Assembly (NCBI GenBank): GCA_945883825.1
Contig: CAMCYF010000009.1
Coordinates: 1 to 64,000, forward strand
From: Chitinophaga pinensis
Lineage (GTDB): Bacteria > Bacteroidota > Bacteroidia > Flavobacteriales_D > Crocinitomicaceae
Length of the DNA: 64,000 nt
Reading direction: 5' to 3'
The notes beneath the pieces are model-generated. The model made no database searches and had not been told where the DNA came from. It saw nothing but the letters and a program-made list of their open reading frames with translations. Each line of letters begins with the position of its first letter. Position 1 is the first letter of the stretch. The position numbers were made by a program, and so were the translations under genes. Below are positions 1 to 64,000 of this stretch, piece after piece.

Positions 1-3000
1 TGATTAGATATTGTTGTCCCTATATTTACATTTGCAGAATTAGGAACCAATGAACTACCAATGGAAATATTTGTGATGTTCCAAGATTGTAAATTGGGGC
101 CATTTGGATCATTTGCCAAAGTAACACCAATTAGTTCTTCACTGCAAACTGCTGCGACTTGATTTGGAACCAGTGGTTCTGGATTTATAGTGAGTGTAAC
201 AGTAAAAGGAGTTCCCTCACAAGTTGCTGTACTAATTGGCACAATGGTATAAATAACATCTACAGGAGCATTCGTTGTATTTGTCCAAGCATCATCAATG
301 AGATTAGAGTTTAAAACTCCATTAGCAACGAGTGGAGTTCCTGCTGAAGCACTTAGGCCATTTGAGTTGATAGCAGTAATGTTATAAGTACTCGCAGTTG
401 GTCCATCAATATCATCCGCTAAAGTAAGTCCAGATGCAATATCGCTGCAAAGTGTTAAAACTTGGTTTGAGACAACAGGTTCAGGATTTATCGTGAGTGT
501 TACAGTAAAAGGAGTTCCCTCACATCCTGCTGCACTAATTGGCACAATGGTATAAATAACATCTACAGGAGCATTTGTTGTATTTGTCCAGGCATCATCA
601 ATTAGATTAGAGTTTAAGACGCCATTTGCAACGAGTGGAGTTCCTGCAGAAGAACTTAGACCATTTGAGTTGATAGTAGTAATGTTGTAGGAACTTGCAG
701 TTGGTCCATCTATATCATCCCCTAAAGTAAGACTAGTTGCAATATCACTGCAAAGTGTTAAAACTTGGTCTGAGATAAAAGGTTCTGGATTTATAGTTAG
801 TGTTACAGTAAAAGGAGTTCCCTCACATCCTATTGCACTAATTGGCACAATGGTATAAATAACATCTACAGGAGCATTCGTTGTATTTGTCCAGACATCA
901 TCAATGAGATTAGAGTTTAAGACTCCATTGGCAACGAGTGGAGTTCCTGCTGAAGAACTTAGGCCATTTGAGTTGATAGTAGTAATGTTATAAATGCTCG
1001 CAGTTGGACCATCAATATCATTTGCTAAAGAAAGGCCGCATGCAACATCACTACAAACTGTTGTGACTTGGTTTAACATTATCGGCTCTGGATTTACGGT
1101 AATTGTTACTGTAAAGGGAGTTCCCTCACAACCTATTGCACTAATTGGCACAATGGTATAAATAACATCTACAGGAGCATTCGTTGTATTTGTCCAAGCA
1201 TCATCGAATAGATTAGAATTTATAACACCATTGGCAACAAGTGGAGTTCCTGCGGAAGCACTTAGGCCATTTGAGTTGATAGCAGTAATGTTGTAAGTAC
1301 TTGCAGTTGGTCCATCAATATCATCCCCTAAAGTAACACCACATGCAATATCGCTACAAAGAATAGTGTCTTGCGCTAAAACTTCCGGCCTCATGTTTAT
1401 TATGATTTCTAAAGTATCATAATTTGTGCAACCATAAATTGTCGTGCCAATTACACTGTATGTACCAGAGGAGATAGGAAAAAAAGGGACATTGTTTATT
1501 ACACCATTGCTCCAAATATAAGTATCTGCACCTCCCGCACTTAAAGTTAAAGTTCCATTAACACAAAAATTTGTGTCTATTCCTGCATCAACTGTAGGAA
1601 TTGGATATACATGAATAACAATATTAAACGTATCAGCATTTACTCCGCAAGTAGACATTAACTGTATTTGATAATCACCTGCAGTATCGAAAGAATAAAA
1701 AGGATTTATAGTACCATCATATTGTTGACCATCAATGTACCATTGTTGGAAGCATGTTAATCCTATAATAGTTGTATTAAAAAAACTAACGGTATCTCCA
1801 ACACAAACTGCAGTGTCAGAAACTTGAAATAATGGTGTGGAAATACATTGTTGGCAGAGATAACCATCAGAAGGGTTAAAATCTATTACATTTGCTGTAA
1901 AAGAATAAGAGTCAATCCCCTCATTAGAAGGTTGAGTTAAAATAGGCGTAATTGATACCGATACATCTTGAAAAACTAAGGGTGGAGAATTTGTTTGGCA
2001 AGCAACAAACCCCAAACTATCTGTTTTAATAAATAATGGATCCATACTAGAATCAAAGTTCCCAAATATTGATGAACTGGAATAAGCAGATAAAGTAAAC
2101 CCGTTATCTGAATTATATTGCACGCCAATTGCTTTATCTCTTTCATCACCACCATATGTCCTCGACCAAATTTCATTTCCATTCTCATCCATCGTAAAAA
2201 GCAAAGCATCCCTTTCACTAAAATTTTGAATTATTCCTGCTGAAGGATTAATAGCAACGGGATAAGATGCGGTATTTCCAGCAATTGCATAACCACCAGG
2301 GAACAATTGTATATCTCTTGATTGATCTGAAGCAGGACCACCGACTGCTTTACTCCAAATAAGAGAGCCATCAGTTAAATTTAATTTCATAACAAGTATG
2401 TTTTCACCTCCTTGAGATCCTAAATAAGTAGGAGATGTTACGCAAACAGAATTTTCAATACTATTTACAACACCTTTTGAGGACCATTCAACATGATCAA
2501 CAGATGAATACCCAGCACCATATTTTTTTATCCATACCGTATTTCCAAGAGAAGTAAACCTACCAACGTATATATCACTTCCATTTCCAGTAGATGTAAC
2601 AATAATATCTCCATTACTTAATTCATCAAGCCAAAGGTTCATGCTTCCCATAAAACCTATATATTTCCTCCATAAAACATTACCTACAGAATCAGTTCGC
2701 ATTAAACTATTTTGTGCAAGATTAATAAAATCTCCATTAATTGCTTCATGAGAATATAACATCCAGTCACTTGGATATCTTTTAGCCCATTCTATGTTTC
2801 CATTAGAATCTAATTTCATATTAAAAGCCCTTGGTGACGTATTTGAAGGTCCAAGTCCGGATACAATAAATCCTCCATCAGAAGTTTGCTTAATACTTTT
2901 TCCACCCTCTTGAGAGCCAGTACCAAAAAGTTTAAACCAAACAATATTGCCACATAAATCTACACGATACACATAAATATCACAATCCCCATTACCTCCA

Positions 3001-3179
3001 TTACCTTCGTGTTGCCCTGTTGCAATAAAACCTCCATCACTCGTTACAGCGAGTTGAAGCCCCCCCTGCATTCCACCTAGATTATATTTCCTGAAAAAAG
3101 TGTTGTCTTGAGAGTTTACTTGAGTAGTAGTTAGTGTTATAAAACTTAAAAAAATAAGATTAATAAATTTATTTATCAT
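1..3179 (-). CDS. Large secreted repeat protein, probable T9SS cargo (partial, C-terminus off left edge)
   Basis: The reading frame is open from an ATG at 3179 down to the window edge, giving at least 1059 residues with no stop. It starts with a signal peptide (MINKFINLIFLSFITL). Residues ~25-430 carry recurring motifs of the type TSDGGFIVSG and KLDSNGNIEW, typical of delta-60/beta-propeller-like repeats in Bacteroidota surface proteins. An Ig-like region with a YIWSNG motif follows, then at least four near-identical 101-residue domains (CEGTPFTVTLTINPEP, then DIDGPTASTYNIT, then VDVIYTIVPIS) matching the PKD-like modules of gliding-motility/T9SS adhesins. A sorting domain is expected beyond the left edge but is not visible. 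The gene overlaps the end of the upstream small gene by 11 bp, so the two are probably co-transcribed. The substrate is unknown; an adhesin role is inferred from architecture. Confidence 0.85.
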   Translation of the reverse strand, partial: MINKFINLIFLSFITLTTTQVNSQDNTFFRKYNLGGMQGGLQLAVTSDGGFIATGQHEGNGGNGDCDIYVYRVDLCGNIVWFKLFGTGSQEGGKSIKQTSDGGFIVSGLGPSNTSPRAFNMKLDSNGNIEWAKRYPSDWMLYSHEAINGDFINLAQNSLMRTDSVGNVLWRKYIGFMGSMNLWLDELSNGDIIVTSTGNGSDIYVGRFTSLGNTVWIKKYGAGYSSVDHVEWSSKGVVNSIENSVCVTSPTYLGSQGGENILVMKLNLTDGSLIWSKAVGGPASDQSRDIQLFPGGYAIAGNTASYPVAINPSAGIIQNFSERDALLFTMDENGNEIWSRTYGGDERDKAIGVQYNSDNGFTLSAYSSSSIFGNFDSSMDPLFIKTDSLGFVACQTNSPPLVFQDVSVSITPILTQPSNEGIDSYSFTANVIDFNPSDGYLCQQCISTPLFQVSDTAVCVGDTVSFFNTTIIGLTCFQQWYIDGQQYDGTINPFYSFDTAGDYQIQLMSTCGVNADTFNIVIHVYPIPTVDAGIDTNFCVNGTLTLSAGGADTYIWSNGVINNVPFFPISSGTYSVIGTTIYGCTNYDTLEIIINMRPEVLAQDTILCSDIACGVTLGDDIDGPTASTYNITAINSNGLSASAGTPLVANGVINSNLFDDAWTNTTNAPVDVIYTIVPISAIGCEGTPFTVTITVNPEPIMLNQVTTVCSDVACGLSLANDIDGPTASIYNITTINSNGLSSSAGTPLVANGVLNSNLIDDVWTNTTNAPVDVIYTIVPISAIGCEGTPFTVTLTINPEPFISDQVLTLCSDIATSLTLGDDIDGPTASSYNITTINSNGLSSSAGTPLVANGVLNSNLIDDAWTNTTNAPVDVIYTIVPISAAGCEGTPFTVTLTINPEPVVSNQVLTLCSDIASGLTLADDIDGPTASTYNITAINSNGLSASAGTPLVANGVLNSNLIDDAWTNTTNAPVDVIYTIVPISTATCEGTPFTVTLTINPEPLVPNQVAAVCSEELIGVTLANDPNGPNLQSWNITNISIGSSLVPNSANVNIGTTISN
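136..1362 (-). repeat. 303-bp tandem coding repeat (about four copies)
   Basis: The sequence gttccctcac recurs at 211, 514, 817 and 1120, an exact 303-bp period (101 codons). Flanking blocks such as acatctacaggagcatt and gcaacgagtggagttcctgc recur with the same spacing. The copies are in frame and encode PKD-like modules of the secreted protein on the minus strand. High DNA identity between copies suggests recent expansion or gene conversion. The array may continue to the left of the window. Confidence 0.9.
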
Positions 3180-3489
3180 TATTTATAAAAATTTTGAATA
3201 ATTTAGGCTCATAGCCAACAAGATCTACTAGTTCTAGAATTCTTTTCTCTGATATTGATTTCTCATTATCCATTTGAAAAGTAATTGAATAATCCTCATG
3301 TTTGAGCATTTTTTTAGCTCCTTCTTTTTCTAGAAGGCTCATAAATTTTGGAGATAGATAAGGACACATCAAAGATTTTGCTTCAGCTGTAATCTTATAA
3401 TTAATTTGAGATGAGCAAGTTAAATAAGATGCCATAAAAAACATTAAAATAAAGTTTTGAAGTTTTAATGGCGTGAGAAGTAGTTTCAT
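3169..3489 (-). CDS. Small exported protein of unknown function
   Basis: This 106-residue protein begins with a hydrophobic signal peptide (about residues 10-27, ending near TCSSQ). The mature part is small and lysine/glutamate rich, with no motif I recognise. Its C-terminal half (ISEKRILELVDLVGYEPKLF) resembles the small secreted Bacteroidota proteins that sense or carry nothing obvious, so no function is assigned. Its stop overlaps the start of the following large secreted repeat protein by 11 bp. That overlap suggests translational coupling and a possible accessory role for the large protein, which is inference only. Confidence 0.6.
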   Translation of the reverse strand: MKLLLTPLKLQNFILMFFMASYLTCSSQINYKITAEAKSLMCPYLSPKFMSLLEKEGAKKMLKHEDYSITFQMDNEKSISEKRILELVDLVGYEPKLFKIFINNDK

Positions 3490-3674
3490 TTATTATCTGA
3501 ATTTTAAAAACAAATGTAGTGAATATCTCATAAATAATAACTTGTGCGCAAGAACTTCACATTAATACTACATTGTAAGACAAAATAAATTCAGAATAAA
3601 TAGTATCCTAAATAAATTATTGGATATTCGAATCAACATTTTTTTTGATAAACAAATAAGGATTCCGTATTTTT

Positions 3675-5294
3675 CTACAAACCATTTACAGAAGTATCCT
3701 TTGGAAATTTTACTGAAAAATTAAATTTCTTAGTGCTGCTTTCTCCAGCTTTTAGAGAAATCTTCCAAGTTACTAAACCTGAAGTTGGATTTAGTTTGCC
3801 ACCTGATAATTCTAGTGCGTTAACAGTAATATTTTTATCTTGGCTAATCGGCAATTGCTCTTCAATGGTGATTTCAACAGTCTCTTTCTTTGTGTTTTTT
3901 ACAACAATGTCATACGAGAACTTTTTCTCCTTCATATTCCCAAATAAATTACTTCCATTAACTTCGTTTAACTTAGTTCGTTTGATTATAATTCGTTCAT
4001 CTTTACCAAGCGATAAATTCATAGTATCCTTAGAGCTAGAATTTTGAATGTACGTTGTGCCAACAAAAGCACCATCAAAATAAACACTTCCTTCAGCATT
4101 TAATAGATTTAAACTTTCCCAATTTATAATATTTCCCATTAAAAAAGCATCGGAATTTAATTTTGGCGCACTTGCGTATTCATAATATGCATTTGCATTT
4201 ATTCTATTAATTTCAATTTGAGTTTCGATATTTCCACTTTTCAGGGTATATTTATTTTCAATCTCATATTCATTGTTTAATTGATTTTCAATTATTTGAG
4301 CATTCGACCATTGCATTGTATTCATTTTAACCTTTACTTCCTCTAATTTTTTCATCATCGGAGCAGCACTTTCCTGATCGCTGTTTGTTCCTCTCGTTCT
4401 ATAATCATCTTCTCGTTGGAAATTTAAATACCAAGGAGTTAAATTTGGCTTTTGAACACGATCTGTTGGATTACTTGTATTAAGTGAAAGCTTTACATCA
4501 GTCCAATCTTCTCCTGTGCTCTGATAAACTTTAGCTTTTAAGATAAACTCCATCGGACTGCTAGTATTTTTTACACGAATATCGTAAACGGGAGTCCACC
4601 TAACATTGCTATTTATTAGATAGGAAAATTCGAAGCTAGCAAGTGACTTAGTACTTGAATTTACCGTAACAATAATTTTACCTTCCGATTGATTTTGTTT
4701 GCTATTTAAGACACTTAATTGTTGATTTATTTTAGTAATCTGATTTTGTAAACCCTGATCTTTAATTCCTAAGTCAATTATCTCATCTTTTAAAGAATTT
4801 ATTTTTTTTATCTGATAATCAACAAGTGCCGTAAGTTTCGTTGCATCAATTCCGTTGTTAGCACCACCAATTGATCTGTTAGCTTGAAGAACGGCAAGCC
4901 CTTCATTGCATGCCATTATTTTATTTTGAATATATTTAAATTTAATCGTAAGAGAATCTTTTTCGCCTTCAAGCTTCGTGATTTCGGACGAAGTCTTTTG
5001 AATTTTTAAATAATTTTGCTGAAAGTTAACACCAACAATACTTGCTTCCCCAAAACCTTTTACAGAAATACTATTTGCATTGATATATGGTGATAATTTA
5101 TCAAATACAATTTCATTGATGCCTGCATTCAGATTTACCTTAACCGACCTGCTTACAAAAGCCCCACTTTGATAAATTCTAACTTTTTGAATTTCTGAAT
5201 TACTTACCCTTAAACTATTTTGAGTAAAGGTTTTTTCGCTGATAAATAGTAAAAAGAAACTTAAAATTATTGTTTTTGGAGTTGGATATTTCAT
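3675..5294 (-). CDS. DUF4140/DUF4139 (mucoidy inhibitor MuiA-like) exported protein
   Basis: The protein has 539 residues from the ATG at 5294. I prefer this start because a clean signal peptide (MKYPTPKTIILSFFLLF) follows; an in-frame ATG 26 codons upstream would put a polar stretch before it. The N-terminal DUF4140-like segment (VRIYQSGAFVSRSVKVNLNAG) is followed by a coiled-coil stretch (roughly residues 105-200, rich in K/E/Q/I heptads). The C-terminal DUF4139 beta-rich region includes RWTPVYDIRV and the conserved ending VTWKISLKAGES. Family members are widespread periplasmic or surface proteins of poorly known role; the name comes from a Pseudomonas mucoidy phenotype. It is divergent from uvrD, with about 170 bp between the starts. 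Confidence 0.85.
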   Translation of the reverse strand: MKYPTPKTIILSFFLLFISEKTFTQNSLRVSNSEIQKVRIYQSGAFVSRSVKVNLNAGINEIVFDKLSPYINANSISVKGFGEASIVGVNFQQNYLKIQKTSSEITKLEGEKDSLTIKFKYIQNKIMACNEGLAVLQANRSIGGANNGIDATKLTALVDYQIKKINSLKDEIIDLGIKDQGLQNQITKINQQLSVLNSKQNQSEGKIIVTVNSSTKSLASFEFSYLINSNVRWTPVYDIRVKNTSSPMEFILKAKVYQSTGEDWTDVKLSLNTSNPTDRVQKPNLTPWYLNFQREDDYRTRGTNSDQESAAPMMKKLEEVKVKMNTMQWSNAQIIENQLNNEYEIENKYTLKSGNIETQIEINRINANAYYEYASAPKLNSDAFLMGNIINWESLNLLNAEGSVYFDGAFVGTTYIQNSSSKDTMNLSLGKDERIIIKRTKLNEVNGSNLFGNMKEKKFSYDIVVKNTKKETVEITIEEQLPISQDKNITVNALELSGGKLNPTSGLVTWKISLKAGESSTKKFNFSVKFPKDTSVNGL

Positions 5295-5435
5295 AATATT
5301 TTTTTTGTAAAAATACCAATAAACATGCCATTTCTTGATGAATTTATAATTATAATAATAACTTAAATTCAAAAATTGTGTTAAAAACTTTTTTGATTTG
5401 TCTTTTTAAGTGAATTATTTGAGTTACATTATCCT

Positions 5436-5443
5436 TAATTTTG
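5436..5443 (+). promoter_or_regulatory. -7 box (TAATTTTG) upstream of uvrD
   Basis: The sequence matches the Bacteroidota TAnnTTTG -7 consensus and lies 19 nt before the uvrD ATG. No well-spaced -33 TTTG was seen. Confidence 0.5.
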
Positions 5444-5462
5444 ACCTTATTCAATTCTTTTC

Positions 5463-7736
5463 ATGTCCTACTTAGAAGATCTAAACGAAAGACAAAAAAT
5501 TGCCGTAGAAAATATCTATGGCCCTTCGATGGTAATCGCTGGAGCTGGCTCCGGAAAAACTCGTGTACTAACTTACAGGATTGCGTATATGATTGAGCAA
5601 GGAATTGATCCTTTCAATATTCTAGCACTTACTTTTACCAACAAAGCAGCAAGAGAAATGACAGATCGTATTGGTAAAATTATTGGGGCTTCCGAAGCAA
5701 AGAATATTTCAATGGGAACTTTTCATTCTGTTTTCTCGAAAATATTACGCTATAATGCAGATAGAATAGGCTTTCCAAGTAATTTTACGATTTACGATAC
5801 ACAAGATTCTAAAAGTCTGATTAAGGATATTATTAAAGAATTTAATCTTGATGATAAGGCGTATAAACCAAGTTTGGTTTTTGGAATCATAAGCTCGGCA
5901 AAAAACAACTTGATTTCTCCTGAAGAATATGCAGAAAATGAGGAATTAACACAAGCCAACAAACAGAGTCGAATACCGGAGATAAAACATATTTATATGA
6001 GGTATGCCAATCGCTGTCAAAAAGCCGGAGCAATGGATTTTGACGACCTACTCTACTTTACAAACGTTCTATTGAATAATTTTCCCGATGTCCTTCACTA
6101 TTATCAGCAAAAATTTAAATACATATTGGTAGACGAGTATCAGGATACAAATCATGCGCAATACTTAATTGTAAAAAAAATTGCGGCAGCATATGAAAAT
6201 ATCTGTGTAGTTGGTGATGATGCACAAAGTATTTATTCGTTTCGTGGTGCAAATATTGAGAACATACTGAATTTTAGGGTAGATTACCCAGATTTTAAGT
6301 TGTTTAAACTCGAACAAAACTACCGTAGCACAAAGAATATTGTAGAAGCAGCGAATAGTATTATTGAAAAAAACAAAAACCAAATTTTTAAAAATGTATG
6401 GACTGGAAATACTAAAGGCGAAAAAATAAAAGTCATACGTACACTCTCAGATAATGAGGAGGGAAGAGTCATTTCAGGGAAGATTTTTGATCTTAATCAA
6501 GAATCCGGTGCAAGCTTTAATGATATTGTAATACTTTACCGTACTAATCGACAATCTCGTTCATTTGAAGAATCCTTGCGGAAACTTAACATTCCATACA
6601 AAATATATGGTGGCTTATCTTTTTATCAGCGAAAAGAAATAAAAGATTTATTGGCTTATTTTCGCTTAACGGCAAATCCGCATGATGAAGAAGCAGTAAA
6701 ACGTGTTATAAATTACCCAAAACGTTCAATTGGAAAAACAAGTATTCAAAGTCTTTTAATTTGTGCAAATAAACACAATGTTAGTTTATGGGATGTGATG
6801 AGCGATTTTGAAAAATATCCCTGTGATATAAATAATGGTACAAAAAATAAAATTTATGATTTTGTTAGGATGATAAATAGTTTTAGTGCCGAGTTATACA
6901 AAATAGACGCTTTTCAACTAGCCGACAGAATTGCAAAGACAAGTGGTATCTTTGCAGAGCTTAAATCAGAAAAAGACAAAGGCACTGAAGAAATCGAACG
7001 ATTTCAAAATATTGAGGAACTTTTAGGAGGAATTCAAGAATTTGTAAAAAATTCTGAGATCGATGATTTTAAATCCTTAGCTGATTTCATGATTGATGTT
7101 GCTCTTTTAACAGATGCTGACCAAGATAAAACAGAAGAACGTAACCACGTTTCTTTAATGACAATTCATGCAAGCAAAGGATTGGAATTTCCTCATGTAT
7201 ACATTGTTGGATTGGAAGAAAATCTTTTTCCTTCACAATTGGTTTTAACTACCCGAACTGAATTGGAGGAGGAACGTCGCTTATTTTACGTTGCGCTAAC
7301 ACGTGCGATGACAACTTGCACCTTATCTCATGCTAGCACTCGCTTTACTTGGGGTCAAACTGTTAGCTCTGAAGCCAGTCGCTTTATTGATGAAATTGAT
7401 CCTAGCTATTTGACTTTTGATTCACCTCCACGTGGAACTGGAAGATCACTTATGAATGGTAATTTTGAGAGATCATTTTCTAATGGCTTGTCAAGACAAA
7501 CTGGAAGTGTTCCCGGAAATCTAAAGTCACTGAATGAAATAAATAAATTACCGTCTAAAAATTCGGAAGGCTTACATTTAATGGTAGGTAACAATGTTGA
7601 ACATGAACGATTTGGAAAAGGAAAAATAACACAACTCGAAGGAAGTGGTGCAGATAAAAAAGCAATAATTTTTTTTCCGCATCATGGAAGTAAAACTGTT
7701 TTGTTACGTTTTGCTAATTTAAAAGTTATAGATTAA
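5463..7736 (+). CDS. uvrD: ATP-dependent 3'-5' DNA helicase, UvrD/PcrA family
   Basis: This is a superfamily 1A helicase of 757 residues, the usual PcrA/UvrD length. It unwinds DNA in nucleotide-excision and mismatch repair and clears RecA or RNA polymerase from DNA. Visible motifs in order: Q-motif (LNERQKIAV), Walker A GAGSGKT near residue 27, motif Ia (LTFTNKAAREM), TFHS, Walker B region ILVDEYQDTN, motif III VVGDDAQSIYSFRGA, motif IV (QNYRST), VSLMTIHASKGLEF and motif VI RRLFYVALTRA. A C-terminal region with the VEHERFGKGKI motif is typical of PcrA tails. It heads a plus-strand run with the CAP protein and phosphoesterase genes. PcrA is an equally valid name. Confidence 0.97.
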   Translation: MSYLEDLNERQKIAVENIYGPSMVIAGAGSGKTRVLTYRIAYMIEQGIDPFNILALTFTNKAAREMTDRIGKIIGASEAKNISMGTFHSVFSKILRYNADRIGFPSNFTIYDTQDSKSLIKDIIKEFNLDDKAYKPSLVFGIISSAKNNLISPEEYAENEELTQANKQSRIPEIKHIYMRYANRCQKAGAMDFDDLLYFTNVLLNNFPDVLHYYQQKFKYILVDEYQDTNHAQYLIVKKIAAAYENICVVGDDAQSIYSFRGANIENILNFRVDYPDFKLFKLEQNYRSTKNIVEAANSIIEKNKNQIFKNVWTGNTKGEKIKVIRTLSDNEEGRVISGKIFDLNQESGASFNDIVILYRTNRQSRSFEESLRKLNIPYKIYGGLSFYQRKEIKDLLAYFRLTANPHDEEAVKRVINYPKRSIGKTSIQSLLICANKHNVSLWDVMSDFEKYPCDINNGTKNKIYDFVRMINSFSAELYKIDAFQLADRIAKTSGIFAELKSEKDKGTEEIERFQNIEELLGGIQEFVKNSEIDDFKSLADFMIDVALLTDADQDKTEERNHVSLMTIHASKGLEFPHVYIVGLEENLFPSQLVLTTRTELEEERRLFYVALTRAMTTCTLSHASTRFTWGQTVSSEASRFIDEIDPSYLTFDSPPRGTGRSLMNGNFERSFSNGLSRQTGSVPGNLKSLNEINKLPSKNSEGLHLMVGNNVEHERFGKGKITQLEGSGADKKAIIFFPHHGSKTVLLRFANLKVID

Positions 7737-7747
7737 AACCCTTTATC

Positions 7748-8341
7748 ATGAAAACAGCACTTTCATTTTTACTTTTTATCTTTATTTCTCCTCAGTATTC
7801 TTTTTCTCAAACTTGGTCCTCACAAGAACTTGAAAAAGCAAATACTTGCATCTTTATTAATGAATTATCAGAAATTGAAAAGGAGGCAATCCTCTACATC
7901 AATCTAGCACGTTTATTTCCATTGAAATTTGCAAAAATTGAGGTTTTACCATACTTCGGGCCTGAAAAATACGGTGCATACCTTAAAGATTCTCCCTATA
8001 AAGAATCTTTATTGAGTGACTTAAAAACTACAAAACCCATGAATACCTTAATTTACAATGTAGAATTGAGAGAATTAGCTATTTGTTTCGCATTAGAACA
8101 AGGTGCATCAGGATATATGGGGCATGACAGAAAAAAATGCGAAGGATTTTACAATGCTGAATGTATTGCTTACGATATGGAAACTGGCAAAGACATTGCA
8201 ATGCAACTCTTAGTAGATCACGAAGTTCCAAGTTTAGGACATAGGCAAGCTTGTTTAGACAGTGAACTCACGAAAGTCGGAATTGGTTTTAGTAAACACA
8301 AAAAAGCATTTTTTTGTGCAGTTTTAGATTTTTTAAATTAA
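7748..8341 (+). CDS. Exported CAP/SCP-domain protein
   Basis: The 197-residue protein starts with a signal peptide (MKTALSFLLFIFISPQYSFS). The body fits a CAP (cysteine-rich secretory/SCP/PR1) fold: a helix with EKEAILYINLARLFP, then YMGHDRKKC, and the signature-like GHRQACLDSELTKVGIGF near the C-terminus. CAP proteins are secreted; bacterial ones have unknown or varied functions. It follows uvrD by 11 bp and precedes the phosphoesterase gene by 6 bp, so it sits in an operon-like run. The link with uvrD looks organisational rather than functional. Confidence 0.8.
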   Translation: MKTALSFLLFIFISPQYSFSQTWSSQELEKANTCIFINELSEIEKEAILYINLARLFPLKFAKIEVLPYFGPEKYGAYLKDSPYKESLLSDLKTTKPMNTLIYNVELRELAICFALEQGASGYMGHDRKKCEGFYNAECIAYDMETGKDIAMQLLVDHEVPSLGHRQACLDSELTKVGIGFSKHKKAFFCAVLDFLN

Positions 8342-8347
8342 TGATCT

Positions 8348-8851
8348 GTGTCAAAAAAAATCGGTCTACTTTCTGATACTCACTCCTATTTAGATCCAAA
8401 AATCAAGGAATATTTTAGTAATGTTGATGAAATTTGGCATGCTGGAGATATTGGAAGCATGGAAGTTTTAGATGAACTCATAGCTTTTAAACCAACACGA
8501 GCCGTTTGGGGAAATATCGATAACCACGAAATCAGACAGGAAACAAAAGAATTTTTGCGTTTTAAAATTGAAGGTGTAAATGTTCTTATTACTCATATTG
8601 GTGGAAAACCTTATCAATATTCACTTCCCGCAAAAGAAGAATTAAGCCTTAATGGCGCACCAGATCTTTTTATTTGTGGGCATTCTCACATAACCTTAGT
8701 CCAAATGGATAAAAAACTCAACATGCTTTGGATGAATCCTGGCGCCTGCGGTTACAAGGGTTTTCATGCTGTAAAAACTATTTTACGTTTTTCAATTACT
8801 AGAGATAAAATACATGATTTAGAGCTTATTGAGCTTGGGAAAAGAGCTTAA
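8348..8851 (+). CDS. YfcE/MJ0936-family metallophosphoesterase
   Basis: This 167-residue, calcineurin-like phosphoesterase carries the expected dinuclear metal motifs: SDTHSYLD (D-x-H), HAGDIGS (GD), WGNIDNHE (GN(x)D-NHE), LITHIGGKP and ICGHSHI (GHSH). The family hydrolyses phosphodiesters such as bis-pNPP; the in vivo substrate is unknown. The start is GTG at 8348, right after the stop of the CAP gene, and gives an N-terminus (MSKKIGLLSDTHS) that fits the family. It ends 2 bp before the convergent gatC. Confidence 0.92.
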   Translation: MSKKIGLLSDTHSYLDPKIKEYFSNVDEIWHAGDIGSMEVLDELIAFKPTRAVWGNIDNHEIRQETKEFLRFKIEGVNVLITHIGGKPYQYSLPAKEELSLNGAPDLFICGHSHITLVQMDKKLNMLWMNPGACGYKGFHAVKTILRFSITRDKIHDLELIELGKRA

Positions 8852-8853
8852 TC

Positions 8854-9144
8854 CTATTTGTCCAATACTTTTGGAATACGGAAATAATCAGAGTCTTTTT
8901 TCGGGGCATTTCTTAAGGCCTCTTCGTGAGTAACCGTTATTTGAGGAATATCCTCACGCAAACGATTTACTTCATCAGACATAAAAATTAAAGGCTCAAC
9001 ATCTTTAGTATCAATTTCGCGAAGTTTATCCATAAAACCAATGATTTTTTCCAAATCAGCTTTTATCCCTGCCTTTTCTGCCCCTTTAAATTCAAGTCTT
9101 GCTAGATGAGCAAGATGATCGATCGTTTCAGTACTTATGTCCAT
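8854..9144 (-). CDS. gatC: Asp-tRNA(Asn)/Glu-tRNA(Gln) amidotransferase subunit C
   Basis: The 96-residue protein matches GatC in length and sequence: IDHLAHLARLEF at the start, DLEKIIGFMDKLREIDT and VEPLIFMSDEVNRLREDIP in the middle, and a C-terminal DYFRIPKVLDK. GatC stabilises the GatA-GatB complex that amidates misacylated Glu-tRNA(Gln) or Asp-tRNA(Asn). gatA and gatB are not in the window. It is downstream of plsC on the same strand, and a TAAATTTG box lies just before its start codon. Confidence 0.95.
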   Translation of the reverse strand: MDISTETIDHLAHLARLEFKGAEKAGIKADLEKIIGFMDKLREIDTKDVEPLIFMSDEVNRLREDIPQITVTHEEALRNAPKKDSDYFRIPKVLDK

Positions 9145-9148
9145 GTTG

Positions 9149-9156
9149 CAAATTTA
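9149..9156 (-). promoter_or_regulatory. -7 box (TAAATTTG) 4 nt before gatC start
   Basis: On the minus strand the sequence reads TAAATTTG-CAAC-ATG. This is a perfect TAnnTTTG box only 4 nt from the start codon, which would place transcription start at or next to the ATG (leaderless). Confidence 0.5.
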
Positions 9157-9163
9157 GTGAAAA

Positions 9164-9925
9164 TCAATCTTTAAATTGTGGGAATTCTTCTAAAATAGGG
9201 CGATTTATTATATCAAAACATTTTTGAGTTAATTCTAAAACCTCTAATTTATTAATCGTTTCCACAGAAATGTACGGATGAATATACAAATTACAAACTC
9301 CAGGTTGTGCTGGGCCAAGTATATTTGTGGGATCTGAGAACAGCTTGTAATTACTTGTAAAAGTTAAGGGTAAAATTGGAATATTTAAAGACTTCGCTAA
9401 TTTAAAAGCTCCATGTTTAAAAGGAAGCATTTTAGGGCAGTCAACATTCGAAATAGTTGCTTCTGGAAAAATAACAAGCGACCAACCTTCTTTTACAGCT
9501 TTCTCAGAAAGTAAATATGCCTGACCAGATTTTCTTTTGTCATTTCGGTAAACAGGGATATTTAGGTTTTTAAAATAAGTTCTAATTATGGGATAGTACA
9601 ATAATTCGCTTTTCCCCAAAAAAACAAAAGGATATTTTGGTAAAATAGAATGCATAAAAAAAATATCTAAATAAGAAGTATGATTAGACACAATAACATA
9701 AGGCCCCTCTGGTAATTCAGCAGATTCAATGGTCTTAATTCTGTAAAAACACAAAATACGCATCATCCAACTCCAAATAATAAATAGCTTAAAACTTTTC
9801 TTTTTCCAAGTTGGGCGAATCAAAACAATTAAAAAGAAAGGATACATGAGAATAGCAATTATAAAAAAAATAATTGCAATGTAAAGTTTCCAAAGAAGAC
9901 TGAGAACTCCAAAGACTTTGTGCAT
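9164..9925 (-). CDS. plsC: 1-acyl-sn-glycerol-3-phosphate acyltransferase
   Basis: This PlsC-type acyltransferase of 253 residues makes phosphatidic acid from lysophosphatidic acid at the inner membrane. An N-terminal transmembrane region (residues ~6-35) precedes the catalytic NHTSYLDIFF motif (NHxxxxD) and the later FPEATIS (FPEGT-like) motif; the G of FPEG is replaced by A here. A TTG two codons upstream (9931) also opens the frame, but it lies inside a TATATTTG -7 box, so the ATG at 9925 is preferred. It precedes gatC by 19 bp. Confidence 0.92.
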   Translation of the reverse strand: MHKVFGVLSLLWKLYIAIIFFIIAILMYPFFLIVLIRPTWKKKSFKLFIIWSWMMRILCFYRIKTIESAELPEGPYVIVSNHTSYLDIFFMHSILPKYPFVFLGKSELLYYPIIRTYFKNLNIPVYRNDKRKSGQAYLLSEKAVKEGWSLVIFPEATISNVDCPKMLPFKHGAFKLAKSLNIPILPLTFTSNYKLFSDPTNILGPAQPGVCNLYIHPYISVETINKLEVLELTQKCFDIINRPILEEFPQFKD

Positions 9926-9928
9926 GTC

Positions 9929-9936
9929 CAAATATA
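9929..9936 (-). promoter_or_regulatory. -7 box (TATATTTG) 3 nt before plsC start
   Basis: The minus strand reads TATATTTG-GAC-ATG. The box fits the consensus perfectly and overlaps the alternative TTG start, which supports initiation at the ATG of 9925. Confidence 0.5.
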
Positions 9937-9981
9937 GCTAAATTTGGCAAAATGTAACTATCAGCATTCAGTATTAATACT

Positions 9982-9989
9982 TATTTTTG
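9982..9989 (+). promoter_or_regulatory. -7 box (TATTTTTG) upstream of trpS
   Basis: The sequence matches TAnnTTTG and sits 15 nt before the trpS ATG at 10005. It includes the alternative TTG codon at 9987, which therefore is unlikely to be transcribed. Confidence 0.45.
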
Positions 9990-10004
9990 AAAAAAAACTA
10001 TAAA

Positions 10005-10973
10005 ATGCCGCGAATACTTACAGGAATTCAAAGTACAGGAACTCCACACCTTGGAAATATTCTTGGTGCAATAATTCCTGCATTAAAATTAGCCAAGGAA
10101 GCTGAAAATGAATCTTTTCTCTTTATCGCCGATATGCACTCGCTCACACAAATAAAAGATAGTGCACAATTAAAAGAAAATAGCTATGCCACTGCTGCAA
10201 CTTGGCTTGCATTTGGTTTAGATACAAATAAAACTGTTTTCTATCGTCAGAGTGATGTGCCTCAAGTAAGTGAATTAATGTGGTATTTACTCTGTCTTTA
10301 TCCATTCAATCGTTTGTCGCTTGCTCATAGTTTTAAAGATAAAGCAGATCGGATGGATGATGTAAATGGTGGACTTTTCACTTACCCAATTTTAATGGCA
10401 GCTGACATCCTTCTCTATGATGCTACAATTGTACCGGTTGGAAAAGATCAGAAGCAGCATTTAGAAATGACCAGAGATGTTGCAAATCGTTTTAATTTAA
10501 AATACGGAGAAACATTTATTCTACCTGAGGAAAAAATTGAGGGGGTTACGATGCTTGTACCAGGAACAGATGGTGAAAAAATGAGTAAATCAAGGGGGAA
10601 TTATATCGATGTTTTACTTCCCGAAAAAGCACTGCGAACACAAATCATGTCAATAGTTTCTGACAGCACACCTTTAGAAGAACCAAAAGATCCAAGTAAA
10701 TGTGCAACTTTTGCCCTCTACAAATTAATTGCCAGTGAAAGTGAAATAAATCAAATGCGAAAAAATTATTTAGCAGGTAATTACGGTTATGGACATGCAA
10801 AACAAGCCTTGTTTGAATTAATTCTCACAAAATTTGCTGTACCCCGAGAAAAATTTTCTGCGTTAATGGCAGATAAATCACAAATAGATACAGCATTAAG
10901 AATTGGCGCAGAAAAAGCAAAATTAGTTGCAGATGAAGTTTTAAACCGCGTAAGAACTAAAGTTGGATACTAA
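10005..10973 (+). CDS. trpS: Tryptophanyl-tRNA synthetase
   Basis: This class I aminoacyl-tRNA synthetase of 322 residues charges tRNA-Trp. The N-terminus MPRILTGIQSTGTPHLGN contains the HIGH-equivalent PHLGN, and the KMSKS loop is GEKMSKSRGN. GKDQKQHLEMTRDVA is a family signature. The ATG at 10005 is preferred over an upstream TTG (9987) because it matches the family N-terminus and the TTG lies within a probable -7 box. The stop codon directly abuts the stop of the convergent M14 peptidase gene, with no intervening base. Confidence 0.97.
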   Translation: MPRILTGIQSTGTPHLGNILGAIIPALKLAKEAENESFLFIADMHSLTQIKDSAQLKENSYATAATWLAFGLDTNKTVFYRQSDVPQVSELMWYLLCLYPFNRLSLAHSFKDKADRMDDVNGGLFTYPILMAADILLYDATIVPVGKDQKQHLEMTRDVANRFNLKYGETFILPEEKIEGVTMLVPGTDGEKMSKSRGNYIDVLLPEKALRTQIMSIVSDSTPLEEPKDPSKCATFALYKLIASESEINQMRKNYLAGNYGYGHAKQALFELILTKFAVPREKFSALMADKSQIDTALRIGAEKAKLVADEVLNRVRTKVGY

Positions 10974-12674
10974 CTACTTATAGTAAATCGGTAAACGCAT
11001 AAATGTTTGCTCAAAATAAGGACTTCTACAGTAAATAAAATACAATTGATCCCATTCTGAATTACGAAATTTTTCATCAGCAGCTTTCATTTCTTCATAA
11101 TCTTTTTTTAACTTGGGATTCTCATTCAATATTTTTGCAATTTGTTCAATAAAAACATAATTCGAAAAGTATTCTTTTTGTTGTAAATACGAATCAAAGA
11201 AGTTCCATGAAAGATAGGAATCTTCTGCACGACCTTGAAGAACTGAATGAATAAAACTAGAACCTTTTTGCTTACTCGGAATTAAAATATCCCCCGGCTT
11301 TAATTTTATAGTTTGAAGACTTGACTTAATTTCTAATTCACTGAGTTTAAAATGGCCCTCATACGGTTTTGAGAGACTTTTATAATCTTTCACAACCAAT
11401 GTATTTAGTAGAGAACTACTTTCTTTTGAAACAGTTGTAAAGTAAATTTTATTGAACTTTAAGCGCTCAATAACTTCTTTTTCTTGCGCACCTACAACAT
11501 AATATTCTGGAATTCGAATTGAATCTTGTGGAAAATAATTTGCAAAATGTGGGATGTTTCTAGCGTAAGGTTTTGTTCTGTCGTAACGAAGGCGTTTTAA
11601 ACCTGTTGTTTCATCGATAGGAAAATCATGTTCAAAACCTAAAAAAAGAATTGAATCTGGTTTTTCAGTGAGTTTGTAATTAAACTTAAAATAGTCTTGA
11701 GTTTCAAAATACTTAAATGCACTTTTGCGGGAAAGCTCAATCTTTGTTTGATTTTCAAAGGTCCACTTGAATACTTCTTCCATAAATGCTAAACTTGCTT
11801 GAACTCTCTCAGGAAAAGGTTTTAACATGTGTGTTTCTACTGTAAAACTCAAAGAATTAAACAAAGAAGCATAGCCCATTGAGTAGCGTGATAAATCATT
11901 AAAAGCGTATATTCCTTGTGCTGGAGTTTCACCTTTTAATTCGACGTAAGGAAACAAATCTATTTTTTTAGATTTTAATGATTTCCTTAAATAAGGAAGT
12001 AACTCCGAATAACATAAATTTCTTATTTCAGGAGCCATTCGTTCTTTCATCGAAGAAATATAGGTCAATGTATATTGGTAATCTGCGCCATTTGAAACAT
12101 GCATGTCGATAAAAACATCTGGATCTAAAGCATGAAAAATTTTAGCGAAAGTAAAGGCATTTTGAGAATCCATTTTTATGAAATCTCGGTTTAAATCTAA
12201 ATTCTTTGCATTTCCACGGAAACCATATTCTTCCGGTCCATTTTGATTTGCTCGACTTGTTGATGAACGATTCATCATACCTCCAACATTGTAAGCAGGA
12301 ATGAAAGCAATTAGTGGAATGTCAGAAGTGTTTTTGCCATTTTTGATCCAAGTATCTATCCAAATTAACATTGCATTGACACCATCAGGTTCACCAGGAT
12401 GAATAGCATTATTAATTAAAATAGTGCTTTCTTCTCTTGCTTTTTTGAGTGTTTTTAAGGAATCTCCAGCACCATTTACAATACAAATATATATTGGTAG
12501 ACCGTAATCTGAGGGGCCCATGGCGTACAACTCAATTTCTTTGTTTTCCTGAGCTACTTTATTAAGATAATTGATTAATTCTGGATAGGACGGAGTTGTA
12601 TTGCCCGACCAAGAATCTTGAGCAAAAAAAGAGTTAAAAGCGAGAAAAAAAAGGCAAGCAAAAAAATAGTTCAT
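10974..12674 (-). CDS. Exported M14-family zinc carboxypeptidase
   Basis: The 566-residue protein starts with a signal peptide (MNYFFACLFFLAFNSFFA). The M14 fold shows the zinc motif HPGEPDG (HxxE), NLDLNRDFIK (the N-R substrate-binding segment), DMHVSNGADY (third zinc histidine) and FTVETHML (catalytic glutamate). M14 enzymes remove C-terminal residues or trim cell-wall peptides. A long C-terminal part (~300 residues) has no domain I recognise. It is transcribed away from trmD and converges on trpS. The specific substrate cannot be read from sequence. Confidence 0.9.
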   Translation of the reverse strand: MNYFFACLFFLAFNSFFAQDSWSGNTTPSYPELINYLNKVAQENKEIELYAMGPSDYGLPIYICIVNGAGDSLKTLKKAREESTILINNAIHPGEPDGVNAMLIWIDTWIKNGKNTSDIPLIAFIPAYNVGGMMNRSSTSRANQNGPEEYGFRGNAKNLDLNRDFIKMDSQNAFTFAKIFHALDPDVFIDMHVSNGADYQYTLTYISSMKERMAPEIRNLCYSELLPYLRKSLKSKKIDLFPYVELKGETPAQGIYAFNDLSRYSMGYASLFNSLSFTVETHMLKPFPERVQASLAFMEEVFKWTFENQTKIELSRKSAFKYFETQDYFKFNYKLTEKPDSILFLGFEHDFPIDETTGLKRLRYDRTKPYARNIPHFANYFPQDSIRIPEYYVVGAQEKEVIERLKFNKIYFTTVSKESSSLLNTLVVKDYKSLSKPYEGHFKLSELEIKSSLQTIKLKPGDILIPSKQKGSSFIHSVLQGRAEDSYLSWNFFDSYLQQKEYFSNYVFIEQIAKILNENPKLKKDYEEMKAADEKFRNSEWDQLYFIYCRSPYFEQTFMRLPIYYK

Positions 12675-12762
12675 GGTAAGTAATGAAGTGCTAAAATAAT
12701 TGTTTTTTGAAGATTAATGCTGAACGAAGTAAGTGTTTCTTTAAGAAAAGCTAAAAATAACG

Positions 12763-12770
12763 TAATTTTG
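12763..12770 (+). promoter_or_regulatory. -7 box (TAATTTTG) 4 nt before trmD start
   Basis: The sequence reads TAATTTTG-CCCT-ATG, the same TAnnTTTG-N4-start layout seen at gatC and the acyl-CoA reductase gene. It suggests a leaderless trmD transcript. Confidence 0.5.
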
Positions 12771-12774
12771 CCCT

Positions 12775-13452
12775 ATGCGCATCGATATTCTAACGATTCT
12801 TCCCAAACTTCTTGAAAGCCCTTTCTCGATCTCTATTATGCAAAGAGCGCAAGAAAAAGGTCACGTTGAAATCTATGTTCACAACATCCGAGACTACGCT
12901 ACAAACAAGCACAAAAACGTTGATGATTACCAATATGGCGGTGGCGCTGGAATGGTAATGAGCATTGAACCTATTGCATCCTTGATTGAAAAATTATGCG
13001 AGGAGAGAACATATGACGAAATAATTTACATGACACCAGACGGAGAAGTTCTTGCTCAGAATCACTGTAATGATTTATCTTTAAGTAAAAACTTAATAAT
13101 CCTATGCGGTCACTACAAAGGTGTTGATGAAAGAATTAGAGAGAAATACATTACACGAGAAATTTCAATTGGATCTTACGTTCTTTCAGGAGGAGAATTG
13201 GCTGCTGCAGTTTTAGTAGATGCGATTGTTCGACTAATTCCGGGAGTTTTAAATGATGAAACCTCAGCGCTAACAGACAGTTTTCAAGATAAGCTTCTTT
13301 CACCACCTGTTTACACACGTCCTCCAGAATTTAAAGGATTGAAAGTTCCAGATGTACTACTTTCTGGAAATACCAAAGAGATCGAGTACTGGCGAGAAGA
13401 AAAAGCACTAGAGAGAACAAAAGAACGACGTCCTGATTTATTAGAGGAATAG
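12775..13452 (+). CDS. trmD: tRNA (guanine-N1)-methyltransferase TrmD
   Basis: This 225-residue SPOUT methyltransferase makes m1G37 in tRNAs reading CNN codons and so prevents frameshifting. The trefoil-knot signatures are present: [26 protein letters not shown] and [14 protein letters not shown]. The C-terminal [18 protein letters not shown] is also typical. Length and start match the family. It appears monocistronic, with a promoter-like box just before the start and aspC about 80 bp downstream with its own box. Confidence 0.97.
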
Positions 13453-13510
13453 AAGAATTGAAATTACAAGATTCTAAGAAATGATATCTTTTTGTAATTA
13501 TTTAAAATAG

Positions 13511-13518
13511 TACCTTTG
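13511..13518 (+). promoter_or_regulatory. -7 box (TACCTTTG) upstream of the aspC-porT run
   Basis: This TAnnTTTG match ends 14 nt before the aspC ATG. A TTTG at 13491-13494 lies 16 nt upstream as a possible -33 element. Confidence 0.55.
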
Positions 13519-13532
13519 TTAAAAAAATTTAC

Positions 13533-14726
13533 ATGATTCAATTATCGGAACGTTTATTATCAATGGAAGAATCTGCAACCATTGCAATGTCAAGGAAAAG
13601 CCGAGAATTAAAAGCGCAAGGAAAAGACATTATTTCTCTTTCTTTGGGTGAACCAGATTTTTTTACACCTCAATTTATAAAAGATGCTGCGCTTGAAGCA
13701 ATGAACAATAATTTCACAATGTATACTCCAGTTCCGGGTTACGAAGATTTGCGAGAAAGTATTGCCTTAAAATTTAAACGCGATAATAATTTAGTTTATA
13801 CAAAAGATCAAATTGTTGTTTCTACTGGCGCAAAGCAGTCAATTGCAAATGTTGTTTTAAGCTTAATAAATCCTGGAGATGAAGTTATTATACCTTCTCC
13901 CTACTGGGTTTCTTATTTGGAAATTGTCAAAGTAGCAGAAGGAATTCCAGTTATTGTTCATGCAGGAATTGAAAATGATTTTAAAATTACGGGTGCTCAA
14001 CTTGAAGCAGCAATTACCCCAAAAACAAAATTAATGCTCTTCTCTACGCCTTGTAATCCTACTGGCTCTGTATATTCCAAAGATGAATTAAAAGATTTAG
14101 CAAACGTGTTACAAAAATATCCCTCTTTAATTGCCCTTAGCGATGAGATTTATGAACACATAAATTTTGAAGGGAAACACGAAAGTTTGGCGCAATTCCC
14201 TGAAATATACGATCAGGTAGTTACGGTAAATGGCGTTTCTAAAGCTTGGGCTATGACTGGCTGGCGACTTGGTTACATTGCTGCTCACAGAGATATTGCA
14301 GCAGCCTGCGATAAAGTTCAAGGTCAATTTACATCTGCAACCTGTTCTATTACTCAAAAAGCAGCAATTGCAGCGATGAATGCTGATCCAAAAGTATTAG
14401 ACGAAATGATTGGTGCATTTAAAAGCCGAAGAAAATTGGTTTTAGATGCTTTGTCAGAAATTCCCGGTCTTGTTTCAAACAAACCAGGAGGAGCTTTCTA
14501 TGTATTCCCTAATGTTTCCTCCTTTTTTGGAAAATCATTTAATGGTAGAAAAATTTCTAATTCTGATGAACTTTGTATGTATCTACTAGAAGAAGGACTT
14601 GTTGCACTTGTTGGTGGAGATGCATTTGGAGATCCTAATTGTATGCGAATTTCCTACGCAGCTTCAGAAAAAACATTAACAGAAGCAATGAAAAGAATTA
14701 AAAATGCGCTTTTAAACTTACATTAG
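13533..14726 (+). CDS. aspC: Aspartate aminotransferase, class I/II PLP enzyme
   Basis: The 397-residue fold-type I aminotransferase interconverts aspartate/2-oxoglutarate with oxaloacetate/glutamate. Hallmarks are SLGEPDFFTP at the N-terminus, STGAKQSIANV, the FSTPCNPTGSVY loop, LSDEIYEHINF, and GVSKAWAMTGWRLGY containing the PLP-binding lysine (SKAWAMTGWR). This is the subgroup Ib (Thermus/Bacillus AspC-like) pattern. It heads a tightly packed run: its TAG stop overlaps the GTG start of the next gene by one base. Exact substrate range among Asp/Tyr/Phe is not determined by sequence. Confidence 0.93.
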   Translation: MIQLSERLLSMEESATIAMSRKSRELKAQGKDIISLSLGEPDFFTPQFIKDAALEAMNNNFTMYTPVPGYEDLRESIALKFKRDNNLVYTKDQIVVSTGAKQSIANVVLSLINPGDEVIIPSPYWVSYLEIVKVAEGIPVIVHAGIENDFKITGAQLEAAITPKTKLMLFSTPCNPTGSVYSKDELKDLANVLQKYPSLIALSDEIYEHINFEGKHESLAQFPEIYDQVVTVNGVSKAWAMTGWRLGYIAAHRDIAAACDKVQGQFTSATCSITQKAAIAAMNADPKVLDEMIGAFKSRRKLVLDALSEIPGLVSNKPGGAFYVFPNVSSFFGKSFNGRKISNSDELCMYLLEEGLVALVGGDAFGDPNCMRISYAASEKTLTEAMKRIKNALLNLH

Positions 14727-15712
14727 TGAATTATAAAGACTTATTTGATAAATTTAATGGATTGCGAATACTCGTTATTGGTGATGTTATGCTAGATGCC
14801 TATGTTATGGGCAAAGTAAATCGCATTAGTCCAGAAGCACCTGTTCCAATTGTTTCCCTAGAAAATGAAGATGCTCGAATAGGCGGAGCTGGAAATGTTG
14901 CTCTTAACCTACTCGCCTTAGGAGCAAAACCAGTAATTTGTGGTGTTATTGGAGAAGACTCTTCAGGAGATAAACTCCTAAATTTATTTGAAAAAAATGG
15001 AATTTCAACAGATGGTCTTGTTAAAAGTATCGCGAGGAAAACCACAGTAAAAACAAGAGTAATCTCCAGTAAACAACAATTACTTCGTATTGATTCAGAA
15101 AGTACTTTTCCTTTGTTAGAAAGTGAAGAAATTAAGCTAAATAATACTATTCAAAATATTATAAATCAAGGTGTTGACGGAATAATATTTGAAGATTACA
15201 ACAAAGGTGTTTTAACAGATTCTGTAATTCAAAATACAATTAAAATTGCTAAAGAGAAAGATATTCCAACAGCTGTAGATCCAAAAAAAGAAAACTTTTT
15301 AAGCTACAAAGGTGTAAGTCTATTCAAACCAAACCTAAAAGAATTAAAGGAAGGATTAAACCTCAATTTTGATTTTAATTCGAATAAAGAACTATTTGAG
15401 AAAGGGATAGAAGTATTGGAAGAAAAATTACAGAACGAGATTTCATTTATAACACTCTCAGAATATGGTGTCTTCATTAAAAACCAAACTGAAAAATATT
15501 ACGTGCCAGCTCATATCAGAAGTATTTCTGATGTTTCAGGTGCTGGAGATACTGTTATTGCAGTGGCAACATTGTGTTTAATTTCAGGTGCAAGCACAAA
15601 ACAAATTGCTCAAATTTCAAATTTAGCCGGAGGTTTAGTCTGTGAAAAATCAGGTGTAGTAAGCATCTCTAAAAATGATTTATTAAATGAGGTTTCTGAA
15701 CTTCTAAGCTAA
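14726..15712 (+). CDS. PfkB/RfaE1-type carbohydrate kinase (heptose-7-phosphate kinase-like)
   Basis: The 328-residue ribokinase-family enzyme resembles the kinase half of HldE/RfaE: RILVIGDVMLDAYVMGKV, RISPEAPVPIVSLE, the GGAGNVALNL motif, and DVSGAGDTVIA with the catalytic aspartate and anion hole. It would phosphorylate a heptose-7-phosphate at C1 during LPS core precursor synthesis. The second nucleotidyltransferase domain of HldE is absent, which suits a separate HldA-type enzyme. The GTG start overlaps the aspC stop (TAGTG), so translation is probably coupled. A related sugar kinase specificity remains possible. Confidence 0.85.
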   Translation: MNYKDLFDKFNGLRILVIGDVMLDAYVMGKVNRISPEAPVPIVSLENEDARIGGAGNVALNLLALGAKPVICGVIGEDSSGDKLLNLFEKNGISTDGLVKSIARKTTVKTRVISSKQQLLRIDSESTFPLLESEEIKLNNTIQNIINQGVDGIIFEDYNKGVLTDSVIQNTIKIAKEKDIPTAVDPKKENFLSYKGVSLFKPNLKELKEGLNLNFDFNSNKELFEKGIEVLEEKLQNEISFITLSEYGVFIKNQTEKYYVPAHIRSISDVSGAGDTVIAVATLCLISGASTKQIAQISNLAGGLVCEKSGVVSISKNDLLNEVSELLS

Positions 15713-15730
15713 CTATTTGTTGAAGTCAAT

Positions 15731-16459
15731 ATGCCTGAAAAACTAGTTAAACCATATAATTCTGAGAAATCTAAAAAAGAGGAAGTAGCTGAAATGTTTA
15801 ATAATATTTCAGCTAATTACGATTTCTTAAATCATTTCCTATCACTTGGAATTGATCACTTGTGGCGAAAAAAAGCAATTAAGCAATTAAAAAACCTTGA
15901 GGTTAAAAAAGTAATTGATATCGCAACGGGTACTGGCGATTTTGCTATTGCGAGTTTAAAATTAAATCCTGATGAAGTAATTGGCGTAGATATTTCCTCT
16001 GGAATGCTCGAGGTAGGAGCAAAAAAAATGAAAAATAAAGGACATGATAAGACCATAAAAATGATCTTAGGAGATTCTGAAAACTTGGCTTTTGAAGATA
16101 ATTATTTTGATGCATTGACAGTTGGATTTGGTGTTCGTAATTTTGAAAATCTCGAAAAAGGTTTAAGTGAAATGTTGCGAGTAATAAGACCAAGTGGAAA
16201 AATAGTGATTTTAGAATTCTCAAAACCGAAAAAATTTCCTGTAAAACAAGTATTTTCATTTTACTCAAAATACTTTATTCCATTTTTTGGGAAAAGAATT
16301 TCAAAAGATCCTCAAGCTTATGCCTATCTCCCTGAGAGTGTAGCAGCATTTCCAGAGGGCAAAGAATTTGAAAGTATCCTTAGAAATTTAAATTACAAAA
16401 GTGTGCAATCTATTATTCTATCTGGCGGAATTGCAACTATTTATACAGGAACCAAATAA
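15731..16459 (+). CDS. ubiE: Demethylmenaquinone methyltransferase (UbiE/MenG)
   Basis: This class I SAM methyltransferase of 242 residues performs the last step of menaquinone synthesis. UbiE signatures are visible: VAEMFNNISANYDFLNHFLS, the SAM loop DIATGTGDFAIA, GVDISSGMLEVG, and the motif GVRNFENLEKGLSEMLRV followed by VILEFSKP. Menaquinone is the usual respiratory quinone in Bacteroidota, so MenG function is most likely. porT follows, a gene pair also known from Flavobacterium. Confidence 0.95.
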   Translation: MPEKLVKPYNSEKSKKEEVAEMFNNISANYDFLNHFLSLGIDHLWRKKAIKQLKNLEVKKVIDIATGTGDFAIASLKLNPDEVIGVDISSGMLEVGAKKMKNKGHDKTIKMILGDSENLAFEDNYFDALTVGFGVRNFENLEKGLSEMLRVIRPSGKIVILEFSKPKKFPVKQVFSFYSKYFIPFFGKRISKDPQAYAYLPESVAAFPEGKEFESILRNLNYKSVQSIILSGGIATIYTGTK

Positions 16460-16499
16460 AACTGCAACAAAGCAAATCATCTTTCGTTACTTATAGCAA

Positions 16500-17240
16500 A
16501 TGAAATACTCTGTTCTCTTTCTTTTTTGTTTGTCTCTAAAATTAGTTTTTTCTCAGAAATACTTTCAAGAACGCTATAAGAGTTTTGATAAAAGACTTTT
16601 TCATTTTGGTTTTATGCTTGGTACCAATACCTCTGATTTCACAAAATATGAAAAATTAGATGTTTACAATAAGCAATATCAATTTTACAATGCTCTTTAT
16701 TCATTGAAGGCAATTAAAAATAATCCAACTATTGGCGGGCAACTCGGAATTCTAACAACTTTAAAATTAGGAACCCCGCTATTGAAATTACGTTTTATGC
16801 CTACATTGTCTTTTGAAGAAAGAGTTTTGAGTTATACCTTTGAAAAAATCACACCTTTTGATACACTAATCTATTTAAAAGACCAACGTGTAAATTCTAC
16901 AAATTTATCTTTTCCTTTCATTTTAATGTTTCGAGCCAAGCGCCTAAATAACTTTACTGCTTATGCTCTATTGGGAGGCTCTTATTCCTTAGATTTACAA
17001 TCTCAAGAAAATTCCTCGCAAAATTTTATCGATCCTTATTTAAAAATTAGGAAGAATGACTTTCAGGGGCAAATTGGAGGAGGTCTTGAGTTTTTTGCTG
17101 CCTACTTTAAATTTGCGGTAGAATTAAAGTATTCGCACGGAGTTAGAAATGTTTTAATCCAAGAACAAACACCTTTTGATCGCCCAATTGAAAAATTGTA
17201 TAATAAAGGTTGGTGGATTTCCTTAATTTTTGAGGGATAA
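16500..17240 (+). CDS. porT: PorT/SprT-family type IX secretion outer-membrane protein
   Basis: The 246-residue protein begins with a signal peptide (MKYSVLFLFCLSLKLVFS). Its body alternates beta-strands ending in aromatic residues, as expected for a small outer-membrane beta-barrel: FHFGFMLGTNTSDF near the start, KLRFMPTLSFEERVL, and KGWWISLIFEG at the C-terminus. PorT (SprT in Flavobacterium johnsoniae) is required for T9SS function. Position directly after ubiE supports the call, since that adjacency is known in flavobacteria. Its TAA stop shares one base with the ATG of the next gene. Confidence 0.88.
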   Translation: MKYSVLFLFCLSLKLVFSQKYFQERYKSFDKRLFHFGFMLGTNTSDFTKYEKLDVYNKQYQFYNALYSLKAIKNNPTIGGQLGILTTLKLGTPLLKLRFMPTLSFEERVLSYTFEKITPFDTLIYLKDQRVNSTNLSFPFILMFRAKRLNNFTAYALLGGSYSLDLQSQENSSQNFIDPYLKIRKNDFQGQIGGGLEFFAAYFKFAVELKYSHGVRNVLIQEQTPFDRPIEKLYNKGWWISLIFEG

Positions 17241-18799
17241 TGAAAGAAATTTCATTTCAATGTTCTCCAGAAGAAGCAAGAAATTCTGAATTTATTTCTG
17301 CTAAGCTCAAACATGAATTTTTAGGTGAAAAAGACCAAAAAATCTACTTTCTATTAAAAAAAAGAAGTATAGATTCGCGAAAAAGAGCGATAAAAATAAA
17401 TCTAAACTTCCTAGTTTCATTAGAGGAATTCAGTGAATCTGACAACTTTGATTTCGACTTTAAAAATGTCGCAAAATCAGAAAGCATTCATATAATTGGT
17501 GCCGGGCCTGCAGGACTCTTTGCTGCATTAAGAGCATTGGAAAGAGGATTTAAACCAATTATTTTTGAAAGAGGAAAAGATGTCAGAGAGAGAAGACGAG
17601 ATTTAGCGATTCTAAACAAAGAAGGGCGTGTAAATTCTGAATCAAATTATTGCTTTGGTGAGGGAGGAGCAGGAACATATTCAGATGGAAAGTTATACAC
17701 CCGCTCTAAAAAACGTGGAGATGTTGAACGAATCCTTCAAATGCTAGTATATTTCGGAGCAAACGAAGATATTTTAGTAGAAGCACACCCGCATGTTGGA
17801 ACAAACAAACTTCCTCAAATAATTAAAGCGATACGCGAAAAGATTATTGATTGTGGTGGTGAAATTCATTTTGAACATAAGTTATCAGATCTTACTTTAA
17901 AAAATCAAACTATCTCAGAGATCGAGATAAATGGAAATAAAAAAATTAAAATTTCAAATCTCATTTTAGCAACCGGTCATTCCGCAAGAGATATCTTTGA
18001 ATTACTACACAGAAAAAAAATTGAGGTTTTAGCAAAGTCATTTGCAATTGGTGTCCGCATTGAACATACGCAAGAACTGATTGACAAAATACAATATCAC
18101 GGTAGGTTAAATGACGAGTATTTACCTCCGGCTTCCTATAATTTAGTAGCACAAATTGAAGGAAAAGGGGTTTATTCGTTTTGTATGTGTCCAGGTGGAA
18201 TTATTGCACCATGTGCCACAGAAAATAAAGAAGTTGTCACAAATGGGTGGTCACCTTCGAAAAGAAATAATCCCTATTCGAATTCCGGAATTGTAGTGAG
18301 TATCGAACCGAAAGACCTAAAAGGCGATCCGAATGACCCGTTTATTTGTTTGAATTTTCAACGGGAAATAGAAGAGAAATGTTGGGAATTAGCTGGAAAA
18401 AATCAAAAAGTGCCAGCTCAAAGACTGCTCGATTTTATTCAAAAAAAGAAATCTGTTGATTTTCCAAAATCGAGTTATCAGCCCGGAATTTCCAGCGTTG
18501 AAATGGATGCAATTTTTCCACGATTCATCGTAAGTCGACTACGAAAAGGATTTATAGAATTTGGAAAAAAAATGAATGGTTTTATCACCAATGAAGCTGT
18601 TATTCATGCTCCTGAATCGAGGACTTCTTCGCCAGTTTTAATTCCAAGAAACAAAGAAACTTTACAGCACATTCAAATTTCAAATTTATATCCTTGCGCT
18701 GAAGGTGCCGGTTATGCTGGTGGAATTATTTCTGCTGCAATTGACGGCATGAAATCATTAGATGCAATTGTAGATAAGCAAAAGAATTCAAATCCCTAA
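17240..18799 (+). CDS. Uncharacterised FAD-dependent dehydrogenase (COG2509-like)
   Basis: The 519-residue flavoprotein has an N-terminal ~80-residue extension (the VKR-type segment KRSIDSRKRAIKINLNFLVS), then the dinucleotide-binding motif HIIGAGPAGLFAALRALERG near residue 85. It also has CFGEGGAGTYSDGKLYTR, ILATGHSARDIF and the C-terminal YPCAEGAGYAGGIISAAIDG. These fit the COG2509 family of FAD oxidoreductases, whose substrate is unknown. It is the last gene of the aspC-to-FAD run, followed by a weak terminator-like hairpin. Confidence 0.9.
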   Translation: MKEISFQCSPEEARNSEFISAKLKHEFLGEKDQKIYFLLKKRSIDSRKRAIKINLNFLVSLEEFSESDNFDFDFKNVAKSESIHIIGAGPAGLFAALRALERGFKPIIFERGKDVRERRRDLAILNKEGRVNSESNYCFGEGGAGTYSDGKLYTRSKKRGDVERILQMLVYFGANEDILVEAHPHVGTNKLPQIIKAIREKIIDCGGEIHFEHKLSDLTLKNQTISEIEINGNKKIKISNLILATGHSARDIFELLHRKKIEVLAKSFAIGVRIEHTQELIDKIQYHGRLNDEYLPPASYNLVAQIEGKGVYSFCMCPGGIIAPCATENKEVVTNGWSPSKRNNPYSNSGIVVSIEPKDLKGDPNDPFICLNFQREIEEKCWELAGKNQKVPAQRLLDFIQKKKSVDFPKSSYQPGISSVEMDAIFPRFIVSRLRKGFIEFGKKMNGFITNEAVIHAPESRTSSPVLIPRNKETLQHIQISNLYPCAEGAGYAGGIISAAIDGMKSLDAIVDKQKNSNP

Positions 18800-18815
18800 G
18801 CTTCAGAGCTTTTTT
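18798..18815 (+). terminator. Short hairpin plus T-run after FAD dehydrogenase gene
   Basis: AAGCT-TCAG-AGCTT followed by TTTT begins inside the stop codon. The stem has only 5 bp, so this is a weak candidate intrinsic terminator for the aspC-to-FAD run. Confidence 0.35.
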
Positions 18816-18908
18816 CGTAAAACAATCAACTGAAATTACTTACTATTTGAACTCAAAATTGTACCTTTATTGAAATTTAGGTCAAACTTGACTTACTATT
18901 TAAATAAA

Positions 18909-19496
18909 ATGGCGATTTATTCTTTTAATGGTTTTATTCCTGTTGTCAAAGCATCTAGTTTTGTTCATCCAAACGCTACGGTTACTGGAAATGTACTTAT
19001 TGGCGAAAATGTTTACATTGGCCCAGGAGCTGCTATTCGAGGAGATTGGGGACAGATAATCATAGAAGATGGCTGTAATGTTCAAGAAAATTGCACAATA
19101 CACATGTTTCCTGGGACAACTGTTCTTCTTGAGAAAGGTTCACATGTTGGACACGGAGCAATTATTCATGGAGCAAGCTTAGGTGAAAATTGTTTAATCG
19201 GAATGAATTCCGTAATTATGGATGATGTTGTAATTGGAAAAGGTTCTATTGTCGCTGCCTTAACTTTTGTTTCTAGCAATACGATAATTCCAGAAAGAAG
19301 CTTGGTTGTAGGAAATCCTGGAAAAGTAATAAAACAAGTGAGTGATGAAATGCTTGCATGGAAAACAGAAGGGACAAAATATTACCAGAAATTACCAAAA
19401 GATTGTCAAAATACTTTAATTGCTTGCGAAGCATTAACAGAAATTGAAGCGAATCGTCCAATGCAACAAAAAGATTACTTTAAATTCTCTAAATAA
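18909..19496 (+). CDS. Gamma-carbonic anhydrase/PaaY-like hexapeptide-repeat protein
   Basis: The 195-residue left-handed beta-helix protein shows a series of hexapeptide repeats (VTGNVLIGENVYIGPGAAIR, GDWGQIIIEDGCNVQENC). The gamma-carbonic-anhydrase histidines are visible in CTIHMF and VGHGAIIHGA. The ending MLAWKTEGTKYYQKLPKDC resembles PaaY, which acts as a thioesterase or carbonic anhydrase. I start at the ATG at 18909; an in-frame TTG at 18870 adds 13 residues that do not fit the family. It has its own upstream region (TACCTTTA at 18862). Confidence 0.88.
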   Translation: MAIYSFNGFIPVVKASSFVHPNATVTGNVLIGENVYIGPGAAIRGDWGQIIIEDGCNVQENCTIHMFPGTTVLLEKGSHVGHGAIIHGASLGENCLIGMNSVIMDDVVIGKGSIVAALTFVSSNTIIPERSLVVGNPGKVIKQVSDEMLAWKTEGTKYYQKLPKDCQNTLIACEALTEIEANRPMQQKDYFKFSK

Positions 19497-19530
19497 GTTT
19501 ATAATTAGTTACTTTTTAATAAAAAAAACC

Positions 19531-21894
19531 ATGAAAAAAACGAGTACAATTTTATTTTTTATGATCATTTCTGTATTTTACAGTTTTGGTCAATGTCCAG
19601 TGAATCAGTCTGAATTAACAATCACAATTGTTCCAGATAATTATCCAGCGGAATCAACATGGAAAGTATTTGTAAATAATATTCAAATTGCCAATGGAAC
19701 TACAAACAATGACACACTTTGTGTTGATTCTTCTGCTTGTATTCGTTTCGAAATGTATGATTCTTATGGTGATGGAATCTGCTGTGGCTATGGAAATGGT
19801 TCTTTTAATGTTCAATTAGAGGGCCTTACTGTTGCTTCAGGTGGACAATTTAGCACTATTTCATCACATACTTTTAATTGCCCCCAAGGCTCTGCGTGTA
19901 ACAATCCAATTCCTATTACTTCCGGAAGTTTTACAGCCCCTTATCCAAACACATTTTATTCATTCACACCTTCTTTAAGTGGAATGTATTCCATTTCAAC
20001 CTGCGACTTAAATACTTGTAATACAAAATTATGGGTTTATGAATCTTGTAATTCCTACGTTTATAATGTAGATAATACTGGAACTATATTTTACAATGAC
20101 GACAACACTATTTGTGGAAACTTAGCTGATATTAATGCAATTTTAATCGCCGGAACAACTTACATTATTAAAGTTGGGATTAATGAAGCTACTACCTGTT
20201 CTACACCCCTTGGTTTTTCAATCATATACGATGGACCCATTATTGGCTGTATGGACCCTCTAGCTTGTAATTACAATCCAAATGCAACAGTTTCAGATAG
20301 TAGCTGTGTATATTATCCAAGCCCTGATTGTTTAGGTCCTGATTTAATTATACTGCAAGATGTTATTCTAAACTCTCTTGAAATAAGAGAAGAACAGGCA
20401 ACGAATTGTCAAGTTGTAGAAGGTTGTATGACGGGCTACGGCCAACGAACTGTTTTAGCTTTTACTACCTGGATAAAAAATATTGGTGACATTGATTATT
20501 ACGTAGGAAATCCAACTGCAAATCCAACTCAATTCACTTTTGGTAACTGCCATGGCCACGCACACTATGAAGGTTATGCAGATTATATTTTATACAGGAA
20601 TGATGGACAAAATATTCCAATAGGACATAAAAATGGATTTTGTGTAATGGATTTAGAATGCAATGATGGAGGCAGTGGCCAATATGGATGTTCAAATATG
20701 GGGATTTCAAAACAATGTGGAGATATTTATAGCAGTGGGCTAGAATGTCAATGGATTGATATTACAGATGTTGATACTGCTGAATATATCTTAGCTATCA
20801 AAGTAAATTGGGATCAATCTCCTGATGCTTTGGGACATTTTGAAACGAATTATGCAAATAATTGGGCGCAAGTTTGTCTTCGTATAACAATGAATAGTGC
20901 CGGAGAAAAAGGGTACGAGATTCTTCCAAATTGTCAGCCTTATGTTGATTGTGCCGGAACAGCTTATGGTAATGCAGTAATTGACTGTCAAGGAAATTGC
21001 AATGGAACTGCACTTCGCGGAGATTTAAATAACAATAGTATTCTTGAAACTAACGACGTAGTTTCATACTTACAACATAGCGTAAATCTTGATTTAAATG
21101 CGCAATCGTGTAATGATTTATCTGCAGATAATACAATTAATGTATGGGATGCCGGATTATTATCCAATTGTATTTCGAATGGGGCAACAAATAATTCTGA
21201 ATGTACATTCCCAAATACTGTTCAAAATCCGAGTCAAGTAGTTACATTTTCTAATGAAGGTGTCTATACGCAGTTTGCAAATCCCTCAGTAGGATATATG
21301 GATATCTCAATTTTAAACTCAATCACAAAAGTTACAGGCTATCAATTTGCTATAAATGGTGCAACAATTTCTGGAGTATCAAGTTTAATTAATCCTCTTA
21401 CTTATCCAGTTCAATTAGAATACAGTTCAATAAATGGCCAAGTAGCTGGATTATCACTTATTGATAGTATGATTCCAAAACATACAACCTTAACACCATT
21501 TATCCGTGTATTTCTTGAAAACATTACTTCAGATTCTTTAATCTGTTTGTCACTAAATGCAGCAGCCTTAAACAATGTATATGAACCAGTTACTATAAAT
21601 GTTTTAAATCCTTGCTCAGGTTCACTTGGTGTTTTAGAAAATCTAAATCCAAGTGATTTTATGATTTATCCAAATCCATCCAATCAAGCTCTAAATATTT
21701 CATATATTGGTCAAAATGAAAAAATTGACTTAAGGATTTTTGATGCTTTAGGAAATGAAATCTATAAAGACAAACTTAATTTTAATTCACAAATTCATAC
21801 CATAAATACTGAAACCCTTAGTAATGGCGTATATTACATGCAGCTATCTAATAAATTTGGGGATTTAAGAAAGAGTTTTACAATTGTTCATTAA
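19531..21894 (+). CDS. Secreted lysyl oxidase-domain protein with dockerin-like segment and T9SS sorting domain
   Basis: The protein has 787 residues from the ATG at 19531, chosen because a signal peptide (MKKTSTILFFMIISVFYSFG) follows directly. In order: an N-terminal beta domain with YGDGICCGYG, a CMDPLACNYNPNA motif, and a lysyl oxidase domain (~residues 270-470). Then comes a dockerin-like pair of calcium loops (GDLNNNSILETNDV, SADNTINVWDAG), a beta-rich cohesin-like region, and a type A sorting domain (MIYPNPSNQ...GVYYMQLSN). In the lysyl oxidase domain the copper ligands are H341, H343 and H345 (CHGHAHY). The cofactor-forming pair is K367 (GHKNGFC) and Y400, followed by CQWIDITDV as in animal enzymes. 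An amine oxidase activity at the cell surface or outside is inferred. Confidence 0.92.
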   Translation: MKKTSTILFFMIISVFYSFGQCPVNQSELTITIVPDNYPAESTWKVFVNNIQIANGTTNNDTLCVDSSACIRFEMYDSYGDGICCGYGNGSFNVQLEGLTVASGGQFSTISSHTFNCPQGSACNNPIPITSGSFTAPYPNTFYSFTPSLSGMYSISTCDLNTCNTKLWVYESCNSYVYNVDNTGTIFYNDDNTICGNLADINAILIAGTTYIIKVGINEATTCSTPLGFSIIYDGPIIGCMDPLACNYNPNATVSDSSCVYYPSPDCLGPDLIILQDVILNSLEIREEQATNCQVVEGCMTGYGQRTVLAFTTWIKNIGDIDYYVGNPTANPTQFTFGNCHGHAHYEGYADYILYRNDGQNIPIGHKNGFCVMDLECNDGGSGQYGCSNMGISKQCGDIYSSGLECQWIDITDVDTAEYILAIKVNWDQSPDALGHFETNYANNWAQVCLRITMNSAGEKGYEILPNCQPYVDCAGTAYGNAVIDCQGNCNGTALRGDLNNNSILETNDVVSYLQHSVNLDLNAQSCNDLSADNTINVWDAGLLSNCISNGATNNSECTFPNTVQNPSQVVTFSNEGVYTQFANPSVGYMDISILNSITKVTGYQFAINGATISGVSSLINPLTYPVQLEYSSINGQVAGLSLIDSMIPKHTTLTPFIRVFLENITSDSLICLSLNAAALNNVYEPVTINVLNPCSGSLGVLENLNPSDFMIYPNPSNQALNISYIGQNEKIDLRIFDALGNEIYKDKLNFNSQIHTINTETLSNGVYYMQLSNKFGDLRKSFTIVH

Positions 21895-21918
21895 TCTTTG
21901 ATTATTCGTTACTTATAA

Positions 21919-21950
21919 TTGTCTCTAATAAGAAGAATTAATTAACTTTG
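21919..21950 (+). promoter_or_regulatory. Promoter of the pyrG-yidC run (TTG-N21-TAACTTTG)
   Basis: TTG at 21919 and TAACTTTG at 21943-21950 are separated by 21 nt and match the flavobacterial -33/-7 pattern. The pyrG ATG lies 25 nt further on. Confidence 0.6.
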
Positions 21951-21960
21951 CTCCCCGTAG

Positions 21961-23591
<1,631 letters not shown>

Positions 23592-23592
<1 letters not shown>

Positions 23593-25427
23593 TGGATCGC
23601 AATACCTTAACAGGTTTAGTCTTAATTGGATTAGTCTTAACAATTTTCTCAATTATAAACCAACCTTCAGAAGAAGATTTGAAGAAAGCAAAAATAGAAG
23701 CAGCGCAAAAAACAGAGCGAGAAGTCAAAGAGAAGAAAAGTGAAACGCTTAGAAAGTCAGCGATAAAAACCTCTACTAAGAAAGCTGGGAATCTTGCTAA
23801 AGTTGTTGCTAAAGGAGAGATTATTCGACTAGAAAATGAAAAACTAATCATTGACTTTAATACCAAAGGTGGCATAGTTGCTGCAGTTTATTTAAAAGAA
23901 TATAAGTCATATGATGATTTTTCTAAAAAGAAAGACAAGCCAATTTGTCTTTTTAGAGATGGTGATGCGCATAACCAACTTGTATTCCCATTTAAAAACC
24001 AAAAGATATATACAAAGAATTATCTATTTGATGTTTCACAGAAAACTGACAATAAAATTGTCTTTGAAATGGGAATTGATGGTGGAACAATTATTCAAAC
24101 CTATCAGTTAAAAGCAAATAAATTTGACTTAGATTATACAATTCAAGCCAAGGGATTAGAAAATATCAGTAAAGAAAATATCCTATTAAATTGGAAAACA
24201 GCATTTCGTAAAACAGAACGCTTGTTTAGTGAACAAAGAAGAGTTTCTACAATCTGCTACAATCAAAAAAATGAGGGATTCTCCTATCTTAGTGAAACTG
24301 CTGAGGATTATCTAGAGGCTGAGGATGCACTAGAGTGGGTTGCATATAAACAAAGCTATTTCTCATCAATTCTTCAACCCAAAGAAGGTTTTGAAAAAAT
24401 TGGTTCAAAAATGAGTGTCAAAACCTACAAAGAAGGGAGTGAAAAAAATTGGTCGCATTTAAAGGATTATAATTCTACACTTGATCTAAATTTTAAAGGT
24501 GATAAAGCGTCTTTCTCTTGGTATTTTGGACCAAATGACTACCAATTATTAAACTCGTATAAATCAGATTACGATGAAATTTTAAACTTTGGTTGGGGGC
24601 TTTTTAGATGGATTAATTTATATGCCGTTCAACCTATTTTTACCTTATTAGTAAACACAAAAATTGGAATGGGGATTGCAATTCTAATTTTAACGCTGGT
24701 ACTTAAATTAATTCTAATGCCGATCCAATGGAAGATGTTTGTAAGCTCAGTAAAAATGAAGATTCTAAAACCTGAAGTAGATGAATTAAATGCAAAATAT
24801 CCGAAAAAGGATGATGCTATGAAAAAACAGATGGAAATGATGACTTTGTACAAAGAATCTGGGGCAAGCCCACTAGCAGGTTGTATTCCTATGTTAATTC
24901 AAATGCCAATTTTACTTGCAGTTTTCCGCTTTTTTCCGGCAGCTTTCGAATTGCGACAACGACCCTTTTTATGGGCAGAAGATTTATCTTCCTATGACTC
25001 TATTTTTGAAATTGGATTCAATATTTGGCCATACGGAGATCACGTTAGTTTATTTACCCTACTGATGGCTGGTACAACTTTGGTTTATACAGTGATGAAT
25101 AGTGGTAACATGCAACAGCCGCAACAACCTGGAATGCCAAACATGAAAGTGATCATGTATATTTTTCCAATCATGATGATCTTCTTCTTTAATAATTACT
25201 CTGCAGGATTAAGCTACTATTATTTTATTTCTACTTTAATTTCTATCCTAATGATGTTGGTGATTAAGAAGTTTTTTGTTGATGAAGATAAATTGCGTAT
25301 AAAAATGGCAAATAGAAAAACTCAAAATGCCAGCGGTGTTAAAGAAAAAAAGAAATCTCGTTTCCAAGAAAAACTAGAGGAAATGCAGAGAAAACAACAA
25401 GAAATGTTAAAAAACAGAAATAAATAG
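23592..25427 (+). CDS. yidC: Membrane protein insertase YidC
   Basis: The 611-residue protein has the Gram-negative YidC layout: an N-terminal membrane anchor (TGLVLIGLVLTIFSII), a large periplasmic beta domain (residues ~75-340), and a C-terminal insertase core. The core includes GMGIAILILTLVLKLILMP, PLAGCIPMLIQMPILLAVFR and paired helices ending VMYIFPIMMIFFFNNYSAGL. The basic tail (KEKKKSRFQEKLEEMQRKQQ) can contact ribosomes. YidC inserts inner-membrane proteins alone or with SecYEG. It is coupled to pyrG and lies 3 bp before the transaldolase-like gene. Confidence 0.97.
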
Positions 25428-25430
25428 ACT

Positions 25431-26087
25431 ATGAGATTTTTTATAGATACTGCAAATTTAAAGGAGATTAAGGAAGCAAATGATCTTGGTATCCTCGATG
25501 GCGTGACAACAAATCCTTCATTGATGGCAAAAGAAGGTATTACAGGAGCACAAAATATCCTAAATCATTACCTTGCTATTTGTGAGATTGTTGATGGACC
25601 TGTGAGCGCTGAAGTAATCGCTACTGATTTTGACGGAATGATTCGTGAAGGAGAGCAATTAGCAGCTTTACACAAAAATATCGTGGTGAAAATACCAATG
25701 ATTTTAGAGGGAATCAAAGCGATTAAATATTTTTCTGCTAAAAATATCCGTACTAACTGTACCTTGGTTTTTTCTGCTGGACAAGCATTATTGGCAGCAA
25801 AAGCAGGTGCAACTTATATTTCTCCATTTCTTGGTCGCTTAGATGATGTTTCAACAGATGGAATTTCGCTGATAGCTCAAATTCGTTTGATTTACGATAA
25901 TTATGCTTTCGATACTGCAATTCTTGCTGCATCTGTTCGCCACCCAATGCACATTATAAATTGTGCAGAAATTGGAGCAGATGTTATGACTGGCCCTTTG
26001 AGTGCTATAAAAGCACTGGCAAAGCATCCTCTTACTGATTTAGGCTTACAGCAATTTCTTGCAGACTACGCAAAAGGCAATAAATAA
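25431..26087 (+). CDS. fsa: Fructose-6-phosphate aldolase / small transaldolase
   Basis: The 218-residue TIM-barrel enzyme matches the short transaldolase family: [31 protein letters not shown], the NIVVKIPM strand with the Schiff-base lysine, [19 protein letters not shown], and [10 protein letters not shown]. Members act as fructose-6-phosphate aldolases or as transaldolases in the non-oxidative pentose phosphate pathway. Sequence alone does not separate the two. It sits 3 bp after yidC and 3 bp before the DUF4268 gene. Confidence 0.9.
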
Positions 26088-26090
26088 GAC

Positions 26091-26555
26091 ATGCTACCCA
26101 AAGCAGATAAAAAAGAACGCAACGAACTTTTTTGGGCTGGCTTTAAAGAAGTTATGCGCCGAAGAATGTCTAGCTCTGGAAAACGCATTAATTGGATAAA
26201 TTATCCCACACAAGTTAAAAATACCTACATCCGCTTAATTTGTGATGGAAAACTTACAGCTTTATGTTACGACATTCAATTTAAAGATCCAGCTATTAAA
26301 GCTATATTTTGGGAGCAATTAGGTGAACTAAAGAAAGTGATGGAAGCAAAAATGAAGTATCCAACACAATGGACGGAACGCTTTTTTACAGAAGAAGGGC
26401 TAGAGATTTCAAGGATTTCATGGGAACTAGATGGATTTAACTTTTATAAGGATGAAGACTGGAAGGAAATACATAAATTTTTTAAACTTCGCTTAAGTGA
26501 ATTTGACGAATTTTACCAAGAATTTAAAGACATTCTTATCACTTTGGTCGATTAA
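26091..26555 (+). CDS. DUF4268 domain protein
   Basis: The 154-residue soluble protein matches DUF4268: FWAGFKEVMRRRMSSSGKRINW, YDIQFKDPAIKAIFWEQL and a C-terminal FYQEFKDILITLVD. This domain is common in Bacteroidota as a stand-alone protein and occurs at the C-terminus of some nuclease-like proteins elsewhere. No function is established. It is in the middle of the pyrG-to-HD run, 3 bp after the aldolase gene. Confidence 0.8.
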   Translation: MLPKADKKERNELFWAGFKEVMRRRMSSSGKRINWINYPTQVKNTYIRLICDGKLTALCYDIQFKDPAIKAIFWEQLGELKKVMEAKMKYPTQWTERFFTEEGLEISRISWELDGFNFYKDEDWKEIHKFFKLRLSEFDEFYQEFKDILITLVD

Positions 26556-26570
26556 TCGTAAATTTGAGCT

Positions 26571-27368
26571 ATGAAATTAATCTTTACTTGTTGCCTATTT
26601 TTTTTATCTGTTGAAATATTCGCACAATCTTACATTTTAGATACTGACTTCCAACTTGGAATTCCAACAAATTATTCAATAGTTGATAATGATTTTAATG
26701 CTCCAAACAGTCAAGTTGCAAATTTTACAAGTGCATGGATTGGAATAGTTGACCCAGAAGATTCAACAAATAAAGTCGCTGCAGCAACATCTTTTTTTTC
26801 AATTGAAGATACCGCAAGTCGTTGGCTAATTACGCCTGCACTTTCTCTTTCTTCGTTTGGAAATTTTATTTCATGGAAAGCAAAATCACACGACCCTTCT
26901 TTTCCAGATAATTACATGGTCTTAGTTTCTTCAACTGATAATCAAATTAGTAGTTTTACGGACACTATTGGAGATATTGAACAAGAGAATTTTGAGTGGA
27001 CAGAAAGAGAGGTGAATCTTAGTGAAAATGGATACAACAGCCAAACTATCTATGTTGCTTTTGTAAATACCACATTTGATGGCTATATTCTTTATTTAGA
27101 TTCTGTTCAAGCTCGAATTGAAGATCCCGTGGGAAACATAGAACTTCAATCAAAAAGTGTTAAAATGTATCCAAATCCAACTAACGACTTTTGTACTATT
27201 TTAACTGAAAAACCTATAAAATCAATTACACTATTTGATTTTGAAGGGCGACTTATAACTACTATTGAAGAGCAAACAATTGATCTAAGAAATTACAAAA
27301 GCGGTATTTATTTCGTTACATTAAATATTGAAAATCAAATAATTAATAAGCGTATAGTAAAGCTTTAG
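26571..27368 (+). CDS. Secreted choice-of-anchor-J protein with T9SS sorting domain
   Basis: The 265-residue protein has a signal peptide (MKLIFTCCLFFLSVEIFA). A jelly-roll domain follows, of the choice-of-anchor J/cleaved-adhesin type (SRWLITPALSLSSFGNFISW, then SHDPSFPDNYMVLVSST). A type A sorting domain ends it (VKMYPNPTNDF, GRLITTIEEQ, KSGIYFVTLNIENQ). It should be exported by the T9SS and anchored at the surface. It is an unusual member of an otherwise housekeeping run, 15 bp after the DUF4268 gene and nearly touching the HD gene. Confidence 0.85.
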   Translation: MKLIFTCCLFFLSVEIFAQSYILDTDFQLGIPTNYSIVDNDFNAPNSQVANFTSAWIGIVDPEDSTNKVAAATSFFSIEDTASRWLITPALSLSSFGNFISWKAKSHDPSFPDNYMVLVSSTDNQISSFTDTIGDIEQENFEWTEREVNLSENGYNSQTIYVAFVNTTFDGYILYLDSVQARIEDPVGNIELQSKSVKMYPNPTNDFCTILTEKPIKSITLFDFEGRLITTIEEQTIDLRNYKSGIYFVTLNIENQIINKRIVKL

Positions 27369-27373
27369 TTTTG

Positions 27374-28021
27374 GTGAATAAGCTAATAGAAAAAGTTCAA
27401 AAACACATTCAAGAGCAATTTGAAACAATGGAAGGAAGCCACGATTGGTTCCACATTGAACGCGTATTAAAAATGGCGCAATACATTCAGTCAAAAGAAG
27501 GAGGCGACTTTGAATTAATTTCTTTAACTGCGCTTTTGCATGATATTGCAGATCATAAATACAACAATTATAATTTTGAAATAGGAGCTACTAAAGCTTT
27601 TGATCTTTTAATTTCAGAAGGTGCTAATCAAGAACTGGCAGAAAAAGTAGCAAGCTTAATAAATATCATTTCCTTTAAAGGAGGTGAAGTTAGTGATCAA
27701 GAAACAAGCTTAGAAGGTAAAATTGTGAGGGATGCAGATCGCTTAGATGCAATTGGTGCAATTGGCATTGCTAGAGCTTTTGCATATGGTGGAAGTAAAT
27801 CTCGACCTCTTTATAATCCTGATATTTCTCCAATAATGCACACATCAAAAGAAGAATATGCTAAGTCAAAAAGTCATACGGTGAATCATTTTTACGAGAA
27901 ACTACTTTTACTAAAAGACCGAATGGAAACTAATACCGCTAAAGAAATTGCAGATAAAAGACATGAAATTATGCTAAAGTTTTTAGACGAATTTCAGAAA
28001 GAATGGAATCTTACTGTTTAA
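27374..28021 (+). CDS. HD-domain phosphohydrolase (YedJ-like)
   Basis: The 215-residue metal-dependent phosphohydrolase shows the HD pattern: HDWFHIERVLKMAQ (first H), LTALLHDIADHKY (HD), and IVRDADRLDAIGAIGIARAF (the final D). This matches the YedJ-like subgroup of cytosolic HD proteins. The substrate is unknown. The start is GTG at 27374; an adjacent in-frame TTG at 27371 is also possible. It ends the pyrG run. Confidence 0.88.
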   Translation: MNKLIEKVQKHIQEQFETMEGSHDWFHIERVLKMAQYIQSKEGGDFELISLTALLHDIADHKYNNYNFEIGATKAFDLLISEGANQELAEKVASLINIISFKGGEVSDQETSLEGKIVRDADRLDAIGAIGIARAFAYGGSKSRPLYNPDISPIMHTSKEEYAKSKSHTVNHFYEKLLLLKDRMETNTAKEIADKRHEIMLKFLDEFQKEWNLTV

Positions 28022-28188
28022 ACTTATTTCTGTGTTTCTAAAAAACATATCCCGAACAAGATTTTCAAACTTATTAAACCTTTTTCAGAAACCCATATTA
28101 TTCCGTTTTCAGCTATTAAAAAAGGGGTGTTTATATAAAACTACTGCTCCTTTTTAAATCCAATTTTCTCACGCTGTTTTTGTGTAAT

Positions 28189-28656
28189 TTATTTTTTATC
28201 TTTTTGAATGAGGTAATTCAGAGCTTGATGAATATCACTGAATTTTTGATTGTATAGTATTTCTATCTCGTTTAATCTTATAATTAATTCTTGATTCGAA
28301 AGTGTAAATTTCTTTAATGCAATAAATGCCCTTACGATTTCTATACTTATCAATCTAGCTTTTATACTTTTTAAGACATTTGATAACATGGCAACACCAT
28401 GCTCGGTAAATGCAAACGGCAATGCAGAATTTGGGCGTTTTGTTTTTGATGTCATCACAATTTGTGATGACATATTTTCATATTCTTCTTTCGTTAATTG
28501 AAACATGAAATCACTCGGAAATAATTCTTTATTTCTTTTTACAGACTGATTTAATACTCGTGTCTCAACTTCATACAATTCTGCCAAATCCCTATCAAGC
28601 ATTATTTTCACACTCCTTACTGTATATATTTTTTGATTAATTATTGTTAATTCCAT
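28189..28656 (-). CDS. ORF6N-domain protein
   Basis: The 155-residue protein matches ORF6N: IINQKIYTVRSVKIMLDRDLAELYEVETRVLNQ, then RNKELFPSDFMFQLTKEEYE and LPFAFTEHGVAMLSNVLKS. ORF6N is related to phage KilA-N-type DNA-binding domains and is common in mobile elements and as isolated genes in Bacteroidota. A C-terminal helix (ELIIRLNEIEILYNQKF) may be coiled coil. It stands alone with about 170-185 bp of non-coding sequence on each side and no other phage genes. Function is unknown; a regulatory or residual mobile-element role is possible. Confidence 0.88.
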   Translation of the reverse strand: MELTIINQKIYTVRSVKIMLDRDLAELYEVETRVLNQSVKRNKELFPSDFMFQLTKEEYENMSSQIVMTSKTKRPNSALPFAFTEHGVAMLSNVLKSIKARLISIEIVRAFIALKKFTLSNQELIIRLNEIEILYNQKFSDIHQALNYLIQKDKK

Positions 28657-28843
28657 AACTTAATTTTTACTTTAAGTTAGTGAAATAGTTGATTTCAAAC
28701 AAGAAAAAGACTAAAATTTTGAGTTGTTATTAGTTGATTTTTAAAATTTTAAAAATTCTGAATTTTATCCGAAGTCTGTGTTTATATATCGTGCAATTCA
28801 TAGCGATATTTAATTGTTCTCTAGTTTAAAAAAGAATGGACGA

Positions 28844-29788
28844 TCACCATTTAATAGTTGGGTGATTTACAGAAAGTTTTTTTTCTTTCTGATCCATGAT
28901 AATTTTATTTTCGAGCACTTTTTTACTTTCAGGATAAAGCGGCACATGATTTCTTCCAAGTTTTATCTGTTTAACTTGCTCACAGACATCAACGATTTCT
29001 TTCGGCAGATACGTTTTACAAAAAAAGTTCCAAACATAGTCAATCGCTAATTCGTTTGGATGAATAAGGTCTTTTTTATAAAACCGATAATCTCTCAAAT
29101 CATCCATCACCAATTCATACGCAGAAAAATAAGAACAATTGTGATTTTTTGTTAATTCAGCAATTACTTGAATTAAACATGATTTACTACGATTATTTTC
29201 TACATATCCATCTTTCAAATGCCTAACTGGACTTACAGTAAATACAATTTGTAGATTGGAATTAAAATTTATTAAATCTCTTATTATCCCTTGCCAAAAG
29301 TCAACTAAATCCTTATAATTGGAAAGTTCTTTTTGGAAACTATTACCAGCTTGTTTGTGACAATTTGCTACAAGTTTAGCACTTTCTAAATGGCGATAAG
29401 CAAAGGCCGAACCAAAGGTAATAAAAAGAAATTTTGCCTTTCCTAATTTATCCTTCAAGGCTTCACGTTCAAGTAGTATTCGCTTCTTTAAATCATTTGA
29501 AGTTAATGCATAAATTTTTCCTGAACTGCCCCAATGAAAGAATAAATCGTCCTTTTTTATGCTTTCAACTTCCTTTTCTGAATAAATCGCATCCAAAAGT
29601 AATTGACCAAGAGGTCTTGGATGAAAGATCGTACCAAAGACATTGCTAGTTGCATCCAAACCGGATAAAATTGCCTGATTTCCAATTTCCTCAGAAAAAC
29701 AACTTCCTAGAAAGAGAATAGAATCACCAAAATTTATTTTAGTTTGACTTTCAATTACATCCATTGACAAGCGAAAGGAATCTTTCAT
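28844..29788 (-). CDS. GSCFA-family protein
   Basis: The 314-residue protein carries the eponymous motif LFLGSCFSEEIG near residue 25, then FGTIFHPRPLGQLL, LFITFGSAFAYRH and VFTVSPVRHLKDGY. It ends with HPNELAIDYVWNFF. The fold resembles SGNH/GDSL hydrolases (SxxxN..., DxxH near the end), so an esterase role is plausible but unproven. The ATG at 29788 shares a base with the recN stop (TGATG). A TTG one codon upstream is less likely. Confidence 0.9.
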   Translation of the reverse strand: MKDSFRLSMDVIESQTKINFGDSILFLGSCFSEEIGNQAILSGLDATSNVFGTIFHPRPLGQLLLDAIYSEKEVESIKKDDLFFHWGSSGKIYALTSNDLKKRILLEREALKDKLGKAKFLFITFGSAFAYRHLESAKLVANCHKQAGNSFQKELSNYKDLVDFWQGIIRDLINFNSNLQIVFTVSPVRHLKDGYVENNRSKSCLIQVIAELTKNHNCSYFSAYELVMDDLRDYRFYKKDLIHPNELAIDYVWNFFCKTYLPKEIVDVCEQVKQIKLGRNHVPLYPESKKVLENKIIMDQKEKKLSVNHPTIKW

Positions 29789-31434
29789 CAATTAGAAATT
29801 AAATTTTGGGCATTTAACTTTGCAGCATCCGTAATTTTTTCGCCACTCATTAATCGTGCAATTTCATTAATTCGATCTTGCTCATACAAATATTCGACAT
29901 TCGTCTTCATTTTTTTATTTTCAAGTTCTTTGCTCACAAACAAGTGATGTTCCGCTTTTGCTGCAACTTGAGGAAGGTGAGAAATTGCTATAAGTTGAAC
30001 TTTAGCTCCCATTTGCTTCAATAAAACCCCTATTTTTTGTGCCACTTCGCCAGAAACTCCTGTATCTATCTCATCAAATAAAATGGTTGGCAAGTCACGT
30101 TTTTCAGAAACTAACTTTTGAAGTGCCAACATCAAACGAGAAAGCTCTCCACCACTCGCAGCTTTTTCTATTGCTATCGGATCAATCCCAAAATTTGCAG
30201 AAAATAAAAAAGAAGAATTTGTTAAACCAAATGAATTTAATTCATTATTCAAACTAAGATTGAAATCTAATGTCGTGTGTGGAAGTTTTAAATCCAATAA
30301 AATTCCTTGGAGATCAGTAAGGATAGTTCCTTCTGCTTTTGTTCTTTTTTCATGTAAAATTGTTGCTTTTTCGCGTAAAAGTTTTTCCAACTGAGCAACA
30401 TGCTTGGTTACTTGTTCTACCTCGCTATTTAAAGCAGCTACCGTTTCTACTTTCGTCCGTAAATCTTCTTCAAATAATTTTAATTGTTCCTGATCTTGAA
30501 CTCTGTGTTTACTGAGAGCTGAATTGAAGGCGTCTAAAGAAGTTATTAACTCCACTAATTGCTTTGGGTCAGCGACTGCATTATCGAAATAACGTAAGGA
30601 ATCGTTCGAAAGATCTTTTAACTCAAGTAAAACAACATCTAAGCGGTTTTTAATTGCATTAAGATTTGTATCCAGATAGATATTTTTATCAATAACACCT
30701 TTAATAGCTTGAAGTTGTTCAAAAATGCCATTTTCGTCTGTCAGGGATATTAATTGTGAAAAAACAGCTTTTAGGTTTTCGGAATTCTCCATTCGCGATA
30801 ATTCGCTTTCAATAAATGAATAATCAATAGCATCCAAGCGCAAGGACTTTAATTCACTTAAAACAAATAAGTTGTAATCCTGGGCTTGTAAAATATTACT
30901 AAGTTCTTCCTGCTTTTTAGCAAGCAAACGATTTAAATTTGAAAGTTCTTTGAAATCCGCAGAGAAAGCTGTACGTTCTTTTTCTAAGCCAGCAAGAATA
31001 TCTAATAATTCCAGTTGATATGACTTTGATTTTAACTCTAATGTATTGTATTGCGAATGAATTTGAATGAGAAGTACGGTCAAGTTTCGCAGCACAGACA
31101 ACTGAACCGGAGTATCATTTATAAAACAACGCGATTTCCCTTCCTTACTAATTTCACGGCGAACAATTAAGTTTGTCTCAAAATCTAAATCATGCTCCTC
31201 AAAAAACAATCTAAACTTTTCAGAAATAGTAAACTCAGCTTCGACAGAAGCTTTAGAATTTTTTGTTCCAATTACTGAAAAATCTGCACGTTCTCCTAAT
31301 ATAAGATTTAAGGCATTTAAAAGAATGGACTTTCCTGAACCAGTTTCGCCAGTGATTACAGTATAACCTTCATTAAAATTGATTTGAACTTCATCTATCA
31401 ATGCAAAATTAGATATGCGAAGTAGTTGAAGCAT
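29788..31434 (-). CDS. recN: DNA repair protein RecN
   Basis: The 548-residue SMC-like ATPase acts in double-strand break repair. The N-terminal Walker A is VITGETGSGKSILLNALNLI, a long coiled-coil region occupies the middle (~residues 150-370), and the C-terminal half carries the signature AASGGELSRLMLALQKL followed by the Walker B TILFDEIDTGVSG. The ending SGEKITDAAKLNAQNLI is family-like. It follows the DUF4835 gene by 1 bp and overlaps the GSCFA gene by one base. Confidence 0.97.
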   Translation of the reverse strand: MLQLLRISNFALIDEVQINFNEGYTVITGETGSGKSILLNALNLILGERADFSVIGTKNSKASVEAEFTISEKFRLFFEEHDLDFETNLIVRREISKEGKSRCFINDTPVQLSVLRNLTVLLIQIHSQYNTLELKSKSYQLELLDILAGLEKERTAFSADFKELSNLNRLLAKKQEELSNILQAQDYNLFVLSELKSLRLDAIDYSFIESELSRMENSENLKAVFSQLISLTDENGIFEQLQAIKGVIDKNIYLDTNLNAIKNRLDVVLLELKDLSNDSLRYFDNAVADPKQLVELITSLDAFNSALSKHRVQDQEQLKLFEEDLRTKVETVAALNSEVEQVTKHVAQLEKLLREKATILHEKRTKAEGTILTDLQGILLDLKLPHTTLDFNLSLNNELNSFGLTNSSFLFSANFGIDPIAIEKAASGGELSRLMLALQKLVSEKRDLPTILFDEIDTGVSGEVAQKIGVLLKQMGAKVQLIAISHLPQVAAKAEHHLFVSKELENKKMKTNVEYLYEQDRINEIARLMSGEKITDAAKLNAQNLISN

Positions 31435-31435
31435 T

Positions 31436-32341
31436 TTAATCTAAAATTGTAGAGTAGCGGGTAGCATTTGAAGAATCTAATTTCTTAAGCAAATTTACAA
31501 ACTCCGTTTTATCCTTAATTTCTGAATCGGACATTACATTTTTAAATTCTAATATTTTACTACTTAAAAAATTCAAAATATTAACATTATTAGGACGCGT
31601 CAAAACTACTGCAGATAATTTATTCAAAGCTTCAAACATTTGTTTCTTCGCCTCAACTTTCTTGTCATATAAATGATCAATTCCTTGTCGATGGTACAAA
31701 TAATTACATTCTCTTAGAGGGTCATAAAACTGTTGCATCATATTATCTACTAACCAAAAGCGATTTTTTTTGCCTGGCTCAGCAGATCTCCATCCAGCAG
31801 TATTTGATGCCTGAGCATTCGTTACAATCTGCTGGGCTTCTAAAAAATAGGGACTTCCACCTTTTAATGAATAGGAATCGTAATCCATACCTATTATAAA
31901 ATAAGCATAGAAGGCTAAAATTGAAGATAAATTATCGCGATACTGATTTGCTGAAAACAACAAAGGTGTATTTCTAGAATAGGAGAATATTAAATTATCA
32001 TCTTGAAAATTAAACAGCACTGAGTTGTAATTAGAATTAAAAGCCGGCCGCGTAGATTGAACTTGAATATAGCCAGTATAATTTCCAAGACTAGGAATTG
32101 TTTTAATTTGAATTTGAAGCACACAATTAATTCGTTCTTCTGGAGCAAACTTATCTTTTGTCCAAGAAGTAGTATTCATTAAATCAGTAACGCTTTGTTT
32201 CATTTGCTCAATTACTTCTTTTTCCACCGAACTAACCTCAACCTTAGCATCAATAATTACGGAAACCTGACAATTCAATTCTTGTGAAAAAACAGGAAAG
32301 CAAAAAAATAATATAACAACTATCAAAACTTTTTTTACCAT
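31436..32341 (-). CDS. DUF4835 protein (PorD-like, T9SS-associated)
   Basis: The 301-residue exported protein has a signal peptide (MVKKVLIVVILFFCFPVFS). It matches DUF4835: QELNCQVSVIIDAKVEVSS, NTTSWTKDKFAPEERINC, GTTP-like NTPLLFSANQYRDNLSSILAFYAY, and IIGMDYDSYSLKGGSPYF. This family is annotated by some sources as the type IX secretion protein PorD, which I cannot confirm from sequence. The ATG at 32341 shares a base with the coaBC stop (TGATG); the GTG one codon upstream is less likely. The bamD-rpoZ-coaBC-DUF4835-recN order is characteristic of flavobacteria. Confidence 0.87.
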   Translation of the reverse strand: MVKKVLIVVILFFCFPVFSQELNCQVSVIIDAKVEVSSVEKEVIEQMKQSVTDLMNTTSWTKDKFAPEERINCVLQIQIKTIPSLGNYTGYIQVQSTRPAFNSNYNSVLFNFQDDNLIFSYSRNTPLLFSANQYRDNLSSILAFYAYFIIGMDYDSYSLKGGSPYFLEAQQIVTNAQASNTAGWRSAEPGKKNRFWLVDNMMQQFYDPLRECNYLYHRQGIDHLYDKKVEAKKQMFEALNKLSAVVLTRPNNVNILNFLSSKILEFKNVMSDSEIKDKTEFVNLLKKLDSSNATRYSTILD

Positions 32342-33540
32342 CACATCAATTTAAAAATTGTATCAATTATATCGCTTGCCACTTCTCTTTTACTTTTTGC
32401 TGGAAAAGAATATTTTCCCTTCTTTTTATCTAAGATAGTAATTTTATTTGTTTCTTTTTTAAATCCAGCTTCTTTATCTTCCATTGAATTTAAAACAATC
32501 ATATCCATTTTTTTAGAATCCAATTTATTTAACGCAAATTCAAGAGCATTATTTGTTTCCAATGCAAAACCAACAACAAATTGTTTAGCTCCTCGATTTT
32601 CGGAAGCCCAAGAGATAATATCAGGATTTTTAATGAGTTGTAGATTTATGGTTTTTTCGGTTTTTTTTATTTTTTGAGTCTCAAACTTCTCCGGACGATA
32701 ATCTGAAACTGCAGCAGAAAATATTCCTATATCGGCATTTTTCCAGTTTTCTTGAACTGCTAAAAGCATGTCCTCAGCTGAAAAAACAGGAATTATATTT
32801 AAATTAGGATGGGCTAAGTCCAAATTAGTTGGACCGCAAATCAAAGTCACCTCCCAGGCCTTTGCGAGGCAAATTTCAGCTAAAGCAAAGCCCATTTTTC
32901 CACTTGAATGATTTCCAATAAACCGAACTGGGTCAATAGCTTCATAGCTTGGACCTGCAGTAATAAGAATCTTTTTTTTGCTACTTAACTCCTTTGCACT
33001 AAAAGGAAAATTAATTTGAATAAACCGTAAAATATTTTCTGGCTCCTCCATTCTTCCCTCTCCCTCCAATCCACTTGCCAAACTTCCATTTGTAGCTGGA
33101 ATTACTAAAACAGCATCACTTATTAATTGGTTTAAATTCCTCTTAAATGTTGGATGTTGGTACATATCTAAATCCATTGCTGGAGCGATAATTGTTTTAG
33201 ACTTAGATGAGTAATAGCAAGCCAATAAAAGATTATCGCAGATGCCGCTTGCCATTTTCGCGATTGTATTAGCTGTTGCTGGAGCAATTATGTATAAATC
33301 CGCCCAAAGTGCTAATTCTACGTGATTTGTCCAAAGACCTGAATCTTTATTCCAAAATTCTATGGCAACAGGATTTTCTGATAATGTTGAAACAACAAGA
33401 GGGCTAATAAAATCAGAAGCAGAAGGAGTCATAACACATTTGACTTCTGCACCTTGGTTTTTCAATAAACGAATGAGGTAAGCAATTTTATAAGCTGCAA
33501 TACCTCCTGAAATACCGAGAAGGATGCGCTTTCCGTACAT
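32341..33540 (-). CDS. coaBC: Bifunctional phosphopantothenoylcysteine synthetase/decarboxylase
   Basis: The 399-residue fusion performs two steps of coenzyme A synthesis. The N-terminal flavin-dependent decarboxylase (CoaC) has RILLGISGGIAAYKIAYLI, the histidine region WTNHVELALWAD and APAMDLDMYQHP. The C-terminal CTP-dependent ligase (CoaB) has ILITAGPSYEAIDPVRFIGN followed by HSSGKMGFALAE and VVGFALET. Its start shares one base with the rpoZ stop (TAATG). Confidence 0.97.
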   Translation of the reverse strand: MYGKRILLGISGGIAAYKIAYLIRLLKNQGAEVKCVMTPSASDFISPLVVSTLSENPVAIEFWNKDSGLWTNHVELALWADLYIIAPATANTIAKMASGICDNLLLACYYSSKSKTIIAPAMDLDMYQHPTFKRNLNQLISDAVLVIPATNGSLASGLEGEGRMEEPENILRFIQINFPFSAKELSSKKKILITAGPSYEAIDPVRFIGNHSSGKMGFALAEICLAKAWEVTLICGPTNLDLAHPNLNIIPVFSAEDMLLAVQENWKNADIGIFSAAVSDYRPEKFETQKIKKTEKTINLQLIKNPDIISWASENRGAKQFVVGFALETNNALEFALNKLDSKKMDMIVLNSMEDKEAGFKKETNKITILDKKKGKYSFPAKSKREVASDIIDTIFKLM

Positions 33541-33869
33541 TAATCCTCTAATTCTGGATTTCGCATGTAGATTTTATCATCTAAAAGTTCCTGCGTAGCT
33601 ATTGCTGTTGGCTTAGCCATTTTTTCGTAGTGTTTTGAAATTTCAATTTGCTCTCTATTTTCAAAAATCTCCTCCAAGTTATCAGTTGTTGTTGCAAATT
33701 CCTGTAATTTTTGAGTTAACTCTTCTTTCACAGTTGAACTAATTTGATTTGCTCGTTTTGAGATAGCAACTAAAGATTGGTAAATATTACCTGTTTTCTC
33801 TTCCAAAAGAATTGTATCTCTTGTAATTATAGATTTTTCAGCTGCTGTTGGTTTTGAAATCGTCGACAT
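33540..33869 (-). CDS. rpoZ: RNA polymerase omega subunit
   Basis: This 109-residue protein fits the Bacteroidota omega/Rpb6-like subunit: ITRDTILLEEKTGNIYQSLV, then AISKRANQI with the conserved lysine-arginine-alanine-asparagine-glutamine segment. Omega stabilises the RNA polymerase beta-prime subunit. Bacteroidota omega proteins are divergent and often annotated as hypothetical; the location between bamD and coaBC supports the call. It is 15 bp after bamD. Confidence 0.88.
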   Translation of the reverse strand: MSTISKPTAAEKSIITRDTILLEEKTGNIYQSLVAISKRANQISSTVKEELTQKLQEFATTTDNLEEIFENREQIEISKHYEKMAKPTAIATQELLDDKIYMRNPELED

Positions 33870-33884
33870 GTTATTTGTTTGGTA

Positions 33885-34673
33885 TTAGTTTTGTTTTAGA
33901 GAAAAGCTATTTATTAATGAATTCAATTCCTTAAAGTAAATCGATTTATCATAATTTTTCACAAAGTTAAGGAATCTTTCTTTAGATTGCTCTATTCGCT
34001 CCTCTTTTTTGTTTTCAATACTGTTCTTAGCAAGGAAAACAGAATTTTTCACATACAAAAAATTGACTTCTTCTTTAAATCTTGAATTAATATATTTATC
34101 CATAAAAATCTCACAAGATGTAACTGCAGCTTTGTAATTTTCAGTTTTAGAATACAATTTCACTGCATCAAAATCCTTTAATTCTAATTTGAATTTTAAT
34201 CTATCAATTATTTTATTGCAAGAATCTACCAATATAGATTGAGGAAAAATATCTACAAATTGTTGCACATTATTAATCGCTAAGATTGTCTCGCTTTGAT
34301 CAAGGGCATACTTTGGTGAATTATTAACACTACACAAAGCTACAAGAAAAGATGCATCCTCTATTTTTTTACTGTAAGGAAAACGTTCGACAAAATTATT
34401 GAAATAATAACCTGCCATGTTGTAATCTTCATTTTTAAAATAACTGTTAGCCAAGCGAAAATAGGATAACTCACCCTCAGGTGATTTAGGAGAATGTTGA
34501 TAAACCTGCTCAAAAAGAATAATACACCGATCAAATTCCGATTTATCGTATAACTTATTTGAAAGTTCGAATTTTAATTGATAATCATCCCCATTGACTA
34601 TTTTTCTATAGTTGGAACAAGAAGAAAGTATGAAAAGGAATAAAAAAATATAAAAGCAAACTGTATTCTTCAT
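33885..34673 (-). CDS. bamD: Outer-membrane assembly lipoprotein BamD
   Basis: The 262-residue lipoprotein has a lipobox (FILSSCSN, cysteine at ~19). It then carries TPR-like helical repeats: KLYDKSEFDRCIILFEQVYQ, SYFRLANSYFKNEDYNMAGY and FNNFVERFPYSKKIEDASFL. BamD acts with BamA to insert beta-barrel proteins in the outer membrane, including T9SS barrels such as PorT. It lies 3 bp after the M23/LysM peptidase gene and starts the conserved run to recN. Confidence 0.93.
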   Translation of the reverse strand: MKNTVCFYIFLFLFILSSCSNYRKIVNGDDYQLKFELSNKLYDKSEFDRCIILFEQVYQHSPKSPEGELSYFRLANSYFKNEDYNMAGYYFNNFVERFPYSKKIEDASFLVALCSVNNSPKYALDQSETILAINNVQQFVDIFPQSILVDSCNKIIDRLKFKLELKDFDAVKLYSKTENYKAAVTSCEIFMDKYINSRFKEEVNFLYVKNSVFLAKNSIENKKEERIEQSKERFLNFVKNYDKSIYFKELNSLINSFSLKQN

Positions 34674-34676
34674 AAA

Positions 34677-35678
34677 CTATTTAATTCGTAAACTTTTCCC
34701 TAATTGAATTATTGATGTTGGATTAATTCCATTTAACTGACATAATTTCGAAACAGTAGTATTGTTTCTATTTGCAATTTCTGTTAAGGTATCTCCTGAT
34801 TTTACCCTGTAATACTTAATTTTTGGTTTTTGTATGACAACTGGAGGTTTAATTATGGGAAGTTGTATTGAAAGACTATCATTTGTTTGTGCATGTTCTG
34901 TTAAATATGAATCATCAAAAGATTCTGTAGGCTTTAGACTAGGAGAAAAAATTGATTTATGCACGAAAAGTTTTTGATGTTTTAATTTTTTACTTTCAAA
35001 ATCAATGAAGAACTCAGGATTAATGGGAGCTTCATAAAAGCGAATTTCAAAATGTAAATGAGGCCCAGAAGATCGGCCAGTACTTCCTCCAAGTCCAATA
35101 GGTTCACCCGCAACAACATCTTGATCAGGAAATACTAAAAATTTGCTTAAATGAGCAGATAAAGTTTCCAATCCATTATGATGACGAATAATTACTAAAT
35201 TACCAAAACCACCATCATTGTATTTTGCATAGCGAATTTTACCAGACCAAACTGCATAAATTGTATCTCCTGTTTTTAAACTCATATCAACACCATTGTG
35301 ATTCCGTCCTTTCCGAAAACCATAAGGAGAAGTTACGGCTCCAGGAACAGGCATTTTAAAATCTAAATTGGACTCATTTTTTTCATTTAACCAAACAGTA
35401 TCTTTCAACTTACTTAAATCGTTCTCCTTGCTCATGAAACAAACTTCATTATTCCAAAATTGTGTGTATGGAATATCTTGATTATTAGTCATTATTTTAT
35501 GAATTCTCTGATTCATAATTCCATCAAATATTGGTTTATTAAAAAATGTCCACGTTTTATTTGAATACAACAGCATTTTTCCATACGGAGTATCAACTGT
35601 ATCAATAACCCTTTGTGCTTCTGTAACGAACGAAAAAAAAGTAATAAAAAGTACTAATAAAGAAAGATTTGTTTTCAA
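34677..35678 (-). CDS. M23 peptidoglycan endopeptidase with LysM domain
   Basis: The 333-residue exported protein has a signal peptide (MKTNLSLLVLFITFFSFVTEA). An M23 (LytM) domain (~residues 105-220) follows with the zinc motifs GRNHNGVDMS (HxxxD) and SSGPHLHFEIRF (HxH). A single C-terminal LysM ends the protein (YRVKSGDTLTEIANRNNTT, KLCQLNGINP). The metal ligands are intact, so it is predicted to cut peptide cross-links in the cell wall. It lies immediately upstream of bamD (3 bp). Confidence 0.94.
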   Translation of the reverse strand: MKTNLSLLVLFITFFSFVTEAQRVIDTVDTPYGKMLLYSNKTWTFFNKPIFDGIMNQRIHKIMTNNQDIPYTQFWNNEVCFMSKENDLSKLKDTVWLNEKNESNLDFKMPVPGAVTSPYGFRKGRNHNGVDMSLKTGDTIYAVWSGKIRYAKYNDGGFGNLVIIRHHNGLETLSAHLSKFLVFPDQDVVAGEPIGLGGSTGRSSGPHLHFEIRFYEAPINPEFFIDFESKKLKHQKLFVHKSIFSPSLKPTESFDDSYLTEHAQTNDSLSIQLPIIKPPVVIQKPKIKYYRVKSGDTLTEIANRNNTTVSKLCQLNGINPTSIIQLGKSLRIK

Positions 35679-35720
35679 GATTTTTTTCTTTTAAAAGAAT
35701 CCAAAGATAGTGAAAACCAT

Positions 35721-36608
35721 TTAAATAAGCTTCACATCAATAACTTCAATATTGAAAAATACAGACTCATTCGCTTTAATTATTGTAGAATATCCTCTAG
35801 AACCATAAGCCTGTTTACTATCTAAAATTATATAATATTTATCGCCTTTATTTGCGTTCTTTAATACCTTACGTAAACCTGGAACTATATTTTTAGAACC
35901 AGTTGAAAATTTAATAGGGAAATTTGTAAGACGGGTATTCATTACAGAACCTTTAGACTCAGTTGACACAATTGCGTGAAATGAAAGTTCTTTTTTTAAT
36001 TTTTCGTTAATTTTTTCTGGTCCCTCTCTCAATTTCCAAGAAGTAACGCCATTTTCATTTATACTAGGAGAAACAAAGGAATGAACTTTAACATACAGCC
36101 AATTCACTGAATTAGGAGGTATAATATCTTTGATTCCTTTTGAACCATAAGCCAATTCAGATGGAATTTCAATTTTTGCAAAATCGCCAATAGAAAGTTC
36201 CCTAATTGCGCTATCCCAACCTGAAGTTTGCATGTTGTATCCCAAAACAAAAGGAATAAATGGAAGATTCAATTTATTATTCCCATCTATAATTTTACCA
36301 TCTGGGAGCGCCAACCGGTATTCTAAAAGAACCATTTCCCCTTTTTTTATTTTCCTTCCTACACCGTTTACAATCCATTTGATAACAATACCATTATCTA
36401 GGAATTTTGTATTCTCAATTTTTCCTTTTTCAAAGCTTTTTAAGTTTTCTTTTCCTTCACTAAATCTAATTATATCTTTCTTGGATGAAGACTTATTTTT
36501 TTTCTTTTTTTCACTCTTTTTAAACTCCTTGTCCTTTCTATTAACACTATTAGTGCAAGCATGATTGACTAGTAAAGTAAAAAAAAGCAAAATTATAATG
36601 TATTTCAT
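35721..36608 (-). CDS. FKBP-type peptidyl-prolyl isomerase lipoprotein, two FKBP domains
   Basis: The 295-residue protein has a lipoprotein-type signal (LLVNHACTN) and then a long lysine/serine-rich linker (KKSEKKKKNKSSSKK). The first FKBP-like domain spans ~residues 70-180 (KKGEMVLLEYRLALPDGKII, SELAYGSKGIKDIIPPNS). A shorter second FKBP-like segment follows at ~210-290 (KFSTGSKNIVPGLRKVLKNA, AYGSRGYSTIIKANESV). It should assist folding of exported proteins in the periplasm. The start overlaps the preceding GldI-like gene by 4 bp (ATGA). Confidence 0.9.
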   Translation of the reverse strand: MKYIIILLFFTLLVNHACTNSVNRKDKEFKKSEKKKKNKSSSKKDIIRFSEGKENLKSFEKGKIENTKFLDNGIVIKWIVNGVGRKIKKGEMVLLEYRLALPDGKIIDGNNKLNLPFIPFVLGYNMQTSGWDSAIRELSIGDFAKIEIPSELAYGSKGIKDIIPPNSVNWLYVKVHSFVSPSINENGVTSWKLREGPEKINEKLKKELSFHAIVSTESKGSVMNTRLTNFPIKFSTGSKNIVPGLRKVLKNANKGDKYYIILDSKQAYGSRGYSTIIKANESVFFNIEVIDVKLI

Positions 36609-37135
36609 TTTTTTAAATCGATTAATTCAACATCTAAATACAAAATTGACTGAGGAGGTATATTCTCACGGTCGCCTAACAATCCGTGTGCTAAGTGACT
36701 TGGTAAAATTGCCTTTGCTTTGTCTCCAACTTTCATGTATTTAACAAGTTCATGAATACCAAATTCCTTTTCACTTTTTTCAATTCCAAAATACTCATAT
36801 TCATTATCAATTGTCTCGTAACAAATTGTTCCATCTAGCAATGAAATTTTAATTTTAATTGTAGCTAGCTGACCATTCTTTGCTAATTCTTTACCTACTC
36901 CATTTTTATAAATCATATACCTCAGTCCAGAATTAGTCAAATTCATTTTTAAGGAATGTTGATGATCTAAAAAAAGCTTAATCTGCATTTGCTCTCTGAT
37001 CAGGAGTTCTTGATTAAAATTCACAGAATGCCCTTTACTCCATTTACTTTTTTCTTCTCCTTGAGATTTTTTCTCTTGTCTACATGATAAAACAATTAGC
37101 ATGAGAAAGAAAAAATATGTGAAGCTTTTAATCAT
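36605..37135 (-). CDS. gldI: GldI-like FKBP-type peptidyl-prolyl isomerase lipoprotein
   Basis: The 176-residue lipoprotein has lipobox LIVLSCRQ, then a spacer and a C-terminal FKBP domain: NSGLRYMIYKNGVGKELAKN, GIHELVKYMKVGDKAKAILP and SHLAHGLLGDRENIPPQSIL. In Flavobacterium johnsoniae GldI is an FKBP lipoprotein needed for gliding and is encoded next to a DHH phosphoesterase, as here. It overlaps nrnA and the next FKBP gene by 4 bp on either side. The gldI symbol rests on this context plus sequence; it could also be a generic FKBP paralogue. Confidence 0.8.
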   Translation of the reverse strand: MIKSFTYFFFLMLIVLSCRQEKKSQGEEKSKWSKGHSVNFNQELLIREQMQIKLFLDHQHSLKMNLTNSGLRYMIYKNGVGKELAKNGQLATIKIKISLLDGTICYETIDNEYEYFGIEKSEKEFGIHELVKYMKVGDKAKAILPSHLAHGLLGDRENIPPQSILYLDVELIDLKK

Positions 37136-38124
37136 GGTATTAGTTCACTTACTAACGCTTTAAAACGAGAGATTGTTACATTTAATGATTCTGAACTAAA
37201 TCCTCCCGCAGCATATTTATGACCACCTCCAGAAAAGTTTTTTTCAGCAAAATCGTTTACAAAAAAAGCGCCTTTAGATCGAAAAGACATCTTTATCCCT
37301 TCCTTAGCTTCCATTAAAAATAATGCAATTGAAATTCCTTCAATTGATAAGATAACATTTACAAGGCCTTCAGTATCACCTTTTTGATAGTTAAATCGCT
37401 GAAGCTCTTCTGAAGACATAGAAATTAGTCCAATTGGAAACCCTGGTATTTTTTCAAATTTATTCGCAATTGCATACGCTCTCAGTTGAATTTTATCCAA
37501 TGTATTAACATCAAAAATTTCCTCGTGAATTTTAAAATGCACTACACCCATTTCGAGAAGATGAGCTAAAATAAGATGAGTTTTTGCTGTAACGGAAGGA
37601 TAGCGAAATGAGCCTGTATCAGTTAGAATTCCTAAATAAATAGCTTCGCAACAACTTTTATTTAGAAAATCCTTTGCTCCCAATTCCTCTATACATTCAT
37701 AAATAAGTTGAGCAGTTGAACAAATTTCTGGGCGCGATATTACAATTTCACAAAATTCTTCAGGATTTTGATGGTGATCAATCATTACCTTTTTACATTT
37801 CACTTTTTCTAATAAAGCTTCCATTTGTTTACCTACTCTACTAGGAGCATTGTAATCTAAACAAAAAACTAAATCAAAATCAGCTAACATCGTATCTACT
37901 TTTGCTGGATCTTTTTCATAGATTAAAAAATCTACATTCTTTAAGAAAGGGAGCAAGAAATCAGCTGGCTCATCAGGTAGAACGATGAGTGATTCTTTTC
38001 CTTGTGCTTTTAAAAAATGATAACAAGCAACAGAACTTCCAATTGCATCACCATCTGGCGACTTATGAGTAGTAATAAGAAATTTGTTGCTCTGATTTAG
38101 TGCAGTCTTTAATTTTTGAATCAT
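37132..38124 (-). CDS. nrnA: DHH-family bifunctional oligoribonuclease/PAP phosphatase
   Basis: The 330-residue DHH/DHHA1 phosphoesterase resembles NrnA, which degrades short RNA (nanoRNA) and 3'-phosphoadenosine 5'-phosphate. Motifs are ITTHKSPDGDAIGSSVA, FCLDYNAPSRVG, KVMIDHHQNPEEF (DHH), ILTDTGSFRYPSV and the DHHA1 signature SGGGHKYAAGGFSS. It starts 9 bp after the TlpA-like gene and overlaps the GldI-like gene by 4 bp (ATGA). Confidence 0.93.
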   Translation of the reverse strand: MIQKLKTALNQSNKFLITTHKSPDGDAIGSSVACYHFLKAQGKESLIVLPDEPADFLLPFLKNVDFLIYEKDPAKVDTMLADFDLVFCLDYNAPSRVGKQMEALLEKVKCKKVMIDHHQNPEEFCEIVISRPEICSTAQLIYECIEELGAKDFLNKSCCEAIYLGILTDTGSFRYPSVTAKTHLILAHLLEMGVVHFKIHEEIFDVNTLDKIQLRAYAIANKFEKIPGFPIGLISMSSEELQRFNYQKGDTEGLVNVILSIEGISIALFLMEAKEGIKMSFRSKGAFFVNDFAEKNFSGGGHKYAAGGFSSESLNVTISRFKALVSELIP

Positions 38125-38128
38125 GCAG

Positions 38129-38136
38129 TAAAGTTA
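38129..38136 (-). promoter_or_regulatory. Possible -7 box (TAACTTTA) 4 nt before nrnA start
   Basis: The minus strand reads TAACTTTA-CTGC-ATG, one mismatch from TAnnTTTG. It overlaps the stop codon of the upstream TlpA-like gene, so it may be coincidental. Confidence 0.3.
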
Positions 38137-39687
38137 CTCTTTCTTTTGCATCTGTTCGTCCTCTTCTGGATCAGGAGGGAAAAGCTTAGGAGCATCCTTA
38201 AACCCTTGAAGGCGATCTAACAAATCTTCCATTTGTGAAATAGAAATATGTTTAGCGATAATTTTTTTATCCTTATCTAGAATATAAACCTTGGGCATTG
38301 AAAAAATATCATATATAGTTTGGTAATTTAAAGATTCTAAAGTAGTAGGTTTTCCTTTTTCGCCCGGATAAACTGGAACTAAACTATTGGGATCTGCTTT
38401 TGCTTGCTCATAAAGTTTATCTGTAACTGCTACATTAATAAAAGACATATTATTTTCACGAATAAATTTTTTCCAACCTTCAAAATCTTTACCAATTGCT
38501 TTTCCAATTGCAAAAATTTCTATGTTTCTTGACTTAAACTTTTTTTGATAAAGCGTCTCTAATTTAGGTGTTGTTTTTTTACAATGTCCACATTCTGGGT
38601 CCCAAAAATACACGATTGTATAATCTGATTTTAAGCTATAGAAATCAAACCACTTTGTATCAGTTGTATCTCTCAATATTAAGTTTGGTGGTCGAGCCCC
38701 AATCACAAGATTTAATTTATTTTTTAAATTATCGCACATGTCCTTAAATTTATCTTCAGCAACCCAAAATGCTGGCGATTTACCCGCTGCATTTTTTGTG
38801 CAATAGTAACGATCTAACATATACAAATAAACTTTATCCATACCCATAATCTCACTTTTTCCGTATGTTGATGCTATCCAACCAACTGAGTACTCAAACA
38901 TTTTTGAATTTTGCGGTAAGCGATCACAAAAATCAAAGGCATATTTTAAAACAGAATCGCAGTGTGGAATACACATGTTTTTTCCAAAATAGAATTCCAG
39001 TTTATTATGAAAAACCGGATTGTTTACCAATGCATCTTCATTTAAATCTACATTATCCCAAAAATGCTTGCGGTAATATTTAAAACGAAAATTAGAATCT
39101 AAAACTATACCTGCTTCATCCTTAGGTGATTCAGGTATAGTTATCTCAAGTGACATTTTTACAATTTTACCGACTAATTTTGATGGATTTTCGGCAATTA
39201 ATTTTAACTGATAATCTTCTACGTCCTTATTCATTTTATCGATTTGATCAGATAAATTTTTAAATTCAGGATTTTCTTTTCCTAAAAGACTTTTCTTCTC
39301 TGTTAATTTAGTTAGCTCAGCTCTTTGAGTCTGAATAAAATTGACATAAGGAATAAACAATGAATTTTCAATAGATTTTTTAACCTTCATATTTGGAATA
39401 AAATCAGGTGAGCTCGTTTCTAAAATAACATCCTCATTGTTGTAAATAAACTCAAAGTACCTTTGTCCGGAGAGGAACAAGCCAAAAATACCTGGTTTTT
39501 GTTTTACACCATCAAATACAACTTGTCCGTTTTTCATTTCAGCGGTATCTGCATAGTATAGTTTTTCGCCATAATAACGAATAAGATGAACAGTAGTGTC
39601 TTTTTCATTTAAGACTTTTATGCTTATTTTTTGGCTAAATCCTTGAAATAAAAAAAGAATAAATAAACTAATAAATAGATTTTTCAT
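38134..39687 (-). CDS. TlpA-like thiol-disulfide oxidoreductase (DUF4369/DUF5106/thioredoxin layout)
   Basis: The 517-residue exported protein has a signal peptide (MKNLFISLFILFLFQGFS). Its N-terminal beta domain resembles DUF4369 (KISIKVLNEKDTTVHLIRYY through VVFDGVKQKPGIFGLF), and a helical middle follows (~residues 120-320). The C-terminal thioredoxin fold carries the redox motif CGHC at residues 366-369 (YFWDPECGHCKKTTP) and the cis-proline region SMPKVYILDKDKKI. Such Bacteroidota proteins handle disulfides or cytochrome maturation in the periplasm. The target is not known. Confidence 0.88.
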   Translation of the reverse strand: MKNLFISLFILFLFQGFSQKISIKVLNEKDTTVHLIRYYGEKLYYADTAEMKNGQVVFDGVKQKPGIFGLFLSGQRYFEFIYNNEDVILETSSPDFIPNMKVKKSIENSLFIPYVNFIQTQRAELTKLTEKKSLLGKENPEFKNLSDQIDKMNKDVEDYQLKLIAENPSKLVGKIVKMSLEITIPESPKDEAGIVLDSNFRFKYYRKHFWDNVDLNEDALVNNPVFHNKLEFYFGKNMCIPHCDSVLKYAFDFCDRLPQNSKMFEYSVGWIASTYGKSEIMGMDKVYLYMLDRYYCTKNAAGKSPAFWVAEDKFKDMCDNLKNKLNLVIGARPPNLILRDTTDTKWFDFYSLKSDYTIVYFWDPECGHCKKTTPKLETLYQKKFKSRNIEIFAIGKAIGKDFEGWKKFIRENNMSFINVAVTDKLYEQAKADPNSLVPVYPGEKGKPTTLESLNYQTIYDIFSMPKVYILDKDKKIIAKHISISQMEDLLDRLQGFKDAPKLFPPDPEEDEQMQKKE

Positions 39688-39814
39688 TGTAAAAAAATTA
39701 TAATAATGTGTTAAATTACCATGAATTTTAGAAAAATGTTAAACAATAAGAGATTTTAACAATTCTTTAACCTTACAAATATATAGACAAAAAAAACAAG
39801 TTAAAAAAAAGAAT

Positions 39815-40720
39815 TTAATCAGTCATTTTTACAATTGCCTGAGATATCAATGTATCCTTTGAATATGGGTCTAAATAATTGACATCAGAATAACGTCTAA
39901 GCCAAGTCATCTGTCGCTTTGCATAGTTTCTAGAATTCTGCTTGATTTTTTCAATTGCTGTTTCAAGTGAGCACTTATTATTTATAACATCAAAAATCTC
40001 AGTATAACCTAATGTTTTGAGAGGACTAAGACTTTGAAATTCCTGTAAACCTTTGACTTCCTCAACTAAACCAATAGATATCATTTCATCAACACGAAGA
40101 TTAATCCTATTGTATAAATCTTCTCTTTTCCAAGCAATACTAAAACGAACAATATCATATGGCAAATCATTCTTAAAACCTTTTCTTTGACTAGAATAGG
40201 GTTGATTTGTCATTCTGATAACCTCTAAAGCGCGAATTACGCGAACTGGATTTTTTAAATCAGCAGAAATACAAAATTCTGGGTCTTTTTCTCGTAATTC
40301 ATTCACCAAAACATCTAAACCTTGATTTTGATAGATTTGATTTAGAGCTTTTCGTATTGATTCATCAGCTTTAATTTCATCCAAGCCAAAAGTCAGCGCA
40401 TCGATGTACATTCCGGAACCCCCAACTAAAATTACATGATCATTAGCTTCAAACAAATTAGCACAAAGTAGTCTTGCTTCTCTAGAAAAATCTGAAGTAT
40501 TAAATTCATCTAAAACAGAATGACTTGAAATTAAATGATGCTTAACTGTTTTTAGTTCCTTAATGCTAGGACGCGCAGTTCCAATTATCATCTCCTTATA
40601 AAACTGCCTTGAATCTCCGGAAATAACTTCTGTATGGAAATGCTTTGCTAGAGCAATAGAAAGTGCTGTTTTACCAGATGCAGTTGGACCTTGAACAATG
40701 ATTAATTTTTTATCGTTCAC
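39815..40720 (-). CDS. miaA: tRNA dimethylallyltransferase
   Basis: The 301-residue enzyme transfers a dimethylallyl group to A37 of tRNAs reading UNN codons. Motifs are the P-loop IIVQGPTASGKTALSIALA, ISGDSRQFYKEMIIGTARPS, LVGGSGMYIDALTFGLDEI and RNYAKRQMTWLRR. Two GTG codons could start it (40726 and 40720). I use 40720, which gives a GTGA 4-nt overlap with the transglycosylase stop. A 127-bp AT-rich gap separates its 3' end from the TlpA-like gene. Confidence 0.95.
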   Translation of the reverse strand: MNDKKLIIVQGPTASGKTALSIALAKHFHTEVISGDSRQFYKEMIIGTARPSIKELKTVKHHLISSHSVLDEFNTSDFSREARLLCANLFEANDHVILVGGSGMYIDALTFGLDEIKADESIRKALNQIYQNQGLDVLVNELREKDPEFCISADLKNPVRVIRALEVIRMTNQPYSSQRKGFKNDLPYDIVRFSIAWKREDLYNRINLRVDEMISIGLVEEVKGLQEFQSLSPLKTLGYTEIFDVINNKCSLETAIEKIKQNSRNYAKRQMTWLRRYSDVNYLDPYSKDTLISQAIVKMTD

Positions 40721-42090
40721 TGCCACGCTTGGTAATTGGAGTAAATTGATCTAACATACGAAACTGCACCTCCACGGTATGCGCCGCATCTTAGATTAGA
40801 GAAATTATAAAATTCTGGATCTGATAATTTCTTCACCATTAATTCTACATTTTCATCCCAAAGATTAGCATTCAAGCCATTATCCCTTGCTAATTTCTGT
40901 GCGTCTTCTATGTGACAGCGTCCGGCATTGTATGAACCCAAGGTAAACTTCATTCTTTGTTCGGGATCAGGTACAGATGACCATGAACGATAGGTTCTAT
41001 CCAACATTTTCATTGCTGCATCTATCTGATCCTTTGGACTAGAATTAGGTCCAACTCCATAAATTTGACCCGTTAATGGCATAAATTGCATTAGACCAAA
41101 AGCACCACCTAAACCTCTAGCATTAGGGTTAAATCGTGATTCTTTATGTGAAATTGCCACTAAAATTTTCCAATCCCAAGCATACTTATTTGCCGCAGCT
41201 TTAAATAAGTCATCAAATGGCGATAATTTTCCATTAGTAGCAGTATATTCAACAGCAACTTGAGAGCTTAAATAATCAAAATACTTTTTCTTTAGTTCTA
41301 AAAATTCCTTTGATTTACAATATTTTTCCAAAAACAAATCCAAAGATTTTTTGAGTTTAGGGCTTTTTAAACGCAAAGCAAAAGCAATTTTTTGTTTGAA
41401 TGAAATTTTTGTTTGAATGTTTAAATTTGGATGCAATTCCTTGCTAATTCGAGCTAAATTTTCATGAGCAAGTGTATAATTTATTTCACCATTTGCTACT
41501 TTTTCAATTAAGTCTTCTGTAATAGGATCATTATCAAATGTTTTTACAGCTATTTTTGATCCAATTTCTTCTTGTATACTTGTTAATCTCTTTTGAAAAC
41601 ACGAATTTTTTCGGACATATATAGTTTTTTCAATTAGATCAAGAGGTTCTTTAATTAAATTTTGACTTTGTTGTTGAACCAAAACCTGTTCTGTAAAATA
41701 AAATGGTTCAGAATAATTTATTGTTTTTTTGTTCTCCAAAGAAACAGCTAAATTAGCTGCTAAAATATCCCCCTCCCCATCGTTTAACAAAGTAAAAAAA
41801 TCTTTTGAATTCGATACTACTTTCAATTCTAAAGGAAGATTTATAGACTTGGCAAATGCATCTAATATCTCGAATTCAAAACCAAGTTTTTTTCCACGGT
41901 ATTCAAAGAAAGAGAGTGATGAATTTTCTACAAGAATAGTCAATTTACCTTTTTTCTTAATCTCTTTTAAATCAATTCCAACATGCTCTCTATCCGAAAT
42001 AGATGAGCAAGAACTCATTGTAATTATAAAAAAAAAGAAAAACAATCTGAATTTCAAGTCCTTGAGTTTATTTATGTTAGTTTTTAACAT
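40717..42090 (-). CDS. MltF-type lytic transglycosylase lipoprotein
   Basis: The 457-residue lipoprotein has lipobox ITMSSCSS. The N-terminal periplasmic solute-binding (SBP_bac_3) domain (~residues 45-275) includes GKLTILVENSSLSFFEYRGK. The C-terminal SLT lysozyme-like domain carries the catalytic glutamate in VAISHKESRFNP, then GGAFGLMQFMPLTGQ and FTLGSYNAGRCH. This is the MltF architecture, which cleaves peptidoglycan glycan strands with 1,6-anhydro ends. It leads the minus-strand run that includes miaA. Confidence 0.92.
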   Translation of the reverse strand: MLKTNINKLKDLKFRLFFFFFIITMSSCSSISDREHVGIDLKEIKKKGKLTILVENSSLSFFEYRGKKLGFEFEILDAFAKSINLPLELKVVSNSKDFFTLLNDGEGDILAANLAVSLENKKTINYSEPFYFTEQVLVQQQSQNLIKEPLDLIEKTIYVRKNSCFQKRLTSIQEEIGSKIAVKTFDNDPITEDLIEKVANGEINYTLAHENLARISKELHPNLNIQTKISFKQKIAFALRLKSPKLKKSLDLFLEKYCKSKEFLELKKKYFDYLSSQVAVEYTATNGKLSPFDDLFKAAANKYAWDWKILVAISHKESRFNPNARGLGGAFGLMQFMPLTGQIYGVGPNSSPKDQIDAAMKMLDRTYRSWSSVPDPEQRMKFTLGSYNAGRCHIEDAQKLARDNGLNANLWDENVELMVKKLSDPEFYNFSNLRCGAYRGGAVSYVRSIYSNYQAWQ

Positions 42091-42127
42091 ACGAAATACG
42101 ATTAATTATGTTTCATGTTTTTTTTTA

Positions 42128-42159
42128 TTTGTCTAATTGATAAAAAAATAGCATATTTG
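42128..42159 (+). promoter_or_regulatory. Promoter-like TTTG-N20-CATATTTG before the Pur-alpha-like gene
   Basis: A TTTG at 42128 and a -7-like CATATTTG ending at 42159 are separated by 20 nt. The first base of the -7 box departs from TAnnTTTG. The gene start follows 21 nt later. Confidence 0.45.
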
Positions 42160-42180
42160 ATTTAAGAAAACTAAGATCGT

Positions 42181-42435
42181 ATGAGCAGTGAACAAAATGA
42201 AATTTATTCCAAAGCAGTGAGAGCAGGAAAAAGAACCTATTTTTTTGATATCAAAGCCACAAAGGGAAACGATTTATATATTACTCTTACAGAGAGCAAG
42301 AAAATATTCAGTGAGGATGGTGAGGGAAGCTTCGAAAAACACAAGCTTTTTTTATATAAAGAGGATTTTGAAAAATTTAAAGAAGGATTAGACGATGTTT
42401 TAAATAAAATAGAAGAACTAAAAACAGCTCAATAA
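42181..42435 (+). CDS. DUF3276 (Pur-alpha-like) nucleic-acid-binding protein
   Basis: The 84-residue protein matches DUF3276: EIYSKAVRAGKRTYFFDIKA, then KGNDLYITLTESKKIF and HKLFLYKEDFEKFKEGL. This short PUR domain is found across Bacteroidota and spirochaetes; characterised members bind single-stranded DNA or RNA. It is monocistronic, upstream of tRNA-Val, with no sign of transfer. The specific role in the cell is not established. Confidence 0.88.
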   Translation: MSSEQNEIYSKAVRAGKRTYFFDIKATKGNDLYITLTESKKIFSEDGEGSFEKHKLFLYKEDFEKFKEGLDDVLNKIEELKTAQ

Positions 42436-42471
42436 TTTTTTACTTTTTAAAAGATATTTTAAAAAAAATAC

Positions 42472-42479
42472 TATATTTG
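42472..42479 (+). promoter_or_regulatory. -7 box (TATATTTG) of the tRNA-Val gene
   Basis: This perfect TAnnTTTG match lies 19 nt upstream of the mature tRNA 5' end. Confidence 0.55.
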
Positions 42480-42498
42480 CAAACGCTAATTTAGCTAT

Positions 42499-42573
42499 GG
42501 GGGTTTAGCTCAGCTGGTTCAGAGCATCTGCCTTACAAGCAGAGGGTCGGCGGTTCGAACCCGTCAACCCCCA
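42499..42573 (+). tRNA. tRNA-Val(UAC)
   Basis: The 75-nt cloverleaf has acceptor stem GGGGGTT/AACCCCC, D arm GCTC...GAGC, anticodon arm TCTGC-CTTACAA-GCAGA with anticodon TAC, and T arm GGCGG-TTCGAAC-CCGTC. The discriminator is A and CCA is not encoded. It reads GUA/GUG (and GUU with modification) valine codons. Confidence 0.97.
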
Positions 42574-42583
42574 CATAAGAAAC

Positions 42584-42616
42584 CCAGTATAGATAAGTCT
42601 TTACTGGTTTTTTTTT
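42584..42616 (+). terminator. Intrinsic terminator after tRNA-Val
   Basis: CCAGTA (42584-42589) pairs with TACTGG (42602-42607), followed by a run of nine T. It lies 10 nt after the tRNA. Confidence 0.7.
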
Positions 42617-42646
42617 ATGGGTTTTAGTTTTGGGTGAAAACTACCA

Positions 42647-42714
42647 AAAAGTGCTAAAAAAGTACTGAAAAGCACTAAAAAAGACCAAATGTTTGCAAAT
42701 ATGCATGCAAATTT
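42647..42714. repeat. Short direct repeats and TTTGCA pair beside tRNA-Val (possible attachment-site remnant)
   Basis: Three ~11-bp direct repeats of the form AGnnCTnAAAA (42647-42684) are followed by a block with two TTTGCA words on the minus strand around a GCATGC centre (42692-42714). Such arrays flank tyrosine-recombinase attachment sites next to tRNA genes in Bacteroidota. No integrase gene and no second copy of the tRNA 3' end is present in the window, so this is tentative. The rest of 42715-42834 is AT-rich with nothing recognisable. Confidence 0.35.
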
Positions 42715-42834
42715 ATGTGATTTTAAATCAAGAAACTAACTATTGCTATGAATAGTATTTTTATTGTCTTCATAGTTTTTTTTATCTAAATACTTTTGTT
42801 AGCAACTTATCTCCTTTGCTATTCTGTTCCTTTG

Positions 42835-44358
42835 CTATTCTGTAATTATTTTTTGTGTGTAGCTATTCTTACCGTCATCGACTTTCACAAAGTAAATGCC
42901 TTTTGAAAAATCAGAAAGATCAATATCTAATGTAGATTGTTGTCCTTTAAAAAATGTTGTATGAATTTCCTGTCCTACTAAATTACAGATTGAAAGTTTG
43001 CAATTTGCCTCTTGAAGCCCTTCAATATTAACAGTAAACTTACCGTTAGAAGGATTTGGATAAACAGTAAATAAGAATGGATTTTGGGAAATATTATTCA
43101 CAGATGATAAGGGGGAGCAAACAACTGTCGAATCAAATAAATCAAATGTAGGCCAACTTGCTATAAGTGGTACAATAGATCTAACCAGCCCATTGAGAGC
43201 CGTAACAGCAGCATCAGAATCATACGGTCTTGTATTTACTAAAAGAGCATAGTTTATTCCATCATTCCTGCGACACTGAAAGGTCATAGTGCCACGGAGG
43301 CTACCTGAATGCAACCAGTTATTATCGGTAGTATTAATATACCACCCAAGCGCATAAGGACTACCCAAATAAGAATGAACAGGTTGTACCATGGTATTAA
43401 TAGTTGCTGGTAAAAGAATGTCTGGTTTTGTCGGAAACAAATCTACAGCACACAACAATTTACATAAATCTTGAGCCGAAGCAACCCATGCACCAGATTC
43501 TACAATAGCTTCCATATTATAACCACCATATTGAAAAGGAACCAATATATTATTATCAAAAATTGAAGGAATAAGAGGTGCACCTGGATAATCATAATAA
43601 TTAACCTCATTCGGAAACTGATCAATTAAAAGACTTTTAGCAATGTGCATATCCGTAATACCTAAGGGGGCTAAGATGGTATCTCTCACATAGGTCTCAT
43701 AGTCCTGGTTGGTTATTTTTTCAATCACTTTTCCAAGAATATTAAAGCCAAAATTAGAATACGCAGCACTTGTTCCTGGAGTAAAATCAAGCATTTGTTG
43801 GCTGAGAACATATTGAATGACGGTTTCAATAGGTGCGGGAGGCGGAACAGCCATAGCCAATGCAATTGCATATGTATTGTTCATGGGGTCGCCTGAAATA
43901 GCTCTATCCCAACCACCTTGGTGAGAAAGCAAATGCTTTACTCTAATATTATAAACTCTAGTGTCTAGAATAGTTTGATAAATAGGCTCAGGTAAAATTC
44001 CATTTGGTCCAAAAACAAGATCATTTAAACCTACTCTGCCTTGCTCGTAGAGATGCATAATTGTTATCGCTGTAATTTGCTTGGACAAGCTTGCTATTCT
44101 AAAAATATTATCAGGGCAAACAGCTGTATTGGTTGATGAATCTGCAAAACCAAACCCTCGGCTGTAAACTAAACGACCTTGATAAGTAATGGCTAATTGT
44201 CCACCGGGAATATCAAAATCATTTAAAAGATTAGTCATGGCAACATCGAAGTTGACAAGTGAAGGAGAATAAACACCTGTTTGGGCTTTAACGCTTTGCG
44301 TAGAAGTGAATAATAATAAGACTGTGATTGCTGTAAGTAGTAGATTTTTTGTTTTCAT
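42835..44358 (-). CDS. Secreted serine beta-lactamase-fold hydrolase with T9SS sorting domain
   Basis: The 507-residue protein has a signal peptide (MKTKNLLLTAITVLLLFTS). Its serine beta-lactamase/class C-like domain carries S90-x-x-K93 (RIASLSKQITAI), the tyrosine motif AAYSNFGFNILG (YSN) and NWLHSGSLRG (HSG in place of KTG). A C-terminal type A sorting domain ends it (TVYPNPSNGKF, NLVGQEIHT, SKGIYFVKVDDG). Such proteins are usually esterases or peptidases rather than true beta-lactamases. It lies 39 bp after the LRR gene with no 45-bp element of its own, so it may be co-transcribed with that gene. Confidence 0.9.
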   Translation of the reverse strand: MKTKNLLLTAITVLLLFTSTQSVKAQTGVYSPSLVNFDVAMTNLLNDFDIPGGQLAITYQGRLVYSRGFGFADSSTNTAVCPDNIFRIASLSKQITAITIMHLYEQGRVGLNDLVFGPNGILPEPIYQTILDTRVYNIRVKHLLSHQGGWDRAISGDPMNNTYAIALAMAVPPPAPIETVIQYVLSQQMLDFTPGTSAAYSNFGFNILGKVIEKITNQDYETYVRDTILAPLGITDMHIAKSLLIDQFPNEVNYYDYPGAPLIPSIFDNNILVPFQYGGYNMEAIVESGAWVASAQDLCKLLCAVDLFPTKPDILLPATINTMVQPVHSYLGSPYALGWYINTTDNNWLHSGSLRGTMTFQCRRNDGINYALLVNTRPYDSDAAVTALNGLVRSIVPLIASWPTFDLFDSTVVCSPLSSVNNISQNPFLFTVYPNPSNGKFTVNIEGLQEANCKLSICNLVGQEIHTTFFKGQQSTLDIDLSDFSKGIYFVKVDDGKNSYTQKIITE

Positions 44359-44397
44359 GGTATTTATTTTTAGATTTTTAATAAAATAATTGAGTAT

Positions 44398-45852
44398 TTA
44401 TTCTTTTATCACTTTAAATGTTTGATGGTTGTTTTCGCCAATATTCAAAAAATACATTCCTGCTGGCAACGCTGATAGATCCAATTGATTCGTATTTTCT
44501 TCTTCTAAAAGTAGTTTACCTGAAAGGTCACTTAAGGTAATATTTACCGGCTCAGACAAGTAAATAGAACCAGTTGTTGGGTTGGGGTAAAACATTGGCG
44601 CTTTAGTTTCATTTTTATCTGTAATACCAACCCCGCTACAGTCTTCACTTAAATATGCCGAGGGATCAATATAATTACTCCAATTAGCAATACTCCATTG
44701 AACATCATCTACCTCTATGCAGCTTAGGTTTGGATTTCCAACCGCATAAAAATTAAACATATTAATGTTGTTACCATTTTTTACATCTAAACTTGTTAAT
44801 TGATTATTCTGGCATTCCAACATAAACAATACTGTATTGCCAGAAACATCCAAAGTTGAGATTTGATTGTATTGACAGCTCAAATAAGTAAGAGCAGTAT
44901 TAGCCGATACATTTAAACTTGTTAAACTATTCAAACCGCATTTTAATGTAGTCAGCGCTAAATTAGCCGAGACATTCAGATTTTCTAATGTAGCCATACC
45001 TGCCGGCCATCCCTCGGGAGAAAAACCAATGACAGAATTTGACCTACAATCTAAATTAGTAAGTTCAGTATTAGCCGAAACATCTAAACTTGTTAAACTA
45101 TTCCAACCGCAATTTAAAGTAGTAAGCAAAGTGTTTCCGGAAACATCTAAACTTGGTAATTTATTCCAAGAACAATCTAAATAATTAAGTAAAGTGTTAC
45201 CTGAAACATCTAAACTTGGTAATTCATTCCTACCGCAATCTAAATAAATAAGGGCTACGTTACTTAAAAAATCAAATGTTAAAATAGAAAAAGTAACTAC
45301 GTAATTAGTAAAATTATCTAAAGCCTCCCTTTTATTATCACTACAATCTAAAAAAGTTAAAGAAGTGAGCCCAGAAGTATTTAAGTTTAATAAACCGTTA
45401 TTATTGCATTTTAAGGTAGTAAGAGAAGTGTTAGCAGATACATCTAAACTATTTATATAGTATACGAAAACATTATCAATTTCAAATGGATTGGGAATGT
45501 ATGGATCTTGCCAAGAATCTATATTTCCACTACAATTTAAGTAAGTAAGCGCTATGTTAGCAGAAACATCTAAACCTGCTATTTTATTTAAACTGCAATC
45601 TAAAGAATCAAGTAATACAAAAGCTTCAATTCCTGTTAAGTCAGTAATATTTAATTGCGATACATTAATGGCTCCGTTGAATACACTTGCTTCTGAGACT
45701 TGGATTTCAGTATCCATATTGGTATTAATACTTGAATTATTTACTAATGCTGCTTTAAAAATTGTGTCAGGAATGTTTACATTTTGAGCTTGTGCGCTTG
45801 CAATAAAGGCAATGCTTGCCATTGCTGTGATTAGTAGATTTTTTGTTTTCAT
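44398..45852 (-). CDS. Secreted leucine-rich-repeat protein with T9SS sorting domain
   Basis: The 484-residue protein has a signal peptide (MKTKNLLITAMASIAFIAS). The N-terminal cap (NVNIPDTIFKAALVNNSSIN) precedes about a dozen 21-residue repeats of the form LDVSANTALTYLNCxxNxL. A type A sorting domain ends it (MFYPNPTTGSI, LSDLSGKLLLEE, PAGMYFLNIGEN). It is a paralogue of the 1259-residue LRR protein at 51.2-55.0 kb; the first ~100 residues are very similar. A binding or adhesion role is inferred from the repeats. A 45-bp element lies 84 bp upstream. Confidence 0.9.
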   Translation of the reverse strand: MKTKNLLITAMASIAFIASAQAQNVNIPDTIFKAALVNNSSINTNMDTEIQVSEASVFNGAINVSQLNITDLTGIEAFVLLDSLDCSLNKIAGLDVSANIALTYLNCSGNIDSWQDPYIPNPFEIDNVFVYYINSLDVSANTSLTTLKCNNNGLLNLNTSGLTSLTFLDCSDNKREALDNFTNYVVTFSILTFDFLSNVALIYLDCGRNELPSLDVSGNTLLNYLDCSWNKLPSLDVSGNTLLTTLNCGWNSLTSLDVSANTELTNLDCRSNSVIGFSPEGWPAGMATLENLNVSANLALTTLKCGLNSLTSLNVSANTALTYLSCQYNQISTLDVSGNTVLFMLECQNNQLTSLDVKNGNNINMFNFYAVGNPNLSCIEVDDVQWSIANWSNYIDPSAYLSEDCSGVGITDKNETKAPMFYPNPTTGSIYLSEPVNITLSDLSGKLLLEEENTNQLDLSALPAGMYFLNIGENNHQTFKVIKE

Positions 45853-45935
45853 GAAATTATTTTTAGAAGTAAGAGCTAGCTGATTTTGACTTTCAAAACC
45901 ATCATTAATCTTTGTATATGCATTAATAATTAAGC

Positions 45936-45980
45936 AAAACTATTGAGACTAAAGAATATAAAATTGTAAAAATCGAAAGT
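45936..45980 (-). promoter_or_regulatory. Shared 45-bp upstream element, copy 1
   Basis: This lies 84 bp before the 484-residue LRR gene. The minus-strand core CTTTCGATTTTTACAATTTT is identical to the other copies; two differences from consensus are in the CGCG segment. It sits 35 bp beyond the 3' end of the M43 gene that follows in coordinates. Confidence 0.6.
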
Positions 45981-46014
45981 TGCTAACTATTTATTGAAAA
46001 AATAATATAAGAAC

Positions 46015-48156
46015 TTACTCTTTTACAAATCGATGAACTGTGAATGTATCTTTAATCGTTAACCTTATTGAGTAAGCACCAGCGGCTAAGTATTTAACAT
46101 CAACATTGTTAGCATTTACAGTGGTTTTAACAATTCTTCCATGCAAATCTAAAACCTCAGCTTTATCGACTGTTTTACTGAAAAAAAGCACATCATTTGC
46201 TGGATTAGGATGGACAAAAACAGCGTTTAAACTCTCCTCGCTTAAACCAGAAATCACACCTACTTCAACCGTTGCAGAAGCTATACAGCCATTACAATCA
46301 GTAGCTGTTACAGAATAAGTTCCTGGAGCAAGGCCGCTTAGGTCTTCACTTGTTGCACCATTAGACCATTCATAAGTAATTGAATTCCAAGGTTGAATTT
46401 CGTAATGAACTTTAATAAGAGGAGCTCTTGGAGTATTAACTACAATTGGAAAAGAACTACTATGTCCAACAGTAATTGTAAGTGCTCCATTACTTCCCCA
46501 AGGAGTAACACCAGCTGTTCCAGCAGCAATTGAATATGTTAATGTTCCATTTAGCCCTAAATAAAAACCGTATGTTGCACCAGCTGGTATAGTTACTGCT
46601 GTCATTGGAATTGCACCACTATATACAGGCACCGTTGGAGTTCCTCCTGATGGAACTATACCACCTGCATTCGATGCGAGTGTTACCCAACCATTTGCAT
46701 TACCTATCTGAGGTATATAGGAGCCAGGATAATAATAAATATTGTAACTAGTAGCTGTACCAAAGTAGTTACCATAACTACCTTGAGAAATTCCTGTAAT
46801 AGTTAATGGATTCCCAAAAGTATTTATCATGTTGAACATTATTCCAGTTGATCCAGTAGAATATGCTGCTAAGTTAGAAGCCATACTAGCAGATGTAATA
46901 CAATTCCAACCCTCCACTGATAAATCAACAGAACCATCTAATGCGCTTGCACTACTTGCATCAACAACTCCTGTTGTAGCTGAAAGATCACAGTACAAAC
47001 AAGAAGCACTGTCACTTATAGTAGCTAAAGGATCGTAAGAATATGCAGCTTCGTCCATGCAACCCGCGCAGGTAGTATAATTACAATCAACATTAACATT
47101 AGCTAACGGAGAATAGTTACAAGCTAAAGGATCAGTACAACCATAGACAAGTCCCGCCTGACATACTGTGTTAAGAAAAGCTGGTCTAAATAAATTTATA
47201 GCCGCTATCATTCTAGTCTTTTGATCTTGAGTAAAGATATTTCTGCAATCTGTATAATCCATAAAATTCATATACATTTCACCATTAGGCCCTGAATTAC
47301 ATGCGTTAAATGCATTATAAGGAAAAGTTCCACATCCATAAGTTGCTGCGGACTCTGTTGGTGTATCATTACAAAAATCATCACCACAATTAGAAGTAGC
47401 TAACCAGTTTTCACCCCAAGTATGGTTTAAGTTTAACCAATGTCCTATTTCATGAGATGCAGTTCTTATCATAAAAGAGGTTGAACCTGCTGTAAAATTG
47501 CCAAACCTTGTAAAATCAACTACAACACCATCAGAACTAGCGGGGCTGCCAGGAAACGTCGCATAACCGTTATAACCATTTATATCACAAACCCAAATAT
47601 TTAAATACTGTGAGGTATTCCACGCATCAATTCCCCCTTGTGAAGTATATTTAACTCCATCATCTGAATAAATTACCCCAGTATAAGTTCCTGCTGAAAA
47701 GCTAGTTTGTGAAGTAGCAGTTCTAGTAATACCCGATGTACTATTTCCATTTGGATCTGTTGTGGCAAGACAAAACTCGATTCCACAATCTGCTCCAAGT
47801 GCTGCAAAGACTGAAGGAGTAGCTGAAGTATCCGCATTTAATCTTCTATAATCCTTATTTATTATTTCAATTGCTGATAAAATCTGTGCAGTACTAATAT
47901 TCTCCGTAGGATTATTATAAACTACATGAACAACAACTGGAATGGTTATGATTGTAGTCTTCGTAGATTTTGAGCTAGGATGCGTTTTAATCCAGTTTTG
48001 CATTGCTTGCTCATTTTTCAACATTTTATTTTCTAGTTTTGGATCTTGCGTTTTTAAATATTCAAGATATTCCATTGTGCCACACTCTTTTTTTTGAGCA
48101 GATACTAAAGAATAATAAAACAAAAAGGAAATTGTAACTAGTATTATTTTTTTCAT
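46015..48156 (-). CDS. Secreted M43-family zinc metalloprotease with SprB-like repeat and T9SS sorting domain (copy 1)
   Basis: The 713-residue protein has a signal peptide (MKKIILVTISFLFYYSLVSA) and a propeptide-like helical region (~20-65). Its pappalysin-type M43 domain has H235-E-x-x-H239-x5-H245 (SHEIGHWLNLNHTWG) and the Met-turn MNFMDYTDC. Two CTDPLACNY-like motifs (residues ~340-390) and a beta domain follow, then a SprB-like repeat (YEWSNGATSEDLSGLAPGTY) and a sorting domain (VHPNPANDVLFF, DLHGRIVKT, AAGAYSIRL). It is predicted to be an active extracellular protease. Copy 2 lies just upstream. Confidence 0.93.
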   Translation of the reverse strand: MKKIILVTISFLFYYSLVSAQKKECGTMEYLEYLKTQDPKLENKMLKNEQAMQNWIKTHPSSKSTKTTIITIPVVVHVVYNNPTENISTAQILSAIEIINKDYRRLNADTSATPSVFAALGADCGIEFCLATTDPNGNSTSGITRTATSQTSFSAGTYTGVIYSDDGVKYTSQGGIDAWNTSQYLNIWVCDINGYNGYATFPGSPASSDGVVVDFTRFGNFTAGSTSFMIRTASHEIGHWLNLNHTWGENWLATSNCGDDFCNDTPTESAATYGCGTFPYNAFNACNSGPNGEMYMNFMDYTDCRNIFTQDQKTRMIAAINLFRPAFLNTVCQAGLVYGCTDPLACNYSPLANVNVDCNYTTCAGCMDEAAYSYDPLATISDSASCLYCDLSATTGVVDASSASALDGSVDLSVEGWNCITSASMASNLAAYSTGSTGIMFNMINTFGNPLTITGISQGSYGNYFGTATSYNIYYYPGSYIPQIGNANGWVTLASNAGGIVPSGGTPTVPVYSGAIPMTAVTIPAGATYGFYLGLNGTLTYSIAAGTAGVTPWGSNGALTITVGHSSSFPIVVNTPRAPLIKVHYEIQPWNSITYEWSNGATSEDLSGLAPGTYSVTATDCNGCIASATVEVGVISGLSEESLNAVFVHPNPANDVLFFSKTVDKAEVLDLHGRIVKTTVNANNVDVKYLAAGAYSIRLTIKDTFTVHRFVKE

Positions 48157-48184
48157 TTTTAAAAATTTTAAATTAATATTCTAC

Positions 48185-48229
48185 AAAACTATCTCGACTA
48201 AAGAACATAAAATTGTAAAAATCGAAAGT
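48185..48229 (-). promoter_or_regulatory. Shared 45-bp upstream element, copy 2
   Basis: This is 29 bp before the start of M43 copy 1. It differs from consensus at three positions (in the CGCG segment and one T). The sequence from here into the 3' end of M43 copy 2 matches the sequence from copy 1 of the element into the 3' end of M43 copy 1. Confidence 0.65.
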
Positions 48230-48263
48230 TGCTAACTATTTATTGAAAAAATAATATAAGAAC

Positions 48264-50402
48264 TTACTCTTTTACAAATCGATGAACTGTGAATGCATCT
48301 TTAATCGTTAACCTTATTGAGTAAGCACCAGTGGCTAAGTATTTAACATCAACATTGTTAGCATTTACAGTGGTTTTAACAATTCTTCCATGCAAATCTA
48401 AAACCTCAGCTTTATCAGCTGTTTTACTGAAAAAAAGCACATCATTTGCTGGATTTGGATGTATAAAAACAGTGTTTAAACTCTCTTCGCTTAAACTAGA
48501 AATTACACCTACGTCAACCGTTGCAGAAGCTGAACAGCCATTACAATCTGTAGCTGTTACAGAATAAGTTCCTGGAGCAACTCCTGTAAGATCTTCAGTT
48601 GTTGCACCATTAGACCATGCATAAGTAAGTGTGGAAGTATTCGTTCCGTAATGAACTTTAATAAGAGGAGCTCTTGGCGAATAAATTGGATATGGAAAAC
48701 CACCCCCACGCCCAACAGTAATGGTAAGAGCTCCATTACTTCCCCAAGGAGTTACACCACCTGTTCCAGTAGCAATTGTATATGATAAATTTCCAATGCG
48801 ACCTATGTAAAAACCGTATGTTGCACCAGCTGGTATAGTTACTGCAGTCATTGGAATTGCACCACTATATACAGGATCCGTTAGCGTTCCTCCTGATGGA
48901 ATTGTTGCACTTGCATTCGTTGCAAGTGCTACCCAACCATTTTGATTACTCATTTGAGGAACATAAGAACCAGGATAATAAAAAATACTGTAACTGCTAG
49001 TTGAACCAAAGTTGTAGCCATAACTACCTTGAGAAATTCCTGTAATAGTTAATGGATTTTCCGAATTATTTAACATGTTGAACATTATTCCAGCATCGCC
49101 CGAAGATGCCCCAAAGTTTGCAGCTAAAATAGTTGGTGTTGTACAATTCCAACCCTCCATTGATAAATCAACAGAACCATCTAATGCGCTTGTACTACTT
49201 GCACCAACAACCACTGTTGAAGCAGAAACATCACAGTACGAACAGGAAGCAGTATCACTTATAGTAGCTAAAGGATCGTAAGAATATGCAGCTTCGTCCA
49301 TGCAACCCGCGCAGGTAGTATAATTACAATCAATATTAACAGTAGCTGATGCAGAATAGTTACATGCTAAAGGATCAGTGCAACCATAGACAAGTCCCGC
49401 CTGACATACTGTGTTAAGAAAAGCAGGTCTAAATAAATTTATAGCAGCTCTCATTCGAGTCTTTTGATCTTGTGTAAATATATTTCTGCAATCTGTATAA
49501 TCCATAAAATTCATATACATTTCACCATTAGGTCCTGGATTACATATGCTATTTGTGTTATAAGGAAAAGTTCCACATCCATAAGTTGATGAAGATTCCG
49601 TAGGCGTATCATTACAATAATCATCACCGCAATTAGAAGTTTGTCCAACAACATCACCCCAAATATGTTTTAGGTTCAACCAATGTCCTATTTCATGTGA
49701 TGCAGTTTTTATTATAAAAGAGTTGCCAGCTGCTGTGCCGATATCGCCAAACCTTGTAAGGTCAACAACTACACCATCCTCACTTGCGGGGGCGCCAGGA
49801 TACGTTGCATAACCGTTAAGAGTATTCAAATCACAAATCCAAATATTTAAATACTGTGAGGTATTCCAAGCATCAATTCCACCTTGTGATGAATATTTAA
49901 CAAAATCAGTTGAGAAACTTATTCCATTAGAAGTTCCGGGATCAAAACTAGTTGTTGAAGTTGGAGTTCTAGTAATACCAGATGTGGCATTTCCATTTGG
50001 ATCTGTTGTAGCAAGACAAAACTCGATTCCACAATCTGCAGCTACTGCTTCAAAGACTAAAGGAGTAGCTGAAGCATCCGCATTTAATCTTCTATAATCC
50101 TTATTTATTATATCAATTGCTGATAAAATCTGCGCAGTACTTATATTCTCCGTAGGATTATTATAAACTACATGAACAACAACTGGAATGTTTATTATTG
50201 TAGTCTTCGTAGATTTTGAGCTAGGATGCGTTTTAATCCAGTTTTGTATTGCTTGCTCATTTTTCAACATAAGATTTTCTAGTTGTGGATCTTGCGTTTT
50301 TAAATATTCAAGATATTCCACTGTGCCACACTCTTTTTTTTGAGCTGATACAAAAGAATAAGAAAACAAAAAGGAAAATGTAATTAGTATTATTTTTTTC
50401 AT
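48264..50402 (-). CDS. Secreted M43-family zinc metalloprotease with SprB-like repeat and T9SS sorting domain (copy 2)
   Basis: The protein has 712 residues from the ATG at 50402, chosen because the signal peptide (MKKIILITFSFLFSYSFVSA) starts there; a longer frame to 50600 runs through the upstream element and into the third, broken copy. Domain order is as in copy 1: M43 motif SHEIGHWLNLKHIWG, Met-turn MNFMDYTDC, CTDPLACNY motifs, beta domain, SprB-like repeat (YAWSNGATTEDLTGVAPGTY) and sorting domain (IHPNPANDVLFF). The zinc ligands are intact. Differences from copy 1 cluster in the beta domain (~residues 400-560), which may reflect a changed specificity. Confidence 0.93.
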   Translation of the reverse strand: MKKIILITFSFLFSYSFVSAQKKECGTVEYLEYLKTQDPQLENLMLKNEQAIQNWIKTHPSSKSTKTTIINIPVVVHVVYNNPTENISTAQILSAIDIINKDYRRLNADASATPLVFEAVAADCGIEFCLATTDPNGNATSGITRTPTSTTSFDPGTSNGISFSTDFVKYSSQGGIDAWNTSQYLNIWICDLNTLNGYATYPGAPASEDGVVVDLTRFGDIGTAAGNSFIIKTASHEIGHWLNLKHIWGDVVGQTSNCGDDYCNDTPTESSSTYGCGTFPYNTNSICNPGPNGEMYMNFMDYTDCRNIFTQDQKTRMRAAINLFRPAFLNTVCQAGLVYGCTDPLACNYSASATVNIDCNYTTCAGCMDEAAYSYDPLATISDTASCSYCDVSASTVVVGASSTSALDGSVDLSMEGWNCTTPTILAANFGASSGDAGIMFNMLNNSENPLTITGISQGSYGYNFGSTSSYSIFYYPGSYVPQMSNQNGWVALATNASATIPSGGTLTDPVYSGAIPMTAVTIPAGATYGFYIGRIGNLSYTIATGTGGVTPWGSNGALTITVGRGGGFPYPIYSPRAPLIKVHYGTNTSTLTYAWSNGATTEDLTGVAPGTYSVTATDCNGCSASATVDVGVISSLSEESLNTVFIHPNPANDVLFFSKTADKAEVLDLHGRIVKTTVNANNVDVKYLATGAYSIRLTIKDAFTVHRFVKE

Positions 50403-50430
50403 TTTTAAAAATTTTAAATTAATATTTGTC

Positions 50431-50475
50431 AAAAATATCGCGACTAAAGAATATAAAATTGTAAAAATCGAAAGT
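50431..50475 (-). promoter_or_regulatory. Shared 45-bp upstream element, copy 3
   Basis: This is 29 bp before the start of M43 copy 2, with one mismatch to consensus. A further ~65 bp upstream (to ~50540, including agaaagacct) is also shared with copy 4 and partly with copy 5. Confidence 0.65.
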
Positions 50476-50543
50476 GAGTTAATTTTAATATAAAAATAAT
50501 ATAGAGTAGAAAGACCTATTGAATCTTTCCGAAAATTAAGTCG

Positions 50544-50958
50544 TATTTCCATTTGGATCTGTTGTGGCAAGACAAAACTCGATTTTACAATCTGCTCCAA
50601 GAGCTGAAAAGACTGATGGTGTACCTATAGTATCCGCATTTAATCTTCTAAAATCCTTATTTATTATATCAATTGCTTATAAAATCTGCGCAGCACTTAT
50701 ATTCTCCGTTGGATTATTATAAACTACATGAACAACCACTGGAATAGTTATGATTGAAGTCGTCGTAGATTTTGAGCTAGCATGCGTTTTAATCCATTTT
50801 TGCATTGCTTGCTCATTTTTCAACATTAGATTTTCTAGTTGTGGATCTTGCGTTTTTAAATGTTCAAGATATTCCATAGTGCCACACTCTTTTTGTTGAG
50901 CATAGACAAAAGAATAAGAAAAGAAAAAGGAAAATGTAATTAGTATTATTTTTTTCAT
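50544..50958 (-). pseudogene. Truncated third copy of the M43 metalloprotease gene
   Basis: The frame starts at 50958 with the same signal peptide (MKKIILITFSFFFSYSFVYA) and matches the first ~93 residues of copies 1 and 2 up to NPTENISAAQIL. A TCA-to-TAA change (around 50677) then stops it. Homology continues past the stop ([23 protein letters not shown]) to about 50544, where it ends abruptly in sequence shared with the intergenic block. The whole catalytic domain is missing. The upstream element is still present. Confidence 0.9.
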
Positions 50959-50986
50959 TTTTATCAATTTTGAATTAATATTTGTC

Positions 50987-51031
50987 AAAACTATCGCGAC
51001 TAAATAATATAAAATTGTAAAAATCGAAAGT
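50987..51031 (-). promoter_or_regulatory. Shared 45-bp upstream element, copy 4
   Basis: This is 29 bp before the start of the M43 pseudogene, with one mismatch to consensus. The following 51032-51222 holds no gene; its first ~60 bp repeat the block upstream of copy 3 and the rest is AT-rich. Confidence 0.6.
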
Positions 51032-51222
51032 GAGTTAATTTTTAATGTAAAAATAAAATAGCGTAGAAAGACCTAATGAATCTTTCCAAAAATTAGATAG
51101 AAATAAGATGTATGGAATCTAATAACTTAACTTTATTGAATAAGTATAGTTTATAAGAATAAAAAAGTTTAATCCAAATTTACTAATACTAAGAGAAGTT
51201 TTTTTGAATAAATTTCAACTTT

Positions 51223-54200
51223 CTAAGGTCGTTGTTCATAAGAACCCAACCTTGCGTTAAAATCAAAAACTGAGAAGTCGCTCGCATCAACATATGCATC
51301 GCCATTCAAGTCTCCATCTAGCATATATAAACCATCATATGCCGATAAATATGAATCGGTTTCGTAGATCGTATAATCAACACCATCTAAATAGCCATCA
51401 TCATTCAGTTCTCCTAACCATATTCCAAATAAACTTGGAACTAATACATGCATTGGAATTATTGAACCATCAGAATAAGCATTTACAGCATTATTAGCAA
51501 AACTAAATGTTGATGAAGCAATCATTGTAACAGGATTTCCGCTCCACAATGGAATTGCTGCCCTATGTTTTACTACTATATAGAATGAGCCACCTAAAGC
51601 ACCCAGAGGGAACTCACACTGCGCAGTTCCATTTGTTTGCAAAATAGGTGAAACACTGTATGCAACAACATCAAGGTTAGAAGGACTTCGTAATTCTACT
51701 GTTATAATATCCACATCTGTAGCGACTCCAGTATTTGAAGACCCAGATGCTACTAAGTTGTTATATCTAGCAGGACGCATGGAAGAAGGATTTGAGCTAT
51801 TTATATAATATCCATCCAAGAATACCTGAAGTGAAAGTGTAGCAGAAGATGGTGTAATTGTAAGATTCAATTCTTGTGTTACACAATTTACGGTAGTTCC
51901 TGTATAAACTCCAGAAGAAGTATATGTAAGCCCATTATTTGCCCATGTATATGTTCCAACAGCTGAAGTATTTGTAGAATTTGTAGAACTTGGTGTAATT
52001 GTTAAGTTTAAAGACCCTGTTACACTTGCTGCTGCGCAACCACCAGATGCTGCGATGGTATAGCTTACAACATAAGTGCCTACTGAACTTGCACTTGGCG
52101 TAATAGTTCCTGAACTTGAATTTATACTCAAGCCAGATGGACTTGCACTGTAGGTGCCTCCCGTAGTTCCTAATTGACTAACAGTTTGAACTGTTGTAAG
52201 AGTGTTGCACCATGGAGAGCCTGAATAACTAATACTTGCATTTGGCGCTGCAGTTATTGTTACAATTTTTGTTGTTGTAAATATTGCGCAACCACCAGAT
52301 GCTGCAATGGTATAGCTTACAACATACGTGCCTACTGAACTTGCACTTGGAATATTTGCTCCTGTACTTGCATTGATACTCAAGCCTGATGGACTTGCAC
52401 TGTAGGTGCCTCCGCTTGTTCCTGTTCGTGTTACTGCTTGGGCACTTGAAAGAGTATTACAGAAAGGGGTGCCTGAGTAACTAATACTTGCACTTGGGGC
52501 TGCGGTTATCGTTACTATTGTTGTGCTTACTGCTGCACAGACTCCTGCTGCGGCTATTGTATAGCTTACAGTGTATGTTCCCGTTGTACTTGAACTTGGC
52601 GTGATAGTTCCTGAACTTGAATTTATACTCAAGCCAGATGGACTTGCACTATATGTCCCACCTGATGTACCAATTTGGCTTACAGCTTGTCCTGTTGAAA
52701 GCGATTTACAAAAAGGAGAGCCTGAATAACTAATACTTGTACTTTGTGCTGCAGTTATCGTTACTGTTGTGCTTACTGCTGCACAGACTCCTGCTGCGGC
52801 TATTGTGTAGCTTATAGTGTATGTTCCCGTTGTACTTGCACTTGGAATAATTGCTCCTGTACTTGCATTAATACTCAATCCTGATGCACTTGCACTGTAG
52901 GTGCCTCCCATTGTTCCTAGTAGACTTACAGCTTGACCTGTTGTAAGAGTGTTACACCATGGAGAACTGGGATAACTAATCGTTGCACTTATTGCTGCGG
53001 TTATTGTTACACTTGTTGTTGTTACTTCAGCGCAACCTCCTGAGGCTGCAAGCGTGTATGTAACAGTGTAGGTGCCTACTGTACTTGCACTTGGTATAAT
53101 TTCTCCCGTACTTGCATTGAGGCTCAAGCCAGATGGACTTGCACTATATGTGCCTCCTGCCGTTCCTATTTGACTTACAGCTTGACCTGTTGTAAGAGTG
53201 TTACACAATGGAGAACCTAAATAACTAAGACTTGCTATGGGTACCGGATTTATTGATACTACAGTTGTTGTTGATGTAGATGTTGTTGTAGCGTAACAAC
53301 TACCTGATAGTGGTATGAAGGTGTAGGTAACTGTATAGGTTCCTGCTGAACTTGTACTTGGATTTATCGCTCCTGTGCTTGCATTAATAGTCAAGCCATT
53401 TGTTGAAGTGTAAGTGCCATCAGCAGCTCCTATTCGGTTAACAGCTGCTGTAGTATATGATTGGCAAAAAGACGAACTTGAATAACTAATTGCCGCACTT
53501 GAGCAGTTTAAACTAAAAGAAGCTGAGGAGTCTTTAAGCCCGAAGTAAATAACGCCTTGATAGTAATTATCTGCATACTCTGCCAGGGACATAGAAACCC
53601 AATTATTAGCACTCCAAGCAATATCGTCTACTTCTATGCAGCTTATGCTATTATTATATGCAAATAGATAGCCATGATTTAAATTAGTGCCATTTTTCAC
53701 ATTTAAACATGTTAAGAGATTATTATAACACCACAAATTACTAAGTGCTGTACAAGCCGATACATTTAAACTTGTTAAGAGATTATTATAACAATGCAAA
53801 ACAGTAAGTGCTGTATTAGCCGATACATTTAAACTTGTTAATTGATTATAAGCACAACCCAAAATAGTAAGTGCTGTATTAGCCGATACATTTAAACTTT
53901 GTAAAATATTGGCACCGCAATTTAAAAAAGTAAGTGCTGTATTAGCAGTTAAATCTATAGATTCTAATGAATTACCAAAACAATTTAAATAGGTAAGCGC
54001 TGTATTAGTCGATACATTTAAGCTTGGTAAGAAATTAAAATAACAATCTAAATAAGTAAGTGAAGTACAAGCCAATAAATTTAAACTTGTTAATCCATTA
54101 TAACTACAATCCAAATCGAAAAGTGCCGTCAAACCATATACATTTAAACTTGGTAATTGATTATGATCGCACCACAAAACAGTAAGATCAGTACAAGCAG

Positions 54201-55002
54201 ATACATTTAAACTTGTTAAATGATTAAAACCACAATCTAAATAGGAAAGATCTGAATTAGATGTCAAATCTAAAGATTCTAATAAATTACCATAACAATC
54301 TAAATAGTTAAGTTCTGTATTAGCCGATACATTTAAACTTGTTAAATAATTAACAGCACAATGTAAATAGGTAAGTTCTGAATTATTCGATAAATTTATG
54401 CTTGATAACCTATTATTATTACAATTCAAATAATTAAGTGAAGTACAAGCCGATATATTTAAACTTATTAAATCATTATTACTACAATTCAAATAAGTAA
54501 GGGCATCGTTACTTAAAAAATTAAATACAGGAGTAGAATGGACAAAACAAGTCAACCCGTAGTTAGGGTCAGAAGGGTCAGACCCACTATCATTAGTAAC
54601 ATATTGATCATCATAATGCCATTCTACATCTAAACCTGTTAAATCATTGTTGCCGCAAAAATAGTAATAAGTATTATTGCTGCAGTCCAAATACCTAAGA
54701 GCTGTGTTGGTAGATAAGTTTAATGAATCAATAGCATTAAAACTGCAATCTAATGAGTCAAGTAATACAAAAGCCTCAATACCTGTTAAGTTAGTAATTT
54801 CTAAACCTGATACATTAATGGCTCCGTTGAATACACTTGCTTCTGAGACTTGGATTTCGTTATCCATATTGGTGTTGATACTTGTATCCCCCACCAATGC
54901 AGCTTTAAAGATCGCATTTGGGATATTTACATTTTGGGCTTGTGAGCTTGCAATACAACTTAGGATTGTTATCCCAATTAGGAATATATTTTTCACATTC
55001 AT
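51223..55002 (-). CDS. Large secreted LRR/Ig-like repeat protein with dockerin-like C-terminus
   Basis: The 1259-residue protein has a signal peptide (MNVKNIFLIGITILSCIASSQA) and a cap like the 484-residue LRR protein (NVNIPNAIFKAALVGDTSIN). About 18 repeats of ~21 residues (LNVSANTALTYLDC...) run to ~residue 480. Six ~83-residue Ig-like modules (SISYSGSPFC, GTYSASPSGLSINASTG, GTYTVSYTIAA) occupy ~497-995, and then comes a region resembling fibre or matrix proteins. The C-terminus has two dockerin-like calcium loops (GELNDDGYLDGVDY, GDLNGDAYVDASDF) and ends LGSYEQRP with no visible type A sorting domain. The export route is therefore uncertain. A surface or extracellular structural role is inferred. 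Confidence 0.88.
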   Translation of the reverse strand: MNVKNIFLIGITILSCIASSQAQNVNIPNAIFKAALVGDTSINTNMDNEIQVSEASVFNGAINVSGLEITNLTGIEAFVLLDSLDCSFNAIDSLNLSTNTALRYLDCSNNTYYYFCGNNDLTGLDVEWHYDDQYVTNDSGSDPSDPNYGLTCFVHSTPVFNFLSNDALTYLNCSNNDLISLNISACTSLNYLNCNNNRLSSINLSNNSELTYLHCAVNYLTSLNVSANTELNYLDCYGNLLESLDLTSNSDLSYLDCGFNHLTSLNVSACTDLTVLWCDHNQLPSLNVYGLTALFDLDCSYNGLTSLNLLACTSLTYLDCYFNFLPSLNVSTNTALTYLNCFGNSLESIDLTANTALTFLNCGANILQSLNVSANTALTILGCAYNQLTSLNVSANTALTVLHCYNNLLTSLNVSACTALSNLWCYNNLLTCLNVKNGTNLNHGYLFAYNNSISCIEVDDIAWSANNWVSMSLAEYADNYYQGVIYFGLKDSSASFSLNCSSAAISYSSSSFCQSYTTAAVNRIGAADGTYTSTNGLTINASTGAINPSTSSAGTYTVTYTFIPLSGSCYATTTSTSTTTVVSINPVPIASLSYLGSPLCNTLTTGQAVSQIGTAGGTYSASPSGLSLNASTGEIIPSASTVGTYTVTYTLAASGGCAEVTTTSVTITAAISATISYPSSPWCNTLTTGQAVSLLGTMGGTYSASASGLSINASTGAIIPSASTTGTYTISYTIAAAGVCAAVSTTVTITAAQSTSISYSGSPFCKSLSTGQAVSQIGTSGGTYSASPSGLSINSSSGTITPSSSTTGTYTVSYTIAAAGVCAAVSTTIVTITAAPSASISYSGTPFCNTLSSAQAVTRTGTSGGTYSASPSGLSINASTGANIPSASSVGTYVVSYTIAASGGCAIFTTTKIVTITAAPNASISYSGSPWCNTLTTVQTVSQLGTTGGTYSASPSGLSINSSSGTITPSASSVGTYVVSYTIAASGGCAAASVTGSLNLTITPSSTNSTNTSAVGTYTWANNGLTYTSSGVYTGTTVNCVTQELNLTITPSSATLSLQVFLDGYYINSSNPSSMRPARYNNLVASGSSNTGVATDVDIITVELRSPSNLDVVAYSVSPILQTNGTAQCEFPLGALGGSFYIVVKHRAAIPLWSGNPVTMIASSTFSFANNAVNAYSDGSIIPMHVLVPSLFGIWLGELNDDGYLDGVDYTIYETDSYLSAYDGLYMLDGDLNGDAYVDASDFSVFDFNARLGSYEQRP
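52010..53515 (-). repeat. Six tandem ~250-bp coding repeats (Ig-like modules)
   Basis: Words such as gatggacttgcactgtaggtg and acaacatacgtgcctactg recur about every 245-252 bp. They encode the ~83-residue modules of the large LRR protein and share much of their DNA sequence. Confidence 0.8.
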
Positions 55003-55041
55003 AATTTTATTTTTAGTAATGAATAGGTCTCTCCAAAAGAC

Positions 55042-55086
55042 AAAACTATCGCGACTAAAGAATATAAAATTGTAAAAATCGAAAGT
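55042..55086 (-). promoter_or_regulatory. Shared 45-bp upstream element, copy 5
   Basis: This is 40 bp before the start of the 1259-residue LRR gene and matches the consensus exactly. The next ~50 bp upstream also match copies 3 and 4. The AraC gene ends 78 bp further on. Confidence 0.65.
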
Positions 55087-55163
55087 GAGTTAATTTTAAT
55101 ATAAAAATAATATAGAGGAGGATGACCTAATGTATCTTTATAATAATAGAAGCAGTATAATTT

Positions 55164-56006
55164 CTATTTGATTATATTTTCGAAGCTATCATAGCGCCAA
55201 TGTTGAAAATCGGAAAAATCAGAGCTGAGTTTGCTGTCTAAAAAATAGTGTTTGGGAGAGATACCTGTTGAATCTTTAAAATCTTTACTGAAATGAGCTT
55301 GGTCGAAATACTGTAAATGATAGGCAACTTGAGTGAGTGATTCTTCACAAGTTATCTCAAAGTCTAAGGCCTTTTTAATTCGATGAATCTTAATCAAGTC
55401 TTTGGGTGAAATCCCAATATGTTGATTAAAAAGGTTTCGAAGAGTGGTAGGTGTAACATTTAAGATTGAACTTAAGTCTTCAACATTATAAGTATTTTCT
55501 TTCGAAATTAAAAAATGTGCTACTAAAACCCTTTTATCCAATTCTTTAATAAGCATATTATCTTCCAAGAATTCTTCAATTTTGTCTATTAAGGCTTCAT
55601 CATTTTTGCATTGACATAAATTCTCATATAGTTTATTGACTTCCTCTTTTTTAAATAAATCAAACAAATCCGTTCCATTAGTTTTATTAATCGAATGCAA
55701 GGAGTCTTTTAAAAACAATTGTAAACAATGAGGATAAAATCCAAATGAAATTTCTCTGTAATTGGGACTCATTTTCAGAAATTGAACTTTATCAATTAGT
55801 CCGTAAAGATGAACTTTCGATTGTTTTTGCCATCCCTCGTCTGTTTTTATATGGCATTCACCTTCTAAAACAATCGTTATCCCTAATTCTCCATTGGGAA
55901 CACAACAGTAAATAAATTCTTTGTTTCCATTAGACAAATCATAAACATCAGTTAAGTATTTAGCTGAGAGTGGTTTTGTTTTATAATTAATCAATCGAAA
56001 ATTCAT
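55164..56006 (-). CDS. AraC-family transcriptional regulator
   Basis: The 280-residue protein has an N-terminal ~150-residue sensor-like domain of the kind found with cupin-like AraC proteins (NFRLINYKTKPLSAKYLTDV, LGITIVLEGECHIK). The C-terminal AraC/XylS double helix-turn-helix covers residues ~170-265: VEDLSSILNVTPTTLRNLFN, IGISPKDLIKIHRIKKAL, VAYHLQYFDQAHFSKDFK and STGISPKHY. The DNA-binding signature is complete. It is the only regulator in the accessory block, transcribed in the same direction as and just upstream of the element-bearing genes, so it is the natural candidate to control them. The ligand is unknown. Confidence 0.92.
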   Translation of the reverse strand: MNFRLINYKTKPLSAKYLTDVYDLSNGNKEFIYCCVPNGELGITIVLEGECHIKTDEGWQKQSKVHLYGLIDKVQFLKMSPNYREISFGFYPHCLQLFLKDSLHSINKTNGTDLFDLFKKEEVNKLYENLCQCKNDEALIDKIEEFLEDNMLIKELDKRVLVAHFLISKENTYNVEDLSSILNVTPTTLRNLFNQHIGISPKDLIKIHRIKKALDFEITCEESLTQVAYHLQYFDQAHFSKDFKDSTGISPKHYFLDSKLSSDFSDFQHWRYDSFENIIK

Positions 56007-56269
56007 ATACCTTTCACTTTCAAATAGAGAATCAAAGAGATGAATCAGAAAGTAAATCCATCATACTAATAATCTTGTTGTTGTTGATCAAATGTATGTA
56101 TTAAAATCCTTAAAGTTTTATTAAAATTCGCAAATAGAAAATTACAATTTGTGAATTTTAGTAAGAAGAACCATTAAAAACAATTAGAACAAGTAGAAAG
56201 TGATCACCGAAAGATGAGTTTTTTCAATAAAAAAACCTTTCAAAAAAAAATATGTTTATCCAGATTTTC

Positions 56270-57832
56270 TCATTTTTTGATTCTTTTCAAATCTAAATCT
56301 TGAAAGTCAAAGCTAAAATCAATATTTGGCGAAATACCTTCCATTTTAATAGCTTGAGCTTTACCTGTCTCATCAAAAGAAAATAGTGCAAAGGCATCGC
56401 AATTCATTGCTTGGTATTCCCATTTTATGGCAAAGGTAGTATCGTTATACAAAGCCATCGGTCCATTTAATTTTGGAGAACGAGAACATTTAATCCATAA
56501 TTGCTTATTTTTTTCGAAAACCTCCACATCTCCAAACCATTTGTCGGTATATATCCCTATAAAATTTTCATTTTTCACCTTATTTTTTTTCACTAGTTCA
56601 ACTTGTTCCCACGTTTTTTTTGTGACACTGTCACCTTCATTTTTATCTTCATTACTCCACGCTACCATTTTATCTATCCAAGCATAATCGTCAAGGCCTA
56701 AATAACTGTCGGAAATGGTATTAGTGAGGGAAGAAAAAAGTCCTCCACCTCCATTTTCAGTATTGGTTAAAATAACGATTCCTAAATTCAAATCTGGATA
56801 CATGGTTACTATAGAAAGCATCCCGGGCAAACCGCCAGTATGAGAAACTTCAAATTTTCCTACTATGTCCGTTAATACCCAACCCAAACCATAACCGTTA
56901 AAATGGGAATTATATCTTGGATTATCATTTGTTTCTAGTACGGTATGTATTCGCCACATTTCATTGTGATTATTTATAGAAAATAGAGAGTTTTTCAAAT
57001 CTGGCCCATACTTTCCTTTATTTAAACGAACGATCATCCATTTTGACATATCTGCTACATTAGAGAATATTCCGCCTGCAGCATCTGCCATTCCGATATC
57101 ATAACTATCAATTATTTTTATTGTACCAGATTCAGATGAATGTGGCGCTGCCAAATTACTTTTGTCTTTCTGCAAATAACCAACAAAGGTATTTTTCATT
57201 TGTAAAGGTTCGATAATCCGCTTTTGCACAAACAATTCATAACTCATACCGCTTGCTCTTGCAATTACTTCTCCTGCCACCATGTATAATAAATTATCAT
57301 AATCAAATTGTGTCCGAAAGGCTGATACAGGTTTAAAATATTGAAAGCAGCTTACAACATCTTGAATTGTAAAATCTGTGCCATCAGGAAAAAACATCAA
57401 ATCACCAACACCCAAACCAAGTCCGCTTCGATGCGTTAATAAATCTAGGATATTGAAATTCTCCGTAACATAAGCGTTATACATTTTGAATTCAGGAATA
57501 TGGTCTATTACTTTATCTGTCCATTTTAGTTTACCTTCCTCCTCTAAAATAGCAAGCGCTGTTGTTGTAAATGCTTTGGTATTGGACGCTATCTGAAAAT
57601 TAGTGTTTTCATTTACCGCTTGTTTAGTAGTGATATCCACCAGGCCATAGCCTTTTGAATGAATTACTTTTCCATCTTTCACAACTGCGACTGCAGCCCC
57701 TGCCACTTTAAATTTTACAAGTGCATCCGCCACCAATGAATCAATTTGTTGAGAGGATATTTGCGCAAAAGTTATGGATGGAGCAAAACAAATCAAAAAT
57801 AAGGATTTCAGCATTGTGGGATTTTTTCTCAT
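56270..57832 (-). CDS. Exported serine hydrolase, beta-lactamase class C fold with DUF3471-like tail
   Basis: The 520-residue protein has a signal peptide (SLFLICFAPSITFAQ). The catalytic domain has S83-x-x-K86 (IASNTKAFTTTALAIL), the tyrosine region DYDNLLYMVAGEV (YxN-like), and HTGGLPGMLS (HTG replacing KTG). A C-terminal beta domain (~residues 420-515) with NFIGIYTDKWFGDVEVF resembles DUF3471. No sorting domain is present, unlike the hydrolase at 42.8 kb, so it is probably periplasmic. The start may alternatively be the ATG at 57814. The 263-bp gap to the AraC gene (56007-56269) holds nothing I recognise. Confidence 0.9.
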   Translation of the reverse strand: MRKNPTMLKSLFLICFAPSITFAQISSQQIDSLVADALVKFKVAGAAVAVVKDGKVIHSKGYGLVDITTKQAVNENTNFQIASNTKAFTTTALAILEEEGKLKWTDKVIDHIPEFKMYNAYVTENFNILDLLTHRSGLGLGVGDLMFFPDGTDFTIQDVVSCFQYFKPVSAFRTQFDYDNLLYMVAGEVIARASGMSYELFVQKRIIEPLQMKNTFVGYLQKDKSNLAAPHSSESGTIKIIDSYDIGMADAAGGIFSNVADMSKWMIVRLNKGKYGPDLKNSLFSINNHNEMWRIHTVLETNDNPRYNSHFNGYGLGWVLTDIVGKFEVSHTGGLPGMLSIVTMYPDLNLGIVILTNTENGGGGLFSSLTNTISDSYLGLDDYAWIDKMVAWSNEDKNEGDSVTKKTWEQVELVKKNKVKNENFIGIYTDKWFGDVEVFEKNKQLWIKCSRSPKLNGPMALYNDTTFAIKWEYQAMNCDAFALFSFDETGKAQAIKMEGISPNIDFSFDFQDLDLKRIKK

Positions 57833-58029
57833 TTTAATTGTTGATTTATTTATTAAATTATAATAATTGCAAGTACTTAACTTTTAGCAAACAAGCATGA
57901 GGCGATAAACAAATATACGTTTAGTCGCTTGTGCTCATTTGCTGTTTAGTTCTGCCTTATTCCGATATAAATTAAAATGTCAGTTTCAAATTGTCTCTAG
58001 CATCAAACAACTATAGATCTGCATTAATT

Positions 58030-58911
58030 TTAATCGAGATGATATTCAGTCTTTAAAAGAATTAATAATTGTGCACCTGCAAATTTCACACTTTTCATGT
58101 TCTCGGTTACAATATTACAAATCCTTCTATGATAAAAAAGATGATTAGCAAAGCGGGACAAAGGAATTCTATCATTTGAAAGAAGATAATCGAACCCTTC
58201 TATTTCTAATTCTTTAGGGGTAATACCTTGTTTTAATTGATTATGTAGATGGTAAGTGTTTAGAATATCATTAGAAAAGTCCTCTGATTTTTCCATTACC
58301 CGGCCTAAATTTGATTCATTTATTAATGCTTTTTTTACTTCAGCATCATAATTCATAATTCCAGCTATTACTTTGTAGTTTTTAATTAATCTGAAACCGC
58401 CTGAGTTTTTTAATTGTTGTATAGTGGCGTCTGTGTATATAAAGTCAGGAAACCACTGAAAAGACCTGTAATTATCATAAAACTTTAAAGAAAACCCTTT
58501 TTCTAAAGTTGGAAGGGCTTCCAATACGGAGTTTTGTTTTACATCATTTTCTTTAAACAACATAATATTTTTGTTAAGCTTGCTAATATCCGTAGTTATA
58601 TCTTCAGTTATTAAACGGATGAATTGTATTTCTCTATTTTTTTCTATTTTATGCTCTAACTGATATTCTGCTAAAAAACCACAGAACACAGCCAGGAATA
58701 ACATTAAAAATTCCCAGAAATAGGACAGAAAATTTTTCTTGTGATGAGTAGCGAAGGGGTCGTGCGTATGATGATGTACTTCCATATTTTGGGGTTCTTT
58801 ATTTTTTGAACTCGTCTCTTGGTCAGTGCGAGGAGTAGGTTCATCAGAAAAACTTTCTGATTGGTTATTTGTTGAATTATCAGAATGCTCTACTTTTGTA
58901 TTATCTACCAT
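58030..58911 (-). CDS. Single-pass membrane protein with His-rich segment, unknown function
   Basis: The protein has 293 residues from the ATG at 58911; a TTG seven codons upstream (58932) is also in frame. The N-terminal ~45 residues are polar and acidic, followed by a histidine-rich patch (VHHHTHDPFATHHKKN) and one transmembrane helix (FLSYFWEFLMLFLAVFCGFL). A predicted helical domain follows (EDITTDISKLNKNIMLF, ATIQQLKNSGGFRLIKNYK). Similar proteins with a WEFLMLFLAVFCGFLAE-type helix are common and uncharacterised in Bacteroidota. The gap 57833-58029 is AT-rich with no feature. Confidence 0.75.
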   Translation of the reverse strand: MVDNTKVEHSDNSTNNQSESFSDEPTPRTDQETSSKNKEPQNMEVHHHTHDPFATHHKKNFLSYFWEFLMLFLAVFCGFLAEYQLEHKIEKNREIQFIRLITEDITTDISKLNKNIMLFKENDVKQNSVLEALPTLEKGFSLKFYDNYRSFQWFPDFIYTDATIQQLKNSGGFRLIKNYKVIAGIMNYDAEVKKALINESNLGRVMEKSEDFSNDILNTYHLHNQLKQGITPKELEIEGFDYLLSNDRIPLSRFANHLFYHRRICNIVTENMKSVKFAGAQLLILLKTEYHLD

Positions 58912-59206
58912 TGGTTTGGTTTGGTTATCCAATCATTCAATATTGTAAAACAAATCTAATCAATAAAAACCAATTGAATCTAGTCCCTATAATATAGAAT
59001 GAAAACGATCAATTGATAATATAAATTTATTTTAAAATATCCTATTCAATTATTTCACATTTAATTTTATCCCTACAGAAGGGGATTAAAAATAGCTAGA
59101 TTTTGACCATTCCACAGTAAATAAATAATGTAAATAAACTAAATTTTGGATAACCAATCGAGAACTTAAAAAAATAGCTAAACACCCTCAAAAATTGGTT
59201 CGAAAA

Positions 59207-60502
59207 CTATTTGAGAATTTTTACAATTTCTTTTCCTTTGGAATTTGTGATTTGAAGGAAATATATGCCCTTAAGCAAATGATTTGTATCTAAGTTGAAT
59301 TCTTTACTAGATATCTCATTTACGGATATTATTGATCCACTCGCTTGGAACAGTTCAATTCTTTCTAAGACAGATTCACTAGAAATTGTGATTTGATCTA
59401 AAAAAGGATTAGGATAAACGAGTACATTTTCAGTTTTTAAAATTTGATCTTCAATCTCAGCAGTTAATTGTAATCTAGTGGGTAGTGATTCGTAACAATC
59501 ACTTTGAATTCTTATCATATCGAAGTAAAGTGCATTTGCATTGCTGATGGCTTGTTGACTAACCAAGAGCCCTGTTTGTAGTGAAACACCATAAATTGTA
59601 ATTCCATTACTTGAGCCACCAATGAAATAGTAAATTAAATTTTCTGGATCAATAGTTGAACTTCCATTTAGTGAAAATGACATTACACCAATGGGTTGCG
59701 TATTAATTTTTGTTACAGTACCTGTCATAGCATCTACTCTTCCAAGATGAACATTTGCTGAATCAAAAACTTGAGAAGTAATCATGGTTTGTGGATTATA
59801 AACTTGCGAATAATAGTTTGTTCTAACCAAGCCATATAAAGAAGTGTCACTACAATTATAAGTGAAATTATCAAAGTTTTGTCCACCGTTAGGATAGGAC
59901 AAGGTTGGATTTGAAAAAATAGCTCCATTGTACATGTCAAGTCCTACTAATTGAGCACCATTAGAATAATAGAACACCATTTGATGTGGATCAATGGCAC
60001 TTCCCGAATATGCAAATCCTTGTCCAATTGAGCTAGATGAAATTTCGTTGATGGTACCAGTATAAGCATCAATTGTTGCCAAATACATGGCCCCAGTTAC
60101 TACACCTGTTTGAGGATTGGTGATGTTTCTTCGCGATAAACCATACATTAATGAATCAGAAGTGTTGAATCGAAAAAGATCAAAGTATCCCAATCCGTTT
60201 GAATTATTAACCGTAGCATTGTTGGTCATTTGACCGGTAGTAAGATCAATTGATTTTAGTCCATTATCCCCTATAAAACAAAATTGATTGGAATAAGGAT
60301 TCAATGCTGCACCCGTTAAATTAATGGAGGATGAAACTGAAGTTTGACCAAGATTGGCTGCTAGACCAGTTGCTGGATTCATCGTTGCAACATAAACACC
60401 TGCTGGATTGGTCGTGCGAGCAAGTCCAAACATCGTGTTGCCTAATTGCGAGAAGGTGGATAATGAAGTAATTATTAAAAAACCAGAAATCACTATTTTC
60501 AT
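59207..60502 (-). CDS. Secreted beta-propeller-like protein with T9SS sorting domain
   Basis: The protein has 431 residues from the ATG at 60502; a TTG at 60520 also opens the frame but the signal peptide (MKIVISGFLIITSLSTFS) starts at the ATG. The body has recurring blocks with a pattern such as YGLSRRN, MTGTVTKIN and a DPxxxxxYY motif, suggesting a propeller of ~6 blades. A type A sorting domain ends it (VLVYPNPFLDQI, LLKGIYFLQITN). The ligand is unknown. The gap 58933-59206 is AT-rich with a short inverted repeat (ATCCC/GGGAT near 59070) but no clear terminator. Confidence 0.82.
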   Translation of the reverse strand: MKIVISGFLIITSLSTFSQLGNTMFGLARTTNPAGVYVATMNPATGLAANLGQTSVSSSINLTGAALNPYSNQFCFIGDNGLKSIDLTTGQMTNNATVNNSNGLGYFDLFRFNTSDSLMYGLSRRNITNPQTGVVTGAMYLATIDAYTGTINEISSSSIGQGFAYSGSAIDPHQMVFYYSNGAQLVGLDMYNGAIFSNPTLSYPNGGQNFDNFTYNCSDTSLYGLVRTNYYSQVYNPQTMITSQVFDSANVHLGRVDAMTGTVTKINTQPIGVMSFSLNGSSTIDPENLIYYFIGGSSNGITIYGVSLQTGLLVSQQAISNANALYFDMIRIQSDCYESLPTRLQLTAEIEDQILKTENVLVYPNPFLDQITISSESVLERIELFQASGSIISVNEISSKEFNLDTNHLLKGIYFLQITNSKGKEIVKILK

Positions 60503-60586
60503 AATATTAAAATTTTTCAAAAATAAGGGAAAATTGAATTATAGTTTTCACTTAATACATTAAATCCAAAAAAAAGTACAAATAAC

Positions 60587-60643
60587 ATGAAAAATCTACT
60601 TTTTCTTCTTTTATTATTGACGATTTTATTTTTTATTTATTAG
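60587..60643 (+). other. Possible tiny hydrophobic peptide ORF in the 60503-60823 gap
   Basis: ATG to TAG encodes 18 residues (MKNLLFLLLLLTILFFIY), almost all hydrophobic. No promoter or RBS-like motif supports it, and AT-rich DNA makes such frames by chance. The rest of 60503-60823 holds no recognisable feature. Confidence 0.2.
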
Positions 60644-60823
60644 AATAGCACCCAACTATTGCATAAACCATAAATTATCATCAAAATCTTTTCTTGAAAT
60701 ATTTTGCCATCCTTCATTGTTTCAAAATATTGTGATTGCTTTCATATTTCTCTTTTTTAAATAATTACTTTTTTTAGCAAATCACCCTTTATTATTCTGT
60801 AATGTCCCAAGAACGAGAAACCC

Positions 60824-62304
<1,481 letters not shown>

Positions 62305-62324
62305 TACTCACTTAAAAATTTCTT

Positions 62325-64000
62325 ATGAAATTAAACCTATTGATTTCATGTTTTATAACATGCTTACTATCTAATCAGGTTTTATTGAGTCAAGATAGCG
62401 ATTCACTTCATTTCGATTCGCTTTGTATTTCTACAAAAAAAATAAATATCTATATTATTCCAATAGGTATTAAAATAAAAAGAGCAGAATTAAATACGCT
62501 TCCCTCCTATTTCCAAAAAGCAAAAATTCAGTTAACCCCATATATTTTAGCTGAATTTAATACTAAATCTAAAGAAAAATGGGCTAATCCAAGTTCTGAT
62601 GGAAATCGCTATACAGAACAGATGAAAAAAATAAGGGATAGCTATTTTAGCTCATTTAAAAATAGAGAACCAAATGCTTTTTATGTTTTTATAATTCCCG
62701 GATTTAATAATCCAGCACTTAGTGGTTTCTCAATTCCAACAAAAGGCTTGATGTTTGTTTCTAGTTCGCCTTCAGGAAACCTTTCTTCTTCAATTGCAGA
62801 AGAAATAATGCATTCATTTGGAATAAAATCAGAGAAAGATTCAGTAGCGCAAGAAAGAATTCCAAATTTGTTTTTAAGCTGGAAAGAATGCATTGAATTA
62901 AGGAAAAACCCACTTCATTTTGGAATTCATGACGATTATGAATTTGTAAGAACAAATAACGGCCTTGTTGCATATTATTTCTGGAAAGAAAATAAAAACA
63001 AAGAAATAAGCATAGATTCTTTAAATCCATTGAATGCTATCATTAGGCCTTACAAAACAAATGCTGTTTATCGCTATTTGGATATTTCAAACTGGTTTTT
63101 CAAACCTCAATTTTTAGTTTTTCAAAAGCAAATTTGTATTGCTCATTTGACAGGTATTTCCCTTACACTTTTATTGCTCTTATTTTTTCGAAGAAAAATA
63201 AATCTAAAAATTACTAAAAGTGCATTTATTCAACGGATGTCGTTTAGATTAGTAAAACTTTTAATTTGGGGACTTGCTATTCTGCTTGTTTACAGCTCAT
63301 TTTTAGCAGTTAATTACTACTTTAAAAATAGTTATCTAAAATCACATAAAATAGCCGCTTTAAAAAATTATCAATTAACAGAATTAATAGCTAATCATAA
63401 AAATACTGCTCTCTTTGCTTGCGAAGAAACAACTGAAATTCAAAGTCAAATTTACATTAAAACCAAAAAAAATTATTTGATTCAAAAAGGCTTTAAAGTC
63501 TTGTATTTTTATCAGACCTCTCCAACAAAAATGAAATTTTATCGCTCATCAAACACTTTAAAATTAAAAGGAAAGCAAATTAAGTTGCCTGCTTCCACGC
63601 ATTACATTGTCATCCGCAATAAAAATAAGCAGGGTAAATTAGTTTCTGAACGTATCTTTAATCATTTAGGAATAGAAATAACCCATCACCTTCTTCAAAA
63701 AGATCCAATTAAGCGAATTTTAGTTTTTGTTAATGGTTACCGTCCAGTTTCAATTAGCAATGACTTTGAAAAAAATATGGATGACATTAAGCAAAAAGGC
63801 TTAGAATATCCAAATTCGGAAAATCATCTTTTTAATTTTGATCGCTATAGTTATTGGCGACCTTGGAGTGAAATTGATTTACTTTTTCAAGCTCGTTTAA
63901 ATGCAGATAATATTTGGTATGCCGACGGTCATCATTCTGTAGCTACATCAAATCATCGGTCAATTCTTAATTTTTCAACTAATTCCGTTATTTATCCAAA
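62325..64000 (+). CDS. Partial membrane protein with degenerate metalloprotease-like N-domain and hydrolase-like C-region
   Basis: An ATG at 62325 opens a frame with no stop through the right edge (558+ codons). The first ~25 residues look like a signal peptide. The N-terminal domain (to ~250) resembles zinc metalloproteases around AEEIMHSFGI (A158-E-E-I-M-H163), where the first histidine of HExxH is replaced by glutamate. Two transmembrane helices follow (LTGISLTLLLLLFF and LLIWGLAILLVYSSFLAV). The C-terminal part begins RILVFVNGYRPVSISNDF and contains YADGHHSVATSNHRS, suggestive of an alpha/beta-hydrolase-like fold. Function is unknown; the gene continues past the window. Confidence 0.75.
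   Translation, partial: MKLNLLISCFITCLLSNQVLLSQDSDSLHFDSLCISTKKINIYIIPIGIKIKRAELNTLPSYFQKAKIQLTPYILAEFNTKSKEKWANPSSDGNRYTEQMKKIRDSYFSSFKNREPNAFYVFIIPGFNNPALSGFSIPTKGLMFVSSSPSGNLSSSIAEEIMHSFGIKSEKDSVAQERIPNLFLSWKECIELRKNPLHFGIHDDYEFVRTNNGLVAYYFWKENKNKEISIDSLNPLNAIIRPYKTNAVYRYLDISNWFFKPQFLVFQKQICIAHLTGISLTLLLLLFFRRKINLKITKSAFIQRMSFRLVKLLIWGLAILLVYSSFLAVNYYFKNSYLKSHKIAALKNYQLTELIANHKNTALFACEETTEIQSQIYIKTKKNYLIQKGFKVLYFYQTSPTKMKFYRSSNTLKLKGKQIKLPASTHYIVIRNKNKQGKLVSERIFNHLGIEITHHLLQKDPIKRILVFVNGYRPVSISNDFEKNMDDIKQKGLEYPNSENHLFNFDRYSYWRPWSEIDLLFQARLNADNIWYADGHHSVATSNHRSILNFSTNSVIYP

Follow-up and report, generated by a model that had tools for sequence, protein, structure and literature searches.

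The window (the whole 64,000-nucleotide stretch of DNA that was analysed) carries on its forward strand a gene for a multi-part protein built around a lysyl oxidase (LOX) domain. The reading frame is open from position 19444 (TTG) to 21894, and the ATG at 19531, MKKTSTILFFMIISVFYSFGQC, yields a protein of 787 amino acids with the following parts:

19531..21894, + strand: gene P0001, encoding the 787-residue LOX protein (ORF and translation)
19531..19593, + strand: signal-peptide-like N terminus, residues 1–21, MKKTSTILFFMIISVFYSFGQ (predicted from sequence alone)
19594..20310, + strand: N-terminal region, residues 22–260, with a YDSYGDGI stretch, a second beta-rich-looking stretch and a GCMDPLACNYNP motif (descriptive names)
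20329..20952, + strand: LOX catalytic domain, residues 267–474, with a ten-cysteine frame inside (Pfam, model and cysteine pattern)
20551..20565, + strand: HGHAH, with H341, H343 and H345 as putative copper site (LOXL2 H626, H628 and H630)
20629..20631, + strand: K367, LTQ precursor lysine (LOXL2 K653), preceded directly by H366 (LOXL2 H652)
20728..20730, + strand: Y400, LTQ precursor tyrosine (LOXL2 Y689)
20746..20772, + strand: CQWIDITDV, beginning at residue 406 and aligned with LOXL2 CQWVDITDV
21022..21180, + strand: dockerin-like loop-helix repeat pair, residues 498–550 (conserved loop Asp, predicted helices)
21223..21636, + strand: cohesin-like domain, residues 565–702 (approximate; structure comparison)
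21664..21861, + strand: type A sorting domain of the type IX secretion system (T9SS), residues 712–777 (PF18962, TIGR04183)

The N-terminal region gave no Pfam match at E up to 1; its order looks alike by eye in the relatives inspected, of which L124 has one module more and L120 carries an insert. A separate MAG record (L052) holds a LOX domain 99% identical to that of the window, among neighbouring ORFs whose sizes match the window's gene order. The relatives described below are the best 80 of 408, more distant ones lying outside the sample, and the alignments A3 (53 rows), A4 (43 rows) and A5 (29 rows) were hand-picked from 82 domain coordinates.

The catalytic domain and its cysteine frame

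The sequence-only reading had recognized a bacterial lysyl oxidase with complete copper-site and cofactor residues and a CQWIDITDV segment, and all of these held up. The Pfam model Lysyl_oxidase (PF01186) matched residues 299–450 (profile positions 45–192 of 204) with an E-value of 3e-30 and 105.8 bits (cut-off 20.4), and because the same search matched none of 14 control genomes the assignment is far beyond chance. The best match among PDB sequences was human LOXL2 (5ze3), at E 8.3e-18, or 6e-34 with the family profile. The residue numbers given for the three histidines (letter by letter), the lysine and the tyrosine are correct, and each aligns with its LOXL2 counterpart as listed above. The copper and lysine tyrosylquinone (LTQ) residues (CHxHxH, Lys and Tyr) are kept in 80/80 loci and 83/83 domains among the best 80 of 408 relatives, whose domains are 53–99% identical to that of the window; 82 of the 83 have CQW, and one has CQF. 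The CQF form is that of L099; L010 and L011, both outside the best 80, have CNW at this position.

An AlphaFold2 model of residues 258–466 (pLDDT 89.8) matched LOXL2 5ze3 with a Z-score of 22.6 over 196 residues (rmsd 2.6, 28% identity), against 8.2 for the next fold, and Foldseek returned an E-value of 1.8e-14 and a TM-score of 0.76 for the same comparison. The structure prediction that had been proposed as a check, to be refuted by histidines and a Lys/Tyr pair placed otherwise than in LOX, favours LOX as far as the fold is concerned. A static model is unable to settle quinone formation, since Lys653 and Tyr689 lie 16.6 Å apart in the solved LOXL2 precursor (PMC9694262).

Two further histidines of LOXL2 are less generally present. 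The column of H623 contains no histidine in any of 27 rows drawn from the best 80 of 408 relatives (it is Gly in the window), and the first histidine of the animal copper motif had already been reported as missing in bacteria (PMC4448552, legend to Fig. 4). The position of H652 is His in the window and in 9/83 domains of the best 80, with Phe in 70/83. Mutants of LOXL2 at H623 and H652 were reported to have less than 50% LTQ (PMC9694262, section 2.8).

Ten cysteines in LOX-like order, spanning residues 270–474, are found in 83/83 domains of the best 80 of 408 relatives, using a pattern whose spacing ranges were chosen after the alignment had been seen. Eight of the ten cysteines of LOXL2 are aligned in 27/27 rows of the window type (again from the best 80), and these eight make up four of the five LOXL2 disulfides (PMC9180022, Table 1). 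The remaining two, C449 and C468, do not vary across 29/29 rows and stand after the same NN, as a candidate counterpart of LOXL2 C732/C746. Six other bacterial rows and the genome's second LOX have one to four of the eight aligned cysteines; six of the ten have been reported for myxobacteria and two of the ten for the archaeal LOX of H. limicola (PMC6508830).

Sorting, dockerin-like and cohesin-like modules

The proposed T9SS sorting domain was confirmed by two models above their cut-offs: PF18962 (Por_Secre_tail; E 2.1e-12, 47.6 bits, cut-off 27) at residues 712–777 and TIGR04183 (37.6 bits, cut-off 23). The genome contains a SprA_N match (E 1.6e-150; 0/14 controls) and 83 matches to PF18962 at E up to 0.001, a model that matches one of 14 controls and none above cut-off. 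PF18962 was matched in 43/43 aligned members (A4, drawn from 77 tails of 300–360 residues among the best 80 of 408 relatives), which is no figure for all relatives because the length filter removed five ORFs, namely L053 and L058 (other or cut ends) and one ORF each of L078, L084 and L087. Three relatives' ORFs in the latter loci end without the usual tail, in AGDVNASR-F.

The dockerin-like pair of the sequence-only reading fared less uniformly. Its loop positions are conserved, with D498, D509 and D540 invariant and D529 kept in at least 90% of the 43 aligned relatives (from the best 80 of 408), and helices are predicted in the structure model at residues 507–519 and 538–550; the Pfam model Dockerin_1, however, has no match in the window protein, which is also absent from the genome's four Dockerin_1 matches at E up to 1. 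At E up to 0.1 the model matches 18 of the 43 members (best 2.2e-4), but it also matches 9/14 control genomes at E up to 1 (2 of them above cut-off), and weak matches by themselves therefore tell little. The presence of a dockerin-like pair is moderately supported. A different protein of the same genome (G000:C16) combines a Dockerin_1 match with a T9SS tail.

A cohesin-like domain at about residues 565–702 had not been mentioned in the sequence-only reading. Cohesin-bearing entries account for 30 of the 50 structure matches listed (Z 9.1–12.6), 28 of them within the first 31 rows; 28 of the 30 are named as cohesin or dockerin-cohesin, and we take 4fl4 and 3kcp to be cohesin-bearing entries as well. 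The domain has no Pfam cohesin match. Both modules resemble those of cellulosomes in their cohesin-like fold and dockerin-like loop pair, and differ in that the window protein carries both on one chain with an oxidase and is only 5–16% identical to the cohesins listed. When the dockerin-cohesin stretch was searched against its own genome at E up to 0.1, it matched only itself.

Distribution and relation to animal lysyl oxidases

A strong match to the LOX gene was found in 2 of 36 other sampled genomes of its own genus, a patchy occurrence from which it follows that the gene is dispensable there. More widely, PF01186 was matched in 136/299 genomes of the order and in 4/395 genomes of a draw from the phylum (own genome included), and a profile of the window type in 59/395 genomes of a draw from the class at E up to 1e-10; these samples disagree, and we give no rate because the draws contain different genomes. 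A search of viral contigs returned 33 pattern matches, none of them a relative, and a viral origin was rejected. Plasmid records yielded one Gemmatirosa record with the window domain and eight with the LOXL2 fragment, and none with the second paralogue.

That paralogue is a second LOX-type gene elsewhere in the genome (G000:C33, L002; 704 amino acids), which the sequence-only reading does not include. It shares HxHxH, Lys, Tyr and a T9SS domain with the window protein but belongs to another subtype, with three of the eight cysteines, a longer Lys-Tyr stretch, MWV in place of QWI and, on inspection by eye, no tail of the dockerin/cohesin kind.

Of the best 80 (of 408) loci, 18 had their neighbouring ORFs catalogued, and from six of these 18, nine neighbours were annotated, eight of them being two proteins with PF18962 tails, one CotH-type protein with a CHU_C tail, a nuclease, two transporters, a D-Ala ligase and one without any match. 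No neighbour recurs among these nine, whether as a substrate or as a copper chaperone, and a conserved operon was rejected. The ninth, an HlyD/CusB-type protein that is possibly part of a metal-efflux system, adjoins L116 as a single case.

The window protein resembles LOXL2 in its fold, three copper ligands, LTQ lysine and tyrosine and CQW-DITDV motif; it differs in the replacement of H623 and in having T9SS, dockerin-like and cohesin-like domains where no Pfam match to the SRCR domain of animal LOX/LOXL is seen at E up to 1. We built a tree of 41 rows, comprising 27 of the window type (the first row and every second of the 53 in A3), seven of the second type, six other bacterial sequences and one human sequence. 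LOXL2, the sole animal row, joins the window type at 96/84 and lies outside it, with a program warning of long branches. Placements of LOXL2 with Streptomyces (p 0.30) or Gemmatirosa (p 0.23) were not rejected, and its placement with the second type gave p 0.0445. 'Nearest kin' is unproven, because the tree is without myxobacterial, archaeal and fungal LOX. Under the boldest reading of these data, the Bacteroidota subfamily would be the nearest bacterial kin of animal LOX, and the disulfide-braced domain would have existed within dockerin/cohesin surface proteins. It might already serve as a matrix cross-linker in the bacteria, with modules that bind either the enzyme itself or partner proteins of the surface, and gene exchange with animal or fungal ancestors would explain the origin of the enzyme that hardens animal matrix. 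We regard this scenario as distinctly improbable.

Probable function and significance

From its sequence and the predicted fold, we believe (with a probability of roughly three in four) that the gene encodes an exported, active copper/LTQ amine oxidase of the lysyl oxidase family. The N-terminal signal would direct the protein to the periplasm, from which the type IX system would export it, its C-terminal domain serving for surface attachment. Cu(II) bound to H341, H343 and H345 would cause Y400 and K367 to convert themselves into lysine tyrosylquinone; the enzyme would then oxidise primary amines, with protein lysines as the probable targets, and yield aldehydes, H2O2 and ammonia. Self-association or attachment to partner surface proteins would be the most likely task of the dockerin-like and cohesin-like domains. 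HTU-LOX, a prokaryotic LOX from Haloterrigena turkmenica that shares the catalytic residues of the window protein, has been shown to be an active amine oxidase, activated by copper and sensitive to 3-aminopropionitrile (PMC6452851); it differs in being archaeal, and dockerin, cohesin and T9SS parts are unmentioned in the Discussion and other passages of that paper. A lysine-specific role is not to be assumed, because the specificity of HTU-LOX is relaxed (PMC6452851).

As for the use of such activity, cross-linking of surface or matrix proteins appears the likeliest, at somewhat under even odds. An unlikely but serious contender is a nutritional or detoxifying oxidase that acts outside the cell on amine-rich peptides or free amines and yields ammonia and aldehydes: HTU-LOX oxidises taurine, glycine and some aminoglycosides and, according to its authors, may contribute modestly to nitrogen supply (PMC6452851), and the position of the window gene amid unrelated genes together with its patchiness in the genus (2/36) is as expected of an accessory metabolic trait. 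T9SS display and dockerin- and cohesin-like modules nevertheless exceed the needs of a soluble scavenger, purely as an argument from design. We assign little probability to surface H2O2 being the main product, as a weapon against competing cells or as a signal; the LOX reaction yields H2O2, which the HTU-LOX assay measures (PMC6452851), but no peroxidase or stress gene is found among the nine annotated neighbours or ten annotated genes of the window. That the domain is instead an inactive relative, retained for metal binding or adhesion, would fit the limited retention of the two histidines that affect LTQ formation in LOXL2. It has a slim chance in view of the strict conservation of the three histidines, Lys and Tyr across 83/83 domains (best 80 of 408) at 53–99% identity, since a dead enzyme would be expected to drift.

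The human relative is an enzyme that hardens collagen, and by direct analogy the substrates might be bacterial collagen-like proteins. The genome does contain one collagen-repeat match above cut-off (E 5.3e-8), but this match is a short run of Gly-X-Y within what reads like a tail-fibre type of protein whose end resembles an endosialidase, and the collagen model also matches 3/14 controls. Collagen repeats occur in 47/113 genomes with the window LOX type (best E below 1e-12; genomes with both types counted here, the window's genome included) versus 115/186 without it (odds ratio 0.44, uncorrected for kinship). Finding no enrichment, we rejected the link, and consider this reading very improbable indeed. 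Genomes with weaker LOX matches only run in the opposite direction (20/23 versus 142/276), which we take as a putative kinship effect.

The novelty implied by the sequence-only reading was overstated. Grau-Bove et al. reported the same Pfam family in Bacteroidetes in 2015, and their alignment of 60 LOX proteins, taken from every group they studied, showed strict conservation of Lys and Tyr (PMC4448552); with bacterial LOX and an active archaeal LOX (PMC6452851) both in print, the kind of enzyme was already known. Their account differs in that only three prokaryotic sequences depart from a simple architecture, and the words dockerin and cohesin are absent from its main text. We found no description of a LOX-dockerin-cohesin-T9SS architecture in the literature covered, which for cohesin meant PMC4448552 (most subscription journals fall outside that coverage); as judged by listing, lysyl oxidase with type IX secretion returned only a cancer review on P. 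gingivalis, and lysyl oxidase with dockerin only unrelated matches. What appears to be new is a Bacteroidota LOX subfamily with many animal-like features within a multi-part surface protein architecture.

The role of bacterial LOX and the origin of animal LOX have been posed as open questions (PMC4448552, PMC6452851). A large and strictly conserved family in which the animal cysteine frame is largely or fully retained, together with surface-sorting modules, can be tested as a candidate for both. As a prokaryotic model for LTQ formation it may be useful as well, given that a 2022 paper noted a lack of structural information on the human enzyme in its LTQ-containing form (PMC9180022). Even if it were merely a plain amine oxidase, the family would still be a sizeable extension of a thinly described group.

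A T9SS-tailed lysyl oxidase

The sequence-only reading had described a lysyl oxidase (LOX) domain joined to a type IX secretion (T9SS) sorting domain on one polypeptide, and Pfam searches recovered both:

19531-21894, + strand: LOX protein gene, encoding 787 amino acids
Residues 299-450 of the LOX protein: Lysyl_oxidase domain (Pfam, E 3e-30)
Residues 712-777 of the LOX protein: T9SS Por_Secre_tail (Pfam, E 2.1e-12; NCBIfam concordant)

The copper and cofactor residues that had been read from the sequence (H341, H343 and H345 of the HxHxH motif, K367 and Y400) were found at exactly those positions. The Pfam Lysyl_oxidase model matched in none of 14 control genomes, and the sole lysyl-oxidase match among PDB sequences was human lysyl oxidase-like 2 (LOXL2, 5ze3; E 8.3e-18, and 6e-34 with the family profile). 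The comparison with LOXL2 proposed at the outset returned the LOX fold: a model of residues 258-466, built from 53 sequences (mean pLDDT 89.8, pTM 0.85), aligned to 5ze3 in VIA-align with a Z score of 22.6 (rmsd 2.6 over 196 residues, 28% identity), as against 8.2 for the second-best chain, and Foldseek gave E 1.8e-14 and TM 0.76 for the same structure. By family score, fold, and copper and cofactor residues, we conclude that the window protein is a lysyl oxidase.

The gene is flanked by what we take, from our own reading of the sequence, to be a gamma-carbonic-anhydrase-like gene and pyrG; no recurrent neighbour appeared among nine neighbours annotated from six other loci of relatives. Elsewhere in the window, on the minus strand, lie two adjoining M43 (pappalysin-type) metallopeptidases (46015-48156 and 48264-50600), both T9SS-tailed; two leucine-rich-repeat proteins close to them (44398-45852, T9SS-tailed, and 51223-55002); and a pair matching the Pfam Beta-lactamase (serine hydrolase) family (42835-44358 and 56270-57832), one of which carries a T9SS tail.

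Catalytic residues, cysteines and animal enzymes

Among the best 80 of 408 stretches in named genome records that encode a relative, the CHxHxH motif, lysine and tyrosine are kept at all 80 loci (83 domains), and the CQW motif reads QW in 82 domains and QF in one. Eight cysteines, the three histidines, the lysine and the tyrosine are among the invariant columns of a 53-row alignment. In 5ze3 the corresponding Lys653 and Tyr689 lie 16.6 Å apart, and formation of the lysine tyrosylquinone (LTQ) cofactor is expected to need rearrangement (PMC9694262), so a static model cannot decide LTQ formation.

The catalytic domain of LOXL2 contains five disulfides (573-625, 579-695, 657-673, 663-685 and 732-746), with alternate pairings in minor amounts (PMC9180022). 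Eight of these ten cysteines are aligned in all 27 window-type rows, and C449 and C468, invariant in 29 of 29 rows, would fit the last LOXL2 pair by position. Fewer of the same eight occur elsewhere: four in Gemmatirosa, three in the second LOX of the window's genome, two and three in distant same-class rows (L050 and L051), and two, two and one in three Streptomyces rows. According to PMC6508830, myxobacteria have six of the ten, and betaproteobacteria and archaea have three or two. The window type therefore shares more of the animal cysteine frame than the other prokaryotic LOX examined here or covered by these published counts.

Two LOXL2 histidines are less well matched: all 27 window-type rows have another residue at H623, and the place of H652, while a histidine in the window protein, is one in just 9 of 83 domains. 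LOXL2 mutants of either residue form less than 50% LTQ (PMC9694262). Judged by its architecture and by the first histidine of the copper motif, the window protein is not an animal-type LOX. A 41-row tree, with LOXL2 as its one animal row and without LOX from fungi, myxobacteria or archaea, joins LOXL2 to the window type from outside it (support 96/84), with long branches at the join; rival placements beside Streptomyces (p 0.30) and beside Gemmatirosa (p 0.23) were not rejected.

The C-terminal half

Residues 460-787, modeled from 43 sequences (mean pLDDT 88.7, pTM 0.69), were also compared using VIA-align. Cohesin-bearing structures account for 30 of the 50 listed entries (Z 9.1-12.6), 28 of them so named by title; 4fl4 and 3kcp are structures that we take to be cohesin-bearing. 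The first 31 rows contain 28 of them, alongside three DUF3244 entries, and all but a few of the 30 align to residues of about 565-702. Since unrelated best matches typically reach Z 7 to 8, the modeled cohesin-like domain exceeds that level at Z 11 to 12.6, by a narrower margin than the LOX domain.

A dockerin-like pair of loop-helix units precedes this domain, with D498, D509 and D540 invariant and D529 nearly so across 43 rows. Dockerin_1 matched 18 of the 43 aligned relatives at E up to 0.1, the window protein not among them, and at E up to 1 it matched in 9 of 14 control genomes. The T9SS domain is present in 43 of 43 aligned members, a length filter having dropped three ORFs without the usual tail, and SprA_N, of the T9SS translocon, was found in the window's genome. 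By eye, the order of N-terminal stretches, GC-DP-ACNYNP motif, LOX, dockerin-like, cohesin-like and T9SS domains recurs in most relatives compared (exceptions: one ORF at locus L078, L120 and L124).

Contig C16 of the same genome (loci L132 and L154) encodes another T9SS-tailed protein, with a Dockerin_1 match above the cut-off and, by eye, a cohesin-like domain before its tail.

Distribution and candidate role

The window's genome has two LOX-type genes, the second, on contig C33, encoding a 704-residue protein that belongs to another subtype. This distinct protein (also L002:769-2883 and L155:2138-4252) has the HxHxH motif, lysine, tyrosine and a T9SS domain. Within the genus, where some genomes are incomplete, the window type is patchy, present in two (G009 and G018) of the 36 others sampled, and the second type occurs in 11 of 36. 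Pfam LOX matches were found in 136 of 299 genomes of the order (113 with the window type by our cut, best E below 1e-12) and in 4 of 395 of a phylum draw that counts the window's own genome, and a window-type profile at E up to 1e-10 matched 59 of 395 genomes (25 of 196 genera) of a class draw; these draws comprise different genomes and give no common prevalence rate.

By record title, some apparently provisional, the best 80 of the 408 relatives comprise 75 Bacteroidota (mostly metagenome-assembled genomes), four Sphingomonadales and one named only 'bacterium'; from the resemblance of the four to neighbours titled Sphingobacteriia, we infer that they are Bacteroidota under a wrong label. At L052 the domain is 99% identical to the window's and adjacent ORFs match in size. 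Side-by-side window-type genes at L078, L087, L110 and G947:C171 (L159) suggest tandem duplication; one gene of each pair at L078 and L087 is without the usual tail. Two genomes (G040 and G051; L010 and L011) have window-type domains with CNW in place of CQW and an extra N-terminal module.

The original LOX observation was sound, of a kind already reported from Bacteroidetes: Grau-Bove et al. 2015 (PMC4448552) describe LOX in five bacterial clades with lysine and tyrosine conserved, predict activity, and give mostly simple architectures, with three prokaryotic exceptions, which may include the architecture seen here. Pestov et al. 2019 (PMC6452851) demonstrated amine oxidase activity of broad specificity, and of unknown role, in an archaeal LOX. 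Among the papers listed by literature searches that paired lysyl oxidase with either type IX secretion or dockerin, none was relevant. Genomes carrying the window-type LOX show no enrichment of collagen repeats. As far as our searches reach, the novelty lies in the cohesin-like domain, in how large and strictly conserved this subfamily of Bacteroidota is, and in its almost complete set of the animal-frame cysteines. The window protein is very probably a surface-exported, active copper/LTQ amine oxidase, as predicted from its residues and modeled fold, and matrix cross-linking is the candidate use that we favor for it.
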